Source of the DNA: Halobiforma nitratireducens JCM 10879 | GTDB taxonomy: Archaea > Halobacteriota > Halobacteria > Halobacteriales > Natrialbaceae | Direction of reading: 5' to 3' | DNA length: 61,863 nucleotides | NCBI RefSeq assembly: GCF_000337895.1 | Contig: NZ_AOMA01000063.1 | Coordinates: 177,752 to 239,614 of the forward strand | In this document: piece after piece, positions 1-61,863 of the stretch | Position numbering within the stretch: the first letter of the stretch is position 1 | How the letters are laid out: every line of letters begins with the position of its first letter | Translations under genes and position numbers: made by a program | Notes under the pieces: generated by a model | Databases searched by the model: none | What the model saw: only the letters and a program-made list of their open reading frames with translations | What the model was told of the DNA's origin: nothing

Positions 1-23
1 TCAGAGATGTGTATAAGAGACAG
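1..23 (+). other. Tn5/Nextera mosaic-end adapter remnant
   Basis: Bases 5-23 are exactly the 19-base hyperactive Tn5 mosaic end used in tagmentation libraries (AGATGTGTATAAGAGACAG). Genomic haloarchaeal sequence starts right after it. This is an untrimmed library adapter, not biology, and it marks the contig edge. Confidence 0.97.
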
Positions 24-400
24 AGGTAGCCGTCCTGCAGTCCGAGGATGGTGTATCTGATCGTCCAGCCGGCAACGACGCTGTAGTACGAGAGGATGAC
101 GAACGTAGTAGCGATGAAAATCCCCCCGACGTACCGCCAGACACCGCTCCCGATCTCTCGCAGGGCTCCGACCGGATTCCGTTCGGTGTGTCGGCCGACG
201 ACGAACTCGACCAACATCGCCGGGAACCCGATCAGGACGATAAACAGCAGGTAGATCAACAGGAAGGCCGCCCCTCCCTCCTGGCCGACCTGGAACGGGA
301 ACCGCCAGATGTTCCCCAGTCCGACCGCGCTGCCGACCGCCGCGAGGATGAACCCGAATCGGGTCGCCCACGTCTCGCGGGGAATGTCAATCCCACCCAT
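24..400 (-). CDS. Sodium-dependent transporter, NSS/SNF family (N-terminal part, truncated by contig edge)
   Basis: Reading leftward from the ATG at 398-400, about 125 codons are present before the adapter interrupts the gene. The protein opens with a short polar segment and then GSAVGLGNIWRFP, the signature of TM1 of neurotransmitter:sodium symporters, which lines the sodium and substrate site (established for LeuT). At least two more hydrophobic segments follow. Family members couple inward sodium flow to uptake of amino acids or similar solutes; the substrate cannot be told from this fragment. The gene diverges from metG. A weak AT-rich box (about 446-452) lies upstream on this strand. Confidence 0.93.
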
Positions 401-782
401 GCGAGAGGGGAGGACACTCGCCGTCAAAACTGCCAGTGACTGTCCATCGAAGTAATAGTCGTTTTCGTCGTCGTATCCGTCGATATACCGGTCGAATTAC
501 GATCGTACTGAAGCACAATTCGACACTACCCGACCTGTCAACGACCGTGGGGACACGTAGGACAACAGTTATGCCGGTGTGACGACAAGTGGCATCCGAG
601 AATGACCGGTTCCGGGCTGCCGGCTACGGTCGATCCGTTTTCGCCGATGGGGATGTAGCAGCGGCTTTGCCTCGGGAGGAGCGCCGCCATCGTCCCCGGT
701 CATACGGGTTCTGGTGTCGTCGAAACCCGACGCGTTCGGTCCGGTTCCCAGCGGCATCGCTCGCGAAATCGACCGAAAACCG
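401..782. other. Intergenic region between the divergent transporter and metG
   Basis: No convincing gene. It holds only very short ORFs (for example an 18-codon one from 602) and a long antisense ORF that runs into metG. It should contain the promoter of the transporter on the minus strand. Confidence 0.5.
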
Positions 783-799
783 GCGGGTTTTACGCCCGC
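783..799 (+). promoter_or_regulatory. metG core promoter (TATA-like box in a short inverted repeat)
   Basis: TTTTAC at 788-793 is centred about 28 bases before the metG ATG, the spacing expected for a leaderless haloarchaeal transcript. It is flanked by GCGGG and CCCGC (783-787, 795-799), 5-base arms that may be chance. Confidence 0.5.
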
Positions 800-817
800 A
801 ACCGAGAGACTACGCAC

Positions 818-2950
818 ATGAGCAACGACGAGTTTCCGACGGACCGTCCCGCGGTGGTGACCTGCGGCCTCCCGTACGCCAACGGGGACCTGCACATCGG
901 TCACCTCCGTGGGTACATCGGTGCAGACGCCTTCAACCGCGCCCTGGGGACGCTGGGCCAACAGTCAGCCTACGTCTGTGGCTCGGACATGCACGGCACG
1001 CCGGTCGCGGTCAACGCCGAACAGGAGGGCGTCGATCCCGAATCGTTCGCCTTGGAGTGGCACGAACAGTACGAGGAGACGTTCCCGAAGTTCAACGTCG
1101 AGTTCGACAACTACGGTCACACCCACGACGAGACGAACACCGAACTCACACAGGAGATCGTCCACACCCTAGACGAGGAAGGGTACGTCTACGAAAAAGA
1201 GATTCAGGTCGCCTACGATCCCGACGCCGACCAGTACCTCCCCGACCGCTACGTTGAAGGGACCTGTCCCTACTGTGGTGAGAAGGCCCGCGGCGACGAG
1301 TGTGACGAAGGCTGTCAACGTCACCTAGAGCCGGGCGAGGTCGAAGAGCCGACGAGCACGATCACGGGCAACCCGGCCGAGTACCGCGAACGCACACACA
1401 AGTTCTTCGAGGTCTCCGAGTTTTCGGCGTTTCTCACCGAGTTCCTCGACGACCTCGAGGGGACCTCGAACGCCCGGAACCAGCCCCGGCAGTGGATCGA
1501 AGAGGGGCTCCAGGACTGGTGTCTCACGCGCGATATGGAGTGGGGGATCGACTACCCCGGCGAGGAACAGCGGGATATCGTCCTCTACGTCTGGGTCGAC
1601 GCACCCATCGAGTACATCTCGAGTACGAAACAGTACAGCGAGCGCGTCGGAACCGACGAGTACGACTGGGAGCAGGTCTGGAAAGACGAGGGTGAGATCG
1701 TCCACGTCATCGGCCGCGACATCATCCAGCACCACACGATCTTCTGGCCCGCGATGCTCGAGGGAGCAGACTACAACAAGCCCCGCGGCGTCGCCGCGAC
1801 CGGCTTCATCACGATCAACGGCAAGGGGCTCTCGACCAGCAGGAATCGTGCGATCTGGGCGAAAGAGTACCTCGAGGAAGGGTTCCACCCCGACCTGCTG
1901 CGGTACTACCTGACGACGACCGGCGGCCTCCAGCAGGACGTCGACTTCTCCTGGGACGCCTTCCAGGAGAAGGTCAACGGCGAGTTGGTCGGCACCGTGG
2001 GCAACTTCTGGTACCGATCGCTGCTGTTTGCCTACCGCAACTACGAGGGCACCCCGGAGGCCGACGTTTCGGCGGACGTCGAGAACCGGATCAACGGCGC
2101 GATCGAGGACGTTCGCGAGGCCGTCAACGACTATTCGCTGCGGGGCGTCGGCCAGGCTGCCACCCAGCTCGCGCAGTTCGGTAACGAGTACATCCAGCGC
2201 CACGAACCCTGGAAGCTCACAGACGAGGAGCCCGAGAAAGCGGCACAGGTCATCCGCGACTGCGTCCAGATCGCCAAGGCCGTCGCCGTCCTGCTCGAGC
2301 CCATCGCCCCCGACAAGGCACAGGGGCTGTGGGAGCAACTCGGCGAGGACGGCCGGATCGACGACGCATACCTCGAGGACGCACTCGAGGCACCACCACG
2401 GAACTTCGCGGAACCCGGCGAACTCTTCGAGAAGATCGAGGACGACCGCGTGGCGGAACTCAACGAGAAACTCGAGGAACGAGTGGCCACAGCAGCCGAC
2501 GGTGATGACGATGACGAAGGGGAAGACGAAAACGAAAACGAAAACGAAGACGAGGAAACCGAAAGCGACGACACCGACGCCGGTGAATCCGGAGACATGA
2601 CGGACACAGACGATCTCGAGCCGCTGGCCGAGGACCGAATCGGGTTCGAACAGTTCCAGGACGTCGACATGCGCGTCGGGCGCATCGAGACCGCCGAGGG
2701 AATCGAGGGAGCCGACGACCTCGCACGTCTCGAGGTCGACATCGGCTTCGAGACCCGCCAGGTCGTCGCGGGCATCAAGCAACTGCACGACCTCGCGGAG
2801 CTCCCGGGTGAGAAGTGCATCCTGCTGGCGAACATGGAACCCACCGAGCTGTTCGGCGTCGAGTCCAACGGGATGGTCCTCGCCGCGGGCGAGGAGGCGG
2901 ATCTGTTGACGACCCACGGAAACGCCGAGGTCGGCGAGAAGGTCCAGTAG
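818..2950 (+). CDS. metG: Methionyl-tRNA synthetase with C-terminal tRNA-binding domain
   Basis: Class I aminoacyl-tRNA synthetase that charges tRNA-Met. Visible motifs are HIGH (residues 26-29), a zinc knuckle with Cys150, 153, 162 and 166, and KGLSTS (336-341) as the KMSKS-type loop. The anticodon-binding helical domain ends near 550. A very acidic linker (about 555-595, Asp/Glu/Asn repeats) then joins an EMAPII/Trbp111-type OB-fold tRNA-binding domain (about 605-710), the part that dimerises in other prokaryotic MetRS. At 710 aa this is the full fused form. The start fits the promoter spacing. A GGAG plus ATG inside the linker (2591-2599) could allow separate synthesis of the OB domain. 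It is convergent with the next gene, 29 bases apart. Confidence 0.98.
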   Translation: MSNDEFPTDRPAVVTCGLPYANGDLHIGHLRGYIGADAFNRALGTLGQQSAYVCGSDMHGTPVAVNAEQEGVDPESFALEWHEQYEETFPKFNVEFDNYGHTHDETNTELTQEIVHTLDEEGYVYEKEIQVAYDPDADQYLPDRYVEGTCPYCGEKARGDECDEGCQRHLEPGEVEEPTSTITGNPAEYRERTHKFFEVSEFSAFLTEFLDDLEGTSNARNQPRQWIEEGLQDWCLTRDMEWGIDYPGEEQRDIVLYVWVDAPIEYISSTKQYSERVGTDEYDWEQVWKDEGEIVHVIGRDIIQHHTIFWPAMLEGADYNKPRGVAATGFITINGKGLSTSRNRAIWAKEYLEEGFHPDLLRYYLTTTGGLQQDVDFSWDAFQEKVNGELVGTVGNFWYRSLLFAYRNYEGTPEADVSADVENRINGAIEDVREAVNDYSLRGVGQAATQLAQFGNEYIQRHEPWKLTDEEPEKAAQVIRDCVQIAKAVAVLLEPIAPDKAQGLWEQLGEDGRIDDAYLEDALEAPPRNFAEPGELFEKIEDDRVAELNEKLEERVATAADGDDDDEGEDENENENEDEETESDDTDAGESGDMTDTDDLEPLAEDRIGFEQFQDVDMRVGRIETAEGIEGADDLARLEVDIGFETRQVVAGIKQLHDLAELPGEKCILLANMEPTELFGVESNGMVLAAGEEADLLTTHGNAEVGEKVQ

Positions 2951-2979
2951 TGTAGTGTAGCGTCGCCCTTTTTCGACCG

Positions 2980-5190
2980 TCAGACGGGCAGTCCGAGGAA
3001 ATTCCAGTAGGCAAGCAGCCAGCAGAACCCGGCCATCGCGAGGACGACGAGCGTGTAGTGAAGCCGGGACGGGAGCGTCCACCAGCGGTCGCGCCAGGCC
3101 AGTACCGCACAGATCGCTGCCAGCGCCGTTCCGACGAGGCCGACGATCGGCAGCAGCGAGACTACCCGGAAGCTCGAGGGTGGGCTACTGAACAGCGTGT
3201 AGGGGTTGAACAGGAAGACGGCGACGGCCCCGAGGAGAAAGCCAAACAGCGACGCGATCGTCCCGCCGGCGAGCCAGCGTGCGCGAGTCGGCGAGAGCAG
3301 GGACCTGAGCGACGCCGCCGAGCTCGAGTTCGAGCCCGAGTTCGAGTCGGAGTCAGCGGACGGTTCGGCACTCGTCTCCACGACGGGGTCGTCCTCGGCG
3401 TCCGCCGGGGGTTCGCTGGCCGTCGCTTTCGTGTTAGAGCTCGAGTCCGGTTCTTCGTCCCCGTCTCTGTCTCCGTCCTCATTGCTGTCTCCGTCCGACC
3501 CAGACGCCGACCCGTCGGCACCGTCGTCACGAATCCATCGCCAGCCACGGGCAAGCGGCCAACCGACGACACCCGAGAGCATCCCGACGGCCGTCGCGCC
3601 CGCGAGGCCGGCGTGAACCGACAGCGACTCGTGGCTCGAGACGCGCTCGAAGGCCTGGGAGCCGACGAAGAGCCGCGTGATCTTGCCGTCGGTCGTGCCG
3701 AACGCGAGGGTTCCGCTCCCGTCCCGTTCCTCGAACACCAGCGGCTCGCGTTCGACCCATCGGTCCGGACCGCCGCCGAAGTCGGTGACGAGGTAGCCGT
3801 CGTCGACGGTGACGTCGACGCTTCCCGCCTGCAGGGTCGAGGGAAGCCTCGCCATCGTCGATTCGGCGATCCGCGTTCCACGATACGTTCCCACGAGTTC
3901 GTCGGCTCGTTCGAGTCGTCCCTCCGGTTCCGGGGTGTCGTCCCCGGGGTCAGTGGGGAGGAACTCCTCGAGAAACGCCTGCCGAAACGCGGGTGCGGCC
4001 TGCTGCCCGCCGTCCGTGTTGTACGCGAGGACGAGTCCGAGGTCGGCCGCGGGCACGAGCAGGAGGTCCGCGTAGAACGAGCCCGGAACGTGGCCGTTGT
4101 GCCAGAGCGTCCGTCCGTCGCCGTGACTGTCCTCGAAGAGCCCGAACGCGACCCCGTCGAGCGCCTCGTGGTGGGTGAACCACTGATCGTGGAGTCCGTC
4201 GATCGACGCCGCCTCGAGCACCCGTTCGTCGTCGACGACACCGTCGCCGAGGTGAGCGCGTGCCAGCCGTGCCACGTCGGTCACGGTCGCGGACAGCGAG
4301 CCCGCCGGTGCCAACTCGAGGGCGAGACCGGGTGCCTCCATCGTCGTTCCCGTGAGGCTGCTGTAGCCGGTCGCAGCATCGGCGGCGAGGTCGTCGGGTA
4401 GTGGCTGTGCGAACGTCGATCGGTCCATCCCCAGCGGGTCGAGCAGTTCCCGTTCGACGTACTCCTCGAACGGCGTTCCCGTCACGTCGGCGACGACCTG
4501 TGCGGCGAGTGCCGTCCCGTAGTTCGAGTACGAGACGACCTCGCCGGGTGGGCGAACGCGCTCGGGTCGCGCTTCGGACAGGACGGTCGGGAGCGGCCGG
4601 ATGTCGTCGGGAGCGTCGACCCAGGTCCCCCGAAACCGTTCTTCGAAACCTGCTGTATGGGTCGCCAGGTGGGCCATCGTGATCGGCTCGTCGTCGGTCT
4701 CGGGGATCGAAACGGACTCGAGGTAGCGGTTTACGTCCTCGTGAGGGTCGATCCGTCCGTCCTCGATCAGTTGCATCGCGGCGGTCCAGACGAACGGCTT
4801 CGAGACCGACCCGAACCGAAACAGCGTCTCGTCGGCCTCGACGGCCGTTCCGGACCCGACGTCGGTCTCGCCGTACCCGTTCGCGAACACGACCTCGTCG
4901 CCGTGGGCGACGGCGACCGCGGCACCGACGATGTCGTGGTCCGCGAGGTGGGTTTCCATCAGGTCGTCGACGAACGGTTCCAGGTCGTCGACCTCGAGGT
5001 CGATCTCGAGGTCGTCTGCCGAGAGTTCGTTGGTCCGTTCGGGGCCTCGCGTGCCGACCGTCTCGGACGGCCGGACGCGGTTCGGGTCGTCACCGTCGGC
5101 TGCACCGCTACCGCGATCGGTGAGAGCACCGAGCGCGAGGAGAGAACTGCCACCGGCGAGCAGTCGTCTGCGAGGAAGTCGTCGCGTCAT
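2980..5190 (-). CDS. Tat-exported serine hydrolase (beta-lactamase/PBP4* fold) with C-terminal membrane domain
   Basis: 736 aa. The start at 5190 gives a twin-arginine signal (RRLPRRRLLAG followed by a hydrophobic stretch), so export is by Tat, the usual route in haloarchaea. The hydrolase domain (about 70-440) has the class C triad motifs: S128-V-S-K131 nucleophile motif, Y221-S-N, and a later HNGH. Family members are esterases, D-aminopeptidases or lactamase-like hydrolases; the substrate is unknown. After about residue 530 there is a hydrophobic segment, a long Ser/Asp/Glu linker with hexanucleotide repeats, and three or more TM helices at the C terminus, so the enzyme is probably held on the outer face of the membrane. 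Upstream codons would extend the frame, but the Tat signal settles the start. Confidence 0.92.
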   Translation of the reverse strand: MTRRLPRRRLLAGGSSLLALGALTDRGSGAADGDDPNRVRPSETVGTRGPERTNELSADDLEIDLEVDDLEPFVDDLMETHLADHDIVGAAVAVAHGDEVVFANGYGETDVGSGTAVEADETLFRFGSVSKPFVWTAAMQLIEDGRIDPHEDVNRYLESVSIPETDDEPITMAHLATHTAGFEERFRGTWVDAPDDIRPLPTVLSEARPERVRPPGEVVSYSNYGTALAAQVVADVTGTPFEEYVERELLDPLGMDRSTFAQPLPDDLAADAATGYSSLTGTTMEAPGLALELAPAGSLSATVTDVARLARAHLGDGVVDDERVLEAASIDGLHDQWFTHHEALDGVAFGLFEDSHGDGRTLWHNGHVPGSFYADLLLVPAADLGLVLAYNTDGGQQAAPAFRQAFLEEFLPTDPGDDTPEPEGRLERADELVGTYRGTRIAESTMARLPSTLQAGSVDVTVDDGYLVTDFGGGPDRWVEREPLVFEERDGSGTLAFGTTDGKITRLFVGSQAFERVSSHESLSVHAGLAGATAVGMLSGVVGWPLARGWRWIRDDGADGSASGSDGDSNEDGDRDGDEEPDSSSNTKATASEPPADAEDDPVVETSAEPSADSDSNSGSNSSSAASLRSLLSPTRARWLAGGTIASLFGFLLGAVAVFLFNPYTLFSSPPSSFRVVSLLPIVGLVGTALAAICAVLAWRDRWWTLPSRLHYTLVVLAMAGFCWLLAYWNFLGLPV

Positions 5191-5224
5191 GGCCCTCGGT
5201 TGTCGTGACACCGCAATATGCATT

Positions 5225-5244
5225 TGGAGTAATATTTTACTCCA
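5225..5244. promoter_or_regulatory. Palindromic operator candidate between serine hydrolase and ArsR-type regulator
   Basis: TGGAGTAA-TATT-TTACTCCA is a perfect inverted repeat with 8-base arms and a 4-base centre. It sits in the 73-base divergent intergenic region, 19 bases before the regulator ATG and 34 bases before the hydrolase start. The AT-rich core could serve as the TATA element of the minus-strand gene, so a bound dimer would block it. Binding by the adjacent regulator is inference. Confidence 0.65.
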
Positions 5245-5263
5245 GGGGGTGTGACTCGAGACG

Positions 5264-6181
5264 ATGGGCGACGAACAACGCGGGCACCGGCCGCGACTCG
5301 CCGAGCGGCCGGCGGACCCGTTCAAAGCGCTCGGCAACGAGACGCGCCTCGAGATTCTCCGGGTGCTGTACGACCGAGGGCAAGCGAGTAGCGAAGTGAC
5401 GGGTTCTGTCGTTCCGTACTCGGAGCTTCGAGACGCCGTCGGCATCGCGGACAAAGGGAACTTCAACTATCACCTTCGCCAACTCGACGATCGGTTTCTC
5501 GAGCGTGACGACGGTGGCTACCGACTCACGTTCGCCGGGTTCGAGATCGCGAAGGTGATCGACCTCGACGCCTGGCGGTCCCACGAGCCGTGTGGCCCGA
5601 CGACGATCGAAGACGGCGCAGGCGAGACCGAGCCGCTGACGGCGGTCTACGAGGACAGCGTTGTGAAGATTCGGCGCGGCGACGAGACGCTGTACGCCCA
5701 CGCGGTCAGGCCCGCTGGTGCGGCCGATCGGGGGCTGGAACTGCCACGGCTCCTCGAGGTCGCAGCGACGCTGTGGCGACACACCAGCGAGCAGTTGCTC
5801 GCGGGGATCTGCCCGTACTGTCAGGCAACCGTCGAGCGATCACTGCACACGGACGACGAGGAAACCACAGGAGGGAACGCCAGCCCGTGGTCGTACACGT
5901 TCGACGCGACCTGTACGGAATGTGGCCCGCTCGGCGGCTCTCACGTCGGCGTGGTCCCTATCACTCATCCGGGCGTGATCTCGTTTTGCTGGGAACGCGG
6001 CCTGGACCTCACCGAGCGACCGGCGTGGAGTCTGCCGTTCGTCGACGATGCAGCGGTCACTCCGGTCGCCGACGACCCGGTCGAACTCCGCGTCGACATT
6101 GAACTCGAGGGGGATCGGCTCGCTGTGTTCGTCGACGACGACGCGACCGTCGTCGACCTGCAACGGGAGGTCGGCGAGTGA
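5264..6181 (+). CDS. ArsR-type winged-helix transcriptional regulator with C-terminal zinc-ribbon-like domain
   Basis: 305 aa. Residues about 18-95 form an ArsR-like winged helix: DPFKALGNETRLEILRVL opens helix 1, and NFNYHLRQL is the recognition region. The remaining 200 residues carry CPYC and CTEC pairs, suggesting a metal-binding fold typical of a haloarchaeal regulator family (I think DUF7351). It is divergent from the Tat serine hydrolase with a palindrome between them, so autoregulation plus control of the hydrolase is a reasonable inference. The effector is unknown. It is convergent with fhs, 13 bases apart. Confidence 0.88.
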   Translation: MGDEQRGHRPRLAERPADPFKALGNETRLEILRVLYDRGQASSEVTGSVVPYSELRDAVGIADKGNFNYHLRQLDDRFLERDDGGYRLTFAGFEIAKVIDLDAWRSHEPCGPTTIEDGAGETEPLTAVYEDSVVKIRRGDETLYAHAVRPAGAADRGLELPRLLEVAATLWRHTSEQLLAGICPYCQATVERSLHTDDEETTGGNASPWSYTFDATCTECGPLGGSHVGVVPITHPGVISFCWERGLDLTERPAWSLPFVDDAAVTPVADDPVELRVDIELEGDRLAVFVDDDATVVDLQREVGE

Positions 6182-6194
6182 CGCCCGCACCCGA

Positions 6195-7919
6195 TCAGAA
6201 CAGCCCCGTCACCGTCCCGTCGTCCTCGAGGTCCATCTCGAGTGCCGCCGGCTCGGACGGCAGACCGGGCATCGTGAGTACGTCGCCGGTTAGCGCGACG
6301 ACGAACCCTGCACCCGCGGACGGGCGCAGTTCACGGACCGTCAGCTCCCACCCCTCCGGCGCGCCGTTTTTCGACGAGTCGTCGCTAAACGAGTACGGCG
6401 TCTTCGAGAGACAGACTGGAGCCGTCTCGAGATCGACGCGCTCGAGACGCTCGAGGTCGGCTCGAGCGTCGGCGGTGAACGTGACGCCGTCAGCACCGTA
6501 AACCTCCGTCGCGACGGTACGGATCTTCTCCTCGACGGGCGCGTCCTGTTCGTACAGTGGGCTGAACTCGTCGTCGTGGGCGTCTATCGCGGCGTCGATG
6601 GCCTCCGCGAGGTCGATGCCGCCCTCGCCGCCGTCACGGTAGACGGTCGATTCGGCCGCCCGTACGTCGAGGTCGTTGCGGCAGTGTTCGAGAATGGCGT
6701 CGACCTCGGCGTCGGTGTCGTCGGGGAACCGGTTGACTGCGACGACGACGGGGACGCCGTACTTTTGCAGGACGGAGACGTGTCGATCGAGGTTCGCGAA
6801 GCCGGCACGGACTGCCTCGACGTCTTTCCCCTCGAGGGCGTCGAACTCGACGGGCCACATGTCTTTCCCGTGGTACTTCAGCGCGCGGACGGAGACGACG
6901 ATCGTCGCGGCCGACGGCTGGATGTCGGCGGCAGGAGCGACGATGTCGAAGAACTTCTCGGCTCCGAGATCCGCGCCGAAGCCGGCCTCGGTGACGACGT
7001 AGTCGGCCAGCGCGCCGCCGACCTTGTCGGCGACGATCGAGTTCGTCCCGTGGGCGATGTTCGCGAACGGGCCGCCGTGGACGAACGCCGGCGTCCCCTC
7101 GATGGTGCCGACGACGTTTGGCTGGAAGGCGTCCTTCAGCAAGACTGCGACTGCGCCGGTGACGCCGAGGTCGTCGACGGTCACCGGCTCGTCGTCGACG
7201 TCGTAGGCGACGACGATACGGCTGATCCGTTCTTTGAGGTCGGCGACGCTATCGGCGAGACAGAGGACGGCCATCAGCTCCGACGCCGCGGTGAGGACGA
7301 ACCCGCCCTCGCGTGGCTTCCCGTTGGTCGAGCCACCGAGGCCGACGACGAGCTCCCGCAGCGCGCGGTCGTTGGCGTCGATCGCTCGCGGCCAGACGAC
7401 CTCGGTGACATCGATCCCCTCATCGTTACCCTGGTGGACGTGGTTGTCCAGCGTCGCCGAAATGAGGTTGTGTGCCGACGTGATGGCGTGTAAGTCGCCC
7501 GTGAAGTGGAGGTTGATGTCCTCCATCGGGAGCACCTGTGAGTAGCCGCCACCGGCCGCGCCGCCCTTGATTCCGAAGACGGGGCCGAGCGACGGCTCCC
7601 GTACTGCGGCGACGGCCGACTTTCCGAGCCGATCGAACGCCTGGGCGAGCCCGACGTTCGTCACTGTCTTCCCCTCGCCACGTGGCGTCGGCGTCATTCC
7701 GGTCACGAGGACGTACCGGGCGTCCGTCGACTCCCGATTCGTCAGCTCGTGGGTCGTCTCGGGTGCCAGCTTGGCGACGTGATCGCCGTGCTTCTCGAGG
7801 TCTGTGGGCTCGAGTCCAAGCGGCGCGACGACGTCCTCGATCGGCATTTTCTCCGCGTTCCGGGCGATTTCCGCGTCGGACGGGATCGATTGCTCTGCCG
7901 GTGGCGATGGCGTAGACAT
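6195..7919 (-). CDS. fhs: Formate--tetrahydrofolate ligase
   Basis: 574 aa, the usual size for the family. It makes 10-formyl-THF from formate, THF and ATP in the cytosol, feeding one-carbon metabolism. TPTPRGEGKTVTNVG (76-90) is the family P-loop, followed by conserved segments such as AFVHGGPFANIAHG and the GFGADLGAEKF region. The start at 7919 is chosen because the protein then begins about 25 residues before the first conserved helix; the upstream extension has no family counterpart. It is divergent from a formate dehydrogenase gene, which also acts on formate. Confidence 0.97.
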   Translation of the reverse strand: MSTPSPPAEQSIPSDAEIARNAEKMPIEDVVAPLGLEPTDLEKHGDHVAKLAPETTHELTNRESTDARYVLVTGMTPTPRGEGKTVTNVGLAQAFDRLGKSAVAAVREPSLGPVFGIKGGAAGGGYSQVLPMEDINLHFTGDLHAITSAHNLISATLDNHVHQGNDEGIDVTEVVWPRAIDANDRALRELVVGLGGSTNGKPREGGFVLTAASELMAVLCLADSVADLKERISRIVVAYDVDDEPVTVDDLGVTGAVAVLLKDAFQPNVVGTIEGTPAFVHGGPFANIAHGTNSIVADKVGGALADYVVTEAGFGADLGAEKFFDIVAPAADIQPSAATIVVSVRALKYHGKDMWPVEFDALEGKDVEAVRAGFANLDRHVSVLQKYGVPVVVAVNRFPDDTDAEVDAILEHCRNDLDVRAAESTVYRDGGEGGIDLAEAIDAAIDAHDDEFSPLYEQDAPVEEKIRTVATEVYGADGVTFTADARADLERLERVDLETAPVCLSKTPYSFSDDSSKNGAPEGWELTVRELRPSAGAGFVVALTGDVLTMPGLPSEPAALEMDLEDDGTVTGLF

Positions 7920-8102
7920 GCGCGTGGCTACGCCGCATCCGAGGTCAAAAGCCACACCTGATTACCACGGTCTGGGAACACGTGTGGCGTGTTGCGTGTT
8001 GACGCCCGGGTTTGTGCATCGATGAGCGATCCCGGTCAGGTGTGTTTCGGTCCTCGCGACGAGGTAATCTAGGTATTGCCGGCGACTCGGAATCGGAGCC
8101 AT
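7920..8102. other. Divergent intergenic region between fhs and formate dehydrogenase
   Basis: No gene seen. The frame of the dehydrogenase is open back to 8012, but that stretch has no family similarity and the promoter signals lie downstream of it. The fhs promoter should lie in this part. Confidence 0.45.
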
Positions 8103-8132
8103 CCTTAACGTCGGCGGGGGTGCAACCCCCGC
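8103..8132 (+). promoter_or_regulatory. Formate dehydrogenase promoter with hairpin or operator over the start site
   Basis: CCTTAAC (8103-8109) is a haloarchaeal-type TATA box about 28 bases before the ATG at 8135, implying leaderless transcription. Between box and ATG lies a perfect inverted repeat, GCGGGGGT-GCA-ACCCCCGC (8114-8132), with 8-base arms ending two bases before the ATG. Confidence 0.6.
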
Positions 8133-8134
8133 GC

Positions 8135-10303
8135 ATGGGAACCGCAGACGAGCCGCCGAGTCCGTTTCTGGGAGCTTCCGAGACGGGGTCGGCGTCAGAC
8201 TCGAGTGATGAAGCCGAAGCCGAGTCCGGGTCCGGGTCCGGGTCCGGGTCCGAGTCGGCGTTCGAATTCGACTCCCGAAAGAGCATCTGCCCGTTCTGTG
8301 GTGTCGGCTGTGGCGTCCGACACGGCAACGGTGACAAGGCGACCGGCTGGGAGGGGTCGGTCAACCGCCGTGGCGAAGTGTGTCCGAAAGGCGTCGCCGC
8401 GTTCGAGCACGTCCGTAGCGAGGATCGGCTCGTCCGGCCGCTCGTCTACGAGTCCGGCACGCACGTGACCGCGCCGTGGGACGAGGCTCTCGACCGTCTC
8501 GAGTCGGGTCTCCGCGAAATCGTCGACGAACACGGCCCGGAGGCCGTCGCCTTCTTCGCTTCCTCGAGTTGTACCAACGAGGAGAACTACCTCGTTCAGA
8601 AGATCGCCCGCGCGCTGGGGACGAACAACGTCGACAACTGCGCGCGGCTCTGTCACTCCTCGACGGTCGCGGCGATGGTCGAACGGTTCGGAGCCGGCGC
8701 GATGACCAACACGCTCGAGGACGTCGGCGACGCCGACGTGTTCCTCGTTTGTGGGGCAAACCCAGCCGAACAGCACCCGATCGCGTTCCAGTCGTATCTC
8801 GCCCCTGCAGTCGACGACGGGACGACGCTGATCCACGTCGATCCCCGCGACAACGAGACGACGGGCGAGGCGGCCGTCCACCTGCCGGTCACGCCCGGCT
8901 ACGACATTCCGCTGTTGAACGCGATGGCGAAGGTCATCGTGGAGGAGGAACTCGTCGACGAGACGTTCCTCGAGGAACGCGTCGCCGGTCGTGAGGCGTT
9001 CGAGGCCCATCTCGAGGATGTCGATGTCGAGGCGAACGCGCGGGAAGCGGGCGTCGATCCCGCCGACCTCCGGGAGGCAGCGCGAGCCTACGGCGACGCC
9101 GACCGCGCGGCCGCGTTCACCGGGATGGGGATGAGCCAGCACCACTGCGGGACGGACAACGTCCACGCGCTGATCAACCTCGCCGTCCTGACCGGCAACG
9201 TCGGTGAGCCAGGCACTGGGATCAATCCGCTGCGCGGTCAGAACAACGTCCAGGGTGCGAACGATGTCGGCGCGCGGCCGGGCGACCTGCCGGGGTACGA
9301 GCCGGTTACCGACGCCGACGCCCGTGACCGCTGTGGCGAGGTCTGGGGGTTCGAGCCACCCGCCGGCCCTGGGCGCACGCAGGTCGAGTGGACGCGCTCG
9401 GTCGGCGACGACGACGGAGTCCGTGGGGCCGTCGTCTTCGGCGAGAACCCCGCCGTCACCGAACCGAACGCAAGCGAGGTCGCCGACGCCCTCGCGGACC
9501 TCGAGTTCCTGGCAGTTATCGACCTCTACAAAACCGAGACCGCGACACTCGCCGATGTCGTCCTTCCCGGTAGCTCCTGGGCCGAGAAGGCCGGCACGGT
9601 CACGAACACCGATCGTCGGGTCCAGCGGATGCGTCCAGCCGCCGAACCGCCGGGCGAGGCGCGTCGCGATCTCGAGATTCTGCAGTCGGTGGGCCGGCGA
9701 CTCACGGACCGCGATCTCGAGTCCGAGTTCGAGTACGACGGCCCCGCGGCCGTCTTCGACGAACTAACCGAGGTGACGCCGATCTACGGCGGGCTGTCCT
9801 ACGAGGAGATCGACGACGGCTACCAGCGGTGGCCGTTCCCGGAAGGTGCCGACGAGGGGACTGCCGTGCTTCACACCGAGGAGTTCGCGAACGGCGATCG
9901 CCGGACGGAGCTTGCCCCCGTCGATCACGTCCCGCCGGCCGACGACCTCGAGAACGACCAGCTCGTGCTCACGACGGGCCGGGTCCTCGAGCATTTCAAC
10001 AGCGGCGCGCTCACCCGCCGATCGGGGACCCTGATGCGTCTTCGCGGCGAGGATGTCGTCCAGCTCCATCCGGACGATGCCGACGCGCGTGGGATCGAGG
10101 ACGGCGACGAGGTACGACTCTCGAACGCCCGCGGGAGCGTGACCGTCTCGGCGGACGTGACCCCGACCATCACCCGCGGGACGGTCTTTACCACGTTCCA
10201 CTACGCGGAGCCGCTTATCAACGTCCTAACGGGCGACGCGCTCGATCCGGTCGCGAAGATTCCGGAGTACAAACACAGTGCGGTGACAGTCGAGCGGGCC
10301 TGA
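8135..10303 (+). CDS. Formate dehydrogenase alpha subunit, molybdopterin/Fe-S, cysteine type
   Basis: 722 aa molybdopterin oxidoreductase of the FdhF/FdhA branch, oxidising formate to CO2. Cys52, 55, 59 and 83 (CPFCGVGC ... VCPKG) bind a 4Fe-4S cluster. CARLCHSSTVA places Cys173 where E. coli FDH-H has selenocysteine, followed by the conserved His174. The C-terminal molydopterin-dinucleotide-binding beta domain (about 600-720) is complete. The first 48 residues are a Ser/Gly/Glu-rich tail encoded by hexanucleotide repeats. No beta or gamma subunit and no fdhD lie next to it, so the electron acceptor is unknown. The start at 8135 is preferred over 8012 from promoter spacing. Nitrate reductase is a less likely alternative given the CH motif. 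Confidence 0.9.
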   Translation: MGTADEPPSPFLGASETGSASDSSDEAEAESGSGSGSGSESAFEFDSRKSICPFCGVGCGVRHGNGDKATGWEGSVNRRGEVCPKGVAAFEHVRSEDRLVRPLVYESGTHVTAPWDEALDRLESGLREIVDEHGPEAVAFFASSSCTNEENYLVQKIARALGTNNVDNCARLCHSSTVAAMVERFGAGAMTNTLEDVGDADVFLVCGANPAEQHPIAFQSYLAPAVDDGTTLIHVDPRDNETTGEAAVHLPVTPGYDIPLLNAMAKVIVEEELVDETFLEERVAGREAFEAHLEDVDVEANAREAGVDPADLREAARAYGDADRAAAFTGMGMSQHHCGTDNVHALINLAVLTGNVGEPGTGINPLRGQNNVQGANDVGARPGDLPGYEPVTDADARDRCGEVWGFEPPAGPGRTQVEWTRSVGDDDGVRGAVVFGENPAVTEPNASEVADALADLEFLAVIDLYKTETATLADVVLPGSSWAEKAGTVTNTDRRVQRMRPAAEPPGEARRDLEILQSVGRRLTDRDLESEFEYDGPAAVFDELTEVTPIYGGLSYEEIDDGYQRWPFPEGADEGTAVLHTEEFANGDRRTELAPVDHVPPADDLENDQLVLTTGRVLEHFNSGALTRRSGTLMRLRGEDVVQLHPDDADARGIEDGDEVRLSNARGSVTVSADVTPTITRGTVFTTFHYAEPLINVLTGDALDPVAKIPEYKHSAVTVERA

Positions 10304-10409
10304 TACGATCTACTGTAAGTCGTTTCCGGTCCACTTGGGTTGCGGTTGCGTCAGGAACTGGTTACAGCAATCCGTATGAGTGGCCTGCAGGCAGTCTTCG
10401 TCCCCGTCG

Positions 10410-10697
10410 TCATATCTCGTCGACCAGATGCGCGAAGTCGTCCGTGTCGACGATCTCCATCGTCTCCCCCTCGAGTCCGTGGCGGCGAAGCGTCAGCGCC
10501 GACTTGAACGCGGATTCGTGGTCGCCGGCCTCGAAGATGATCAGGAAATCGTACTTGCCGAGCACGGCGTACGAGTCCACGAGATCGGCCTCGTGCTCTT
10601 CGAACTCCGTCCTGATCTCGCCCCAGATCGACGCGAGGTCCTGGGTGTTTTGTACTTCTCGATCGGTGACGTCGATGAGAGAGACGTACGTGGGCAC
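10410..10697 (-). CDS. GYD-domain protein
   Basis: 95 aa from a GTG start at 10695-10697, where the sequence becomes family-like (PTYVSLIDVTD). YAVLGKYDFLIIFEA matches the core of the GYD domain, a small ferredoxin-like dimeric fold of unknown function. A longer frame back to 10766 adds residues without similarity. It is divergent from pyk. Confidence 0.8.
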   Translation of the reverse strand: MPTYVSLIDVTDREVQNTQDLASIWGEIRTEFEEHEADLVDSYAVLGKYDFLIIFEAGDHESAFKSALTLRRHGLEGETMEIVDTDDFAHLVDEI

Positions 10698-10823
10698 AGA
10701 CGCTTCACCACCGGCGTACGGAAAACGGTTCGCGTGGCACAGGACGGGGAATCGGCCCAGAATCAAAACTCGAGAGCGAGTAAATCAGGAGGATTTTTGC
10801 CCGTGCTCGCGCTATCTCGGGCT

Positions 10824-12605
10824 ATGAGAAACGCGAAAATCGTCTGTACCCTGGGACCGGCGTCGAGCGATCGGCGGACGATCCGGGGACTCGCGGACGC
10901 CGGGATGTCCGTTGCCCGGCTGAACGCGAGCCACGGCAGCCGCGAGGATCGAGCCGAACTCGTCGACCGCGTCCGCAGCGTCGACGAGGAACGCGACGAG
11001 CCGGTCGCAGTCATGCTGGACATGCAGGGCCCGGAGATCAGGACCGCGCCGTTACCGGAGGGCGAAACCGTCTCCCTCGAGACCGGATCGGAAATCCGCT
11101 TCGTCGAGGGAACGGAAGTCTCGCCGGAGACGGTCGGCCTCTCCTTGCCGATCGACGAGGTCGAGCCCGGTGACCGTATCCTCCTCGACGACGGGCTGAT
11201 CGAGACGACCGTGATCGACCCCGCGGACGGCGACACGGAGGTCGCGGACGACGACGCCGTTCTCGCTCGCGTCGACACCGGCGGCGAACTCGGCGGCCGT
11301 AAGGGCGTCAACGTCCCCGGCGTGGACCTCGATCTCGAGGTCGTCACGGAAAGCGACCGGAAAGACCTCGAACTCGCCGCCGAGAAGGAAGTCGACTTCG
11401 TCGCCGCGAGCTTCGTTCGCGACGCCGAGGACGTCTACGCGGTCAGCGAGGTCCTAGAGGAGTTCGGGGCGGACATTCCCATCGTCGCGAAGATCGAACG
11501 TGCCGGCGCAGTCGACAACCTCGAGGAGATCGTCGACGCCGCCTACGGCGTGATGGTCGCGCGAGGGGACCTCGGCGTCGAGTGTCCGATGGAAGACGTG
11601 CCGATGATCCAGAAACGGATCATTCGTACCTGTCGCGAGAACGGCTCGCCGGTCATCACCGCGACGGAGATGCTCGACTCGATGGTGACGGCTCGTCGCC
11701 CGACCCGCGCGGAGGCGTCGGACGTTGCAAACGCCGTCCTCGACGGCACCGACGCCGTGATGCTCTCGGCCGAGACCGCCGTCGGTGACCACCCCGTCGA
11801 CGTCGTCGACGCGATGGACAGCATCGTCCGCCAGGTCGAGAACTCCGACGAGTACGAGGAACTGCTCGAGCAGCGCGTCCCGACTGCGGGAGAGGCACGA
11901 ACCGACGCTCTCGCTCGCTCGGCCCGCTACCTCGCCCGTGACGTGGGTGCTGACGCGGTCGTCGCGGCCACCGAGTCCGGCTACACGGCTCTCAAGACCG
12001 CCAAGTACCGGCCCGGCGTCCCCGTCGTGGCCTCGACACAGAGTCACGAGGTACGGCGGCGACTCGCGCTCTCGTGGGGCGTTACCCCGCTGTACGCCCG
12101 CGTTTCGGATCAGGGGGCCGACGCAGTCGTCGAGAAAGCCGTCCAGGCTGCGCTCGATGCCGGCATTGCCGAGAGCGGGGACACGGTCGTCGTTCTCTGT
12201 GGCATGATGACCGATCTCGAGGGTGCGAACACGACCAACATGATGAAAGTCCACGTCGCAGCGGAGGCGCTGACGACGGGTCGGGTCGTCGTCGACGGCA
12301 GGGCAACGGGGCCCGTCGCCCGCGCGCCGGACGGCGACCTCTCGGATGTCCCCGAAGGTGCGATCCTCGCGCTCCCCGCGGATTTCGACGGTGAGTTCGA
12401 CGGCGACGTGAGCAAGATCGGCGGCATTCTCAACGCCGAACGCGGGATGACGGGATACCCGGCGCTCGTCGCCCGCGAGATGGATCTCCCGATGATCAGC
12501 GACGCGGCCGTCGCCGAAACCGACGTGGGGACGACGGTTACCCTCGACGCCGAGCGCGGAGTCGTCTACCGCGGCGAGATCGCGGATCGAACGCAACGGG
12601 TCTAA
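10824..12605 (+). CDS. pyk: Pyruvate kinase with C-terminal PEP-utiliser-type mobile domain
   Basis: 593 aa. It transfers phosphate from phosphoenolpyruvate to ADP, the last step of glycolysis. The ATG at 10824 begins MRNAKIVCTLGPAS, the family N terminus. MLDMQGPEIRT, VDFVAASFVR, AKIERAGAV and VARGDLGVE mark the barrel and the Mg/PEP site; MLSAETAVGDHPVD follows. After residue about 465 there is an extra domain of about 115 residues (GGILNAERGMTGYPALVARE) resembling the PEP-utilising swivel domain, as in Bacillus-type and haloarchaeal enzymes; its phospho-His is not obvious here, so it is probably structural. Confidence 0.97.
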   Translation: MRNAKIVCTLGPASSDRRTIRGLADAGMSVARLNASHGSREDRAELVDRVRSVDEERDEPVAVMLDMQGPEIRTAPLPEGETVSLETGSEIRFVEGTEVSPETVGLSLPIDEVEPGDRILLDDGLIETTVIDPADGDTEVADDDAVLARVDTGGELGGRKGVNVPGVDLDLEVVTESDRKDLELAAEKEVDFVAASFVRDAEDVYAVSEVLEEFGADIPIVAKIERAGAVDNLEEIVDAAYGVMVARGDLGVECPMEDVPMIQKRIIRTCRENGSPVITATEMLDSMVTARRPTRAEASDVANAVLDGTDAVMLSAETAVGDHPVDVVDAMDSIVRQVENSDEYEELLEQRVPTAGEARTDALARSARYLARDVGADAVVAATESGYTALKTAKYRPGVPVVASTQSHEVRRRLALSWGVTPLYARVSDQGADAVVEKAVQAALDAGIAESGDTVVVLCGMMTDLEGANTTNMMKVHVAAEALTTGRVVVDGRATGPVARAPDGDLSDVPEGAILALPADFDGEFDGDVSKIGGILNAERGMTGYPALVAREMDLPMISDAAVAETDVGTTVTLDAERGVVYRGEIADRTQRV

Positions 12606-12670
12606 CGCGCTTTCGCTCGGCAGCGGTCGCGGACCACGGGTTTTTGACGGCGGACCCATTACGGAAGCGC

Positions 12671-13096
12671 ATGCCAGACGACGGGACCGGATCGGACCGC
12701 GAGGACAGCGACGGTCGCGACACGCCGGGATCGGCCGGCGGGGAGTTGGACGTTTCGGCGTCCGACACCACGGGGGTCGGCGCTGACGGTGACGAAGACG
12801 CGACGAATCACTCGAGTCCGCTCACTCCCGAGGGACCCGAACCCGACGAGAGAGTCAGTGAGACCGATCGGGAGCGAATTCCGATCGATCTCTCGAGGGG
12901 AAGCGACGAGTCGGACGTGACGGACGATATCGAGGAAGACGAGTCCGAACAGCAGGAGGACGACCCGTACGCTCCCGAACCCGGCTCCGCACCGATTGAG
13001 GCCGGCGATCCCGACCTCGAGCACGCGCTGTTCGTCGTCCTGGGTGCGGTCGCGATGATCCTCGTGATCGCTCGAGTCGTGATCCTGCCGTTCTAA
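12671..13096 (+). CDS. Acidic tail-anchored haloarchaeal protein (DUF7312-like)
   Basis: 141 aa from the ATG at 12671. The first 110 residues are highly acidic and disordered-looking. The C-terminal 25 residues (ALFVVLGAVAMILVIARVVI) form one TM helix, so this is a tail-anchored membrane protein with the acidic part probably cytosolic. I recall the motif PYAPEPGSAPIEAGDP from a haloarchaeal family of unknown function. It follows pyk by 65 bases and may be co-transcribed. Confidence 0.75.
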   Translation: MPDDGTGSDREDSDGRDTPGSAGGELDVSASDTTGVGADGDEDATNHSSPLTPEGPEPDERVSETDRERIPIDLSRGSDESDVTDDIEEDESEQQEDDPYAPEPGSAPIEAGDPDLEHALFVVLGAVAMILVIARVVILPF

Positions 13097-13194
13097 CTCG
13101 TCTCGCGACGGACGCAGCCGGCTCCGCCCCACACGGGACGGTCCGTCTCGGCACAACAGCTATGTGGCCACCGTGAGTGCGTCCGACCGAACCG

Positions 13195-14001
13195 ATGTCT
13201 CCGGTGTCTTCGGTCCAGGCGGTCCTCGACCGACGCGCCGCCGCCGTCCCTCAGGAGCGGCTTGCTCGGGCGTTTTTGGAGCGGAATCGCTGGACTGGCG
13301 ACGAGCCGTGCCTGCTGCTCGCGGAGGCTGCGGCCGCGACGACGGGCCAGCGGTTCCGTGCCGGGATCAAACCGGCGGTCGAACGCTTTCGCGAGTCGTT
13401 CGTCGAGAGCGGCCGGATCGACTCCGTCGCCGACCTCGCCGAACTCGACCTCGAGGACGACGACCTCGTCGCGGCCTTCGGTGCGCAGCGAAAACGACAC
13501 GTGTTACTCGAGGCTGCAACCGTCCTCGCGGACCGGCCGGAAGACGACGATATCACCGCGCTCGAGGGATGGGCGGCCGAGGCCGACCACTACCGGTACG
13601 ACGAGGACCCCATCGGCGACATCTCGGGCGTCGGCCCCGCGACCTTCCAGTATCTCCGACAGCTCGCCGGCGTCGACGTGGTGCGGCCGGACCCGAACGT
13701 AGTCGCCTTCCTCGAGGACGTCGACGAGGCGCTTGACTCCTCGCCGATCGAGACTACCGAGCCACGTCGAACGATCGCGTCCTGTGAGTGGCTGTCGCTG
13801 GTCTCGACGTACCGGATGCTCGAGATCGATCGCATCGCGTGGTGGCAAGGGACCGACGGGGACGAGCGTGGGGCGATCCTGGCAGCCCAGGGATCGACGG
13901 TGGAGGGGGACGAGAGCAGGAACGGGAACGAGAACGGGACCCAGGTAAACGGCAGCAATTCTCCCGCGGACACGGGCATCGGAACGGATCTCGAGGACTG
14001 A
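13195..14001 (+). CDS. Conserved haloarchaeal protein with helix-hairpin-helix motif
   Basis: 268 aa from the ATG at 13195; a GTG at 13177 is an alternative. The core (IGDISGVGPATFQYLRQL, then GVDVVRPDPNVV) resembles the HhH-GPD segment of base-excision glycosylases, including an Asp-containing PDP after the hairpin, but the protein is otherwise unlike known glycosylases. It may bind DNA. The last 30 residues are a low-complexity Asn/Gly/Glu tail. Its function is unknown. Confidence 0.75.
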   Translation: MSPVSSVQAVLDRRAAAVPQERLARAFLERNRWTGDEPCLLLAEAAAATTGQRFRAGIKPAVERFRESFVESGRIDSVADLAELDLEDDDLVAAFGAQRKRHVLLEAATVLADRPEDDDITALEGWAAEADHYRYDEDPIGDISGVGPATFQYLRQLAGVDVVRPDPNVVAFLEDVDEALDSSPIETTEPRRTIASCEWLSLVSTYRMLEIDRIAWWQGTDGDERGAILAAQGSTVEGDESRNGNENGTQVNGSNSPADTGIGTDLED

Positions 14002-14031
14002 CGGCAGTCACGTTCCGACCGCACCGACCGG

Positions 14032-14502
14032 TTAACTCGTCAAATCCTGCAACCGCTCGAGCCCGTTCTCCGCCTCCTGTTTCGTCGTCTCGAGTGGGCC
14101 AACGACTTCGTCGGGGAGGTCGGTTCGTCGGGCCACCGTCAACAGCGTCTCGAGTTTGCTGATCTCGAGGCGCTCGATCGTTCGGCCCAGTTCCGCCTCG
14201 ACGAGGTCGCCGAGGGTCGGGTCCTGCAGGTCGCCGACGAGCGCCTCGCGCTCGCTTCGAAGCCCGTCGAGCGCGGGGCTCTCGACCGGACCCGGTTCGA
14301 CCTCACCTTCGAGGGCGTCGAAGATCCGCTCTAACCGTCCGACCTGCTCGGTCGTCCGCTCGCCGTGGGCCATGAAAAACTCCTCTAGGTCCTCGTCGGT
14401 CGCGGCGTCGGCCAGTTCCGGCTGGAGTTCCTCGAGTTCTCGTTCCAGGTGGTACAGTTCCTCGAGCGTCCGGACAAAGAGGTCGCGTTCGTTGTCGATC
14501 AT
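14032..14502 (-). CDS. DUF892/YciF-type ferritin-like protein
   Basis: 156 aa. Four predicted helices with the family pattern FVRTLEELYHLERELEEL, HGERTTEQVGRLERIF and LGRTIERLEISKLETL place it in the ferritin-like DUF892 group, linked in bacteria to stress. Candidate metal ligands are E and H residues on helices 1, 2 and 4. The start at 14502 (MIDNERDLF) is where similarity begins; the frame continues upstream and would overlap dph6. Confidence 0.8.
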   Translation of the reverse strand: MIDNERDLFVRTLEELYHLERELEELQPELADAATDEDLEEFFMAHGERTTEQVGRLERIFDALEGEVEPGPVESPALDGLRSEREALVGDLQDPTLGDLVEAELGRTIERLEISKLETLLTVARRTDLPDEVVGPLETTKQEAENGLERLQDLTS

Positions 14503-14573
14503 CCGGTCGGTGGCTCCACGCAGAGCCGCATAGAGGTTCGCCCGTCGACTGAAACGCCGTCGGGTCCCGTCGA

Positions 14574-15341
14574 TCACTCGAGGGTGGCGTCCGTAATCCG
14601 CAACCGACCACGGGTGCCGTCCCACTCGGTCTCGTACTCGAGGTCGAGACGTCGCTCCATGTGCGGGCCATCGACTACCAGCGTCTCGAACTCGCCGCCC
14701 TCACCTAGCACGTGGACGCCGTACTCCTCGTTGAGCGCCTCGAGTTCGGCCAGCGCCTCGCGGTCGATGGTGCGTCCGAGCCACGACTCGTCCAGGCCGT
14801 GGGCCGCGACCTGGATAATCACGATCTCGAAGCCGGCATCGAGCATCGCATCGGCCAGCTCGCGGGGCTGTTCCTGCCACAACGGGGCAAACAGGTCACA
14901 GCCAAGCCGGTCGCACATCCCCTCGATCCGGCTGGTCTGGTACTCGCTTTCGACTGCGCCCGCCGTGACGCCTGCGATGCCGCCCGTCCCATCTGCCCCG
15001 TCCGCCCCGTCCGCCTCGTCCCCCTCGGCCGTGAGTTCGGCGTCGAGTTCGGTCAGGGCCGCCTCGAGCGGCTCGAGTTCGTCGTCTCCCTGCACGCTCG
15101 AGTCGATCGCGGCGTCGGCCTCGAAGTCCTCGGGCTCGACCTCGAGTAGTTCGATCCCGATACTTTCGGCCGCCAGCGCGGCCAGTTCGGTCGCCGGAAC
15201 GTGGTACATGTAGGAGTCGCCTACGGGATGGACGGTGACGAGTCGTTGCACGTCGAGTCCCTCCTCGAGTGCCCGGTACAGGGCCCACGAAGAGTCCTTG
15301 CCGCCCGAAAAGAGGCTCACCCACGCGCCGTCGTCGGTCAT
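14574..15341 (-). CDS. dph6: Diphthine--ammonia ligase
   Basis: 255 aa. It performs the last step of diphthamide synthesis on elongation factor 2, amidating diphthine with ammonia and ATP. SGGKDSSWAL near the N terminus is the PP-loop ATP-binding motif. GCDLFAPLWQ and LGRTIDREAL...YGVHVLGEGGEFETLVVDGP are family hallmarks. A Gly/Ala/Asp-rich insert (about 105-125) is a halophile-type expansion. It lies 71 bases upstream of the DUF892 start on the same strand and may share a transcript with it. Confidence 0.93.
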   Translation of the reverse strand: MTDDGAWVSLFSGGKDSSWALYRALEEGLDVQRLVTVHPVGDSYMYHVPATELAALAAESIGIELLEVEPEDFEADAAIDSSVQGDDELEPLEAALTELDAELTAEGDEADGADGADGTGGIAGVTAGAVESEYQTSRIEGMCDRLGCDLFAPLWQEQPRELADAMLDAGFEIVIIQVAAHGLDESWLGRTIDREALAELEALNEEYGVHVLGEGGEFETLVVDGPHMERRLDLEYETEWDGTRGRLRITDATLE

Positions 15342-15389
15342 GGTCGACAGTTGGGGTACGGGGGTAAATGGGTGACGTAACGAGTCGGG

Positions 15390-16841
15390 TTACGTGGTGT
15401 TGCGGTCGCCACCGTCACGGTCGGTGTCGTCGTCCCGTTCGTCACCGGGATCGGGGTCCGTGCTCGACGCCGCAGTCGCATCGCCGTCCTCGTCTTCGGT
15501 TACGTCGTCGTTCACGTGCGGTTTTGTTTCCCGGTCCGCTTCCGGCTCCCCTTGTGGTTCCGTTTCGGACTCGCGCTCCCGTCGCTCCCCCGCTCCCGGC
15601 CCACGAACCGTCTCCACGTCGCTTGCTCCGGTCGCGTTCGGCTCTACCGGTCCGGGCCCGCCGTCGGTCAGCTCGGTCCCCGATCCCGACTCCGCGTTCG
15701 GTTCCTCCTCGACCAACTCGAGATCGTCCGTCCCACTCAGTGAAACGGCCGCTCGGGCACCGACGAGACTCACCGCGATCGCTGTCGCGACGAACAGCGC
15801 CAGTCGCTCGCCCGCCGCCAGGGTGAACCCCTCGATCGAGAGACGACCGAACTCACTCGTTGGCACCGCAAGCGGCGAGATAACGCCCTGTTGCTCGAGG
15901 AAGTACGCGGAGAACCCACGAAGTACCAGGGCGACTGCAAGCAGGATAAACGGCAGGTTGAGGTAGGACTGCCGGACCGGGTCCTCGCTGATGGCCTCGT
16001 CCAGCAGCCGGCCGGCGCTGGCCGTGATCCCGGCCATCGCGAACCACGGCACGCTGTCGAAGACGAACTGCATCGTCGGCACGAGCACCGTTTGCGTGTC
16101 TTCGAGACTCGAGACGCCGAGCGCGCCCGCGAATACCCCCACGAGCGTCAGTCCGGCGGCGACGACGTAGGTGACGACGGACACCTGACCGGAGTACAGT
16201 GCCTCGCGGGCCTGGTGGGTGACGCCGGACATCATTTCGTCGACGTTCAGCCCCTTGTACAACAAGAAGAGGCCGATCACCGTCGTGATCGCCGCCGCAC
16301 CCTCCGCGGCACCGAGTTGCATCGCGAGGATCGGGAAGACCAGCAGTGTCAGTCCGAGCGGGACCAGCACCGTCTGTCGCAGCTCCTCGTCGGCGAGGAA
16401 CTGCTTGAGCAGGTAGTACGTCGACTCGATGTCCCGCGCCTGGCGGACGACGACCCGGTCGACCGAGTCGACCTGGACGCGGCTCTCGACGATCGGCACC
16501 AGCCGTTCGTCCTCCGCGCTGTCGATGACGACGACCGCCGAGTCGGGGTCGTGGTCGGCAATGAGGTCGTCGAGCTGGCGGGCGACCGCCCGATCCGCAG
16601 ACACCATCGACTCACGGTCCCCGGAGACGACCGCGACGACGGTGTCTTCGCCGTCGTCGCGCAGGTCCTGGGCGACCCGCAGCGTCTCGAGCAGGGAGTT
16701 GACTCCCGAATCCTCCGGATCCGCGAGCCCGATGTCGGTCACGAGCGCGCGAACTGCCTCCCAGCCGACGATCGGCGACCGTAGACCGGTCTTCCGGCCC
16801 ACGTCGTCGGTCCGGTCGAGGCAGACGACCAGCGTTGTCAC
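15390..16841 (-). CDS. DUF373 family membrane protein
   Basis: 483 aa from a leaderless GTG at 16841. TTLVVCLDRTDDVGRKTG is the DUF373 N terminus, a soluble alpha/beta domain of about 150 residues with DxD-type acidic motifs. About six TM helices (160-370) follow, then a long acidic Ser/Glu/Pro tail of about 90 residues, probably cytosolic. The family is widespread in archaea and its function is unknown. An ATG at 16880 is further upstream but lies beyond the TATA box. Confidence 0.88.
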   Translation of the reverse strand: MTTLVVCLDRTDDVGRKTGLRSPIVGWEAVRALVTDIGLADPEDSGVNSLLETLRVAQDLRDDGEDTVVAVVSGDRESMVSADRAVARQLDDLIADHDPDSAVVVIDSAEDERLVPIVESRVQVDSVDRVVVRQARDIESTYYLLKQFLADEELRQTVLVPLGLTLLVFPILAMQLGAAEGAAAITTVIGLFLLYKGLNVDEMMSGVTHQAREALYSGQVSVVTYVVAAGLTLVGVFAGALGVSSLEDTQTVLVPTMQFVFDSVPWFAMAGITASAGRLLDEAISEDPVRQSYLNLPFILLAVALVLRGFSAYFLEQQGVISPLAVPTSEFGRLSIEGFTLAAGERLALFVATAIAVSLVGARAAVSLSGTDDLELVEEEPNAESGSGTELTDGGPGPVEPNATGASDVETVRGPGAGERRERESETEPQGEPEADRETKPHVNDDVTEDEDGDATAASSTDPDPGDERDDDTDRDGGDRNTT

Positions 16842-16865
16842 GGTAGTCGTTCCTCGCTGTGTGAC

Positions 16866-16873
16866 GATAAAAC
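16866..16873 (-). promoter_or_regulatory. TATA box of the DUF373 gene
   Basis: Reads GTTTTATC on the minus strand, centred about 28 bases upstream of the GTG at 16841. This spacing supports a leaderless GTG start and argues against the ATG at 16880. Confidence 0.6.
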
Positions 16874-16948
16874 CACTCACTTATCGGACCGATTCCGGGA
16901 CCAGACACGAACCAAGAACGCGACCGGTGTTCGGTCGAGACGGTGCCG

Positions 16949-17953
16949 CTAGCTCCGCAGTCGGAACCCGCGACCGTCGGCGAGCCCGCTGATACCGGCT
17001 CCGAACGCGTACGCGACACGCTGGGCACCCGCGCCGACGCGAGCCATCAGCGGCCGCTCCGGCTCGAACTCCTCGACTGCGACCTCGTCGGTCTCGAGTC
17101 GGTCCTCGAGTTCGTCCTCGATCTCACGGCGAGTTCCCAACTCGTCGACCAGGTCGAGTTCGTGAGCGTGCTCGCCGAGGTAGATCCGGGCCTCGGTGTC
17201 GCGGACGAACTCCGGTTCGAGGTCCCGGCCCTCGCTGACACGCTCGACGAACGTCTCGTAGTAGTCGTCGATCAATCCCTGCAGGTACTCGCGTTCGTCG
17301 TCCTCGAGTTCCTTCAGCGGCGTACCGGCGTCCTTGTACTCGCCGGCGGCGAACCGCTCGTAGGAGAGGCCGACTTTCTCGGCGAGTTCGCTCGCGTTTA
17401 CTCTCGAGCCGATGACGCCGATCGAGCCGACGATCGAGCCCTCGCGCGCCCACAGTTCGTCGCAGCCGCTGGCGATCCAGTAGCCGCCGCTGGCACAGAC
17501 GTCCTGGGCGTAGGCGATCGTTGGACCGTCGAACCGTTCGGCGGCGAGCCGGATGTCGTCGCTCGGGACGACCTCGCCGCCGGGCGTGTTCAGTTTCAAC
17601 AGGAGGGCGTCGACGTTGTCGTCTTCCGCTGCCCGATCGATCTGCTCGACGATGTCGTCGGCCGGCGTCGCCCGCGGACTCTGGGGGAGCGGTCCGCCGC
17701 TCCCGTCGCGGGTGATCGGTCCCTCGACGGCTACCTCGGCGACGTTGTACTTGGCGAACAGGGACCCGGCGACGTTGCCCGTCACCTTCAGCCCGGCGAG
17801 AACGACGACGACCGCGAACACGATTCCGAACAGGTCCGCGAGCGTATCGGGATAGGCGACGAACAGGCCGAACCCGACGATAGCGAAGAGCAACACACCC
17901 AGCACGACGACCGCGAGCTGTCCGATATCGTCCGTACTAACCACGGGAATCAC
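16949..17953 (-). CDS. sppA: Signal peptide peptidase SppA-type serine protease
   Basis: 334 aa. Two N-terminal TM helices (about 11-35 and 40-60) anchor an S49/ClpP-fold domain. The catalytic dyad is visible: Ser155 in CASGGYWIAS and Lys207 in GEYKDAGTPLKELEDDE. SppA enzymes degrade signal peptides left in the membrane and help membrane-protein turnover. Length fits the archaeal single-domain form, which oligomerises. The start at 17953 is used; a GTG a few codons in is possible. Confidence 0.94.
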   Translation of the reverse strand: MIPVVSTDDIGQLAVVVLGVLLFAIVGFGLFVAYPDTLADLFGIVFAVVVVLAGLKVTGNVAGSLFAKYNVAEVAVEGPITRDGSGGPLPQSPRATPADDIVEQIDRAAEDDNVDALLLKLNTPGGEVVPSDDIRLAAERFDGPTIAYAQDVCASGGYWIASGCDELWAREGSIVGSIGVIGSRVNASELAEKVGLSYERFAAGEYKDAGTPLKELEDDEREYLQGLIDDYYETFVERVSEGRDLEPEFVRDTEARIYLGEHAHELDLVDELGTRREIEDELEDRLETDEVAVEEFEPERPLMARVGAGAQRVAYAFGAGISGLADGRGFRLRS

Positions 17954-18342
17954 CGTTGTTCATGGTGTCAGGTCCGTGTGCTGACCTGTTAACCGTTGCC
18001 GTCGCGACTCGTCGTCGCGGAGATTCCTCTGTGGGGGTATCTGTCCGTGAGAACGACCTTCGGTCCGTTCGCTCGAGTCGTGATCCCGAGTCGAGACGGG
18101 TGTCGACGTCGGCTGCGCGGTACGCGTGACACCGATCCAGCGCGGGTATAGACTGTGGAGACGACCGACCACGACCACGACCACAGTCACGGCGACCGAA
18201 CGTCACGCGCGACCGGACTCTCGCCTCGTTCCCCTGCTGGGGAAGGATGGACGGTCGAGGGTCCGGGAAGACGGACCGCCGACCGCGGGCCAACTGGGAG
18301 ACGAGTCGGGCGCGAACGGAGACCGTGAAGCTGACGGACGAC
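17954..18342. other. Intergenic region, no gene recognised
   Basis: About 390 bases with no ORF that looks protein-like on either strand and no tRNA-like fold. It contains a short CGACCA tandem (about 18168-18182) and AT-poor sequence. It must hold the sppA promoter and the 3' end of the coiled-coil gene transcript. Confidence 0.4.
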
Positions 18343-19224
18343 CTAGAGCAGGCCCGTCTTCTGGAGCTTCATCAGGTCCTCGGTGTCGAGGGTCTCGCCT
18401 TCCTTGAACTTCTGATAGATCTCCTCGGCCTCTTCTTTGGCCTCTTCTTTCTTCTTGTCGCGCTCGGACTTGCGCTCTTGTTCTTCCTGCTTGTCCAGTT
18501 CGCGCAGGCGCTTCTGGACGCGGACGAAGTCCTCGTGGTGTCGGTCGGCCGCTTCCTGAGCCTGGACGAACTTCTCGTGCATCTCGTCGGCCTCGTCACG
18601 GATGTCGTCGGCCTCGCGGTAGGCCTCGATCATCTCGTTGTGATGTTCCTGGGCCTTGTCCGCAAGCTCCGTCACCTTCTGGTGGTGCTGGGACGCTTCC
18701 GAGCGGACCTCTTCAGCTTCCTCGACGAGTTCTTCGAGGTCCTCGTTCTGTTCGAGCTTTTCCTTGCGCTCTTCGTACTCTTCGCGCTTGGACTCGATCT
18801 TCTCGATCAGTTCCTGCTCTTCTTCGCTCGAGAGGACCTCGGTCTGCTGTTTGAACTCGAGTTCTTCGATCTCTTCCTCGAGCTCCTCGAGGTCCTTGCC
18901 CTCGTCGAGCTCCATGTCGGACTTGAGCTTCTCGACCTTGTCGAAAAGCTCGTTGGCCTCGGCGTTGAGCTCGTTGCGTTTTTCTTTGTGTTCCTGGACC
19001 TGCTCGTTGAGCTCGTCGCGTTTCTCGCGGTGCTCCTGGGCCTCGTCGACCTTCTCGCGGGTCTTCGCGTTGAGATCGTCCCGCTTGGAGGCCCGTTCGG
19101 AGGCCATCTGGTTGAGCTCGTTTCGCCGGTCTCGGAGCTGTCCGGCCTTCTTGATGAGCTCGCCTTTCGATTTGTTCTCTAGGTCGTCCTCTGTCAGTTC
19201 GATGTTTTTCGATTCTTCTACCAT
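18343..19224 (-). CDS. Archaeal coiled-coil protein
   Basis: 293 aa, almost entirely heptad repeats rich in Glu, Lys, Arg and Leu from about residue 15 to 270. It is unusually Lys-rich for a halophile protein. The end (EGETLDTEDLMKLQKTGLL) is a short conserved tail. Homologues are widespread in archaea and often misannotated as phosphoserine phosphatase or Rad50-like; no catalytic motif is present. It is probably a structural or scaffold protein. The codon composition is also less GC-extreme than the neighbours. Confidence 0.85.
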   Translation of the reverse strand: MVEESKNIELTEDDLENKSKGELIKKAGQLRDRRNELNQMASERASKRDDLNAKTREKVDEAQEHREKRDELNEQVQEHKEKRNELNAEANELFDKVEKLKSDMELDEGKDLEELEEEIEELEFKQQTEVLSSEEEQELIEKIESKREEYEERKEKLEQNEDLEELVEEAEEVRSEASQHHQKVTELADKAQEHHNEMIEAYREADDIRDEADEMHEKFVQAQEAADRHHEDFVRVQKRLRELDKQEEQERKSERDKKKEEAKEEAEEIYQKFKEGETLDTEDLMKLQKTGLL

Positions 19225-19571
19225 AGTTATTCAAGCCTCTGTGCCATACCCGCGCCGGAAAGGCAGCCCAACGAGGACGGCGGTCGACCGACGGTACCGT
19301 TCTCGAGCGTCGGAAATCGACGTCGAGGACGAATCCGCGGTCCGTTTCCCCCGTCCCGTTTGGCTGCACGGAGCGATCGCTGACGATCTGCGAAACCTCG
19401 GTGAATAAGATTCCCTGTCATCGATCGTCGAGCGATACGCGCCCCGGCGGCGTTCTGGTACCGATAGCTACTGTCGCCTCCAATTTAAATGTACCGGTAA
19501 GAAGGGGTGCGAAAACCGCTAGCAGGGACCTCGTTACGCCGCTCTTGGGTATGCTACCCAGTCACAAGCAA
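19225..19571. other. Intergenic region with AT-rich patch and small hairpin
   Basis: No gene seen. It holds the minus-strand promoter of the coiled-coil gene, an AT-rich stretch near 19480-19492, and a small perfect hairpin TGGGTA-TGC-TACCCA (19546-19560) just beyond the stop of the glycosidase gene, which could help end that transcript. Confidence 0.4.
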
Positions 19572-21530
19572 CTATAAATCGTACTCGTTGGTCGCCGATC
19601 TGTTCCCTGCCTGAACGGCGAGTTCGACGGTTTCTGCTCCGTCGGGAATTCGCACCGTATCGACGGCGACTGTCTCGAACGCCTCCACCGAAACCGTCGT
19701 CTCGTCGCCGTCCTCGCCGGCACGCCAGGCTACCGTCCCCTCGAGTGTCTTGTTCGTATCGTTACAGAGGGAGATTCCGACCGATCTACCGGGGGCTGGC
19801 GGTTCGTCGAGGACGGCCTGGACCGGTTCCAGCGAGTCCGCAACGGTCTCGTAGGCGGGTTTGGTCTCACCGTCGACGGTCGTTACCCCCATTCCGCCGC
19901 CGGTCGCGACGTCTCTGAGCGTCTCGAGAGCGAAGACGCCACATTCGCGGCGGCGCAGCGTCTCGACGATCGTCTTCAGCGTTCGCGCCTGGTACGTTCG
20001 CGATGCCTCCGGGTCTGCCGCCCGGCGAGCGTACAGTTCGGCATCGATTCCGTCGATTCCATCCGGCTCGACGCCATCGGCGAGCGCGCCCGCACCGATC
20101 GCACCGACGACCTCTCCGAGCGAGGGGTAGGTCTCGAGCAGCCACGGGAGATCGGTCGCCTCGAGGTACTGCCAGCCGGGAAAGAGGTGGGACGCGTCGG
20201 GGTCGGTACCGGGCTGGCCGGCGACGGGAACGACGGGGACCGAAACGTCCTCACGGAAGCCGTCGGCGATGGCGTCGGCAGGACTACGGTCGATCGACGC
20301 GCGCCACGCACGATACCTGACTGTGAGCTTGCCGGTGAGTCCGCCGCCGATCGGCTCGTCGAACGGCGTCGCCGGCTCGTCTTGCACGCCGTAGCAGGCC
20401 ACGCTCGGGTGGTGGCCGTACTCGCGGACGAGCGTCGTCGCCAGTTCCCGCCCCCGTTGGACGAGATCGGGTTCGTCGTCACCGTCGTTCGCCAGTCGGG
20501 TCGCGATCCCGGCACCGCTGACGGGGAGGTCCTGCCAGACGAGCAGGCCAGCAGCGTCGCAGGCAGCGTGGAACGCGGGGTCAGGAACGTGTCCGCGCGC
20601 GCGAACGAGTGTCGCGTTCGCCTCGAGGGCGCGTCGAACGTCCGCCTCGGGAGCCACCCCGGGAAGGCGAGTAAACCCCCGTGCGCGGACCCGTTCGCCG
20701 TTGACGAGGAACCCCTCGGCGTCGCGTTCGACGTGCCGAAAGCCGATCGTACGCTCACGTTCGTCGCCACCGAGTTTCGCTCGGACGGCGTATCGGTGCT
20801 GGGGGCCGTGTCCGCGGGGCCACCACAGGGACGGATCCCGAATCTCGACGCTGCGGGAAACCGTCGTCCGCTCCCCCGCGTCGGCTTCGACCGGAATCCG
20901 TTCCATCGTCGCGCCGCCGCCGCGTTCGACCGGACGGACGGAGAGCGTGACCGCGTCGTCGATGGCAGCACCCGCGTCGACCTCGAGGTCGACATCGATC
21001 GTCCCACGAAGACGGTCGTCGTCCCCTCGCTCCAGACGCGGCCGTGTCTCGAGTCGCCGCAGGACGGTTTCGGGACGTGCCTCGATGTCGACACCCCACC
21101 TGATGCCCGGTGTCGCGAACGACGACGGGACAGCATCGGTGTCGTGGATGCCGGCGAACACCTCCGGGGCCCGGCAGGCCACGATCAGTTCGTTGGTCGC
21201 TTCCGGTTCGAAGGTGAACCGGCCGGGAACGAAGTACGGTCCCGTCTCACCCAGTTTCGTTCCGTTGAGCCAGACCGTCGTTCGGCCGTAGCCGCCACGC
21301 AGTTCCAGGATGGCGCGTTCTCTCCCCCCGTCCCTGGCTCCGTCGTGTGTACGCGGGTCGTCGAAAACCGTCCGGTACGCGACGCCCTCGCGGTTACCGT
21401 CGTTCGTTCCCTCGTCGATGTCCGCATCCGGTCGCCGCGTCGGAACGGTGACCGGTCGCCACTCCGCGACGGTCGGCGGTCCCTCACCCCCAGGGTCCTC
21501 GATCCGACCGGCGGTCCACTCGTCGGTCAT
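19572..21530 (-). CDS. Glycoside hydrolase family 2-like protein, catalytic motifs altered
   Basis: 652 aa. It has an N-terminal jelly-roll sugar-binding domain (about 40-150, with GGYGRTTVWLNGTKLGETGPYF), an Ig-like sandwich (about 155-265) and a TIM barrel (from about 270; VNGERVRARGF, then AACDAAGLLVWQDLP). This is the GH2 layout of beta-galactosidases, mannosidases and glucuronidases. The acid/base motif, normally NE, is QDEP (Glu385 preceded by Asp384). Where the nucleophile motif (S/T/G)-E-F/Y-G is expected, I read GAIGAG at 476-481, with Ala477 in place of Glu. It has no export signal and may be inactive or carbohydrate-binding only. Confidence 0.85.
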   Translation of the reverse strand: MTDEWTAGRIEDPGGEGPPTVAEWRPVTVPTRRPDADIDEGTNDGNREGVAYRTVFDDPRTHDGARDGGRERAILELRGGYGRTTVWLNGTKLGETGPYFVPGRFTFEPEATNELIVACRAPEVFAGIHDTDAVPSSFATPGIRWGVDIEARPETVLRRLETRPRLERGDDDRLRGTIDVDLEVDAGAAIDDAVTLSVRPVERGGGATMERIPVEADAGERTTVSRSVEIRDPSLWWPRGHGPQHRYAVRAKLGGDERERTIGFRHVERDAEGFLVNGERVRARGFTRLPGVAPEADVRRALEANATLVRARGHVPDPAFHAACDAAGLLVWQDLPVSGAGIATRLANDGDDEPDLVQRGRELATTLVREYGHHPSVACYGVQDEPATPFDEPIGGGLTGKLTVRYRAWRASIDRSPADAIADGFREDVSVPVVPVAGQPGTDPDASHLFPGWQYLEATDLPWLLETYPSLGEVVGAIGAGALADGVEPDGIDGIDAELYARRAADPEASRTYQARTLKTIVETLRRRECGVFALETLRDVATGGGMGVTTVDGETKPAYETVADSLEPVQAVLDEPPAPGRSVGISLCNDTNKTLEGTVAWRAGEDGDETTVSVEAFETVAVDTVRIPDGAETVELAVQAGNRSATNEYDL

Positions 21531-21608
21531 TACCCAGGGGACGTGGCCAGAAATTAAAAGTAGTTCCGACGGTTCACGATCGTTGGTTCGACCGCGAAAC
21601 CGGTCACG

Positions 21609-22691
21609 TCAAAAGAGGTTCTCGAGTCGCTCGTCGGCGAACTCCTCCGCGTGATCCGTCTGTTCGCTCTCAGCAGCCCGTTTCGCCTCCCGGGCGCGTT
21701 GCATGAACTCCTCGATCCGTTCGGAGCGTTCGGCCCCGCCCAGCAACACGAGCGCGCCGAGTCGGTCGCTCTCGAGCGGGAAGTCTCCGCCCCGGACCTG
21801 CATGCTCTCGGTTTCGTCCTCGAGCCAGCGGCGGGCTTTCTCGACACCCTTGCGGGGAACCGTCTCCGGTTCACCGGCGATGACGAGCAAAGCGGAGTCG
21901 GCAGTCGTCGCGTCCGGCAGGCTCGTCCCCGTCAACAGGGCCTGTCTGGCCACGGTCATAACGGTACGGATGTTCTCGCCGCTGTCGTCGCTCGCGACTT
22001 CGCTCGCGTACCCCAGCGATGCGATACCGCCCGAGCGAAGCGTGTTGATGACCTCGCTCGAGTCGACGACGCTCTCACCGACGCCCTCGACGGCTTCGCC
22101 GGAAGCGAACAACAACCCAACCCGCTGGGCGATCTTGCCGTTGATCGTCTCGAAGGCACCCTCGACGCTCTCGCCCTGTTCGTGCCAGGCGTCGTTGTCG
22201 ATCAACAGGGTCGCGTCGGCCTCGCGGGCCAGCGTCTTCAGCGACCGTCCCGCGTTGGCCTGGTAGAGTGCGCCCTCGTTGCGCCCGGGGAGGATACCGA
22301 GCGCGTAGACGGGAACGTCGTACACCTGCTGGAGTTCGTGGACGAGCACCGGCGCGCCGCCACTACCGGTTCCGCCGCCGAGGCCGGCGACGACGAAGAT
22401 GGCCTCCGACTTGGAGGTGACGCGCCCGTCGAGTCCGCTCAACACCTGCTGGGCGTCCGATTGCATGATCTCTGCGCCGAGTTCGTTGTCGCCGCCGACA
22501 CCGTGGCCGTTGACGCGGTCGGCACCGATCAGTTGCGTGTCGACGAACTCGAGGGACTGGAGGTCGGGTTTCGCGGAGTTGACGGCCAGGGCTCCCTGTA
22601 CGGCGTCGAACCCCATGTCTGCGTCGAACTGGGCGAGCCGTTCGGTTACTTTCCCACCGGCCTGACCGACTCCGATCAGGGCAACTTTCAT
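21609..22691 (-). CDS. cetZ: CetZ tubulin-like cytoskeletal GTPase
   Basis: 360 aa from the ATG at 22691 (MKVALIGVGQAGGKV). GGGTGSG at 105-111 is the tubulin/FtsZ signature loop T4; NGHGVGGDNELGAEIM and the segment LLIDNDAW are typical of CetZ, the haloarchaeal group that controls cell shape and motility rather than division (established in Haloferax). The charged C-terminal tail (about 325-360) is normal. The open frame continues far upstream, but that part has no similarity. It is divergent from a DUF5791-like gene. Confidence 0.95.
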   Translation of the reverse strand: MKVALIGVGQAGGKVTERLAQFDADMGFDAVQGALAVNSAKPDLQSLEFVDTQLIGADRVNGHGVGGDNELGAEIMQSDAQQVLSGLDGRVTSKSEAIFVVAGLGGGTGSGGAPVLVHELQQVYDVPVYALGILPGRNEGALYQANAGRSLKTLAREADATLLIDNDAWHEQGESVEGAFETINGKIAQRVGLLFASGEAVEGVGESVVDSSEVINTLRSGGIASLGYASEVASDDSGENIRTVMTVARQALLTGTSLPDATTADSALLVIAGEPETVPRKGVEKARRWLEDETESMQVRGGDFPLESDRLGALVLLGGAERSERIEEFMQRAREAKRAAESEQTDHAEEFADERLENLF

Positions 22692-22820
22692 ACAGCGGAC
22701 ATGAGGCCGAATCGTGTTTAACGTTCCGATGGGTTTCCAGATCGACAAATCCGCCAGTTCGGTCGCCTCGTGGGTGTGCGAATGGGAATACACTTTACGC
22801 TGTCCCCGTTGATACCGGGT

Positions 22821-23246
22821 ATGTTCCACGAGCAGCGCACGACCGTTCCCGACACCCCTGCCCAGCTCCGCGCCGAGTATCGTGACGAGCTCGCCGACAT
22901 CGTCGACGAGCACGGTCTCGAAACTGCTACCGCCGAGACGAGCCTCGAACCCGTCGACCTCGAGGCGCTCGGGAACGGTGACCTGCCGGACCTCTCGCTC
23001 GAGCAGGCGGCCGAGATCCGCTCGCTCGAGGAGGGAGTCCGTGACCCGGAGACGGTCGTGACGATGGCCTGTGAACACCTGCTGATGGGAATGTCGACAG
23101 CCGTCATGGACGTCGAGGCCGTCGAGAGCGACCTCGAGCTCGAGATGGACGCCAAGGAGGTCCAACAGAAGATCGAACGCCGGGCGGAGATGTCCTTCGA
23201 GGAGTACGTACACCTGCAACACGTGATCGTCGGGAATATGCCCTGA
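22821..23246 (+). CDS. Haloarchaeal DUF5791-like protein
   Basis: 141 aa from the ATG at 22821 (MFHEQRTTVPDTPAQL). All-helical, acidic, with no TM segment. I recognise it as a small conserved haloarchaeal family of unknown function, recalled as DUF5791. An upstream extension to about 22770 lacks similarity. It is divergent from cetZ with a 129-base shared promoter region. Confidence 0.75.
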   Translation: MFHEQRTTVPDTPAQLRAEYRDELADIVDEHGLETATAETSLEPVDLEALGNGDLPDLSLEQAAEIRSLEEGVRDPETVVTMACEHLLMGMSTAVMDVEAVESDLELEMDAKEVQQKIERRAEMSFEEYVHLQHVIVGNMP

Positions 23247-23283
23247 CGGGAGGGCGATTCTCGCTCGGGGTTCCCCGTCTCGG

Positions 23284-23433
23284 TTAGACGACCGCGTCGA
23301 CCCAGTCCGCAGTGACGAACTTGTACCGACACCCTTCACAAAGCGAAATCTCGACGACCTCGGCCGTCGACAGGTGGACGTGATACTGCCGGGAAGGGGC
23401 TCTGGCCCGGCAGTTCGTACACGTTTCGGGCAT
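23284..23433 (-). CDS. Small double-CxxC zinc-finger protein
   Basis: 49 aa. MPETCTNCRARAP starts at the ATG 23431-23433; CTNC and CEGC form one four-cysteine zinc site either side of a short beta region (QYHVHLSTAEVVEISLCEGC). It is a typical haloarchaeal zinc microprotein; such proteins have been tied to stress and biofilm phenotypes, but this one is unassigned. The frame is open upstream without similarity. Confidence 0.75.
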   Translation of the reverse strand: MPETCTNCRARAPSRQYHVHLSTAEVVEISLCEGCRYKFVTADWVDAVV

Positions 23434-23563
23434 CGGGGACGCCTCGTTCTCCCCGATAGTATGTGCTGTGCTATCATAGATTTTTGGTATCGACTCGAGC
23501 GGTGTTCGGCCCGTGCCGAGCGACGAGCAGTGCACCTATGTCGCTCGCACCACGACTACGGGT

Positions 23564-24460
23564 ATGCACGTCGCTATTCTGGGTTGTGGCTACATCGGCC
23601 TCGAGCTGGGCCGACAGCTCGCCGACCGCGACCACGACGCCGTCGGGGTCCGTCGCTCCGAGTCGGGTATCGACGCGATCGAATCGGCCGGCTTCGAGGC
23701 CGTTCGTGCCGACATCACTGATCCCGAGAGTCTCGCGTCCGTACCCGACGTCGACGCGATCGTCTTCGCCGCCAGCAGCGGCGGCCGTGGTGCCGACGCC
23801 GCCCGCGAAATCTACGTCGACGGTCTCGAGACCGCGATCGAACACTTCGGTCAGCGCGAGCACTCACCCGACCGGCTGGTCTACACCTCCTCGACGGGCG
23901 TGCTCGGCGATCACGACGGCGACTGGGTCGACGAGGGGACGCCCATCGAACCGACCACCGCGAAGACGGAGGTGCTCGCCGAGGCGGAGCGGATCGCTCG
24001 CGACCGACCGTCCGACTACGGGTTCGATGGCACCGTCGCGCGTTACGCCGGCCTCTACGGTCCCGATCGATACCGTCTCGAGCGCTACCTCGACGGACCG
24101 GTTACCGAGGGCTATCTGAACATGATCCACCGCGACGACGCCGCCGGCTCCGTCCGGTACCTGCTCGAGGACGACGCTGCCCGCGGCGAGGTCGTCCAGG
24201 TGGTCGACGACGAACCCGTCGAGAAGTGGGTGTTCGCGGACTGGCTCGCCGACGAGTGTGGGGTCCCGGAGCCGCCCAAGCGGACGAAAGACCAGCGACT
24301 CGAGGACGGAGGCGACGACCTGTCGGCCGCCGCGCGCCGGCGGATTCTGACGAGCAAGCGCTGTGCCAACGACAAGCTGCGCGCGCTGGGCTACGAGCTG
24401 GAGTTTCCCACCTACAGAGAGGGGTATCGGGCGGCGATCGACCAGTATCACACGGGGTAA
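23564..24460 (+). CDS. NAD-dependent epimerase/dehydratase-like SDR protein
   Basis: 298 aa. The ATG at 23564 gives HVAILGCGYIGLELGRQL, a Rossmann dinucleotide-binding loop. YTSSTGVLGDHDG and the RYAGLYGPDR segment match the YeeZ/extended SDR group of atypical sugar-nucleotide epimerases. The usual YxxxK is not clear (TTAKTEVLAEAERI occupies that place), so catalysis may differ. The substrate is unknown. Confidence 0.87.
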   Translation: MHVAILGCGYIGLELGRQLADRDHDAVGVRRSESGIDAIESAGFEAVRADITDPESLASVPDVDAIVFAASSGGRGADAAREIYVDGLETAIEHFGQREHSPDRLVYTSSTGVLGDHDGDWVDEGTPIEPTTAKTEVLAEAERIARDRPSDYGFDGTVARYAGLYGPDRYRLERYLDGPVTEGYLNMIHRDDAAGSVRYLLEDDAARGEVVQVVDDEPVEKWVFADWLADECGVPEPPKRTKDQRLEDGGDDLSAAARRRILTSKRCANDKLRALGYELEFPTYREGYRAAIDQYHTG

Positions 24461-24540
24461 CGGCCCGGGCCACTCCCTGCTCTGGCCCCGAACGTGTGAA
24501 TCGTCGGAAAATTCTTTGTGGTTCGATTTGAGTGTCCGGT

Positions 24541-25725
24541 ATGAGCTACCGCGACGCCTCGGCGCTGCTCGTCGACGCCGAGGCGGACGTGCTGGTCGTC
24601 GATGCCGTCGCCGACTCGCTGCAGGCACTCGATCCGCTCGTGCTCTCGCTGCTGGTGTTGCTAGCGGCCGGCTTCGTCCTCGGAAGCTGGTGGGCCGTCC
24701 GGTGGTTCCGTCGGCCGCCTGGTGTACGCCTCCGCCGGCTTCTCGAGGAGTACGACGAGGTGGCGGTGCTGATGCATCCCAACCCGGACCCCGACGCGAT
24801 GGGCTGTGCGATGGCCGTGGCGGCGATCGCTGACTCGGTGTCGACCGAGTCGACGCTACAGTTCTCCGGGGAGATCCGCCACCAGGAAAACCGCGCGTTC
24901 CGGACCGTCCTCGACCTGGATCTCGAGAGTATCGACTCGAGCTCGGAGCTGGCTGCGGATGCGGTCGTTTTAGTCGATCACAACACGCCGCGTGGGTTCA
25001 CCGGCGCACAGAACGTCGAACCCGTCGGGGTCGTCGACCATCACCCCGGCAACGGCACCGGGACGCGGTTTACGGACGTCCGAACGGAGTACGGGGCGGC
25101 CTCGACGATCCTCGTCGAGTACATCAGGGGGATCGGCACGGCCGACGACGGCGAGGACGGGGTCGACCTGACGTCGGAGCTCGCGACCGGTCTGCTCTAT
25201 GGCATCCAGTCCGACACCAACCACCTGACGAACGGCTGCTCGAGGGCCGAGTTCGACGCCTGTGCGTTTCTCTTCGACGAAATCGACGAAGACCTACTCG
25301 AGCGGATCGCCAACCCGCAGGTCAGCGACGACGTGTTGCAGGTCAAGGCGACGGCGATCACGGAAAAACGGGTCGAAGGCTCGTTCGCGGTCTGTGATGT
25401 CGGGACGGCCTCGAACGTCGACGCGATTCCCCAGGCCGCCGACGAGTTGATGCATCTCGAGGGCGTTACCGCGGTGGTCGTCTACGGGGAAAACGACGGG
25501 ACGATCCACCTCTCCGGCCGGTCCCGGGACGACCGTGTCCACATGGGGGAGTCGCTTCGACACGCCGTCAGCGACATTCCGATGGCGAACGCCGGCGGCC
25601 ACGCCCGGATGGGTGGTGGGCAGGTCTCGGTCGATCACATGAACGGGATCGGCCCCTCGGACGGGATCAGCCGCGAGGAGTTCGAAAAGCGACTCTTTTC
25701 GGCGCTTGCTGGCGAACGATCGTGA
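24541..25725 (+). CDS. Membrane-anchored DHH-family phosphoesterase
   Basis: 394 aa from the ATG at 24541. One N-terminal TM helix (about 35-55), then a DHH domain: HPNPDPDAMGCAMA (motif I), VLVDHNT (motif II), VVDHHPG (DHH motif III), SDTNHLTNG (motif IV). The C-terminal DHHA1 domain ends with GGHARMGGGQV, which binds substrate in NrnA/GdpP-type enzymes. Family members cleave nanoRNA, pAp or cyclic dinucleotides at Mn sites. A TM helix fused to DHH recalls c-di-AMP phosphodiesterases, but no PAS or GGDEF part is present. Confidence 0.9.
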   Translation: MSYRDASALLVDAEADVLVVDAVADSLQALDPLVLSLLVLLAAGFVLGSWWAVRWFRRPPGVRLRRLLEEYDEVAVLMHPNPDPDAMGCAMAVAAIADSVSTESTLQFSGEIRHQENRAFRTVLDLDLESIDSSSELAADAVVLVDHNTPRGFTGAQNVEPVGVVDHHPGNGTGTRFTDVRTEYGAASTILVEYIRGIGTADDGEDGVDLTSELATGLLYGIQSDTNHLTNGCSRAEFDACAFLFDEIDEDLLERIANPQVSDDVLQVKATAITEKRVEGSFAVCDVGTASNVDAIPQAADELMHLEGVTAVVVYGENDGTIHLSGRSRDDRVHMGESLRHAVSDIPMANAGGHARMGGGQVSVDHMNGIGPSDGISREEFEKRLFSALAGERS

Positions 25726-25740
25726 TTAGTTGTGGCGTTC

Positions 25741-25800
25741 GTTGGTGATTGTTGCCGTTCGTTGGTGCCCTTTGTCGTTCGTTGCCGTTCGTTGCCGTTC
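25741..25800. repeat. Degenerate 10-bp tandem repeat, six units
   Basis: Six consecutive 10-base units related to GTTGCCGTTC (three exact copies at 25751, 25781 and 25791; variants between). It begins 15 bases after the DHH gene stop. It is noncoding, and the period equals about one helical turn. Confidence 0.75.
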
Positions 25801-26149
25801 GTGTCGTTTCACTCGCTGCTGTCACAGTCGTTTCTCACTGACGAATCGACAGGCAGAGCAATGCCGCGATGCCGGGCCGGTCACCTCGTCTCTCGCGATC
25901 CCCCGGAGATCATCCCCTACCGGTCGCACTGTCCAGCTACAGTAACAACTGAAACGACTCACACACCGATCGCATAGCTGTCGTGCAATCGAGTGTGCAA
26001 TGGCTTGCAGTGGCTGCCAGAGGGGCGTCGACCTCGAGCGTGCCCTCGATTTGGGTCTGGTTCGAGAGAGCGTGAATCGCAAATGAACGGCTCGAGCGGC
26101 GTGTGATCCACAGAAAATATACGGAGTGCCCTCGCCCCTGCCAGGTTTG
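25801..26149. other. Intergenic region after the tandem repeat
   Basis: No gene recognised on either strand. Base composition is lower in GC than the surroundings, with scattered TGCAATGGC/TTGCAGTGGC near-repeats (25996-26015). It lies between the convergent DHH and HVO_0758-type genes. Confidence 0.4.
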
Positions 26150-26320
26150 TTACCGGATTTCTTTCCACTCCTCGTCGCAGTCCGGACAGATTCGCACCGT
26201 CTTGATCTGGTCCGGGTCGTTTTCGGTCTTCAGCGGCTTCTCGCACTCGCCACAGACGAGCCGGTCGTAGGTGTCCTTGTCGAGTTCCCCGTCGCGGAGT
26301 GCCTTCCGGACTGATTTCAT
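26150..26320 (-). CDS. HVO_0758-type zinc-finger microprotein
   Basis: 56 aa, starting at the ATG 26318-26320. The N-terminal pattern MKSVRKALRDGELDKDTYDR and the pairs CGEC and CPDC (four zinc ligands) match the HVO_0758 family of haloarchaeal zinc-finger proteins as I remember it. Its function is unknown; zinc microproteins in Haloferax affect biofilm and swarming. It is followed on the same strand by the DHPS-like gene's 5' neighbour region but not obviously in an operon with it. Confidence 0.85.
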   Translation of the reverse strand: MKSVRKALRDGELDKDTYDRLVCGECEKPLKTENDPDQIKTVRICPDCDEEWKEIR

Positions 26321-26406
26321 GTGCCTTCGTTACGAAGGTAGGGAAGAAAAAGACCGGGGCTTCGTCTGACCCAATGGGTTTACGAACACCCTACGCAGAA
26401 CCGAAT

Positions 26407-27573
26407 TCAGTTACCCGGATCGGCATCGTGTCGCTCGAGTGCCGACCGAACCGTCCCGAGGATCGGCGCGAGCGTCTCGCGGGCCTCGCCGTCGACATCC
26501 GCGACGGCGTCGCGCAGTCGGCCCGCCGTGCCGGAGAGAAACGCGTCGGCACCCGGATCGACCGCGAGGGGCAAGTCGTGGCGGTCCGCCCACTGCCGGA
26601 GGGCAGCCTCGGTCGTCTCGTCGAGGTCACCGATCTGGAAAAAGAGGCTCGCGGACGCGTTCCGCCCGGTCGTGTTCTCTCGCAGGGAGACGGTGCGCTC
26701 GAGTTCGCGCCCGGTGACGTTCCGGAGTTCGACGACGCTCGGCTCCTCGCGAAGTTCGCGGTTGTCGCCGAGTGCGTGGGCCACCTGGACGACGTCTTTC
26801 GTCTCGGCGATGTCGTGGGTACGAACGATGTGTGCGCCGCGTTCGACCTCCATCGTCGCGGCCGCCAGGCTGACCGGCAACTGATCTTCGGTCTCGGGGC
26901 GGCCGGCCAGGTCGCCGAGGAAGTCCTCACGGTTGGTGGCGGTGAGGATGGGTCGACCGAACGCACGGAACTCCCGCAGACGGCGGAACAGTTCCCAGTT
27001 GTCCTCGAAGGTGCGTTCGTCGTACCACCCACCGAAGGCGGGGTCGAGGATCGTCTTGTCGGTGAACCCGCCACGCCGGAGGGCCTCGAAGATATCGTCG
27101 ATGGTCTTCAGATGTCCCGGTTTCTTGATGTCCGGCGGGCTCGCCATCTTCACGACCGGGATGTCGTACTCCTCACAGACCTCGGGCATCTCCGGATCGG
27201 CGAATCCACAGACATCGTTGACCAGGTCGAAACCGCCCTTGATCGCTTCTTCGGCGACCGACGCGTAGCGGGTTTCGATCGAGAACGCGACATCGGCGTC
27301 GACCTCGTCGACGACGGCCAGCGCCTTCGCGAGTCGATCCCGTTCGACCTCCGCGGGGAGCCAGTCGTTTTTCGGGTTCGCGGACTGGAGGCCGATATCG
27401 ATGATGTCGGCTCCCTCGGGAACCATCTCCTCTTCGACGTGGCGAACGGCTTCGGAGACGCCGCCGTGGACGCTGGGATCGTAGTTCGACTCGACGCTCA
27501 TGTTCAAGACGCCCATCACTCGCGGTGGATGGCCGTCTCCAACGGGCATGTCCCCGATCTCGACGGTTCGCAT
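26407..27573 (-). CDS. Dihydropteroate synthase-like protein
   Basis: 388 aa TIM-barrel protein of the pterin-binding family. MGVLNMSVESN (20-30) stands where DHPS has MGILNVTPDSF, and DIIDIGLQSANP (56-67) where DHPS has DIGGESTRPG. FDLVNDVCGF is kept. The last 120 residues are an extra domain not found in bacterial DHPS. It is usually annotated as folP in haloarchaea. The changed signature loops suggest a different pterin substrate or acceptor, as in methanogen DHPS-like proteins. It is divergent from otsA. Confidence 0.82.
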   Translation of the reverse strand: MRTVEIGDMPVGDGHPPRVMGVLNMSVESNYDPSVHGGVSEAVRHVEEEMVPEGADIIDIGLQSANPKNDWLPAEVERDRLAKALAVVDEVDADVAFSIETRYASVAEEAIKGGFDLVNDVCGFADPEMPEVCEEYDIPVVKMASPPDIKKPGHLKTIDDIFEALRRGGFTDKTILDPAFGGWYDERTFEDNWELFRRLREFRAFGRPILTATNREDFLGDLAGRPETEDQLPVSLAAATMEVERGAHIVRTHDIAETKDVVQVAHALGDNRELREEPSVVELRNVTGRELERTVSLRENTTGRNASASLFFQIGDLDETTEAALRQWADRHDLPLAVDPGADAFLSGTAGRLRDAVADVDGEARETLAPILGTVRSALERHDADPGN

Positions 27574-27706
27574 AGGGCGGGGTTAGGATGTGTCTCGAAA
27601 AACGTTGCCGGTTCAGTACGGGTCTGCCGCCTTTCGATACTGCCGCCCGCTCGGCAAAGCCGGCAGGGCGAAAGGATGATTACTCGCCGCTCCTCAGCCG
27701 TAGCCA

Positions 27707-29344
27707 GTGTCGGACTCTCGTTCCTCGACACCGGATCGTCCGCTCCCCGAGTCGTCGCCGCTCCGCGAGCGCGAACTCGTCGTCGTGTCGAACCGCGAGC
27801 CGTACGTACACTCGTACTCGACGCAGTCGCAGTCGGACTCGAGTGCTACCTCTGCCCCCTCGGGCGACGACCCCGAAATCTCGGTCGAACGCTCGACTGG
27901 CGGCCTCACCACCGCCCTCGATCCCGTCTTACAGCGACTCGGGGGCACCTGGGTCGCCTGGGGCAGCGGCGACGCCGACGCCGCCGTCGCCGACGACGGG
28001 ACCGTCGGCGTCCCGCCCGACGAGCCCGCCTACGACCTCGAGCGGGTCTTCCTCGAGGAGTCGACGGTCGAGGACTACTACTACGGCTACAGCAACTCGA
28101 CGCTGTGGCCGCTGTGTCACGGCGATCTTGGCCGAATCCGATCGGAGCCGTCCCACTGGCCGGCCTACGTGCGGGCGAACGAGCGGTTCGCGGACGCGGT
28201 TCTCGAGAGCGTCGGCTCCGGCCTAGGCCCAGGCACGGAAGCACCGTCGCAAGACCCGATCGTCTGGATTCAGGATTATCATTTCGCCCTGCTCGGCGAC
28301 CGGCTCCGCGGTCGACTCCCGGATTCGGCCGTCGTCGCACAGTTCTGGCACGTTCCCTGGCCGTCGCCGGACGACCTCCGCGTCTCGCCGAACGCGACCG
28401 CACTGCTCGAGGGACTGCTCGCCACCGACCTCCTCGGGTTCCACCTCGAGGAGTACCGGCGGAACTTCCTCGAATCGGTCGACCGTCTGCTACCGTCGGC
28501 GTCGGTCGATCGGGAGGCAGGTACCGTCCGGTACGTCGCGGACGACGGGCAGCAACCCCCGTCGCTCACTCGGGTGTACGCACAACCCATCGGGATCGAC
28601 GCCTCGGGCGTGCGCGACGAAGCGATGTCACCGGCAGTATCCCCCGAATCCGTCCGCGCTGACTACAACCTCGCTCCGAGCGACGACCTGTTGCTGGGCG
28701 TCGAACGACTGGATTACGCCAAGGGAATCCGCAAGCGGCTCCGGGCGTTCGAACACCTCCTCGAGACGCGTCCGGAGTGGCGTGGAGCCGTCACGCACCT
28801 GATGGTGTCGACCCCCTCGCGGGAGGGGATTCCTGAGTACGAAATTTACAGCCAGCAGGTCAGAGAGCGCGTTGCAGCCGTCAACGATCGGTTCGGGACC
28901 GACGACTGGACGCCGGTCCGGCACGTCGCCGAGCCGGTCGACTGGGAGCGACTGCTCGCGTTGTACCGGGCCGCCGACGCGCTCGTCGTTTCCTCGCGCC
29001 GTGACGGACTGAACCTGGTCGCGATGGAGTACGTCGCCGCGAACGCGAGCGAGAGCGGGGCCGTCGTGGGAAGCGAGTTCGCGGGCGTCAACGACCTGTT
29101 CGAGGGATCGATCGAGATCAACCCCTACGATGTCTGCGGGACGGCGACGGAAATCGATCGGGCCCTGCAACTCGACCCCGACGACCAGCACGACCGGCTT
29201 CGGTCCATGTGGCACGCCGTACAGCGAAACGATGTCGGCGAGTGGGTCCGAAGGCTCGATCGTGAACTCGCCGCCCACCCCTCCCTCGCGGTCACAACGT
29301 GCGAACCCGACGCCGACGGCGGGAGAAGCGGCGATTCCGGTTGA
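27707..29344 (+). CDS. otsA: Alpha,alpha-trehalose-phosphate synthase (GT20)
   Basis: 545 aa from a GTG at 27707, about 28 bases after an AT-rich GATGATTAC box. It transfers glucose from a nucleotide sugar to glucose-6-phosphate to make trehalose-6-phosphate, a compatible-solute route. IWIQDYHFALL-type sequence, FWHVPWPSPD, GVERLDYAKGI and SRRDGLNLVAMEYVA match GT20 active-site segments. A Ser/Gln-rich insert (about 38-55) is halophile-specific. No trehalose-phosphatase (otsB) is adjacent, so the second step must be encoded elsewhere. Confidence 0.95.
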   Translation: MSDSRSSTPDRPLPESSPLRERELVVVSNREPYVHSYSTQSQSDSSATSAPSGDDPEISVERSTGGLTTALDPVLQRLGGTWVAWGSGDADAAVADDGTVGVPPDEPAYDLERVFLEESTVEDYYYGYSNSTLWPLCHGDLGRIRSEPSHWPAYVRANERFADAVLESVGSGLGPGTEAPSQDPIVWIQDYHFALLGDRLRGRLPDSAVVAQFWHVPWPSPDDLRVSPNATALLEGLLATDLLGFHLEEYRRNFLESVDRLLPSASVDREAGTVRYVADDGQQPPSLTRVYAQPIGIDASGVRDEAMSPAVSPESVRADYNLAPSDDLLLGVERLDYAKGIRKRLRAFEHLLETRPEWRGAVTHLMVSTPSREGIPEYEIYSQQVRERVAAVNDRFGTDDWTPVRHVAEPVDWERLLALYRAADALVVSSRRDGLNLVAMEYVAANASESGAVVGSEFAGVNDLFEGSIEINPYDVCGTATEIDRALQLDPDDQHDRLRSMWHAVQRNDVGEWVRRLDRELAAHPSLAVTTCEPDADGGRSGDSG

Positions 29345-29374
29345 TTAATCTTTCAGGCGAGCGTTGTTCTTCTC

Positions 29375-29902
29375 ATGGACGCGACCGCCGACGAACTGGC
29401 CGGCGTCGTCGACCTCTTTGGCGGACTGACCCGCGCGGAACTCGAGCGTGCGCTCTCAGAGGCCGCTTTCCGCGCGGACGGGCGATCGGTCGACGGAGCG
29501 GCGGTCGACGACGCGATCGAGGAGGCCGTCGAGTCGTTCGCGCTGGTCCGCTACGAGAACGAGAACGGGGGCGACGGCGGGGGCGACGGAAACGAGGCCC
29601 GGAACGCGGACGGCGATCGCGAGCCCCTGTACGTCGCGGGCCCTACCGCGTTCCCCACCGTTCCGGAGTACGCCGAAGACGTCCCACACATCCTCGATGT
29701 CGACCGACGGGACATCGACCGTGAGGCACTCGGCGACGCCGTCCGGGACCGGTTCGTCGCCGCCCTCGAGTCGGCGGTCGACGACTCCGGCGAGAATCCC
29801 GATCGCATCCGAGAACTGCTCGACGTCAGCTACGACGTCGAGGCCTGGGCACCCGTCGACCTCTCGGCGGAACGGACGCGACTCGAGGAGGCACTCGACT
29901 AA
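29375..29902 (+). CDS. Haloarchaeal DUF7109-like protein
   Basis: 175 aa, acidic and soluble. MDATADELAGVVDLFGGLTRAELERAL opens with a conserved helix; YVAGPTAFPTVPEYAEDVPHILDVDRR is a central conserved piece. A Gly/Asn-rich insert (about 65-82) varies. I recall a haloarchaeal family of unknown function, DUF7109. It ends 3 bases before the Nudix gene, so the two are probably one operon. A possible box (TTGATTAATC) lies about 28 bases upstream of the ATG. Confidence 0.78.
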   Translation: MDATADELAGVVDLFGGLTRAELERALSEAAFRADGRSVDGAAVDDAIEEAVESFALVRYENENGGDGGGDGNEARNADGDREPLYVAGPTAFPTVPEYAEDVPHILDVDRRDIDREALGDAVRDRFVAALESAVDDSGENPDRIRELLDVSYDVEAWAPVDLSAERTRLEEALD

Positions 29903-29905
29903 CGT

Positions 29906-30526
29906 ATGTCCCGATCGCCACGACGCCACACGCTCGACCTCGATCCCGTCGCCGACCACGACCCCCTCGAGATCGACGACCAGGAACACGACGCTGCCGT
30001 CCTGGCTCCGATCGTCGAGCGCGACGGTGAGGACTACCTGTTGTTTACTCGCCGTGCCGACCACCTCGGGGAACACCCCGGACAGATGAGTTTCCCCGGC
30101 GGCGGTGCCGAGCCCGAAGACGACTCGATCCTCGAGACGGCACTGCGGGAAGCAAACGAGGAGATCGGGCTGAATCCTTCGGAGGCAGAAATCGTCGGCC
30201 GGCTCGACGACATCCGCACCGTCACGGAGTACGCGGTTACGCCGTTCGTCGGCCGCGTTCCCGACCGGGAGTACGAGCGCGACGACGACGAGGTCGCCGA
30301 GATCGTCCTGCTGTCGCTTTCGGCACTTCTCGATCACGAGAACTACGAGTACGAACGTCGGGACCACCCCTACTACGGTGACGTCGTCATCCACTACTTC
30401 CACGTCGACGGCTACACCGTCTGGGGTGCGACGGGCCGCATTCTGGTTCAGTTGCTCGAACTCGCGACGGAGTTCGACGCTCCCGAACGGATCGAGCGGG
30501 AAGAGCGAGATCACACACGGTCGTGA
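29906..30526 (+). CDS. Nudix hydrolase, CoA pyrophosphatase type
   Basis: 206 aa. Nudix box GX5EX7REUXEEXGU is present (GAEPEDD...ALREANEEIGL). Just before it, LLFTRRADHLGEHPGQMSFPGG matches the UPF0035 signature of CoA diphosphatases (NudL/YeaB), which cut CoA to 4'-phosphopantetheine and 3',5'-ADP. The start lies 3 bases after the DUF7109-like stop. The C-terminal half (VWGATGRIL) is typical. Confidence 0.92.
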   Translation: MSRSPRRHTLDLDPVADHDPLEIDDQEHDAAVLAPIVERDGEDYLLFTRRADHLGEHPGQMSFPGGGAEPEDDSILETALREANEEIGLNPSEAEIVGRLDDIRTVTEYAVTPFVGRVPDREYERDDDEVAEIVLLSLSALLDHENYEYERRDHPYYGDVVIHYFHVDGYTVWGATGRILVQLLELATEFDAPERIEREERDHTRS

Positions 30527-30578
30527 GACCACGATTCGCGACCGCCAGTGGGAGGCAAAAACTCGGCGGGGCGTCACG

Positions 30579-30588
30579 CTTTTGCATA
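30579..30588 (+). promoter_or_regulatory. TATA-like box ahead of the short broken ORF
   Basis: CTTTTGCATA, centred about 26 bases before the ATG at 30608, the spacing for a leaderless start. Confidence 0.45.
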
Positions 30589-30607
30589 CCGGGGCCCCAC
30601 AGCGGGT

Positions 30608-30770
30608 ATGGTCGCACAGACGATGGATCGAGTTCCGCACGGGCGATAACTACTGTCTCGACGTTTTCGTTACCGCGAACGCTGCATCGTTCGCGTCGCT
30701 TCTGGCATCGTTCCCAGTCCCGACAGCGACGATCTCGACGCTTCCGGTCGGAGGTGATCGCCGATGTTGA
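30608..30770 (+). pseudogene. Short leaderless ORF interrupted by an apparent one-base frameshift
   Basis: The ATG at 30608 gives MVAQTMDRVPHGR then a stop at 30647. Shifting by one base at about 30638-30641 continues in a protein-like frame (GDNYCLDVFVTANAASFASL...) to a TGA at 30768-30770. Removing a single base, for example the A at 30639, gives MVAQTMDRVPPGDNYCLDVF, a smooth 53-residue protein. The end overlaps the next start (ATGTTGA), with a strong Shine-Dalgarno sequence between. It could be a sequencing error, a real mutation, or programmed shifting. I do not recognise the family. Confidence 0.55.
30750..30759 (+). promoter_or_regulatory. Perfect Shine-Dalgarno site inside the upstream ORF
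   Basis: GGAGGTGATC is fully complementary to the 3' end of 16S rRNA and lies 4 bases before the ATG at 30764. Such sites are uncommon in this mostly leaderless genome and show that the next gene is translated from a longer transcript. Confidence 0.85.
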
Positions 30771-31561
30771 GAGCTGATGCCACGAGCGTCGTCGACCGCA
30801 CGGGCCTGGACGCGATCGCGCTCAAACCGACCGAATGTGATGTCGCCGACGCGGCGTCGATCCCGGCCGACGCGTTCGCGATCGACTACGAGGGTCGCGA
30901 ACACGTGCCCGATTCGGACGTACTCGAGACCCTCGCGGCTAACGCCGACGTGCGGGTCACGACACCGGTTCGGGCCGACGGCTACGACCCCCTCGGCGAC
31001 GACTCGCTCGTCGCCGACCTGCCGGCGTCGGTCGGTCGAGTTGCCGTCGCGGGCCACCCGGCCTACCTGACCGACGACGAGCGAAGTCGGGCCGTCGCCC
31101 CCCGGCTGGGCGAACTCCTCGAGACCGCGCCCGACGCCTGGGTCGGCACCGAGAGCGTCGAGCGAATCGCGATGGCGACGGGCGCGACCCAGTACGACCT
31201 GCTGTCGCGCTCGACCGAACGCGAACTCCGGGCACTGCGTGCGGCGGGCTTCGACGGCGAGATCGCCGTCTACGCGCCGACGGTGTTGTCCGACGACGAG
31301 GACACGATCCTCGAGGCCGTCGGGGACTACGTCGCACGTCGTCGACCCGTCGCCTCGGCGCTGCCCGACGAGGACACCGACCACGACTACGACGCGGGCG
31401 CGACGGGTCGTACCCGCGAGGTACTACTCGCGGCAGCCGACGATTACACGCTCGTCGGCACCGAAGACGACGTGCACGCCCAGACCGAGACGCTCCGGGA
31501 GGTCGGCGCGACGACCGTCGTCGGCTACCCTGCACGGGGTCTCGGGCGGTTCCGCAAATAG
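30764..31561 (+). CDS. Luciferase-like barrel protein of haloarchaea (DUF7388-like)
   Basis: 265 aa from the ATG at 30764, fixed by the Shine-Dalgarno site. The C-terminal region (VGTEDDVHAQTETLREVGATTVVGYPA) has the pattern of the last strands of F420- or FMN-dependent luciferase-like monooxygenases, and GEIAVYAPTVL fits a barrel strand. The N-terminal half is less clear. I recall a haloarchaeal family DUF7388. A redox enzyme using F420 or flavin is possible; substrate unknown. It is translationally coupled to the small ORF before it. Confidence 0.72.
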   Translation: MLRADATSVVDRTGLDAIALKPTECDVADAASIPADAFAIDYEGREHVPDSDVLETLAANADVRVTTPVRADGYDPLGDDSLVADLPASVGRVAVAGHPAYLTDDERSRAVAPRLGELLETAPDAWVGTESVERIAMATGATQYDLLSRSTERELRALRAAGFDGEIAVYAPTVLSDDEDTILEAVGDYVARRRPVASALPDEDTDHDYDAGATGRTREVLLAAADDYTLVGTEDDVHAQTETLREVGATTVVGYPARGLGRFRK

Positions 31562-31636
31562 CGTCCAGCCGACGATACGGTTTCTTCAACCGCCCCTTCC
31601 CGAGAGTATAAGCACTTCCGGGAACCACGGGCAGGT

Positions 31637-32422
31637 ATGACGCAGCTCGCCGAGCAAACGACGACCGCGGCCGCCGACACGCTCGAGGCGGCCGATGTCG
31701 CGGTACTCCCGACCGGCAGCACCGAACAGCACGGGCCGGCCCTCCCGCTTGGGATGGACCACATGGCTGCCCAGGCGTTCGCCCGGACGGCCGCCGAGGA
31801 GAAGAACGCGGCCGACGACGACGTCAGCGCCGTCGTTCTTCCGACGATTCCCGTCGGCGTCAGCGTCCACCACCGCCAGTTCGACGGAACGTTGTACGTC
31901 TCCGAGGAGACCTTCGAGCAGTACGTGACGGAGACGCTCTCGAGTCTGGCCGAGCACGGCCTGCGGAAGGCCGTCGTGGTCAACGGCCACGGCGGCAACG
32001 GCGGGGCCTTGCGACGGACTGCACGACGGCTTCGAGACGAGGAAACCGCGTTCGCTCCGCCGTGGAACTGGTGGGACGCGGTCGACGACCTCGCCGACGA
32101 CCTGTTCGACGAGGTGGGGGGCCACGCCGACGCGATGGAGTCGAGCCTGCTGTGGCACGTTCGCGAGGAACTGGTCGTCCCCGACGAACTCGAGGCCGCC
32201 GAGGCCGGTGCCAGCGAGGGCTGGGGCGAAACTGTCCACGGTGCGCCGATCGGGTTCGACACCATCGACTTTACCGAGACCGGTGCAGTCGGGCGGCCGT
32301 CCCAGGCCGCTCCCGAGAAAGGGGAGAAACTGTTCGAAACCGGCTGTGACCGGCTTTGCGCGCTGATCGACTGGCTCGCCGAACGATCCCTCGAGGACTG
32401 CTGGTCGCGTGAGCACCGATGA
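31637..32422 (+). CDS. Creatininase-family amidohydrolase
   Basis: 261 aa. PTGSTEQHGPALPLGMD carries the metal ligands Glu, His and Asp; VVNGHGGNGG and the later GGHADAMESSLLWH give the remaining ligands. The family includes creatininase and the archaeal ArfB/FAPy deformylase of riboflavin and F420 synthesis; the motifs alone do not decide between them. TATA-like AGTATAAG lies about 30 bases upstream. The stop overlaps the start of the FAD oxidoreductase (ATGA), so both are made together. Confidence 0.88.
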   Translation: MTQLAEQTTTAAADTLEAADVAVLPTGSTEQHGPALPLGMDHMAAQAFARTAAEEKNAADDDVSAVVLPTIPVGVSVHHRQFDGTLYVSEETFEQYVTETLSSLAEHGLRKAVVVNGHGGNGGALRRTARRLRDEETAFAPPWNWWDAVDDLADDLFDEVGGHADAMESSLLWHVREELVVPDELEAAEAGASEGWGETVHGAPIGFDTIDFTETGAVGRPSQAAPEKGEKLFETGCDRLCALIDWLAERSLEDCWSREHR

Positions 32423-33654
32423 CCGGGCACGATTCCGCTTCCGAGTCGACGGTAGACGGTCTCGATCCCGACGAAGAGCCCGAACTCGCCGTCGGCGCTG
32501 ACGCCTTCGTCGACGACGGAGCCGGCCTCGAGGTCGCGGTCGTCGGCGCAGGAGCCGTCGGCGCGACCGCGGCCTACGACCTCGCCCGGACCGGGGCCGA
32601 CGTCACTCTCTACGACCGCGACGGGATCGCAAGCGGCGCGAGCGGCCGTGCAGCGGGCGTCTGTTACGACGCGTACGCCGACGAGTTGGACGCGGAGATC
32701 GCCGGCGACTCGATCGAGCGATTCCGGCGGCTCTCCGGCGACGACACCTTCCCGTTCGTCGAGTGTCCCTACGTCTGGTTCGCCCAGGAGGGCGACGAGA
32801 AACGCGCCGAGAGGATTCGAACACAGGTGAATCGAATGCAAGAAGCCGGCGTCGTCGCCCTCGAGATGGGGCCCGACGAGCTGGCCGAGCGGTTCCCGTC
32901 GCTGCGGACGGACGACATCGCAGTCGCCGGTATCGCGGGCGCAGCAGGGCACACCGATCCTGCCCGCTACACGGCCTGTCTCGCCGCGGCTGCCGACGGT
33001 GCCGGGGCGACACTCGAGCCCGAGACGGCAGTCGAGGTACGGATCGATCCCACACGCGTGATCGAACCCGACGGCAGCGAGCGGGCGTTCGACGCCGTCC
33101 TCGTCGCCGCTGGCGCACAGACCAACGCCGTCCTCGCCGACGCGGGAATCGACATCGCGATGAAACCCTACCGCGTCCAGGCGCTGGTCGCGGACTGCGA
33201 CCTCACGGAGCCGATCTGCTACGACGGGACGGAGGGGTTCTACGTTCGCCCCCATCCCGAGGGTCTGCTTGCCGGCGACGGCACGGAAGAGTGGGAAGCC
33301 GATCCGGACGCGTACGACCGGGACGCAAACGACGGGTTCGCCCAAGAGTTACTCGAGCGAGTCGACGACCGGCTCCCGGACGTAGCGGTATCGCCGGAGA
33401 CGGACCTCGAGCGAGCGTGGGCCGGTCTCTGTACGGCGACGCCCGACGGCGATCCCCTGGTCGGGGAACTCCGTGACGGACTGTACGTCGCGACCGGGTT
33501 CCAGGGTCACGGGTTCATGCGCGCGCCGGGGATCGGCGAGCGGATCGCGGGTGAGATCGTCGGTGGGGACGGGATCGACCGCTTCGATCCGGCGCGGTTC
33601 GATGGCGACGAGGAGTTCGAAATCCAAGAAGGAATGCGGATCGACGAGGACTGA
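32419..33654 (+). CDS. FAD-dependent oxidoreductase, DAO (glycine/sarcosine oxidase-like) family
   Basis: 411 aa. After a 38-residue acidic lead comes LEVAVVGAGAVGATAAYDLA, an FAD-binding GxGxxG loop. SGRAAGVCYDAY, the middle substrate domain, and the late GLYVATGFQGHGFMRAPGIGERIA flavin motif are those of the DAO family (sarcosine oxidase, glycine oxidase, dimethylglycine dehydrogenase). The start overlaps the creatininase-like gene by 4 bases, so the two probably act on one N-containing substrate. A start near residue 36 is also possible. Confidence 0.9.
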   Translation: MTGHDSASESTVDGLDPDEEPELAVGADAFVDDGAGLEVAVVGAGAVGATAAYDLARTGADVTLYDRDGIASGASGRAAGVCYDAYADELDAEIAGDSIERFRRLSGDDTFPFVECPYVWFAQEGDEKRAERIRTQVNRMQEAGVVALEMGPDELAERFPSLRTDDIAVAGIAGAAGHTDPARYTACLAAAADGAGATLEPETAVEVRIDPTRVIEPDGSERAFDAVLVAAGAQTNAVLADAGIDIAMKPYRVQALVADCDLTEPICYDGTEGFYVRPHPEGLLAGDGTEEWEADPDAYDRDANDGFAQELLERVDDRLPDVAVSPETDLERAWAGLCTATPDGDPLVGELRDGLYVATGFQGHGFMRAPGIGERIAGEIVGGDGIDRFDPARFDGDEEFEIQEGMRIDED

Positions 33655-33730
33655 GAACGGGTGTTGAGGATCGAGAGTGGAGAACAGATACGGGCACGGG
33701 CACTGCCACTACCACTACCACTGATACCCG

Positions 33731-34270
33731 TCAGTCACCGACCGACGCGTCGGCGGTATCGGCCTCGGCGGCTGGCTCGTCGGCCGACTCGAGTTCCGGG
33801 TCCGGCTCGGATTTGGGTTCGGGTTCGGGCTCGGATTCGAACTTGGACTCGCCGGCCGCCAGTTCGTCCTCGCGGTCACCTCCGTCGGGAACGGACGTGT
33901 CTTTTGGAATTTCGACGCTTAGCGTCCCGGTTTCGGTGAGGGTCGCGGTTCCGGAATCGGGGTCGACGATCGCGTCGGCGGGTAACTCGGCCTCGCCACC
34001 GAGCTCCATCCCACGGCCGGGAAACCGCATGTCGAACCGATCACGAAACTGTCGAAACCGCTCGATTCGAATCTTGACGTTGCCCTCGAGGTACCGGACT
34101 TCGACGTCGTCGGGCTCAGCACCGGGCGCGTCGAAGACGACGAGATACGAGGTCTCGTCCTCGAGGATATCGACGGGAAGCGAGCGGTGGTTCTGGGTAC
34201 GACCGTTCGCGCGACCGATCTGTCGGTAGAGGAACCGACCGACGGAATCGACGAGAGTACGAGGGCTCAC
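33731..34270 (-). CDS. Hsp20/alpha-crystallin small heat-shock protein
   Basis: 179 aa from a GTG at 34268-34270. The alpha-crystallin domain spans about 32-125 (DETSYLVVFDAPGAEPDDVEV ends strand 3 region; TGTLSVEIPKD is the closing GxL motif). A Glu/Pro/Ser repeat tail of about 50 residues, coded by hexanucleotide repeats, follows. It is an ATP-independent holdase for unfolding proteins. The start has a strong Shine-Dalgarno sequence (GGAGGTGACC, 34275-34284, 4 bases away) and overlaps the stop of an upstream ORF (GTGA), so it is translated from a polycistronic message. Confidence 0.9.
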   Translation of the reverse strand: MSPRTLVDSVGRFLYRQIGRANGRTQNHRSLPVDILEDETSYLVVFDAPGAEPDDVEVRYLEGNVKIRIERFRQFRDRFDMRFPGRGMELGGEAELPADAIVDPDSGTATLTETGTLSVEIPKDTSVPDGGDREDELAAGESKFESEPEPEPKSEPDPELESADEPAAEADTADASVGD

Positions 34271-34668
34271 GGACGGTCACCTCCGGCGGCGCTGGTGGCG
34301 CTCACCGGGACCGTCGGAGCGGCGACCTGGGACGAGATCGGGGCGGGGACGGGAGACGGGACAGTAGTCGGTTCCGGTTCGGAGTCGGCCCTCCCTCCAG
34401 AGGCGACGGGGGGCGACCGAACCTGACAGTTCGAGGCAGACATTGCCGGATGAGTTCCTACGACGACCTCGCTATTATTGATTGTGATACTGGGTGTCAG
34501 ACTGGAATCCGAACCCGAAGTCAAAGTCGAACTCGAACTCGAACTCGAACTCGAGATCGGACCGATCGGCTCGAACACTCGCCGCTCACTGGAGACACCG
34601 TGCCGATCCGACATCGACGCCGGAGTAGACACGTCGGACCGAACGGTTGAACGGTGATCGACCGACAC
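34267..34668 (-). CDS. Low-complexity ORF filling the gap between the zinc protein and Hsp20
   Basis: 133 codons from a GTG at 34668, or 58 from an ATG at 34443. It begins 3 bases after the stop of the zinc protein upstream and its stop overlaps the Hsp20 start (GTGA). That double fit and the Shine-Dalgarno site at its end argue for translation. The product is Ser/Pro/Val-rich, with a run of nine Ser coded by a TCGAAC repeat, no motif and no homologue I know. It might be a coupling leader rather than a functional protein. Confidence 0.35.
   Translation of the reverse strand: MSVDHRSTVRSDVSTPASMSDRHGVSSERRVFEPIGPISSSSSSSSSTLTSGSDSSLTPSITINNSEVVVGTHPAMSASNCQVRSPPVASGGRADSEPEPTTVPSPVPAPISSQVAAPTVPVSATSAAGGDRP
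34527..34555. repeat. TCGAAC hexanucleotide repeat
   Basis: Four exact copies of TCGAAC followed by TCGAG. It lies inside the uncertain low-complexity ORF, where it encodes Ser on the minus strand. Confidence 0.85.
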
Positions 34669-34671
34669 GGC

Positions 34672-34830
34672 TCAGAGTTCGACCGGCTCGAGACAGTCGG
34701 TCCCACCACAGACCGGGCACGACAGTTCCGAAACCTCGTGCTCGTCGGGAACCTCGTACGTATAGTGGTTCTCGAACAGGTCGAGAAAGCAGTCCTCCGC
34801 GGTACAAACGATCTCCTCGGTCGGTGGCAT
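34672..34830 (-). CDS. Zinc-binding microprotein (DUF7559-like)
   Basis: 52 aa from the ATG at 34828-34830. MPPTEEIVCTAEDCFLD carries two Cys, and LSCPVCGGTDCLEP carries a CPVC plus a further Cys, enough for a zinc site. I recall it as a haloarchaeal family, DUF7559, of unknown function. It heads a minus-strand unit ending with Hsp20. Confidence 0.82.
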   Translation of the reverse strand: MPPTEEIVCTAEDCFLDLFENHYTYEVPDEHEVSELSCPVCGGTDCLEPVEL

Positions 34831-34963
34831 GCTCGATTGGTACTCAGTGTGCCGAACTAATCAACATTCGGCCCGCGGCCGGGCGGCCGGCGGGTCGGGT
34901 GCAACCCTTTTGGACACGTTTGCCAATTCCCCTACAATCCCGACGACAGACCGTACGATCACG

Positions 34964-35311
34964 ATGACGGACGACAGCCCGTTCGATCCGACGATCCACC
35001 GAGATACCGACACCGGAACGCTCCGCGTCCACCACGATTGGGCAGGCCCGAAACCGTTGTCGGGCCATCTCGTCGCCGTCGTGAGGAGAGCCCCTGAACT
35101 CGAGTTCGCCGACGGAGAACGGCTGTTCGACGCGGTCGATCCGGAGGCTCTCGACTCGCTGTTCGAGCCGATTTCGAACAGTCCCCGTCGGTCGGGCGAT
35201 GTTCGAATCGAGTTTCGCCAGTTCACGGTAACTGTGTCTGCCGACGGGGAGGTCGTTTTCGATCCGGACGCCGATAGCTGGTGGAACGAGAGCCAGGGAA
35301 ACGAGGAGTGA
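34964..35311 (+). CDS. Stand-alone HalOD1 output-domain protein
   Basis: 115 aa from the ATG at 34964. LRVHHDWAGPKPLSGHLVAVV, the LFDAVDPEALDSLFEP segment and FRQFTVTVSADGEVVF match HalOD1, a domain found at the C terminus of haloarchaeal response regulators or alone, proposed as a signalling output. No receiver is fused or adjacent. A second one is at 48763-49122. Confidence 0.85.
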   Translation: MTDDSPFDPTIHRDTDTGTLRVHHDWAGPKPLSGHLVAVVRRAPELEFADGERLFDAVDPEALDSLFEPISNSPRRSGDVRIEFRQFTVTVSADGEVVFDPDADSWWNESQGNEE

Positions 35312-35438
35312 CCGTCGTGGTTTCGTGTCGACTGACGACGACTCGACTCCGAAGACACGGCGTTGGATCGACGGTCAGGCGGTTCGTCGTCCCGAACCCC
35401 AGACAGGGCACCGTCGCACAACTGCGTCCGCCGCCCCG

Positions 35439-36689
35439 TTAGCTCGTCAAGTCGGCCCGTTCGACCGCGAGTTCGACCTCGGGCGCGAGCCGGTTGCAGA
35501 CCGCAGGCCCATCGCGTTCTCGGACGACGAGCCCGTCCTCCTCGAGCGACGAGAGGTGGTAAGACACCGTACTCGGGTCCAGATTCAGCACGTCAGCGAG
35601 CTCGCTCGTCTGCATCCTCTCACGTGTTGCAAGCGTCTCGAGGAGCCGTCTCGTCGACTCCTCGGACAGAGCCGTCCGTAGCTCGATGTCGATGTCCGCG
35701 GTCGTATCGATGCAGTAGTACCGGCGCTTCCCGCGAATCTTTTCGGAAGTCACCAGGCGCTCTTCCTCGAGAATGCGGAGGTGATGACGGATCGTCGACA
35801 GCGACACCTCGGTCACGGACTCGAGTTCCGACAGGTGGACGCCTGGTGCGTTCGTGATCGCCTGGTACAGCTCTCGTCTCGTGTCGTGTTCGAGCGGATC
35901 GGAGTCGTCGAACCGGCTGCACCGAAACAGAGCGAGCGGCAGTTCCCAGGGCCGGTCTCCCTCGAGATCGATCCCCTGGGCGTAGACCGTTCCGGTCCGC
36001 GCGGCCGACCGGCGAAGGACTGGGTTCTGTACGGTCAACACTGCGGCGTTTCCGGACGCCGACGCACCGCCGATCGCGGTGAGGATGGTTGCAGCGGTAA
36101 GCCCGATCGTTTCCCCGACCGTGCTGGCGTCGGCGTCGGTCGACCCTGACTGGTCGTCCCCGCTACTGGCCGCGACGCTTCCGTTCTCCTGCCCACTGGG
36201 CCGATCCTCGTCGTTCGAAGACGGCTGGTCGCTCGAGGTACTCGAGGGTGACGATCCGTTCGGGGTGCTTTCCTCGTCTTCGTCGGCTTCGCCATCTTCG
36301 TCGTCCTCGTCGTCAGGGTCGTCTGGATCGTCTGGATCGTCAGGGTCGTCTGGGTCGTCTGGGTCGTCCTCGTCGTCCGGGTCGTCTGGGTCGTCTGGGT
36401 CGTCCTCGTCGTCAGGGTCGTCCTCGTCGTCAGGGTCGTCCTCGTCGTCAGGGTCGTCCTCGTCGTCAGGGTCGTCCTCGTCGTCAGGGTCGTCTGGGTC
36501 GTCCTCGTCGTCCTCACTTTGTGCCTCGAGGACTGAAGCGAACTCAGCCGGCGACTCCGCGAGGCCCCCATCAGCGGTGCTGCCCGCAGAGCCAAAATCC
36601 ACGGCAGCTACCCCACCGAAGGCTGTACTCAGGAATACGATCGAGACGAACGCACAAACGAGCAGACGCCGGCCAGCACGTTCGCTCAT
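35439..36689 (-). CDS. Secreted-to-cytosol regulator: signal peptide, Asp-rich repeat, TM, two winged helices
   Basis: 416 aa from the ATG at 36689. Residues 1-29 are a Sec-type signal or anchor ending GGVAA. Residues 58-140 are a repeat of DDPDDE units with about 60 Asp or Glu. A Ser/Asn/Gln-rich spacer follows, then a weak TM helix (about 192-222, TIGLTAATILTAIGG). The C-terminal part has two ArsR-like winged helices (about 264-330, with STIRHHLRIL, and 335-400, with STVSYHLSSL). If the topology is right, an external poly-acid arm is joined to an internal DNA-binding pair, a one-component membrane regulator. Only the first region is unusual; HTH-containing membrane proteins are known in haloarchaea. 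Confidence 0.85.
   Translation of the reverse strand: MSERAGRRLLVCAFVSIVFLSTAFGGVAAVDFGSAGSTADGGLAESPAEFASVLEAQSEDDEDDPDDPDDEDDPDDEDDPDDEDDPDDEDDPDDEDDPDDPDDPDDEDDPDDPDDPDDPDDPDDPDDEDDEDGEADEDEESTPNGSSPSSTSSDQPSSNDEDRPSGQENGSVAASSGDDQSGSTDADASTVGETIGLTAATILTAIGGASASGNAAVLTVQNPVLRRSAARTGTVYAQGIDLEGDRPWELPLALFRCSRFDDSDPLEHDTRRELYQAITNAPGVHLSELESVTEVSLSTIRHHLRILEEERLVTSEKIRGKRRYYCIDTTADIDIELRTALSEESTRRLLETLATRERMQTSELADVLNLDPSTVSYHLSSLEEDGLVVRERDGPAVCNRLAPEVELAVERADLTS
36297..36513. repeat. Tandem repeat encoding the Asp-rich arm
   Basis: About 215 bases made of near-identical 9- and 15-base units (GTCGTCTGG, CTCGTCGTCAGGGTC on the plus strand). Copy number changes here would keep the reading frame. 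Confidence 0.9.
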
Positions 36690-36861
36690 AGTAGGTGGGT
36701 GAGATGAGGTCGTCACTCGATTGCTGCCGTTCCGGACGAAGACGTACAGTGACTTTGACCAGTCACTTCCTTAAATCTACTCGAGCACGTACCGGATGGG
36801 ACACGCTCTCGAGACGGCCTGTGTAGTCACCGTTTTACCACTCGAGGCGCTACCGGGCCGT

Positions 36862-38619
36862 ATGACCGACCCCGAGACGTTGTCCGTGACGATCGTCGAC
36901 GGCTACGTCGACGAGCCCGCACACTTCGGGGTGCCGCCGTACATCTCGACGTATCCGCGCTACGCGGCGGGCGCGCTCGTCGACGCGGGTGTTCCCCGCG
37001 AGCGGATCACGTACCACACGATCGACGGCCTCCGCGACGAGCCCGACCGCTGGCGCGATGTCGACGAGGCGGACCTGCTGCTCTACCTGGGCGGGATGAC
37101 CGTCCCCGGGAAGTACGTCGGGGGGACGCCGGCCGAACCGGACGAGGTGCGCAAACTCGCCTGGACTGCAAGCGGCACGAGCTTGATGGGGGGGCCCGTC
37201 AAGTTCGGCGTCGGCGACGAGAACGCCGGTGCGACCGAAACGGAGCGCCAGGACCTCGATTTCGATTTCGTCGCCAAGGGCGACGTCGAGGCCGCCGTCT
37301 ACGACCTCGTCGAGAGCGGCCTCGAGGGCTTTAACAACCGGATGCGCGACGTCGACGAGGTCTCGCGGTGGGCCCAGGACGGTGCCTTCATCGTCGAGCA
37401 ACATCCCAACCACCCCGACTACCTGATCGCCGAACTCGAGACCTCACGGGGCTGTGCGTATCGGTGTTCGTTCTGTACGGAGCCGCTGTACGGCAACCCC
37501 GACTTCCGGCCTGCACCCACCGTGGTCGGCGAGGTCGACGCACTCTCCGATTACGGCGTCAGGCACTTCCGGCTCGGTCGCCAGGCCGACATCCTCGCTT
37601 ACGGCGGCGACGGCGAAGCGCCCAACCCGGACGCTCTCCGGCAGCTTTACAGCGGTATTCGCGAGGTCGCGCCCGACCTCGAGACGCTGCACCTGGACAA
37701 TATGAACCCCATCACGATCGTCGAGTGGCCCGAGAAGTCACGGGAGGGGATTCGGATCATCGCCGAGCACAACACCCCCGGCGACACCGCCGCGTTCGGC
37801 CTCGAGTCCGCGGACCCGATCGTCCAGGAGGAGAACAACTTGAACGTCACCGCCGAGGAGTGTTTCGAGGCCGTCCGGATCGTCAACGAAGAGGCGGGGT
37901 GGCGACCTGGCGAATCGCCCACAGATGGCCCCAGCGTCGGCGACGACACCCCCGGGCGACTCCCGAAGCTGCTTCCGGGGATCAACCTCCTGCACGGGCT
38001 CAAAGGCGAACGGGAGGAGACCTACGAGCGCAACATGGCGTTCCTCCAGCGGGTCTACGACGAGGGGTACATGCTCCGGCGAGTCAACATCCGGCAGGTG
38101 ATGTCCTTCGACGGCACCGACATGTCCGACACGGGAGCCGAAATCGCCAGAGAACACAAGAAGCTGTTCAAACGTTACAAGCAACGGGTCCGCGAGGAGA
38201 TCGACAACCCGATGTTAGCGCGCGTCGCGCCGCCCGGCACCGTGTTGCCGGACGTCCATCTCGAGTACCACCAGGACGGGAAGACGTTCGGGCGACAACT
38301 CGGTACGTACCCGCTTCTCGTCGGGATTCCCGGCGAGCGTGAACTCGGCCGGACGATCGACGTCGCGATCGTCGATCACGGCTACCGCTCCGTGACCGGC
38401 GTCCCGTACCCGCTCGATCTCAACGGCGCGTCGATGGACGAACTCACGGCGATTCCGGGCGTCGGGGACCGAACTGCGGGCGACATCGTCGTCAATCGGC
38501 CGCACGAGTCCGTCGCCGACGCGAGCCCGGGTCTGGGTCTCGAGACGGAAACGGAGACGGGGATCGACCTCTCACGGTTCGTCACGGCCGAAACCGGGCC
38601 GGAGACGGGAGCCGATTGA
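36862..38619 (+). CDS. Radical SAM protein with C-terminal helix-hairpin-helix
   Basis: 585 aa from the ATG at 36862. It has an N-terminal B12-binding-like domain (about 5-150, GGMTVPGKYVGG), a radical SAM barrel with Cys198-x3-Cys202-x2-Cys205 (RGCAYRCSFCTEP), and a C-terminal region with LDLNGASMDELTAIPGVGDRTAGDIV, a helix-hairpin-helix that may bind nucleic acid. This is the MJ1487-type archaeal family, substrate unknown, possibly an RNA or protein modifier. The last 30 residues are low-complexity Glu/Thr. A frame extension to 36796 is not supported. Confidence 0.9.
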   Translation: MTDPETLSVTIVDGYVDEPAHFGVPPYISTYPRYAAGALVDAGVPRERITYHTIDGLRDEPDRWRDVDEADLLLYLGGMTVPGKYVGGTPAEPDEVRKLAWTASGTSLMGGPVKFGVGDENAGATETERQDLDFDFVAKGDVEAAVYDLVESGLEGFNNRMRDVDEVSRWAQDGAFIVEQHPNHPDYLIAELETSRGCAYRCSFCTEPLYGNPDFRPAPTVVGEVDALSDYGVRHFRLGRQADILAYGGDGEAPNPDALRQLYSGIREVAPDLETLHLDNMNPITIVEWPEKSREGIRIIAEHNTPGDTAAFGLESADPIVQEENNLNVTAEECFEAVRIVNEEAGWRPGESPTDGPSVGDDTPGRLPKLLPGINLLHGLKGEREETYERNMAFLQRVYDEGYMLRRVNIRQVMSFDGTDMSDTGAEIAREHKKLFKRYKQRVREEIDNPMLARVAPPGTVLPDVHLEYHQDGKTFGRQLGTYPLLVGIPGERELGRTIDVAIVDHGYRSVTGVPYPLDLNGASMDELTAIPGVGDRTAGDIVVNRPHESVADASPGLGLETETETGIDLSRFVTAETGPETGAD

Positions 38620-38778
38620 CTCGTGGGGAACTCGAGTCGGGGAAGAGCAAACGGCTGAAGAAAACAGAAATCCCGGCCGTCGAAACGGGGTCGATCCGGC
38701 TCCGATCCCCCGTTCCGGCGGACTCGGTCGGTAGTTCTATTATGCAGGGGGAGTAGAGAAGACGATGAGGGTCTACCT
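38620..38778. other. Intergenic region with the TRAM gene promoter
   Basis: About 160 bases. TCTATTATG near 38735-38743 is a plausible TATA box, which would put the start of the RNA near 38765 and leave a leader of about 14 bases before the GTG. Confidence 0.4.
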
Positions 38779-39189
38779 GTGGAAATATCTGAAAAACTCC
38801 TGTGTCTGTTCAGTACCGAAGTTTCGACAGAGGAGGACCGGTACGTCATCGAAGTACCACGACAAGAGGTGGAGACCGGCGACATCGATCCCGAGGAAGT
38901 GTACCGCGTCGCACTCATTTCTCGAGACGAGGCGGACGCTGGCGGGGAGAGCACGTCCTCGACGCAGCCGGAGACTGCGCCGTCCGAGCCACAGCCACCG
39001 GTCGACACCGGGGAAACCCGCTACGTCGAGATCGAAGACATCGGGAAGCAGGGCGACGGGATCGCCCGGGTCGAGCGTGGCTACGTCATCATTGTCCCCG
39101 GTGCGGACGTCGGCGAGCGCGTCAAGATCGAGGTCACCGAAGTAAAATCGAACTTCGCGGTCGGCGAGATCATCGAAGAAACGTTTTAA
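38779..39189 (+). CDS. TRAM-domain protein
   Basis: 136 aa from a GTG at 38779 (MEISEKLLCLFSTEV). The C-terminal 60 residues (VEIEDIGKQGDGIARVERGYVIIVPGADVGERVKIEV in pieces) are a TRAM OB-fold, an RNA-binding module. The N-terminal part is a short conserved haloarchaeal segment; the middle is a Ser/Pro/Glu linker. Stand-alone archaeal TRAM proteins act as cold-responsive RNA chaperones in methanogens. It stands next to a radical SAM protein that may modify RNA. Confidence 0.92.
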   Translation: MEISEKLLCLFSTEVSTEEDRYVIEVPRQEVETGDIDPEEVYRVALISRDEADAGGESTSSTQPETAPSEPQPPVDTGETRYVEIEDIGKQGDGIARVERGYVIIVPGADVGERVKIEVTEVKSNFAVGEIIEETF

Positions 39190-39202
39190 CACCGCTGTTT
39201 CC

Positions 39203-39225
39203 TCGGATCGGCGTTGCCGATCCGA
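39203..39225 (+). terminator. Hairpin after the TRAM gene
   Basis: TCGGATCGGC-GTT-GCCGATCCGA is a perfect 10-bp stem with a 3-base loop starting 13 bases after the TRAM stop. No T-run follows, so termination is a guess; RNA stability or autoregulation are alternatives. Confidence 0.45.
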
Positions 39226-39356
39226 TCGTCACCGACCGCTATCGAGAACCGGACGGGAGTACTCCGGAGTACGTCGCGGTGCACGCTCGGAACACTGTGA
39301 AGGGAGAACTGGAACCGGCCCGAGTACCGGCGTAGCGTTTCCCCTTGGAGTTTCGT

Positions 39357-40124
39357 CTATCGGTCCGGAATCGTTTCCCGGAACCGGTCCGGATCGTCGT
39401 GGAAGCAGTCGCCGACGACGATCGCGTCAGCGCCGGCCTCGAGAATTTCGGTCGCCTTCTCTCGGCTGTCGATCCCGCCGCCGTACAGCAACGTCGTCTC
39501 CTCGAGATAGGGTGTTGCGGCCTCGACGTCCTCGGGACCGCCGTAGGTACCCGAGTACTCGATGTAGAAGATCGGAAAGCCGTAGAACGACTCGGTGGCA
39601 AGCGCCGCGCCCGCGACCTGCTCGGGGGTGTAGGCCGTCTCGACGCTGGCCCGCTTGGCCGCAGCCGACTCGAGGTGCTGGACGACGTACCCCTCGCCGA
39701 GTAGTTTGTCGGTAAGCGCCGAGACGGCATCTCGCCCCTTCGAGGCGATGAGATCGCCGACCAGCGGCACGCTCGTCCCGAGTGTCTCCTCGGGCTTTCG
39801 GCCGACCTCGGTGAACAGGTCGACGTGTTTCCCGACGAAGTGGGTGCGATCCCCATTGTAGACGGCTGGAACGGACATGGCGTCTACGGCCTCGAGCGTG
39901 TCGGTCGAGACGTGCGCCGCGTTGTACGGCTCCTGCCAGACGGGGATGTCGGGAAAGGAGCGCTCGAGCGATCGAATCGTCTCGAGGGCGTTGTCGGCGG
40001 TGACGCCGTCGGAGCCGCCGACGATCAACAGATCGGTCCCCTCGAGAATGCCGAGGTCGTCGGGGAGGGGCTTCGCGGGATCGACTTTCGTGACGTGGGA
40101 GATACGACTCCAGTCGACGTGCAT
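39357..40124 (-). CDS. Geranylgeranylglyceryl phosphate synthase-like prenyltransferase (PcrB family)
   Basis: 255 aa from the ATG at 40124; a box reading ATACAAAAATC on this strand lies about 28 bases upstream. It is a TIM-barrel enzyme that joins a polyprenyl diphosphate to sn-glycerol-1-phosphate, the first ether bond of archaeal lipids. THVTKVDPAKPL-type start, VGGSDGVT, YIEYSGTYGGP, LLYGGGIDS and VVGDCFHDDP match the phosphate- and glycerol-binding loops. The chain length is not predictable by eye. The longer frame to 40322 overlaps the next gene and is rejected. Confidence 0.92.
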   Translation of the reverse strand: MHVDWSRISHVTKVDPAKPLPDDLGILEGTDLLIVGGSDGVTADNALETIRSLERSFPDIPVWQEPYNAAHVSTDTLEAVDAMSVPAVYNGDRTHFVGKHVDLFTEVGRKPEETLGTSVPLVGDLIASKGRDAVSALTDKLLGEGYVVQHLESAAAKRASVETAYTPEQVAGAALATESFYGFPIFYIEYSGTYGGPEDVEAATPYLEETTLLYGGGIDSREKATEILEAGADAIVVGDCFHDDPDRFRETIPDR

Positions 40125-40194
40125 GCCCGGCCGTTCGCAAACCGTGGTGATTTTTGTATCGGTTTCGGCCGCATCTGTCCGCTGAGAACGAGCG

Positions 40195-40959
40195 TCACGC
40201 TCCGTCTGCCGTCCCGTTTCCGTGTCCATCCTCGAGCGGCCGTCCATCGATACGTTTCGCACCCTCGGAGTCGTGGACGACGACCTCGCCCGGGTCGGGG
40301 TCGGCGGGGGCGTAGGTGTCACGGACGGCGATTGCCTCCTCGAGTTCCCTGACGGCGCGTTCTTTCAACGCGCTGGCGAGGTCCTCGGCGTCTTCACGGG
40401 AGATGTCGCGGCCGAGTCCCTCGCACTCGTGGGCGCGAACGACACCGGGTTCACCGCCGGTTTCATCGGTTTCCCGCTGTGGTTCCAGCGGAACGCTGTC
40501 GACGGGGTCGCCCATCGGCTGACTGGTGCCGGCGAGAGCAACGCTGAACGGATAGGTCCGACAGATCAGCGGCCGGTCCTCGTGGGCGACGCAGGCCCCC
40601 GTCCCGTCCTCGCTCTCTTCGTAGAAGGCGCAATCGCCACAGCCGTCGGTCTGGAGCGCCCACTCGAACGTCTCCCCCGAGAGTCCGTCGTCGGTCTCCT
40701 CGAGGCCGTATGGCATCGGACGGGCGACATCACGCCAGCCCCGGTCCGCGGCCGGGGGAACCGCGTCGCTTTCCCCGTCGGTCGACTCGAGGTCGCGCAC
40801 TTCGTCGGGGAACACCGTCGCGGTGTGTTCGTCCTCGCCGTGGCCCGTACAGCAGGCACCACAGCGTGTACACTCGAAGCCGATCGACTCGATCGCGTCC
40901 GCGAGGGCGGCGACCGAGAGGTCGCGGGCCCGCTCGAGTTCCTCCTCGAGGGATTGCAC
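40195..40959 (-). CDS. YkgJ-family cysteine-cluster protein
   Basis: 254 aa. CTRCGACCTGHG near the N terminus, then CGDCAFYEE, GACVAHEDRPLICRTYPF and a later Cys in AHECEG form the eight-cysteine pattern of this zinc or iron-sulfur family (UPF0153). Its role is unknown. It precedes the GGGP synthase-like gene on the same strand by 70 bases. Confidence 0.9.
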   Translation of the reverse strand: MQSLEEELERARDLSVAALADAIESIGFECTRCGACCTGHGEDEHTATVFPDEVRDLESTDGESDAVPPAADRGWRDVARPMPYGLEETDDGLSGETFEWALQTDGCGDCAFYEESEDGTGACVAHEDRPLICRTYPFSVALAGTSQPMGDPVDSVPLEPQRETDETGGEPGVVRAHECEGLGRDISREDAEDLASALKERAVRELEEAIAVRDTYAPADPDPGEVVVHDSEGAKRIDGRPLEDGHGNGTADGA

Positions 40960-41099
40960 GACTCATCCTTCGTGGGAACGGGGAAAAGTCAGTCGCTCGC
41001 GGGCAGCACCGCGTCGACTCATACTGCCGGCCAAACCGATACGGACACCGATCGCACTCGAGACGCGATCGGGTGTGTTCTGACCGTTGGCCAGTAGTA

Positions 41100-41897
41100 T
41101 CAGCGGCTCGCCGGACGCACACGTTCGCCGTCCCACACGACCCGTCCTTCGACGGTCAACTTCCCGAGGTGTGCACGGACGGTCGCCCGTGCGAGGTCTC
41201 GGACCCCCGACAGGTCCTTCTCGTAGGCCGACTCGAGGACCTCCTCGAGCGTTCGCGCCCCGTCCGCGACGGCCTCGCGGATGCGGCGTTCTCGTCTGTA
41301 GCGGTGCTCGAGCAGCCGCTCGAGCGTCTCGCGGGGTGTGTCGATCGTCGGCCCGTGGCCGGGGTACAGCGCCGGCGGATCGATCGCCCACAGCCGACGG
41401 AGCGTCGTCACGTACGCGCGCATGTCTCCTTCGGGCGCGCCGACGACGACGCTGCCTTCCTGGACTGCACAGTCGCCACAGAGTATCGGTCCGTCCCGGC
41501 CCGCCTCGAGCGCGACGTGGTCGGGAGCGTGGCCAGGCGCGTCGAGAACACGAACGCGGTCGTCGCCGAGGGGAATAGTCCGTCCGGGATAGAACACACG
41601 GTCGGGCTCCAGACCGGTTGCCTCGCGGAACCGGTCGGCCCGGCCGGCCCGTGCCCAGACGGTCGCGTCGGTCTCGGCGGCGCAGTGGTCGACGGCACCC
41701 ACGTGGTCGGGGTGTACGTGCGTGACGAGAACGTGATCGACATCGACGGACCGAGTCTCCAGGAGGTCGTCTAGGGCGTCGGTTCGGGCCGCCGGGTCGA
41801 CGAGCACGGCGCTGGAACCCGCCGCCAGCAGGTAGCCGTTCGTCTCACCGCCAGGGGCGCGCGTCTCGGTCGGCAAACTGCGACGGACGACATCCAT
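41100..41897 (-). CDS. MBL-fold metallohydrolase (LACTB2-like)
   Basis: 265 aa. THVHPDHVGAVDH supplies the HxHxDH metal site, DAPGHAPDHVAL and CGDCAV the further His and Asp, and YPGHGPTID the last. A C-terminal helical domain (about 180-265, RRERRIREAVADGARTLEEVL) resembles the winged-helix-like domain of LACTB2 nucleases and related thioesterases. Substrate unknown. Confidence 0.92.
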   Translation of the reverse strand: MDVVRRSLPTETRAPGGETNGYLLAAGSSAVLVDPAARTDALDDLLETRSVDVDHVLVTHVHPDHVGAVDHCAAETDATVWARAGRADRFREATGLEPDRVFYPGRTIPLGDDRVRVLDAPGHAPDHVALEAGRDGPILCGDCAVQEGSVVVGAPEGDMRAYVTTLRRLWAIDPPALYPGHGPTIDTPRETLERLLEHRYRRERRIREAVADGARTLEEVLESAYEKDLSGVRDLARATVRAHLGKLTVEGRVVWDGERVRPASR

Positions 41898-42124
41898 ACC
41901 TCGTGATACGGGCCCGCGACAAAGTGGATACGGGTATCGGCGCGTTGCTCGGTGGATCGAACCCCGTGGTCGGAGTCAGAAGGGAGAGCCGTATCGAGTC
42001 GAACTCGGGCTGGGGGTCGTGAAACCGGCTCGACTTCGGGAGACTCGTACGGTTTGCTGGACGCCAGTTCCGGTATAACCCGACTCGAGGCGGTTGTACC
42101 GGTACGTCGGTACGGCAACCCGTT
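41898..42124. other. Intergenic region, no gene recognised
   Basis: About 225 bases between two minus-strand genes. It should hold the MBL gene promoter; no ORF or fold stands out. Confidence 0.35.
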
Positions 42125-42406
42125 TCAGTGTTTCAGGAAGTAGACCTGCTTGCGTGCGTCACGGAAACTGTACCGGGAGCCGACCAGACCGACGTCCTCG
42201 AGACGATTCAGCGCGTAGCGGACGGTGCGATCGGGGAGCAGTGATTCCTCGGCGAGTTGCCCCTGTGAGAGCGGGGAGTCGGTCTCGAGGACTTTGGCGA
42301 CGAGCTTCGCGCTCGGGGGGAGATCGCGCAGGCGCTCGCGGTATTCCTCTTCGGAGAGCGTCGCTTCGGCTGCACCGCCACCGTCCTCAGTGGTACTCAT
42401 GCTCAT
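42125..42406 (-). CDS. Small winged-helix DNA-binding protein (MarR/HTH type)
   Basis: 93 aa (or 91 from the second ATG at 42400). LRDLPPSAKLVAKVLE, LSQGQLAEESLLPDRTVRYALNRLEDVGLV form a clear winged helix filling the protein, ending in QVYFLKH. It is conserved in haloarchaea as a short general regulator; target unknown. The region upstream (42428-42510) is AT-rich with TATATAGG-like sequences. Confidence 0.88.
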   Translation of the reverse strand: MSMSTTEDGGGAAEATLSEEEYRERLRDLPPSAKLVAKVLETDSPLSQGQLAEESLLPDRTVRYALNRLEDVGLVGSRYSFRDARKQVYFLKH

Positions 42407-42673
42407 ATCACACCGAGCGGAGTCGTCGCTGGTAAACCTTCCCTATATGTGGATACGAACAATGTAGTTTGTATAAGGACTATTATTGACCTATTAACAC
42501 AGTCGCTATCCCCGTTCCGTCCGATAGGTGCATCGGTCGATAAGGCACACTATAGCGCGTTTTATCGACGATCTTCGAACTCGAGACCCGTCCTCGAGTC
42601 GATGTGGACCCGACGGGAAACGAGTCCGAACGGGCGTTCGCGTCGGCGACGGCGCTCGACGGACTCCAGTATC
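42407..42673. other. AT-rich divergent intergenic region
   Basis: About 265 bases between the divergent winged-helix and methyltransferase genes. 42428-42510 is clearly AT-rich for this genome and contains several TATA-like elements (CCTATATG, GTATAAGG, CTATTATTG). No ORF is supported. Confidence 0.5.
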
Positions 42674-42681
42674 GTTTTATC
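42674..42681 (+). promoter_or_regulatory. TATA box of the methyltransferase gene
   Basis: GTTTTATC, about 30 bases before the GTG at 42708. It supports a leaderless GTG start over the longer frame from 42528. Confidence 0.6.
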
Positions 42682-42707
42682 CCACGGCGACTGTAGTTGC
42701 GCCCAGT

Positions 42708-43415
42708 GTGAAAGGACAGGAGTGGTACCAGGCCGACGACGTCGCCGAGGAGTACGACGACAAGCGCTTCTCCAAGGGCGGCCAGCTGATCGACCGCCGG
42801 GAGAAGGAAGCGGTCCTCGAGGCGATCATGCCCGTCGAGGACCGGAGCGTCCTCGAGATCGCCTGTGGTACCGGGCGATTCACGGTGATGCTCGCCGAGC
42901 AGGGAGCCGACGTGGTCGGACTCGATATTTCGGCGGCGATGCTACAGCAGGGCCGATCGAAAGCACAGCACGCGGAGCCGGAAGGAACCCTCGAGTTCCT
43001 GCGGGGCGACGCTGGACGACTGCCGTTCCCGGACGATCACTTCGACACCGTCATCGCGATGCGGTTTTTCCACCTCGCGGACGATCCGGAGGCGTTCTTA
43101 CGGGAGATGCGGCGGGTCTCCCGTGACCAGATCGTCTTCGATACGTTCAACCGCTTCAGCGCCCGCAGCGTCTACAACTGGGCACTACCGATGGGCTCGC
43201 GCCTTTACTCGAAGAGCGAGGTCAGCGAGTTACTCGCCAAGACGAACCTGACGCTGGTCGACGTGGAGGACGACTTCATCGCGCCGTACGGCCTCTACCG
43301 GTCGATCCCCAATGCCCTCGCCTCACCGATCCGGACGCTCGACGAGGCGGTAGGCGGCCATCCAGTCACCGATCACTTCGCGTCGGTTTCCTACTGGAAC
43401 ACGAAACTTCGATGA
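42708..43415 (+). CDS. SAM-dependent methyltransferase, class I
   Basis: 235 aa from a leaderless GTG. YDDKRFSKGGQLIDRREKEAV leads into VLEIACGTGRFTVMLAEQGADVVGLDIS (motif I and post I), then FLRGDAGRLPFPDDHFDTVIAMRFFHL (motifs II and III). It is UbiE/glycosyl-lipid methyltransferase-like. The next gene is a GT2 glycosyltransferase, so methylation of a sugar or polyprenyl-linked intermediate is plausible but unproven. Confidence 0.9.
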   Translation: MKGQEWYQADDVAEEYDDKRFSKGGQLIDRREKEAVLEAIMPVEDRSVLEIACGTGRFTVMLAEQGADVVGLDISAAMLQQGRSKAQHAEPEGTLEFLRGDAGRLPFPDDHFDTVIAMRFFHLADDPEAFLREMRRVSRDQIVFDTFNRFSARSVYNWALPMGSRLYSKSEVSELLAKTNLTLVDVEDDFIAPYGLYRSIPNALASPIRTLDEAVGGHPVTDHFASVSYWNTKLR

Positions 43416-43540
43416 CGACGCCTGCCCGGGGGGTACCCACCCCGGAGTCTCGGTTCCTCGCCCCGATCGGCGTCGACGCTCGGGGGCGATCAGCCACTCG
43501 AGTCGGCGGACGTGGTTGCTGCGGCCGATAATCCCGTCCC

Positions 43541-43548
43541 CTTTTTAG
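43541..43548 (+). promoter_or_regulatory. TATA box of the GT2 gene
   Basis: CTTTTTAG, about 27 bases before the ATG at 43572, fitting a leaderless transcript. Confidence 0.55.
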
Positions 43549-43571
43549 TTCCCGGGTGTGTACCCTGGGGT

Positions 43572-44477
43572 ATGGAGCTCTCGGTAGTCGTCTCGACGCT
43601 CAACGACCGAGAGCAACTGCTGGCGTCTCTCGACGCCCTCCACGACGGAACGCCGTCGTCTACCGAGGTCATCGTCGTCAACGGCCCGTCCTCGGACGGG
43701 ACGACGGGAATGGTTCGCGACAGGGAAGACGTCGACGTTCTGGTCGAAATCTCCGAGCGAAACCCCAACGTCTCCCGCAACGCCGGCTTGCGCGTCGCGA
43801 CGGGCGATGTCGTCGCGTTTCTGGACGGCGAGTACGCCGTCGAACCCGGATGGCACAGCGCCGTCGAACGGTCGATCGACGACGGCGCGGACGTCGTCAC
43901 CGGGCCGGTCACCGGTGAGAACCGGTTCGATACGGCCGATCCACGAACCCCGAAGACGATCGCCAGACGGGACGTAACGCTCTTCGACGGCGACAACGTC
44001 GCCTTCGATCGGACCGTTCTCGAGGCGCTGGACGGGTTCGACGAGTACCTGGACGTCGACGGCGCACGGGATTGTGCCCACCGCGTCGCCGGCATGGGGT
44101 TCGACGTGGACTGGACGATGGAGATGGCCGTGCGGCGGGAAGTCGGGACCGACGGCGGCCGTGCGGAGCCGGACTGGGGAGTTACGTATCGGGCACTCGG
44201 GTACCGGCTGGCGAAGAACTACGGGCCCAGACCGACGGTGGTCGCACGGACCGTCGGTAGCGCGATCCGTGACGGCGCAATGACGGTTCGTGGGATCGTC
44301 TCCGGGGACGCGACGCCGACCGGCTGGCTGTCGAACGGAACGGACGTGGTCGCCAACGCCGCTGCAGGGCTCCGCGACGGTATCCGTGCGCGATACTCCG
44401 ACCGGTCCGCACGCCGGAACCCGAACGGACTCTCCATGCGCCACGACCGTGCGGTGCGTGTGTACGATCGGCGGTGA
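43572..44477 (+). CDS. Family 2 glycosyltransferase
   Basis: 301 aa from the ATG at 43572. ELSVVVSTLNDREQLLASLDAL opens the GT-A fold; VIVVNGPSSDGT and VAFLDGEYAVEPGW supply the nucleotide-sugar site, where the usual DxD reads DGE. LDGFDEYLDVDGARDCAHRVAGMGF is the acceptor-side ED-like motif. There is no TM helix. It is probably an S-layer or lipid glycan enzyme of the Agl type, charging a polyprenyl phosphate or extending its glycan. Donor unknown. Confidence 0.9.
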   Translation: MELSVVVSTLNDREQLLASLDALHDGTPSSTEVIVVNGPSSDGTTGMVRDREDVDVLVEISERNPNVSRNAGLRVATGDVVAFLDGEYAVEPGWHSAVERSIDDGADVVTGPVTGENRFDTADPRTPKTIARRDVTLFDGDNVAFDRTVLEALDGFDEYLDVDGARDCAHRVAGMGFDVDWTMEMAVRREVGTDGGRAEPDWGVTYRALGYRLAKNYGPRPTVVARTVGSAIRDGAMTVRGIVSGDATPTGWLSNGTDVVANAAAGLRDGIRARYSDRSARRNPNGLSMRHDRAVRVYDRR

Positions 44478-44566
44478 GCGTGCTGCTCGAGAGTCGATGC
44501 TCGGCGATAGTGTTCGTGTATAAACGAATGAGAACGATGATGGTAGTCGGATATGACTAACGGAGT

Positions 44567-44740
44567 ATGGAATCGACGAGGATACTCGTTGGCATCCTCG
44601 GCTTGCAGATCACCATCGCAGCCGGACTACTCGAACTCATCGAGCACGTTGCTGTTTCAGCCGAGGGGTTCTGGGTGATGGTCATGTTCGTCGGCATCGG
44701 CCTGACCGGCTTCGCGGTAGCTACTGATCTTCTGAACTGA
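44567..44740 (+). CDS. Two-TM membrane microprotein
   Basis: 57 aa from the ATG at 44567. Two hydrophobic segments (ILVGILGLQITIAAGLL and FWVMVMFVGIGLTGFAVAT) joined by a short EHVAVSAEG loop. No similarity known to me. It lies between the GT2 gene and the convergent DUF368 gene and might accompany envelope functions. No obvious Shine-Dalgarno site. Confidence 0.6.
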   Translation: MESTRILVGILGLQITIAAGLLELIEHVAVSAEGFWVMVMFVGIGLTGFAVATDLLN

Positions 44741-44872
44741 GATCACGGACACAGCAGCCCCGGGAAGAAACCAGCACTCACTCGTTGTGCGGTATAGCAG
44801 ATTCTTCCCCTCCTACCGAGGTCGTGTACTCGAGTGGCGCTACTGGCGTATGCACACTCTCGAGCCGCTTTA

Positions 44873-45835
44873 TCACTCGGGATCGAACCCACCGGCGAGT
44901 CGGTCGAGTCCGAAGAGGGCAACCGCGCCGACGACCGCCCACGCGATCGTCAGCCCGATCACATCGCCGGTCCAGACGTATTCTTCGCCGATGTTGTGCA
45001 GCGGTGCCGGCACCGAGCCGGCGATCAACCCCACCAGGAAAAGCAGGGTCGGCTCCCGTTGCCACTCGAGTGCACGGCGCACGATCCTGGCGATCGTCAC
45101 GAGTCCGAGAAAACCTCCGGCGACGAATACGACGACGGTGGTTCCCGGGCCGACGGCCGCCTCGAGACTTCCGTTGCCGGAAACGAGGGCTCCCAGAGAG
45201 GTGAGAAACGCGGTCAGTTCCGAAGAGAGGAACACGTACTGTCCCAGCAGGATCAAGATTAGCGCGCCGGAGATGCCCGGGAGGATCATCGCACTGATCG
45301 CCAGCGCGCCCGAGAGAAAGAGCAGGACCGGGCCGCTCCCGGGTAGTTCGACGACACCACTGGCGACGGCAAGCGCCAGTACGGTCCCCGTGCCGGCGGC
45401 GAGCCAGTGTCGGGACGATGTAAGCGGCAGGCTCCGGAAGAGGACGACGGCCGAGGCCGCGATCAGCCCCGTAAAGAAGCCAAAGAGGGCAACCGGGTGT
45501 GAGTCCGCAAGTGCGGAGACCGTGCCGGCGATCAACGCGACAGCCGTCACCATCCCGACGCCCAGCGGCAATAGGAACTGCAGATCCATCTCGAGCAGCG
45601 CCTCCCGTGCCCGGCCCCGTCGGTCGGACCGATAGCCCTGGAGAACGTGGACGGCTCGGCGGGGAGTCAGAGCAGTGATCGCCGCGATCAGCCGACCGTA
45701 AAAGCCCAGCAGCAGGGCCACGGTCCCGCCGGAGACTCCGGGGAGAGCGTCCGCGGTTCCCATACAGAGCCCGTAGGCGTAGATCCGAAGCAGCTCGAGC
45801 CGGTCGACGGCCCACTCCTCGACGTTATATCCCAT
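44873..45835 (-). CDS. DUF368 (PopT-type) polyprenyl-phosphate transporter
   Basis: 320 aa with about eight TM helices. Two inverted signature loops are present: GTADALPGVSGGTVALL and SAMILPGISGALILILLG, each with a PG(V/I)SGG-type re-entrant motif. In bacteria DUF368 proteins return undecaprenyl phosphate across the membrane. In archaea the likely cargo is dolichyl phosphate used by glycosyltransferases such as the one nearby. It is convergent with the 2-TM microprotein. Confidence 0.92.
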   Translation of the reverse strand: MGYNVEEWAVDRLELLRIYAYGLCMGTADALPGVSGGTVALLLGFYGRLIAAITALTPRRAVHVLQGYRSDRRGRAREALLEMDLQFLLPLGVGMVTAVALIAGTVSALADSHPVALFGFFTGLIAASAVVLFRSLPLTSSRHWLAAGTGTVLALAVASGVVELPGSGPVLLFLSGALAISAMILPGISGALILILLGQYVFLSSELTAFLTSLGALVSGNGSLEAAVGPGTTVVVFVAGGFLGLVTIARIVRRALEWQREPTLLFLVGLIAGSVPAPLHNIGEEYVWTGDVIGLTIAWAVVGAVALFGLDRLAGGFDPE

Positions 45836-46049
45836 CGTCGCCGTCGGGAGTGGTGCGGTGGTCGGTCGTCGGTCGCGGCGAGATTGCGGGGAACAAAGCG
45901 AGGGCCGGTCGGGAGGCGTCCATACCTACCGGATAACGGGGGAGTACCATAAATGAACAGACTCGCTTCAGCCGTCGAGCCTGCGGGCGAGCTACTCGCA
46001 CGCGACGAGGGGATGGCGTAGCCCCTCGGAAACCGGTCACTGAACCGTT
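45836..46049. other. Intergenic region between two minus-strand genes
   Basis: About 215 bases. CCATAAATG near 45947-45955 is a TATA-like patch or a 23-codon mini-ORF on the plus strand; neither is convincing. It holds the promoter of the DUF368 gene. Confidence 0.35.
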
Positions 46050-46889
46050 TCAACCCCAGGCACGGGCGTCCGGCGAAACTCCGTCGATCACGCGACAGGC
46101 GTTTTTCGAGAAGACACGGCGGAACATGTCCTCCGAGACATCGAGCGTCAGCGTCTCCATGACGGCGACGTTCGGGTGACAGGTCGGTGCGCCGCTCCCG
46201 AACAGGACGCGATCCGGGTGTTCCAGGATCGCGCGCTCGAGCGTGTCCCGGAGCCTGACGAAACTCGTCTCGAGATAGCAGTCGTCGTACTCCCCGAGGA
46301 GATCGATCATCTCGTGCATGAGCGACCGGTTTAGCGGGTGGCCCCCGAAGTGGGCGACGACGACGGGGAACGCCCGGCCAAGCAGCGCATCCGACAGCGC
46401 CGCCGGCGGGGCGTCGGTTCCGCCGCGAACGATGACGGGAAGCCCGACGTCTTCTAACGTCGCGAGGACGTCTTCGTCGGGGTAGTCGTCGACGGTCGGA
46501 TCGAGGACGAAGCCGTGGAACCGATCGTCGTAGGCGTACATCTCCACGTCGTCCGGCGTCGTGTGGTGGTCCTCGCGGCGACTGACGGCGTTTCGCAGTC
46601 GTCCGCGAGCGGTGTGTTCAGGGTGGCGTGTCCCGTTGATCCGGGCGAAGGCGATGAACGGACGGTCGACGCTGCGGCGGGCGACGCCGTTGTTCGGAGC
46701 CACGTAACTCGTGTCGGGTTTCGCGGGCGGGAAAACCACCGAGCGCGTGATTCCGGCCTGGTGCATCTCCCGCTCGAGCCTGTCGGCAGTGATCGTCCGT
46801 CCCCAGGGTCCGGGTGTGCCGTCGCCCTCGTCCGGCGTGAGCCGGGCGTAGACGTCGACGACCCGAAACCCGTGTTCCAGCTCCAGCAT
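46050..46889 (-). CDS. Amidohydrolase-fold metal-dependent hydrolase
   Basis: 279 aa from the ATG at 46889 (MLELEHGFRVVDVYARL). TIM-barrel amidohydrolase 2 family: VVAHFGGHPLNRSLMHEM (His on strand 6 region), YLETSF, and VLFGSGAPTCHPNV (Asp/His position, here GSGAP rather than GSDxP). The N-terminal HxH is replaced by DVYAR, so metal binding may be altered. It may be a decarboxylase or an inactive relative. The frame continues upstream into the thermosome promoter and is trimmed. Confidence 0.83.
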   Translation of the reverse strand: MLELEHGFRVVDVYARLTPDEGDGTPGPWGRTITADRLEREMHQAGITRSVVFPPAKPDTSYVAPNNGVARRSVDRPFIAFARINGTRHPEHTARGRLRNAVSRREDHHTTPDDVEMYAYDDRFHGFVLDPTVDDYPDEDVLATLEDVGLPVIVRGGTDAPPAALSDALLGRAFPVVVAHFGGHPLNRSLMHEMIDLLGEYDDCYLETSFVRLRDTLERAILEHPDRVLFGSGAPTCHPNVAVMETLTLDVSEDMFRRVFSKNACRVIDGVSPDARAWG

Positions 46890-47036
46890 CCCACGAGGAC
46901 CATTCGCGTCAATCCATATTTTGGTACCGACTTCGCTCACCCCAGGGGAACGCCGTCCGTCGAGCCCGGAGGGTGGCCTGGTGTGTCGACAGTTCACACG
47001 ACAATCGCAAGACGTAGCGGACCCGGTAGGGAAACA

Positions 47037-47044
47037 TTTATATA
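47037..47044 (+). promoter_or_regulatory. Thermosome promoter (strong TATA box)
   Basis: TTTATATA, the most canonical archaeal TATA box in the window, 36 bases before the ATG at 47080. RNA would begin near 47067, giving a leader of about 13 bases. It fits a highly expressed, possibly heat-inducible gene. Confidence 0.75.
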
Positions 47045-47079
47045 GAAGTGCTGACGACATAGTTATTGAGGATTCAACC

Positions 47080-48657
47080 ATGGCACAACAGGGACGCATG
47101 GGCGGTCAGCCTATGTTCATCATGAGCGAGGACAGCCAGCGAACCCAGGGCCGGGACGCCCAGTCGTCCAACATCATGGCCGGCAAAGCGGTTGCCGAGT
47201 CGGTACGGACGACGCTCGGGCCACGCGGTATGGACAAGATGCTCGTCGACTCCGGCGGGGAGGTCGTCATCACGAACGACGGTGCGACCATCCTCGAGGA
47301 GATGGACATCGAGCATCCCGCAGCCCAGATGATCGTCGAGGTCGCCGAGTCTCAGGAAGAGGAGGTCGGCGACGGGACGACGACGGCAGCCGTGATCGCT
47401 GGCAACCTGCTCGGTGAGGCCGAGGACCTGATCGAACAGGACGTCCATGCGACCACGATCGTCGAAGGATACCACGAGGCCGCGGAGATCGCCCTCGAGG
47501 CGATCGCAGAGCAGGTACAGGAGGCCGAGGTCGACGACGACGTGCTCACGGAGGTCGCCGAGTCCAGCATGACCGGCAAGGGCACCGGCGGTCTCACGGC
47601 CGAGTCGCTGGCCGAGACGGTCGTCGAGGCCGTTCGCCACGTCGAGACCGACGACGCCGTCGCCCGGGATAACGTCACCGTCCACACCCAGATCGGTGCC
47701 TCCTCGAACGCGACCGAACTCGTCCCCGGTATCGTCGTCGACGAGGAACCCGCCCACGACGGTATGCCCGCCGAGGTCGAGGACGCCTCGATCGCTATTC
47801 TCGACGTCGAACTCGACATCCGTACCGGCGAGGTCGACGCCGAATACGCCATCGACTCCATCGACCAGCTCAACGCCGCCATCGACGCAGAGGAGAGCGA
47901 GCTGCAGGGATACGCCGAGACCATCGCCGACAGCGGTGCCGATGTCGTCTTCACGACCGACGATGTCGCCGACCGGATCGCTTCGTCACTCGCCAAGGAG
48001 GGCGTCCTCCTGTTCGACGATATCGGTAGCAGCGACGCTGCAGACATCTCCTCCGCGACCGGAGCCCGCCGCGTCGGCGACCTCGACGACCTCGAGGCGG
48101 CCGACTTCGGCGAGGCCGACCGCGTCCGTTCGGAGAACTTCGGCGACGACGACCTCGCGTTCGTCGAGGGCGGCGCTGCCGCAGAGGCCGTCACCGTCTT
48201 CGTCCGCGGCGGTACCGAACACGTCGTCGACGAACTCGAGCGCGCCATCGGTGACGCGCTGGACGTCGCTGCGACCGCGCTCGAATCCGGGGAGGTCGTC
48301 CCCGGTGCCGGCGCGACCGAGATCGCGATCGCAGACAAGGTCCGCCAGGAAGCCGCTGGCATCGAGGGCCGCAAGCAGCTGGCCGTCGACGCCTTCGCAG
48401 ACGCTATCGACATCGTTCCGCGCACGCTGGCTGCCAACACCGGCCGCGACCCGATCGACGCGCTCGTGGACCTTCGTGCCGCCCACGAGTCAGAGGGCCG
48501 TGCCGGTCTGGTCACGGACGGTGAGACCGTCACTATCGACGATCCCTTCGAGCATGGCGTCGTCGACCCAGCCGACGTCAAGCGCGAAGCCGTCGAGAGC
48601 GCGACCGAAGCCGCGACAATGATCGCCCGCATCGACGACGTCATCGCCGCCGAGTAA
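47080..48657 (+). CDS. cct3: Thermosome (group II chaperonin) subunit, Cct3-like
   Basis: 525 aa ATP-dependent folding chamber subunit. [28 protein letters not shown] and [14 protein letters not shown] form the ATP site; [13 protein letters not shown] is the later GGGA-type motif (here GAGA). The C terminus stops at DDVIAAE and lacks the Gly-Gly-Met tail of main haloarchaeal subunits, and the protein is about 30 residues shorter, as in Haloferax Cct3. The paralogue name is inference from length and tail. Three Met codons occur within the first 18 residues; the ATG at 47080 is the best start. Confidence 0.95.
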
Positions 48658-48762
48658 CTCGTCTCACCGGGGTCGTCGTTTTCGTTTTTCCGTCGAATCC
48701 CGCCGCAGCCGGCCGTATCGGCCAGTAGCGTTAAGTATCGATACATTGTCCTCTCGAGTGAT

Positions 48763-49122
48763 ATGTCGGGCATTCCCTCGAGCGAGCGGGAGACGGCGGG
48801 TGGTGACGGGCCCGGGCAACCCGTCCGCTACGACGCCGACACGGGAACGTACCGTACCTGGTGTGAGATCGGGGAGTACGAACCCGTGAGTACTGCTCTC
48901 GTCACCGCGATTTCGGAGATTCGAGGCACTGAACCGGACGAACTCGATCCGCTTCCGTCGGCCGTCGATCCTGACGCCCTCAACTCGCTGGTCGGTCACT
49001 GGCAAGACAGCGAGACCGGCGCGGTCGGCGCGATTTCGTTTACCTTCGCGGAGTGTGAGGTGACGGTTCGGTCCAACGGCGAAATCGTGATCGACGCCGA
49101 GGGTGTCTCGTCGTCCGTTTGA
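48763..49122 (+). CDS. HalOD1 output-domain protein
   Basis: 119 aa from the ATG at 48763. VRYDADTGTYRTWCEIGEYEPVSTALVTAI, then LDPLPSAVDPDALNSLVGHW and FTFAECEVTVRSNGEIVIDAEG match HalOD1. The usual His at the start of the domain is Thr-Trp here. It is convergent with the SAM hydrolase gene, 9 bases apart. Confidence 0.82.
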   Translation: MSGIPSSERETAGGDGPGQPVRYDADTGTYRTWCEIGEYEPVSTALVTAISEIRGTEPDELDPLPSAVDPDALNSLVGHWQDSETGAVGAISFTFAECEVTVRSNGEIVIDAEGVSSSV

Positions 49123-49131
49123 CTGGCGGTG

Positions 49132-50013
49132 CTACCCGTCGTCGACCCTCTCGAGGACGACCCGATCGCCGGCCGAGAGGCCGAACGCGTCGTCGCCCCG
49201 GCCCTGATTGACGTCGAGTTCGACGTAGCCGTGGCTGCCGACCGTCGCGAGTCGCTCTCCGACGCCGACGGCGGCGAACGTCTCACCGACGGGCACGACC
49301 TCGCCGTTTGCCTCGATCCGATCACGATCCGCGAGGAACGGGCCGGGGACGTTCGTGATCGCGTTCCCGAAGTCGTCGACGACTAGCACCTCCCCGACCG
49401 CACGATCCGCGTCGGCGGGGGAGTCGGCCGGCTCGAGGGTCGGTTCGGGGAGCGTGAGGTCGACGGACGCCTCGGCTGGCCGGAGAACCGACAGCTCGGC
49501 CAGTGTCTCGTGATCGGCGTCGTGAACGGCTGCGGCGGCGGGTGCAAACACGTCCCGGCCGTGGAAGGTGTTGCTCGCGGGCCCACGGTCACGGTCGCGT
49601 CCGCCATCGTCATCGTCGCTCCCGAGTGCTGCACGGGGCGTCGTTCCGGTTCCTGTCGGCTCGACGGACTCGAGGCGCGTCTCTTCGATTACGTAGCCCT
49701 CACGGTCGTCGGCAGGCGCGAGTCGGCGTGCGGCCGGGAGCAAGACGCCGTTGTCCGGTCCGACGAGGACGTGGTCGCCGGCCCGGACGACGATCGCATT
49801 CCGGTCGGTGCCGACGCCCGGATCGACGACGACGAGGTGGGTCGCCGGGGGGAAGTACGGAAGCACTTCGCGCAGCCAGAAGGCCGCCGCACGGACGTCC
49901 TGTCGCGGGAAGTCGTGGGCAACGTCGACCAGCCGGGCGTCGGTTCGCTGGCAGAGCACGCCCTTCATCGCCGCCGGATACGGACTCCCGAAATCGGTCG
50001 CGATCGTGATCAT
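49132..50013 (-). CDS. SAM hydrolase (SAM hydroxide adenosyltransferase, DUF62)
   Basis: 293 aa. MITIATDFGSPYPAAMKGVL has the Asp that binds the ribose in SAM chlorinase/fluorinase relatives; VDPGVGTDRNAIVV and LVGPDNGVL complete the SAM site; DDFGNAITNV is in the C-terminal barrel. The His of the water-activating Asp-Arg-His triad would be in NTFHGRDVFAPAAA. These enzymes cleave SAM to adenosine and methionine. An acidic insert (about 118-145) is a halophile feature. Confidence 0.93.
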   Translation of the reverse strand: MITIATDFGSPYPAAMKGVLCQRTDARLVDVAHDFPRQDVRAAAFWLREVLPYFPPATHLVVVDPGVGTDRNAIVVRAGDHVLVGPDNGVLLPAARRLAPADDREGYVIEETRLESVEPTGTGTTPRAALGSDDDDGGRDRDRGPASNTFHGRDVFAPAAAAVHDADHETLAELSVLRPAEASVDLTLPEPTLEPADSPADADRAVGEVLVVDDFGNAITNVPGPFLADRDRIEANGEVVPVGETFAAVGVGERLATVGSHGYVELDVNQGRGDDAFGLSAGDRVVLERVDDG

Positions 50014-50092
50014 ACGCGTCCATACGCGTCGGTCATCAAAAGTCGCCGCGGCTCACGATTGCCGTCGCTTGAGCTGTCAGTTCCGGCTGATC
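50014..50092. other. Intergenic sequence upstream of the SAM hydrolase
   Basis: Contains only the minus-strand promoter area; no gene seen. Confidence 0.3.
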
Positions 50093-50146
50093 GGCTCCCA
50101 CGACTGGAGTCGTGGGGCTCCGTCACGGACGGAAGTCCCACGAGCC
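50093..50146. repeat. Structured palindromic element resembling the end of an IS200/IS605-type element
   Basis: CCCACGACT-GG-AGTCGTGGG (50097-50116) is a perfect 9-bp stem. It is followed by a second small stem (CCGTC-ACG-GACGG, 50120-50132) and an outer GGCTC/GAGCC pairing. This hairpin family is, from memory, common at the tnpB/omega-RNA ends of haloarchaeal IS605-group elements. No transposase or TnpB remains nearby. Confidence 0.5.
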
Positions 50147-50378
50147 GGAGGGCTCACGCCCGTTCGGTTCCTCGAACGACTTGCGTTCTGGGTCGGGCCA
50201 GTACGACCCCCGGGCGAGATAGCGGAGTCGATCGCAGACCGGTCGTCAGGCGAGCCAGTGTGACGGTCGAAACTCCGTCCCGTCATCTCCGGGGCCCGAT
50301 CGAGATCGAGATAATCGTAAGCACACTCCTATCAAAAACACTGTCATGGTTACCCCGGACCGGTAATCGTTCTAGACC
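50147..50378. other. Intergenic region, no gene recognised
   Basis: About 230 bases without a supported ORF. The last 90 bases are AT-rich and include a partial palindrome TTACC...GGTAA (50350-50366) upstream of the next TATA box. Confidence 0.4.
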
Positions 50379-50385
50379 TTATTAA
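50379..50385 (+). promoter_or_regulatory. TATA box of the surface-protein gene
   Basis: TTATTAA, centred 25 bases before the ATG at 50407; leaderless start. Confidence 0.65.
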
Positions 50386-50406
50386 TCAGGCGTTTGACTG
50401 ACTCGT

Positions 50407-51495
50407 ATGGTCCGAACGCTCGTCGTTGCGGGCGTGGTAGTGGTCGCTGTTATTTTGGCGCTAGGCGTCGCGTCAGCCGCCGGGACCGGCCACGAGGGGG
50501 TCGAGCAGTTCGACGCTACCGACACGGTGACGATGACCGACCCCGGGTTCGAGTCGGCCGCAGCCGAGCGAGCGGGAACCTTCCTCGAGAGCATCGAACC
50601 CAGTATCGTACAGTCCGATAGCGATCGGCCCGACCCCGACCCGATCCCGTTCGTGATCGAGCGCATCAACGGTGAGGACCCCGACCAGGTGAACGAGGTC
50701 GCGTTCCACCGAGGCGAATCGATCGTCGTCGAACTCGAGGGGATCGATCCCGGTGAGAAACGGGTTATGGCCTCACTGAACGGAACCGATCTCGGTAGAG
50801 TCGACGAGAACGGAACGGTGTACCGCGACGATGCCGACCTCGAGAGAGGCGAATACACACTCACGCTCTCCCACACCGATCTCGGTGAGACCGAGTCAGC
50901 CAGTACCGACATCGAGATCGTTCGAACCGAAGCCGATCGCCCCGAGGTCGGTCCAGCCGACTTTTCCATCGCGTCCGTCAACGGAGAGGACCCCGATCAG
51001 GTGAACGAAGTGGCGTTCTCCCACGGCCAACCGATCGAGGTCGAACTCGAGGGGATCGACCCCGCCGAAACGCTTGTCACGGCGTCGATCGGCGACGAGG
51101 ACGTCGGCCGAGTCGGTGCCGACGGGACGATTCACGACGCGGACGCCACGCTCACCACTGGAACGCATACGCTAACTATCAGTCATCGCGATGCGACGGT
51201 CACGACGGAACTCGAGATCGTCGCGACTGAGTCGGACAGAGACGAGGAGATCGATGAAAGCGAGAGCGGGAGCGGGAGCGAGGGTGATGTGGACGACGGT
51301 CCAGGTTCAGCCGACGAACAGGACGACGGGTCGAAAGCGACACCGGTCGAGGATCGGGACGCTGATACCGACGACGAGAAAGACGGGACGGAGACGGATG
51401 GGGCTCCCGGATTCGGACTCACTTCGGCTGTCACGGCACTCGTTGTCGGTATCGTTACGCTTCTGTGCCGTTCGCAGGCGTTCGATTCGAATTGA
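50407..51495 (+). CDS. Surface protein with two tandem domains and PGF-CTERM-like anchor
   Basis: 362 aa. It has a Sec signal peptide (1-25, cleavage near ASAAG), then two homologous domains of about 95 residues (about 73-172 and 177-272). Each contains NGEDPDQVNEVAF and VELEGIDP and looks like an Ig-type beta sandwich. A Ser/Gly/Asp/Glu linker (about 275-328) leads to APGFG, a TM helix (LTSAVTALVVGIVTLLC) and a short tail with one Arg, the tripartite PGF-CTERM signal used by archaeosortase A to swap the helix for a lipid. It is cell-surface and S-layer associated; function unknown. Confidence 0.87.
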   Translation: MVRTLVVAGVVVVAVILALGVASAAGTGHEGVEQFDATDTVTMTDPGFESAAAERAGTFLESIEPSIVQSDSDRPDPDPIPFVIERINGEDPDQVNEVAFHRGESIVVELEGIDPGEKRVMASLNGTDLGRVDENGTVYRDDADLERGEYTLTLSHTDLGETESASTDIEIVRTEADRPEVGPADFSIASVNGEDPDQVNEVAFSHGQPIEVELEGIDPAETLVTASIGDEDVGRVGADGTIHDADATLTTGTHTLTISHRDATVTTELEIVATESDRDEEIDESESGSGSEGDVDDGPGSADEQDDGSKATPVEDRDADTDDEKDGTETDGAPGFGLTSAVTALVVGIVTLLCRSQAFDSN

Positions 51496-51496
51496 T

Positions 51497-52015
51497 CTAC
51501 TCCGATCCCGAATCAGAGTCGCTGACCATCTGAATGCGCTCGGTGCCGCCGATCTCGTCGACGACATCGACGACCGGTTCCGGGACCAGTGACTGCCAGT
51601 CACCACCGTTTATCATCCGTTCGCGAACCTCCGATCCCTCGAGGACTTCGCGGTTGAACATCGGCGACTGTCGGATTTCGATACCGGCCTCCCGGAAGAG
51701 CTGGATCACGAGCGGGTTGTTCGAATACGCGATGTCGAAGTCAGGACTCATGCTCTGGACGTGACTCACCCACACCGAGTTGCGCTCGAGGTCTTCGATC
51801 GGGACGGCGTAGGTCACCAGATCCATCTCGACCAGGGACTTGGTTATCATCATGATCCGTTCGCCCGCCGTGAACGGGTTCCGAACGGTGTGAGAGTCGT
51901 CAGCACTCCCGATACCCAACACGAGTTCGTCGACATCCTCGGCGATCCGTTCGATCATGTTGCGGTGGCCGTTGTGAAACGGCTGAAACCGGCCGATGTA
52001 GAACCCCCGCGTCAT
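51497..52015 (-). CDS. nadM: Nicotinamide-nucleotide adenylyltransferase
   Basis: 172 aa. It joins NMN and ATP to NAD. MTRGFYIGRFQPFHNGH has the HxGH motif; VLGIGSADDSHTVRNPFTAGERIMMI is the archaeal NadM pattern; WVSHV and the MFNREVLEGSEVRERMI (ISSTxIR-like) complete it. The start at 52015 places the nucleotide-binding strand at the N terminus; the upstream 33 codons are not family-like. It is convergent with the surface protein, stop to stop within 2 bases, and divergent from lonB. Confidence 0.95.
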   Translation of the reverse strand: MTRGFYIGRFQPFHNGHRNMIERIAEDVDELVLGIGSADDSHTVRNPFTAGERIMMITKSLVEMDLVTYAVPIEDLERNSVWVSHVQSMSPDFDIAYSNNPLVIQLFREAGIEIRQSPMFNREVLEGSEVRERMINGGDWQSLVPEPVVDVVDEIGGTERIQMVSDSDSGSE

Positions 52016-52252
52016 GACCGACACTCTTCGAGCCCGGCGCTTAAGCGTGGCGAGTTTCCGCTCGGCCAAGCGGCCACGGAGTGTGCCGGGTGAGATATTC
52101 GACTCATTAGGCAATCAGACTGATTCCTCGACCAGTTCCTATTTGCTGCTCTCGGGGTCTGTGAGTCCTGTTTTAACCAATCGACACCATGCTCCGCATG
52201 GAGAAAGTATATCAGTCGCAATCCCTTCGAATCAGGTACCGAACAGAGTTCT
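52016..52252. promoter_or_regulatory. Divergent nadM-lonB promoter region
   Basis: About 235 bases, no gene. AAGTATATC (52205-52213) is the likely lonB TATA box, giving a leader of about 15 bases. GTTTTAACC near 52170 is another AT-rich element. Confidence 0.5.
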
Positions 52253-54622
52253 ATGAGCAACGATACGAACGTTGACGACCCTCCTGAAGACGCCTCCGAG
52301 TCCGTCACCGATTCAGCGGCGGACGACCGGGAGCAAACGCAGGATCACGGCCCGGACGAGAGCCGTGATCGAGATCGAGAGCAGGGTCAGTCCCGATCCA
52401 ACCCGGACCCGGACCCGGACCCGGACCCGGACCCGGACCCGGACCCCGACCCGGACCCGGACCCGGACCCGGACCCCGACCCCGACTCTCGCTCTCGCTC
52501 ACCGGAGTCCGACGAGGACGACGAGCGTCAGGGAGTTCGGTCGCCGATCGAGGAGGACGGTGACCGGCCCGACGGGAATCCACCCGACGTGAACGAGTCG
52601 GGTCCGCGGTCGGCACTCGAGTCGGAGTCACCAGCCGACGAGAGCGACGACGGTAGCGACGACATCGAGACCGTCGAGGACCTCGGGAGCGAGGTCGATG
52701 TCGACCCAGGCGTCGAAATCGACGAGGAAAACGCCGAGGACGATCTACTCGGTGGTCTCCAGATCGATTCGACGGACGACATCGAGGTGCCCGATCGCCT
52801 CGTCGACCAGGTCATCGGTCAGGACGAAGCCCGAGACATCATCATCAAGGCGGCAAAGCAGCGTCGCCACGTCATGATGATCGGCTCGCCGGGGACCGGG
52901 AAGTCGATGCTGGCGAAGGCGATGAGTCAGCTCCTTCCCCAGGAGGATCTGCAGGACGTCTTGGTCTATCATAACCCCGACGACGGCAACGCACCGAAGG
53001 TGCGGACCGTCCCTGCGGGGAAGGGCGAACAGATCATTGACGCCCACAAGGAGGAAGCCCGCAAGCGCAACCAGATGCGATCGATCCTGATGTGGATCAT
53101 CATCGCGATCGTCATCGGGTACGCGCTGCTGACTGCTAACATCCTGCTTGGTATCCTCGCGGCGGGTATCATCTGGCTGATCTTCCGGTACACGTCTCGC
53201 GGAACGGACGCGATGGTGCCGAACATGATCGTCGACAACGGCGATCAGCGCCAGGCCCCCTTCGAGGACGCGACCGGTGCTCACGCCGGTGCGCTGCTGG
53301 GCGACGTTCGCCACGACCCGTTCCAGTCCGGCGGCATGGAGACGCCCAGCCACGACCGCGTCGAGCCGGGCTCGATCCACAAGTCCAACAAGGGTGTGCT
53401 GTTCGTCGACGAGATCAACACGCTCGACATCCGCACCCAGCAGAAGCTGATGACGGCGATCCAGGAGGGCGAGTTCGCCATCACCGGACAGAGCGAACGC
53501 TCCTCGGGCGCGATGGTCCAGACAGAGCCCGTCCCCTGTGACTTCGTGATGATCGCGGCAGGGAACCTCGACGCGATGGAGAACATGCACCCTGCGCTTC
53601 GCAACCGCGTCAAGGGCTACGGGTACGAGGTCTACATGGACGACACCATCGAGGACACCCCCGAAATGCGCCGGAAGTACGCCCGGTTCGTCGCCCAGGA
53701 GGTCGAACGCGACGGCCGCCTGCCTCACTTCACCGACGACGCCGTCGAGGAACTCATCCTCGAGGCCAAGCGCCGCTCGGGTCGGAAGAACCACCTCACG
53801 CTGCACTTCCGTAGCCTCGGTGGGCTGGTCCGCGTCGCTGGCGACATCGCCCGCGCCGAGGACCGCGAGCACACCACTCGCGACGACGTGTTGCAGGCCA
53901 AACAGCGCTCCCGGTCGATCGAGCAACAGCTCGCCGACGACTACATCGAACGGCGCAAGGACTACGAGCTGCAGGTCACCGAAGAGGCCGTCGAAGGCCG
54001 CGTCAACGGCCTCGCGGTCATGGGTGAAGACTCGGGGATCATGCTGCCGGTCATGGCCGAAATCGCGCCCGCGCAGGGTGGCGGCCAGGTGATCGCCACC
54101 GGGAAGCTCCAGGAGATGGCCGAGGAATCGGTCCAGAACGTCTCGGCGATCATCAAGAAGTTCTCCGACGTCGACCTCTCGGAGAAAGACATCCACATCC
54201 AGTTCGTCCAGGCCGGCCAGCAGGGCGTCGACGGCGACTCCGCCTCGATCACGGTGGCGACGGCCGTTATCTCCGCCCTGGAGGACATCCCGATCGACCA
54301 GTCGGTCGCGATGACCGGCTCGCTGTCGGTTCGGGGCGACGTGCTTCCGGTCGGCGGCGTCACCCACAAGATCGAGGCCGCCGCAAAGGCCGGCTGTGAC
54401 ACGGTCATCATTCCGAAAGCGAACGAACAGGACGTGATGATCGAAGACGAGTACGAGGAGATGGTCGAGATCATCCCCTGTTCGAACATCAGCGAAGTGT
54501 TGGATGTCGCCCTCGAGGGTGAACCGAAGAAAGACTCGCTGGTCGACCGGCTCAAGCAGATCACCGGGACGGCGCTGGACCGCCAGCAGGCCGTCAGCGG
54601 GTCGAACCCGAGCCCACAGTAA
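52253..54622 (+). CDS. lonB: Membrane-bound archaeal Lon protease with long PD-repeat tail
   Basis: 789 aa. ATP-dependent protease of archaea, anchored with its body in the cytosol; in Haloferax it is essential and controls carotenoid and lipid enzymes. Walker A GSPGTGKS and Walker B VLFVDEIN surround an insert with two TM helices (about 280-320). The catalytic Ser is in [17 protein letters not shown] and Lys in [14 protein letters not shown]. The first 150 residues are an acidic tail much longer than usual, with 14 Pro-Asp units (51-78). It is divergent from nadM and followed 3 bases later by a CPBP protease. Confidence 0.97.
52403..52486 (+). repeat. CCGGAC hexanucleotide array coding (Pro-Asp)14
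   Basis: Fourteen in-frame copies of CCGGAC/CCCGAC in lonB. Copy-number changes keep the frame, so tail length could vary between strains. Confidence 0.97.
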
Positions 54623-54625
54623 GCG

Positions 54626-55621
54626 ATGGCGGAGTGGACGACGTTCGCCGGTATTACGGGCGTCGTCCTCGTGTTGCTGCTCGTTTTATCCCATCTGACT
54701 CAATCCACGTTTGCCGACGGGAGTCCGGACAGCGACGGCGAACGTGGTGAGCGCGACCCAGCCATCGGGAGAGCGGAGAACGACGGAGCCGTCGATTCCG
54801 AACGATCCGACGACTCGCGCACTCGCGTCGACCTCGAGTCGGAGTCGATCGGTGCGGGCCGAACGACGGACACGACAGTCGATCCCGATGCCGGCCACGA
54901 ACCACGACAGCGACCACGAGACAACGACCGATTACGGAACGGGAACGACGGCCTCGAGTCGGACCGCAGGGCCGAACCACGGCCACGGAAGAGAAACGAG
55001 ATCGATCCCGAGTCGCTATCGACGGGGGCGCTACTAGCGAACGTCGCGCTCTCCCAGGGGTTGTTCGCGGTCGTGTTGATCGGGGCCGTCGTCTACACCG
55101 GAGTCCCACTCGAGGCGCTTGGAATCGAACTGTCGGCCGCGTACCTCGAGACCGGGTTGATCGTGGGCGTCGCCGCCGGTCTCGTCCTCTACGTCGGCAA
55201 CGAGGTTGCGGCGGCGACGGCCACCCGCTTCGGGTTCGATCACGACGAGCAGTTACGGGAACTGCTCGCGCCGGAGTCGCTGCGGGGCTGGGCCGTGTTG
55301 CTCGTGGGCGTCCTTCCGATCATCGCCGTCTTCGAGGAACTGCTCTTTCGTGCGGCGCTGATCGGGGCGATGTCGGCCGGGTTCGGGATCGACCCCTGGC
55401 TGCTCGCGGTCCTTTCCTCGATCGCGTTCGGTATCGGCCACGGGATGCAGGGATCGGTCGGTATCGTCGTCACCGGTGTTCTCGGCTTCGTGCTGGCGGC
55501 GATCTTTATCCTCACCGGGAGCTTCCTCGTCGTGGTCGTCGCCCACTATCTCATCAATGCCCTCGAGTTCGTCGTCCACGAAGGACTGGGACTCGAGTGG
55601 ACGGAGACACTCGAGGGGTGA
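54626..55621 (+). CDS. CPBP-family intramembrane metalloprotease
   Basis: 331 aa starting 3 bases after lonB, so in one operon. One TM helix at the N terminus, an acidic and Arg-rich linker (about 32-128), then about six TM helices. FEELLFRAALIG is the EExxxR motif; SSIAFGIGHGMQG and VVVVAHYLINALEF give the FxxxH and HxxxN-type metal ligands. Relatives (Rce1/CAAX-like) cleave in the membrane. Physical coupling to LonB suggests shared membrane-protein quality control. Confidence 0.93.
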   Translation: MAEWTTFAGITGVVLVLLLVLSHLTQSTFADGSPDSDGERGERDPAIGRAENDGAVDSERSDDSRTRVDLESESIGAGRTTDTTVDPDAGHEPRQRPRDNDRLRNGNDGLESDRRAEPRPRKRNEIDPESLSTGALLANVALSQGLFAVVLIGAVVYTGVPLEALGIELSAAYLETGLIVGVAAGLVLYVGNEVAAATATRFGFDHDEQLRELLAPESLRGWAVLLVGVLPIIAVFEELLFRAALIGAMSAGFGIDPWLLAVLSSIAFGIGHGMQGSVGIVVTGVLGFVLAAIFILTGSFLVVVVAHYLINALEFVVHEGLGLEWTETLEG

Positions 55622-55652
55622 GTGTGGCCAGATCGGGTTTGATCGACTTCCG

Positions 55653-55735
55653 GGTCCGAATCCGAGTCTGAGTCCGAGTCCGAGTCCGAGTCCAAGTCTA
55701 TGTCCGAGTCCAAGTCTATGTCCGAGTCGGAGTTC
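55653..55735. repeat. Intergenic GAGTCC hexanucleotide array with 18-base higher-order unit
   Basis: About 13 copies of the six-base unit, including two copies of an 18-base unit TCCGAGTCCAAGTCTATG. Unlike the other hexamer arrays here it lies outside any gene I accept, between the CPBP and 4-TM protein genes. Confidence 0.85.
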
Positions 55736-55810
55736 GATTTCACTCTCGATCCCGTTCGTAGGCGACCCGAAATCCTCGAAAGCTAAGGGCCGGCCGTCCG
55801 ATCGTCAGAT

Positions 55811-56167
55811 ATGAGCGTCACCGACAGTCCGGTATCGGAACGCGCGTATCGTTGGCTCTTCATCGGGGTCGTGCTCTACTTCCTGCTCGTCGCCTACAGC
55901 GCGACGGCAGGGGAACCCCTGGCGATGTACTCGGCGATTGCCTCGGCCGTCCTCTTCGGCGCGATCGCGATCGGCATGGGCGTCGTGTTGTACCGGGAGA
56001 GCGACGGCGATCCGTCGCCACTGCTGGGAGCGGCAGCGTGTCTGTTCGTGGGGGGTGTCCTCCAGTTCGTCTTCCTCGCGACAGGGCTTTTCGTCGTCGA
56101 TCAGGCGGCCTCGCTCGCGGTCTTTGCGGGCGTCGGGCTATACCTCTATACGGTCTGGGTCCAGTAG
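55811..56167 (+). CDS. Four-TM haloarchaeal membrane protein
   Basis: 118 aa with four hydrophobic helices (about 14-32, 38-58, 70-90, 96-115). It starts MSVTDSPVSERAYRWLFIGVV. No motif known to me. It lies between the CPBP protease and the MGMT-like gene, in a region that looks conserved in haloarchaea. Confidence 0.78.
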   Translation: MSVTDSPVSERAYRWLFIGVVLYFLLVAYSATAGEPLAMYSAIASAVLFGAIAIGMGVVLYRESDGDPSPLLGAAACLFVGGVLQFVFLATGLFVVDQAASLAVFAGVGLYLYTVWVQ

Positions 56168-56190
56168 CGAGACGAACGGCGAAATCGCAG

Positions 56191-56673
56191 TTACAGTCCT
56201 TCGAGCGATCGTAACTTCTGTTCGACCGCGGGCGGTGCGGCGCTTGGACCGTCCCGGACGCGGTGGTCGGGGATGAGGATCGGTGCGGGGTTCGCGTCGA
56301 GAGCCGTACGAACGAGGATCTGGTCGTCCTCGTCGTCCGGATCGAGCTCCGGCGTCATCCGGGTCAGTGACTCGACGCCCACCTGATCCCCGTACGGGAT
56401 CTCCTGTACCCGTTCCAGAACGGCACGCTGATCGGTCGGAACGGTCAACGCGACCTGCACGTCGTCGAAGGTGATCTCCTCGAGTCCGTCGAGATACTCG
56501 AAGATTCGGTCGAGAACGGGCTGGTCACCTTCGGGCGGTTCCGTGGCCTCCTCGTCGGGGTGTTCCGGAAACGTGACGCGCAGGACGCGCCCGCTGGCAG
56601 CGCCAACTTGTACGTGACGATCGAGGTACGACGATTCTCGCGTGTAGATGCCAGCGTCGGTAACGTCCTCCAT
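56191..56673 (-). CDS. MGMT-like (alkyltransferase-like) protein lacking the active cysteine
   Basis: 160 aa. The second half is the DNA-binding domain of O6-alkylguanine alkyltransferase: VQEIPYGDQVGVESL (helix-turn-helix, IPYG 92-95) and NPAPILIPDHRVRDG, where the active PCHR reads PDHR (Asp136). It cannot transfer an alkyl group in the usual way. Alkyltransferase-like proteins, which flag lesions for nucleotide-excision repair, have Trp or Ala here; Asp is unusual. The N-terminal 55 residues have no clear match. The start at 56673 is the best ATG, and the longer frame is rejected. Confidence 0.82.
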   Translation of the reverse strand: MEDVTDAGIYTRESSYLDRHVQVGAASGRVLRVTFPEHPDEEATEPPEGDQPVLDRIFEYLDGLEEITFDDVQVALTVPTDQRAVLERVQEIPYGDQVGVESLTRMTPELDPDDEDDQILVRTALDANPAPILIPDHRVRDGPSAAPPAVEQKLRSLEGL

Positions 56674-56758
56674 GATGCGGCGTAGGGGATAGGGGCATGA
56701 ATATTCGCCGGTCTCGTTGGCTGGTTGACCGACGACGAACGGTCGATGCGCAAGGTTT

Positions 56759-56786
56759 TTGTACATATGAGTACGTCGATGTACAA
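56759..56786 (+). promoter_or_regulatory. trpCBA promoter with inverted repeat (operator candidate)
   Basis: TTGTACAT and ATGTACAA (56759-56766, 56779-56786) are perfect 8-base inverted arms with a 12-base spacer, ending 2 bases before the trpC ATG. TTTTTGTA at the left arm is the only AT-rich element at -27, so TATA box and operator overlap. Confidence 0.65.
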
Positions 56787-56788
56787 TA

Positions 56789-57604
56789 ATGAACTCCGAT
56801 GAGGCGCTCGCCCCCGCGGTGGAGTCGATCCTCGAGGCCGCCGCGGAGCGTCCCGGCGGCGACGAGCCGATCGACGTCGCCGCGCGGTCGCTGCGCGACG
56901 CCATCGAACGGGCGGAGAGCGATGGACGCGTCCCCGTGATCGCCGAAATAAAGCCGACGAGTCCGACCGCCGACGGAACCCGCGAGGCCGATCCCGTCGA
57001 ACTCGCCGAGGCGATGGTCGACGGCGGCGCGGCAGCGCTCTCGGTGCTCACCGAGCCTACCCACTTCGACGGCTCGCCGGAGGCGCTGCGACGCGTTCGC
57101 GAGGCGGTCGAGGTCCCAGTGCTCCGCAAGGACTTCCTCTGTCGAGAAGCACAACTAGACGTGGTCGAGGCCGACCTCGCGTTGCTCATCGCCAGGTTCG
57201 TCGACGACCTCGAGGGGCTCGTCGCCGCGGCCCGCGAGCGTGGGTTCCAGCCGCTCGTCGAGGTCCACGACGCGGCCGAACTCGAGGCCGCACTCGGGGC
57301 CGGTGCCGAACTGATCGGAGTCAACAACCGCGACCTGGGGCGTCTCGAGGTCGATCTGGCGACCTTCGAGTCGGTCGCTCCCCGCGCACCCGAGGACGTG
57401 ACGCTGATCGCCGAGAGCGGTGTCTCGACTCCGGCGGATGTCCGCCGGATGCGGGCGGCGGGAGCGGACGCGTTGCTGATCGGGAGCGCGATCATGGATC
57501 ACGGGACGTGTGGCGAGGTCGATGTCGCCGCGAACGTCCAGGAGTTGACCGGCGCGGAAACCGAGCGTGCGGGCGAGACGACGAACGACGGTGAGAACGC
57601 ATGA
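56789..57604 (+). CDS. trpC: Indole-3-glycerol-phosphate synthase
   Basis: 271 aa. It closes the indole ring from CdRP, the fourth step of tryptophan synthesis. [11 protein letters not shown] (Lys in the phosphate site), VLRKDFL (catalytic Lys), GVNNRDL and [13 protein letters not shown] are the family motifs of this TIM barrel. Leaderless start. It overlaps trpB by 4 bases. The C-terminal 20 residues are an acidic tail. Confidence 0.96.
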
Positions 57605-58935
57605 GTACGGGAGATCAGGAACGGACCCACGAGACGACGGAATCGAATCGAGACGACCGCAACACCGGCAAACGAGACGCTGACGCCACGTTCGGCGGCG
57701 ACTACGGCGGCCAGTACGTCCCCGAGGCGCTGATGCCCGCCCTGCAGGAACTCGAGGACGCCTACGAGCGGTACGTCCTCGAGAACGAGGACGGGTTCAT
57801 GGACGAGTTCCGGGAGCGGATGCGCGAGTTCGGCGGGCGGCCGACGCCGCTCCAGCGTGCCGATCGGCTGAGCGAGCGCTACGACCGCGAGATATATCTC
57901 AAACGGGAGGACCTGCTTCACGGCGGGGCACACAAACTGAACAACGCGCTCGGGCAGGTCCTGCTCGCCAAGTACATGGGCAAAGAGCGGATCATCGCCG
58001 AAACCGGAGCCGGCCAGCACGGGACGGCGACGGCGATGGCGGCGGCCCACCTCGACATGCCCTGTGAGATCTACATGGGGCGGACCGACATCAATCGCCA
58101 GCGGCCGAACGTCTACCGGATGCGGATGAACGGCGCGGAGGTAAACCCCGTCACCGCGGGGTCGGGAACGCTGAAGGAAGCGATCAACGAGACGATGCGC
58201 GACTGGGCGACCACCGTCGAGAACACCCACTACGTCATCGGCTCCATCGTCGGTCCGCACCCGTTCCCGAAGCTCGTCCGGGATTTCCAGTCGGTGATCG
58301 GTGAGGAAACCCGCCGGCAGATCCAAGAGCAGGCGGGACGGCTCCCCGACAGCGTCGTCGCCTGCGCGGGCGGTGGCTCGAACACGATGGGGACGTTTCA
58401 CGCGTTCGTTCCGGACGAGGACGTCGCTCTGTACGCCGTCGAGGCCGGCGGCTCGAGTCTGCAGATCGACGTCGAGGAAGGGCTCGCGCCCAACTCCGCG
58501 ACGCTGTCGACGGGGACCGACGGCGTGCTCCACGGTGCGATGACGAAACTCCTCCAGAGCGAGGAGGGACAGATCGTCGAATCCCACAGCGTCAGTGCCG
58601 GGCTGGACTACGCGGGCGTCGGCCCAGAACTCGCCCACCTGGTCGACTCGGATCGCGTGACGCCCGTCAACGTCGACGACGACGCCGCGTTGAACGGCTT
58701 CCACCGGCTGTCGAATCTCGAGGGGATCATCCCGGCCCTGGAGTCGAGTCACGCGCTGGGCTATCTCGAGCGGACGGCGGGGCCCGACGCGGAGACCACG
58801 AGCCACGACGAACTCGGCGACCTCGTCGTCGTCAACGTCTCCGGCCGCGGCGACAAGGACCTCGAGACGGTCCTCGAGGAGACGGAGAAGCGTGATCTCG
58901 AGGCAGCCCCCGACGTGGAGGTGTTCGACGGATGA
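57601..58935 (+). CDS. trpB: Tryptophan synthase beta chain
   Basis: 444 aa. It joins indole and serine through [15 protein letters not shown] holds the Schiff-base Lys; [13 protein letters not shown] and AGGGSNTMG form the indole and phosphate sites; EAGGSSLQ replaces the usual EAAG. The N-terminal 35 residues are a disordered acidic lead before [12 protein letters not shown]. It overlaps both trpC and trpA by 4 bases (ATGA), so the three are translated in step. The TrpB1 type pairs with TrpA. Confidence 0.97.
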
Positions 58936-59864
58936 GTGGCGATCCGGCGGCGGCCGACAGCGAGGTCGAGGCCGCGATCAGACGGAACCGGCCCGCGCTC
59001 ATCACGTACATCACCGCGGGCGATCCGTCCCTCGAAGACACCAAGGAGTACGTCGAGGCCCTCGACCGCGGCGGCTCCGACCTGATCGAACTCGGCTTGC
59101 CGTTCTCGGAGCCGATCGCCGAAGGATCGACGATCCAGGCGGCGATCAACCGCGCGCTCGCGGCCGGAACCACGCCCGAGGGGTTCTTCGAGTTGGTCGA
59201 GGACCTCGAGACGGAGGCACCGCTGCTGGTGATGACCTACTACAACATGATCCTCCAGTACGAGAGAAGCGAGGCGTCACGCGCCTCGGGCGAGCGAGCG
59301 GTGAACCCGCGAGACGAGCCGGACGTTCGGCCCTTCGTCGAACGCGCCGCCGACGCCGGTCTCTCGGGTATCATCGTCCCCGACCTCCCCGCCGAAGAGG
59401 CCGACCCGCTGCGGGAGGCCTGCAACGACCACGGGCTCGATCTCGTCTGTATCGTCGCGCCGACGACCGAGGGCGAGCGCCTCGAGCGTATCATGTCCCA
59501 GGTGTCGGGCTTTGCATACGTACAGGCCCGTCTGGGTACGACCGGAGCGCGGGCGAACGTCTCTGTGGCGACCCACGACAGCCTCGCCCGACTCTCGAAG
59601 TACGACGTGCCAAAGGCCGTCGGCTTTGGCGTCAGCGAGGGCGACCACGCGGCCGAGATCGTCGAGGCCGGTGCCGACGGCGTCATCGTCGGCAGCGCGC
59701 TGGTAGATATCATTGCCGAGCACGGCGCGGGTGAGGAGAACGGGGACGCTCCCGCGGCCGACGCACTCGAGGCAAAAGCGGCCGAGCTCAAGCGCGGCGC
59801 GGTTCGCGGCGCGGAGTCTGTCACGGACGATCCGGAAGTTACACCGGAACCAGAACAGCCATAA
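58932..59864 (+). CDS. trpA: Tryptophan synthase alpha chain
   Basis: 310 aa. It splits indole-3-glycerol phosphate and passes indole to Trp[21 protein letters not shown] aligns with LELGVPFSDPLADGPTIQ: the catalytic Glu49 is kept, but the second catalytic acid, Asp60 in Salmonella, is Glu. [22 protein letters not shown] and [13 protein letters not shown] follow. An inserted segment (about 113-130, Ser/Arg-rich) lies in loop 6. The C-terminal 40 residues are an acidic extension. Confidence 0.96.
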
Positions 59865-59888
59865 CGACGAGCTTGCTACACCATCACA

Positions 59889-60686
59889 ATGACTACCACC
59901 GGAACACAGGCACGACTCGAGCGGATCGGTACAGACGGAAACTACGTCATCGTCCCGATGGACCACGGCATCACGCTGGGTGCTGTACAGGGGCTGAAAG
60001 ACATCGAATCGACGATCGACGGCGTCACTCGCGGCGGTGCTGACGCCGTCCTCACGCAGAAGGGGATCGCCCCCCGCGTTCACGACCACAAGAACGGGCA
60101 GGGGTACATCGTCCACCTCAACGCGTCGACGACGATCGGTCCCGACGAGCGGGACAAACGGATGACCGGGACCGTCGAGGAGGCGATCCGAGCCGGCGCT
60201 GACGCCGTCTCCTTCCACATCAACGTCGGTTCCGACCACGAGCCCGACCAGATTACCCAGCTGTCAGAGGTGACGGCGGCCGCGGATCAGTTCGGCATTC
60301 CCGTCCTCGCGATGGCCTACGCACGCGGCCCCGGTGTCGACTCCGAGGACCCCGAGGCGCTGGGTCACGCGGTCCGACTCGCCGAAGAAGTCGGCGCGGA
60401 CCTGGTCAAGACTGGCTACAGCGGCGACGCCGAGAGTTTCCAGCACGTCGTCGAGTCCACGCGACTCCCGGTCGTCATCGCCGGCGGCTCGAAAGGGACC
60501 GACCGCGAGACGATCGAGATGGTCCGTGGCGTGATGGACGCCGGTGGCTCCGGCGTCTCGATGGGACGCTCGATTTTCCAGCACGAGGACCCCGAAGCGA
60601 TCGCACGCGCGGTCTCGGGTGTCGTCCACGAGGATCTCTCGACCGACGACGCACTTCGGGAGTCGGGGCTGGCGCTCGAGGTCTGA
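59889..60686 (+). CDS. 2-amino-3,7-dideoxy-D-threo-hept-6-ulosonate (ADH) synthase
   Basis: 265 aa, class I aldolase of the DhnA/LsrF group. VIVPMDHGITLGAVQGL, KGIAPRV and DLVKTGYSGD (Schiff-base Lys) match. In archaea lacking DAHP synthase this enzyme starts the aromatic pathway from aspartate semialdehyde and a ketose phosphate. Its place 24 bases after trpCBA fits that role better than fructose-bisphosphate aldolase, a common misannotation. The partner dehydroquinate synthase II is not in the window and may lie to the right. Confidence 0.9.
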   Translation: MTTTGTQARLERIGTDGNYVIVPMDHGITLGAVQGLKDIESTIDGVTRGGADAVLTQKGIAPRVHDHKNGQGYIVHLNASTTIGPDERDKRMTGTVEEAIRAGADAVSFHINVGSDHEPDQITQLSEVTAAADQFGIPVLAMAYARGPGVDSEDPEALGHAVRLAEEVGADLVKTGYSGDAESFQHVVESTRLPVVIAGGSKGTDRETIEMVRGVMDAGGSGVSMGRSIFQHEDPEAIARAVSGVVHEDLSTDDALRESGLALEV

Positions 60687-60852
60687 AACCACTCTGTTTC
60701 TCGCTGCGGACAGTTCTCCCTTGGTTCGGTGTCGATCGGGTTCCCCGGTAGTGGATACTGGATCGCCCCGGCCCCACGAACGTGACTGTTCACCTGCCGG
60801 TCCAAGCTTCAACCGTGGGGCCGGTGTAGGGGCCACAGTCAGAGGGGTTTCG
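60687..60852. other. Short intergenic region
   Basis: About 165 bases with no supported ORF between the ADH synthase and the acidic protein. Confidence 0.3.
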
Positions 60853-61647
60853 ATGACGGACAATTCAGAACACGACCACGAGTACGACTCGATACCGGGC
60901 GTCTCGAGCGACGAACTGGACAGGCTGCCGGAGGACGCCGACGGGCCGATCGACGCGGCCGTGGCGGTCGCACTGGGGGATCGACTGCCGAGCGGAGCCG
61001 ACGCGGCGGCTGCGGTCGGCGGCGGCCTCCTGGTGCTGTCGGCACTGCGTTCACTGCGACGCGGCCAGCTACGGGCGATTCCCAAGGCCGCAGGCGGTGT
61101 CGGACTGCTCGCATACGCGTTCGCCGGCTCGAGCGAAGACGACGGGGGTGACGTCGGAACCTTCGAGCCCGACGTGAGCGATGTCGCGAGCGGAACGGAG
61201 GGAAAGACGACCACCGACCAGGCCCACGCGGCCGGGACCCGACCCGAACACGGTCGCGGCCCCCGCGTCGAAGACGACGGTTCTCTCGGTGATGACGACG
61301 GGTCCCGCACCGGGACCGGGATCGAGTTTACCGACGACGGGGAGGCGGAGCCGCGTTCTAAACCCGGGATCGACGAGGAACACGATCCCAGGCGGAACGT
61401 CGCCGACGACGAGGACGAGGGCGTTCAGATCGACGTCTCGGACACGGCGATGGCCGACGAGGCTTCCGAGGCGGCCGGGCCGGACCCCGAACAGGCCCAA
61501 CCGGCCCAGACCGACGCGACCGAACCCGAAGAGACCCCGGAAGAGGACGCCTCACACATGAAAGTCGAGCCGGACGAAGACCCAGACGACGAAGGAACAG
61601 CAGAAGCCGCCGGCGACGAGGACGAGGGCGACGCTGACGACGAGTAA
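60853..61647 (+). CDS. Acidic haloarchaeal protein with hydrophobic core segment
   Basis: 264 aa from the ATG at 60853. The first 100 residues include a glycine/alanine-rich amphipathic or membrane-leaning part (AAAAVGGGLLVLSALRSLRRGQLRAI split as two short helices; VGLLAYAFAG). The remaining 165 are a very acidic disordered tail (Asp, Glu, Pro, Thr). I know no function. Homologues occur beside the ADH synthase in related genomes, as far as I recall. Confidence 0.75.
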   Translation: MTDNSEHDHEYDSIPGVSSDELDRLPEDADGPIDAAVAVALGDRLPSGADAAAAVGGGLLVLSALRSLRRGQLRAIPKAAGGVGLLAYAFAGSSEDDGGDVGTFEPDVSDVASGTEGKTTTDQAHAAGTRPEHGRGPRVEDDGSLGDDDGSRTGTGIEFTDDGEAEPRSKPGIDEEHDPRRNVADDEDEGVQIDVSDTAMADEASEAAGPDPEQAQPAQTDATEPEETPEEDASHMKVEPDEDPDDEGTAEAAGDEDEGDADDE

Positions 61648-61728
61648 GCAACCGCTCGAGTGCTCCGATCCGACGCCGTCCCGAACGTACGATCGTCGTA
61701 TCGGCGTCACGCCGTCGCTAGCATCGAC

Positions 61729-61863
61729 ATGAGAGGGTCCTGGTACCGGACCGGCCACTACTACGCTCGAGAGCTTCGGCGGCGGCTCGCCCACTACGTC
61801 GACAAGCGACGGCACGGCTTTCGCCATCGCGGCTCGCTCGAGCGGGCCGCCGAGACGATCCTC
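61729..61863 (+). CDS. Partial ORF at the right edge
   Basis: 45 codons from an ATG at 61729 run off the window (MRGSWYRTGHYYARELRRR and on). Very Arg- and His-rich with Tyr pairs. Not recognised; could be a cytosolic helical N terminus. The start is not certain. Confidence 0.45.
   Translation, partial: MRGSWYRTGHYYARELRRRLAHYVDKRRHGFRHRGSLERAAETIL

Follow-up and report, generated by a model that had tools for sequence, protein, structure and literature searches.

The window analysed here, a stretch of 61,863 nucleotides from Halobiforma nitratireducens JCM 10879, carries on its minus strand an open reading frame at 35439-36689 (ATG at 36689, stop codon at 35439-35441) that encodes a protein of 416 residues, hereafter the stalked regulator. 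A first-pass annotation had placed the frame at exactly these coordinates and had described its product as a signal peptide, a DDPDDE repeat, a weak transmembrane (TM) segment and two winged helices joined in one protein; our analysis confirmed this layout. All features of the gene given below lie on the minus strand. Residues 1-29 (36603..36689), RRLLVCAFVSIVFLSTAFGGVAA, form a signal-peptide-like segment of the Sec type, with an AxA-like end (GGVAA followed by V) and a best 19-residue Kyte-Doolittle mean of 2.32. A short N-terminal linker (residues 30-58, 36516..36602), delimited by the translation and by alignment with the protein's own clade (group B, defined below), leads into an acidic arm of DDP and DDE triplets (residues 59-132, 36294..36515) in which proline occupies strictly each third residue. 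The annotation was right about the presence of the repeat, while its length of about 80 residues is corrected here to 74. The arm is followed by a Ser/Asn/Asp-rich linker with two N-glycosylation sequons, both NGS (residues 133-194, 36108..36293), a weak Ala/Gly-rich TM segment recognized by hydropathy (approximately residues 195-220, 36030..36107) and a basic juxtamembrane segment beginning LRRSAAR (residues 221-257, 35919..36029), which is assigned to the cytoplasmic side by positive-inside asymmetry. Winged helix 1 (residues 268-327, 35709..35888) is of the HVO_0163 N-terminal HTH type (PF24266) and is preceded by the motif DDSDPL, whose alignment columns are invariant. Winged helix 2 (residues 341-393, 35511..35669) is of the HTH_20/ArsR type (PF12840, PF01022).

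At the DNA level the arm is a true tandem array (36300-36515; 36-bp period, 5.8 copies, 90% matches, score 293), and the open reading frames found across it in other frames and on the antisense strand arise from the repeat and are not genes. The annotation's remark that such a coding repeat is free to change length in frame is borne out by the arms of the family, which span 127 to 423 residues. A second array lies elsewhere in the window at 52401-52486 and consists of about 14 copies of ACCCGG with 96% matches.

Upstream of the gene we located a TATA-like promoter box, TAGATTTAAGGA (36768..36779, minus strand), which is common to the window, the orthologue of Halobiforma haloterrestris (L054) and a decayed copy (L105). 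An inverted repeat next to it, AGTGACT-TTGACC-AGTCACT (36748-36767), was considered as a site of autoregulation and rejected, as it is missing from the promoter of the H. haloterrestris orthologue, the nearest one. No regulon, ligand or binding site was found for the window protein. The divergent neighbour (36862..38619, plus strand) encodes a radical-SAM protein by Pfam, and in the group B members with flanks examined the stalked regulator gene sits between this radical-SAM gene and Hsp20. Both neighbours were rejected as functional partners, because the radical-SAM gene is near-universal (39 of 41 genomes) and the arrangement mostly occurs without the HTH gene: the radical-SAM gene directly adjoins Hsp20 in most genomes examined, including G080. 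In G082, a genome of the same genus, the decayed copy (L105:7144-7408) has suffered an internal deletion of about 1 kb within conserved synteny. Only the signal peptide and the terminal portion of winged helix 2 remain, joined out of frame, and this natural loss indicates that the gene is dispensable.

Profile searches identified both domains of the DNA-binding half. Winged helix 1 matched PF24266 with an E-value of 4.6e-14 (52.7 bits against a cut-off of 31, match over residues 269-327), and winged helix 2 matched HTH_20 (PF12840) at 6.7e-19 and HTH_5/ArsR (PF01022) at 1.1e-17. Both winged helices are modelled by AlphaFold with pLDDT above 90, and their best fold matches in the PDB are the ArsR-type winged helices of CzrA, CadC and SmtB. 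The second domain also matched NF033788, the model for ArsR/SmtB metalloregulators (86.7 bits against a cut-off of 55, best stretch 338-404). Inspection of the sequence revealed no cysteine in the recognition region of winged helix 2, TSELADVLNLDPSTVSYHL, and no histidine in its last helix, APEVELAVERADL; with these metal-ligand residues absent, the resemblance is one of fold only, and winged helix 2 is therefore not classed as a metal sensor. A Pfam profile search of the window protein returned no sensor domain, and HAMP was absent among its 25 best Pfam matches.

Using the TM segment plus the winged-helix half as the search query, we found relatives across the Natrialbaceae and in other families of the Halobacteriales. 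Among 78 non-redundant members, 70 combine a signal peptide, a long low-complexity arm, a second hydrophobic segment and tandem winged helices, and 62 of these 70 rows have A-x-A near the end of the N-terminal hydrophobic segment. The annotation had held that homologues lacking the signal peptide would speak against its proposal, and the opposite was seen in the 70 rows that retain it. The eight exceptions comprise four rows clipped at a locus or contig edge, one fused protein and three divergent short forms. L062 and L060 are among the edge-clipped rows, and their full-length versions do carry the N-terminal segment. The fused protein (L022/L065, Halostagnicola sp. A56) joins the HTH half in frame to an FAD-binding-like N-terminus and represents either a fusion or an assembly error. 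The divergent forms (L090, L098 and L101) have one N-terminal hydrophobic segment, without a long arm or a clear second TM segment. Shorter tandem winged-helix relatives without signal peptide, arm or TM segment were also found. Two branches of the family recur below. Group B, the clade of the window protein, comprises the window, H. haloterrestris and eight other genomes, Natrinema included, and forms one branch with an SH-aLRT of 97. Group A, a sister group (L059-L076, L118, L181-L199), consists of members that lie convergent to gvpO beside gas-vesicle clusters.

The orientation of the protein was evaluated through two independent sequence signals. In haloarchaea, N-glycosylation takes place at the external face of the membrane (see PMC9263693). 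The arms of the family contain 485 N-x-S/T sequons against 183 expected from 200 shuffles of each arm (sd 10, highest shuffle 210), while the reversed motif occurs 182 times and just 20 sequons in all fall in the cytoplasmic halves of these proteins. Since sequons within one repetitive arm are non-independent events and repeats inflate the counts per arm, the safer figure is the row count, in which forward sequons outnumber reversed ones in 60 rows and the reverse is true in 4. The second signal is charge. The 20 residues before the TM segment are 17% D+E and 3% K+R, whereas the 40 residues after it are 4.5% D+E and 9% K+R, and this asymmetry is present in 66 of 70 rows (Wilcoxon p 7e-13). The flip matches the prediction of the positive-inside rule for an arm outside and winged helices inside. 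The agreement of the two signals makes an external arm with cytoplasmic winged helices a well supported prediction, and the annotation's picture of an acidic arm outside, an anchor in the membrane and two winged helices in the cytoplasm likewise draws support from the sequons and the charge flip.

The placement of the winged helices inside depends on the second hydrophobic segment, which is weak in the window protein (hydropathy mean 1.38 against a family mean of 1.56). AlphaFold gives this segment a pLDDT below 50 and no confident helix; in the predicted structure of a group A homologue, a 19-residue helix of moderate confidence occupies the same position. The weakness of the segment, together with the common occurrence of acidic low-complexity regions in halophile proteins, could be read as a cytosolic protein whose N-terminal segment does not serve export and whose disordered acidic tail is merely typical of haloarchaea. 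Such a protein would not be expected to conserve a signal peptide, to confine its sequon excess to the arm or to flip its charge at the TM segment, and we regard this reading as extremely improbable.

Results from the comparison of arms elaborated on the question of what the external part might do. The annotation had proposed that the poly-Asp arm senses salt, surface charge or, by binding them, divalent cations, and relays this to the winged helices. The window arm is indeed extremely acidic (net charge -0.48 per residue) and predicted to be external, and other DDPDD arms of group B carry about -0.4 per residue. However, arms within group B vary between DDPDD, DPSDTSDS and KPGKPD, and in two orthologues of the same clade and locus (L013/L015) the KPGKPD arms carry net charges of -0.02 and +0.03 per residue. 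This series demonstrates that charge is not conserved, and the near-neutral orthologues contradict the proposal. Arms in the wider family are mostly Thr/Glu/Asn-rich, which further argues against it, and the molar-salt habitat of haloarchaea would probably impose strong screening on any such sensor. A charge-sensing arm is accordingly very unlikely, and it ranks last among the options in which the protein receives a signal.

The arms do share periodicity. Autocorrelation in group B arms occurs only at multiples of three, and the proline period is exactly 3.00 in most of them, with a mean power of 24 where a lack of periodicity would give about 1; this suggests that the triplet arm may be an extended, polyproline-like rod. 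Arms of other Natrialbaceae, here termed group A-like, show peaks at lags 4, 7, 11, 18 and 22 and a hydrophobic period of 3.65, values consistent with a putative 11/3 helical (hendecad-like) repeat, and the families outside the Natrialbaceae display a weaker version of the 11-residue periodicity. One group A-like arm matches the Pfam apolipoprotein model below the cut-off, while the modest helix propensity of the Thr-rich hendecads counts against a helical rod. Several arms outside group B (for example L033, L031 and L017) combine the 11-residue periodicity with sequons, like helical glycoprotein stalks. Judged from the primary structures, helical-type and proline-type rods appear interchangeable at the same position of the protein, and the conserved property of the arm is predicted to be its extended periodic build, not its charge. 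The layout is kept while the sequence and the charge of the rod change, and the rod is therefore probably a spacer or antenna rather than an acid-based ion sensor. Arms that have been exchanged naturally at a single locus, with acidic, neutral Lys/Pro and Ser-rich versions, offer a ready test of chemistry against reach.

Taken with the predicted topology, these observations make it probable that the window protein is a membrane-tethered one-component transcription regulator with an external spacer or antenna rod. By sequence, its DNA-binding domain is covalently joined to a membrane-spanning input. The N-terminal half would be exported by the signal peptide, a long and extended rod of periodic sequence, probably bearing N-glycans, would stand outside the membrane, the weak Ala/Gly-rich helix would cross the membrane, and the two cytoplasmic winged helices would bind DNA. 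As a spacer or antenna the arm may extend into or through the zone of the S-layer, where its engagement, pulling or clipping could alter the contact of the tethered winged helices with DNA; the state of the rod might be relayed across the membrane through clustering, tension or cleavage. The family would then be a widespread, unnamed group of archaeal regulators that apparently couples an external glycosylated rod straight to DNA-binding domains.

Two further readings bear on how such a protein might act. In the first, regulated intramembrane proteolysis, the weak TM segment would be cut by a protease of the rhomboid or S2P type, releasing a soluble regulator made up of the winged helices. The TM segment is weak and rich in small residues (Ala/Gly/Ser), with a conserved AITASGA core in group A, and would suit such a cut; small residues also fit helix dimerisation. 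Haloarchaea possess both rhomboids and S2P proteases, for which few substrates are established (PMC9263693, PMC11985538). Overall, release by proteolysis seems rather unlikely, though the likeliest of the alternatives. The protein might instead receive no signal and be a structural anchor between DNA and the membrane or S-layer, as its lack of a sensor domain and the freedom of its arm sequence to vary would allow. Against this, tandem winged helices generally read specific DNA sequences and the distribution of the family is patchy (in the same genus, G080 has no gene at this site and G082 has one with an internal deletion), so that a purely structural role is highly improbable.

The annotation knew of no described system with the layout of the tethered regulator, which proved too strong a statement, as DUF7345-TM-DUF7343 proteins and ArnR are comparable. 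Three DUF7345-TM-DUF7343 proteins (L123, L124 and L125) are encoded in the same genome, and they resemble the window protein in having a signal peptide, an external part, a single TM segment and a cytoplasmic winged helix. Their ectodomain is the conserved DUF7345 (PF24036), followed by one DUF7343 winged helix (PF24034) after a long cytoplasmic linker, whereas the window protein carries a repeat arm instead of DUF7345 and a pair of winged helices of the HVO_0163 and ArsR types; its gene was not returned by genome-wide searches with PF24036 and PF24034 (E<=0.001). This uncharacterised set is the nearest layout, with a conserved ectodomain where the stalked family has its rod. Literature searches turned up no paper on DUF7345, on DUF7343 or on the Pfam HTH name, and a single mention of HVO_0163 itself, in an acetylome paper. 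Soluble tandem-HTH regulators of the HVO_0163 type (PF24266) share the type of winged helix 1, but their frames of about 170-250 aa are too short for signal peptide, arm and TM segment. CsmR of Haloferax volcanii was considered as a relative and set aside, since nothing in the portion of the source available links it to the stalked family.

Among bacterial membrane transcription factors, ToxR and CadC likewise place a winged helix inside, cross the membrane once and expose a part outside; their winged helix is N-terminal and their outer domain C-terminal, the reverse of the order in the window protein, and they have no signal peptide. Tetrabrachion, an S-layer component, forms glycoprotein rods of 11-residue periodicity outside archaeal cells. 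Its hendecad stalks resemble what is suggested for group A arms, although tetrabrachion is not joined to a DNA-binding protein and the window arm is itself a proline triplet rod. ArnR and ArnR1 of Sulfolobus, of which ArnR is a characterised archaeal membrane-bound regulator, are also one-component HTH proteins; they have an N-terminal HTH, an internal HAMP/sensor region, two C-terminal TM segments and no external stalk described (PMC6396743), so that the domain order of the window protein is reversed relative to them. What sets the stalked family apart from known membrane one-component regulators is the predicted lack of a folded external domain.

Analysis of gene neighbourhoods placed 44 of 71 Natrialbaceae family copies no more than 8 kb from gvpO, in every case on the other strand. 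The Pfam-confirmed neighbours of group A are gvpO, gvpA and gvpF/L, usually with MutS on the other side, and the adjacent clusters are without gvpDE and leave no room between gvpA and gvpF. The window protein stands outside this association, its gvpO being 38 kb away. Co-occurrence with gvpO was rejected as functional evidence: gvpO is present in 111 of 125 genomes with or without the HTH gene, and HTH copies persist in genomes where gvpO was not found, so that the adjacency may be passive synteny. A link of group A to gas-vesicle control is thus a lead only. The fuller proposal, in which the family is a stalked surface-sensing class with an exchangeable rod and group A supplies the controller that the many gvpDE-less gas-vesicle clusters of haloarchaea are missing, appears unlikely. 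PMC4390858 notes that the conditions under which such clusters are expressed are not known; a link, if true, would make the question of how they are switched on testable. Upstream of gvpA, the motif GCTGCNNNTGCAAGC (core TGCAAGC) is present, singly or as a pair, in 30 of 35 Natrialbaceae regions (L160-L199). It was rejected as the gas-vesicle operator of the stalked regulator, because it is about equally frequent in genomes with the HTH gene (12 of 15) and without it (18 of 20) and is no evidence for that protein; GCTGCNNNTGCAAGC is instead a candidate operator at which a different regulator would control gas vesicles.
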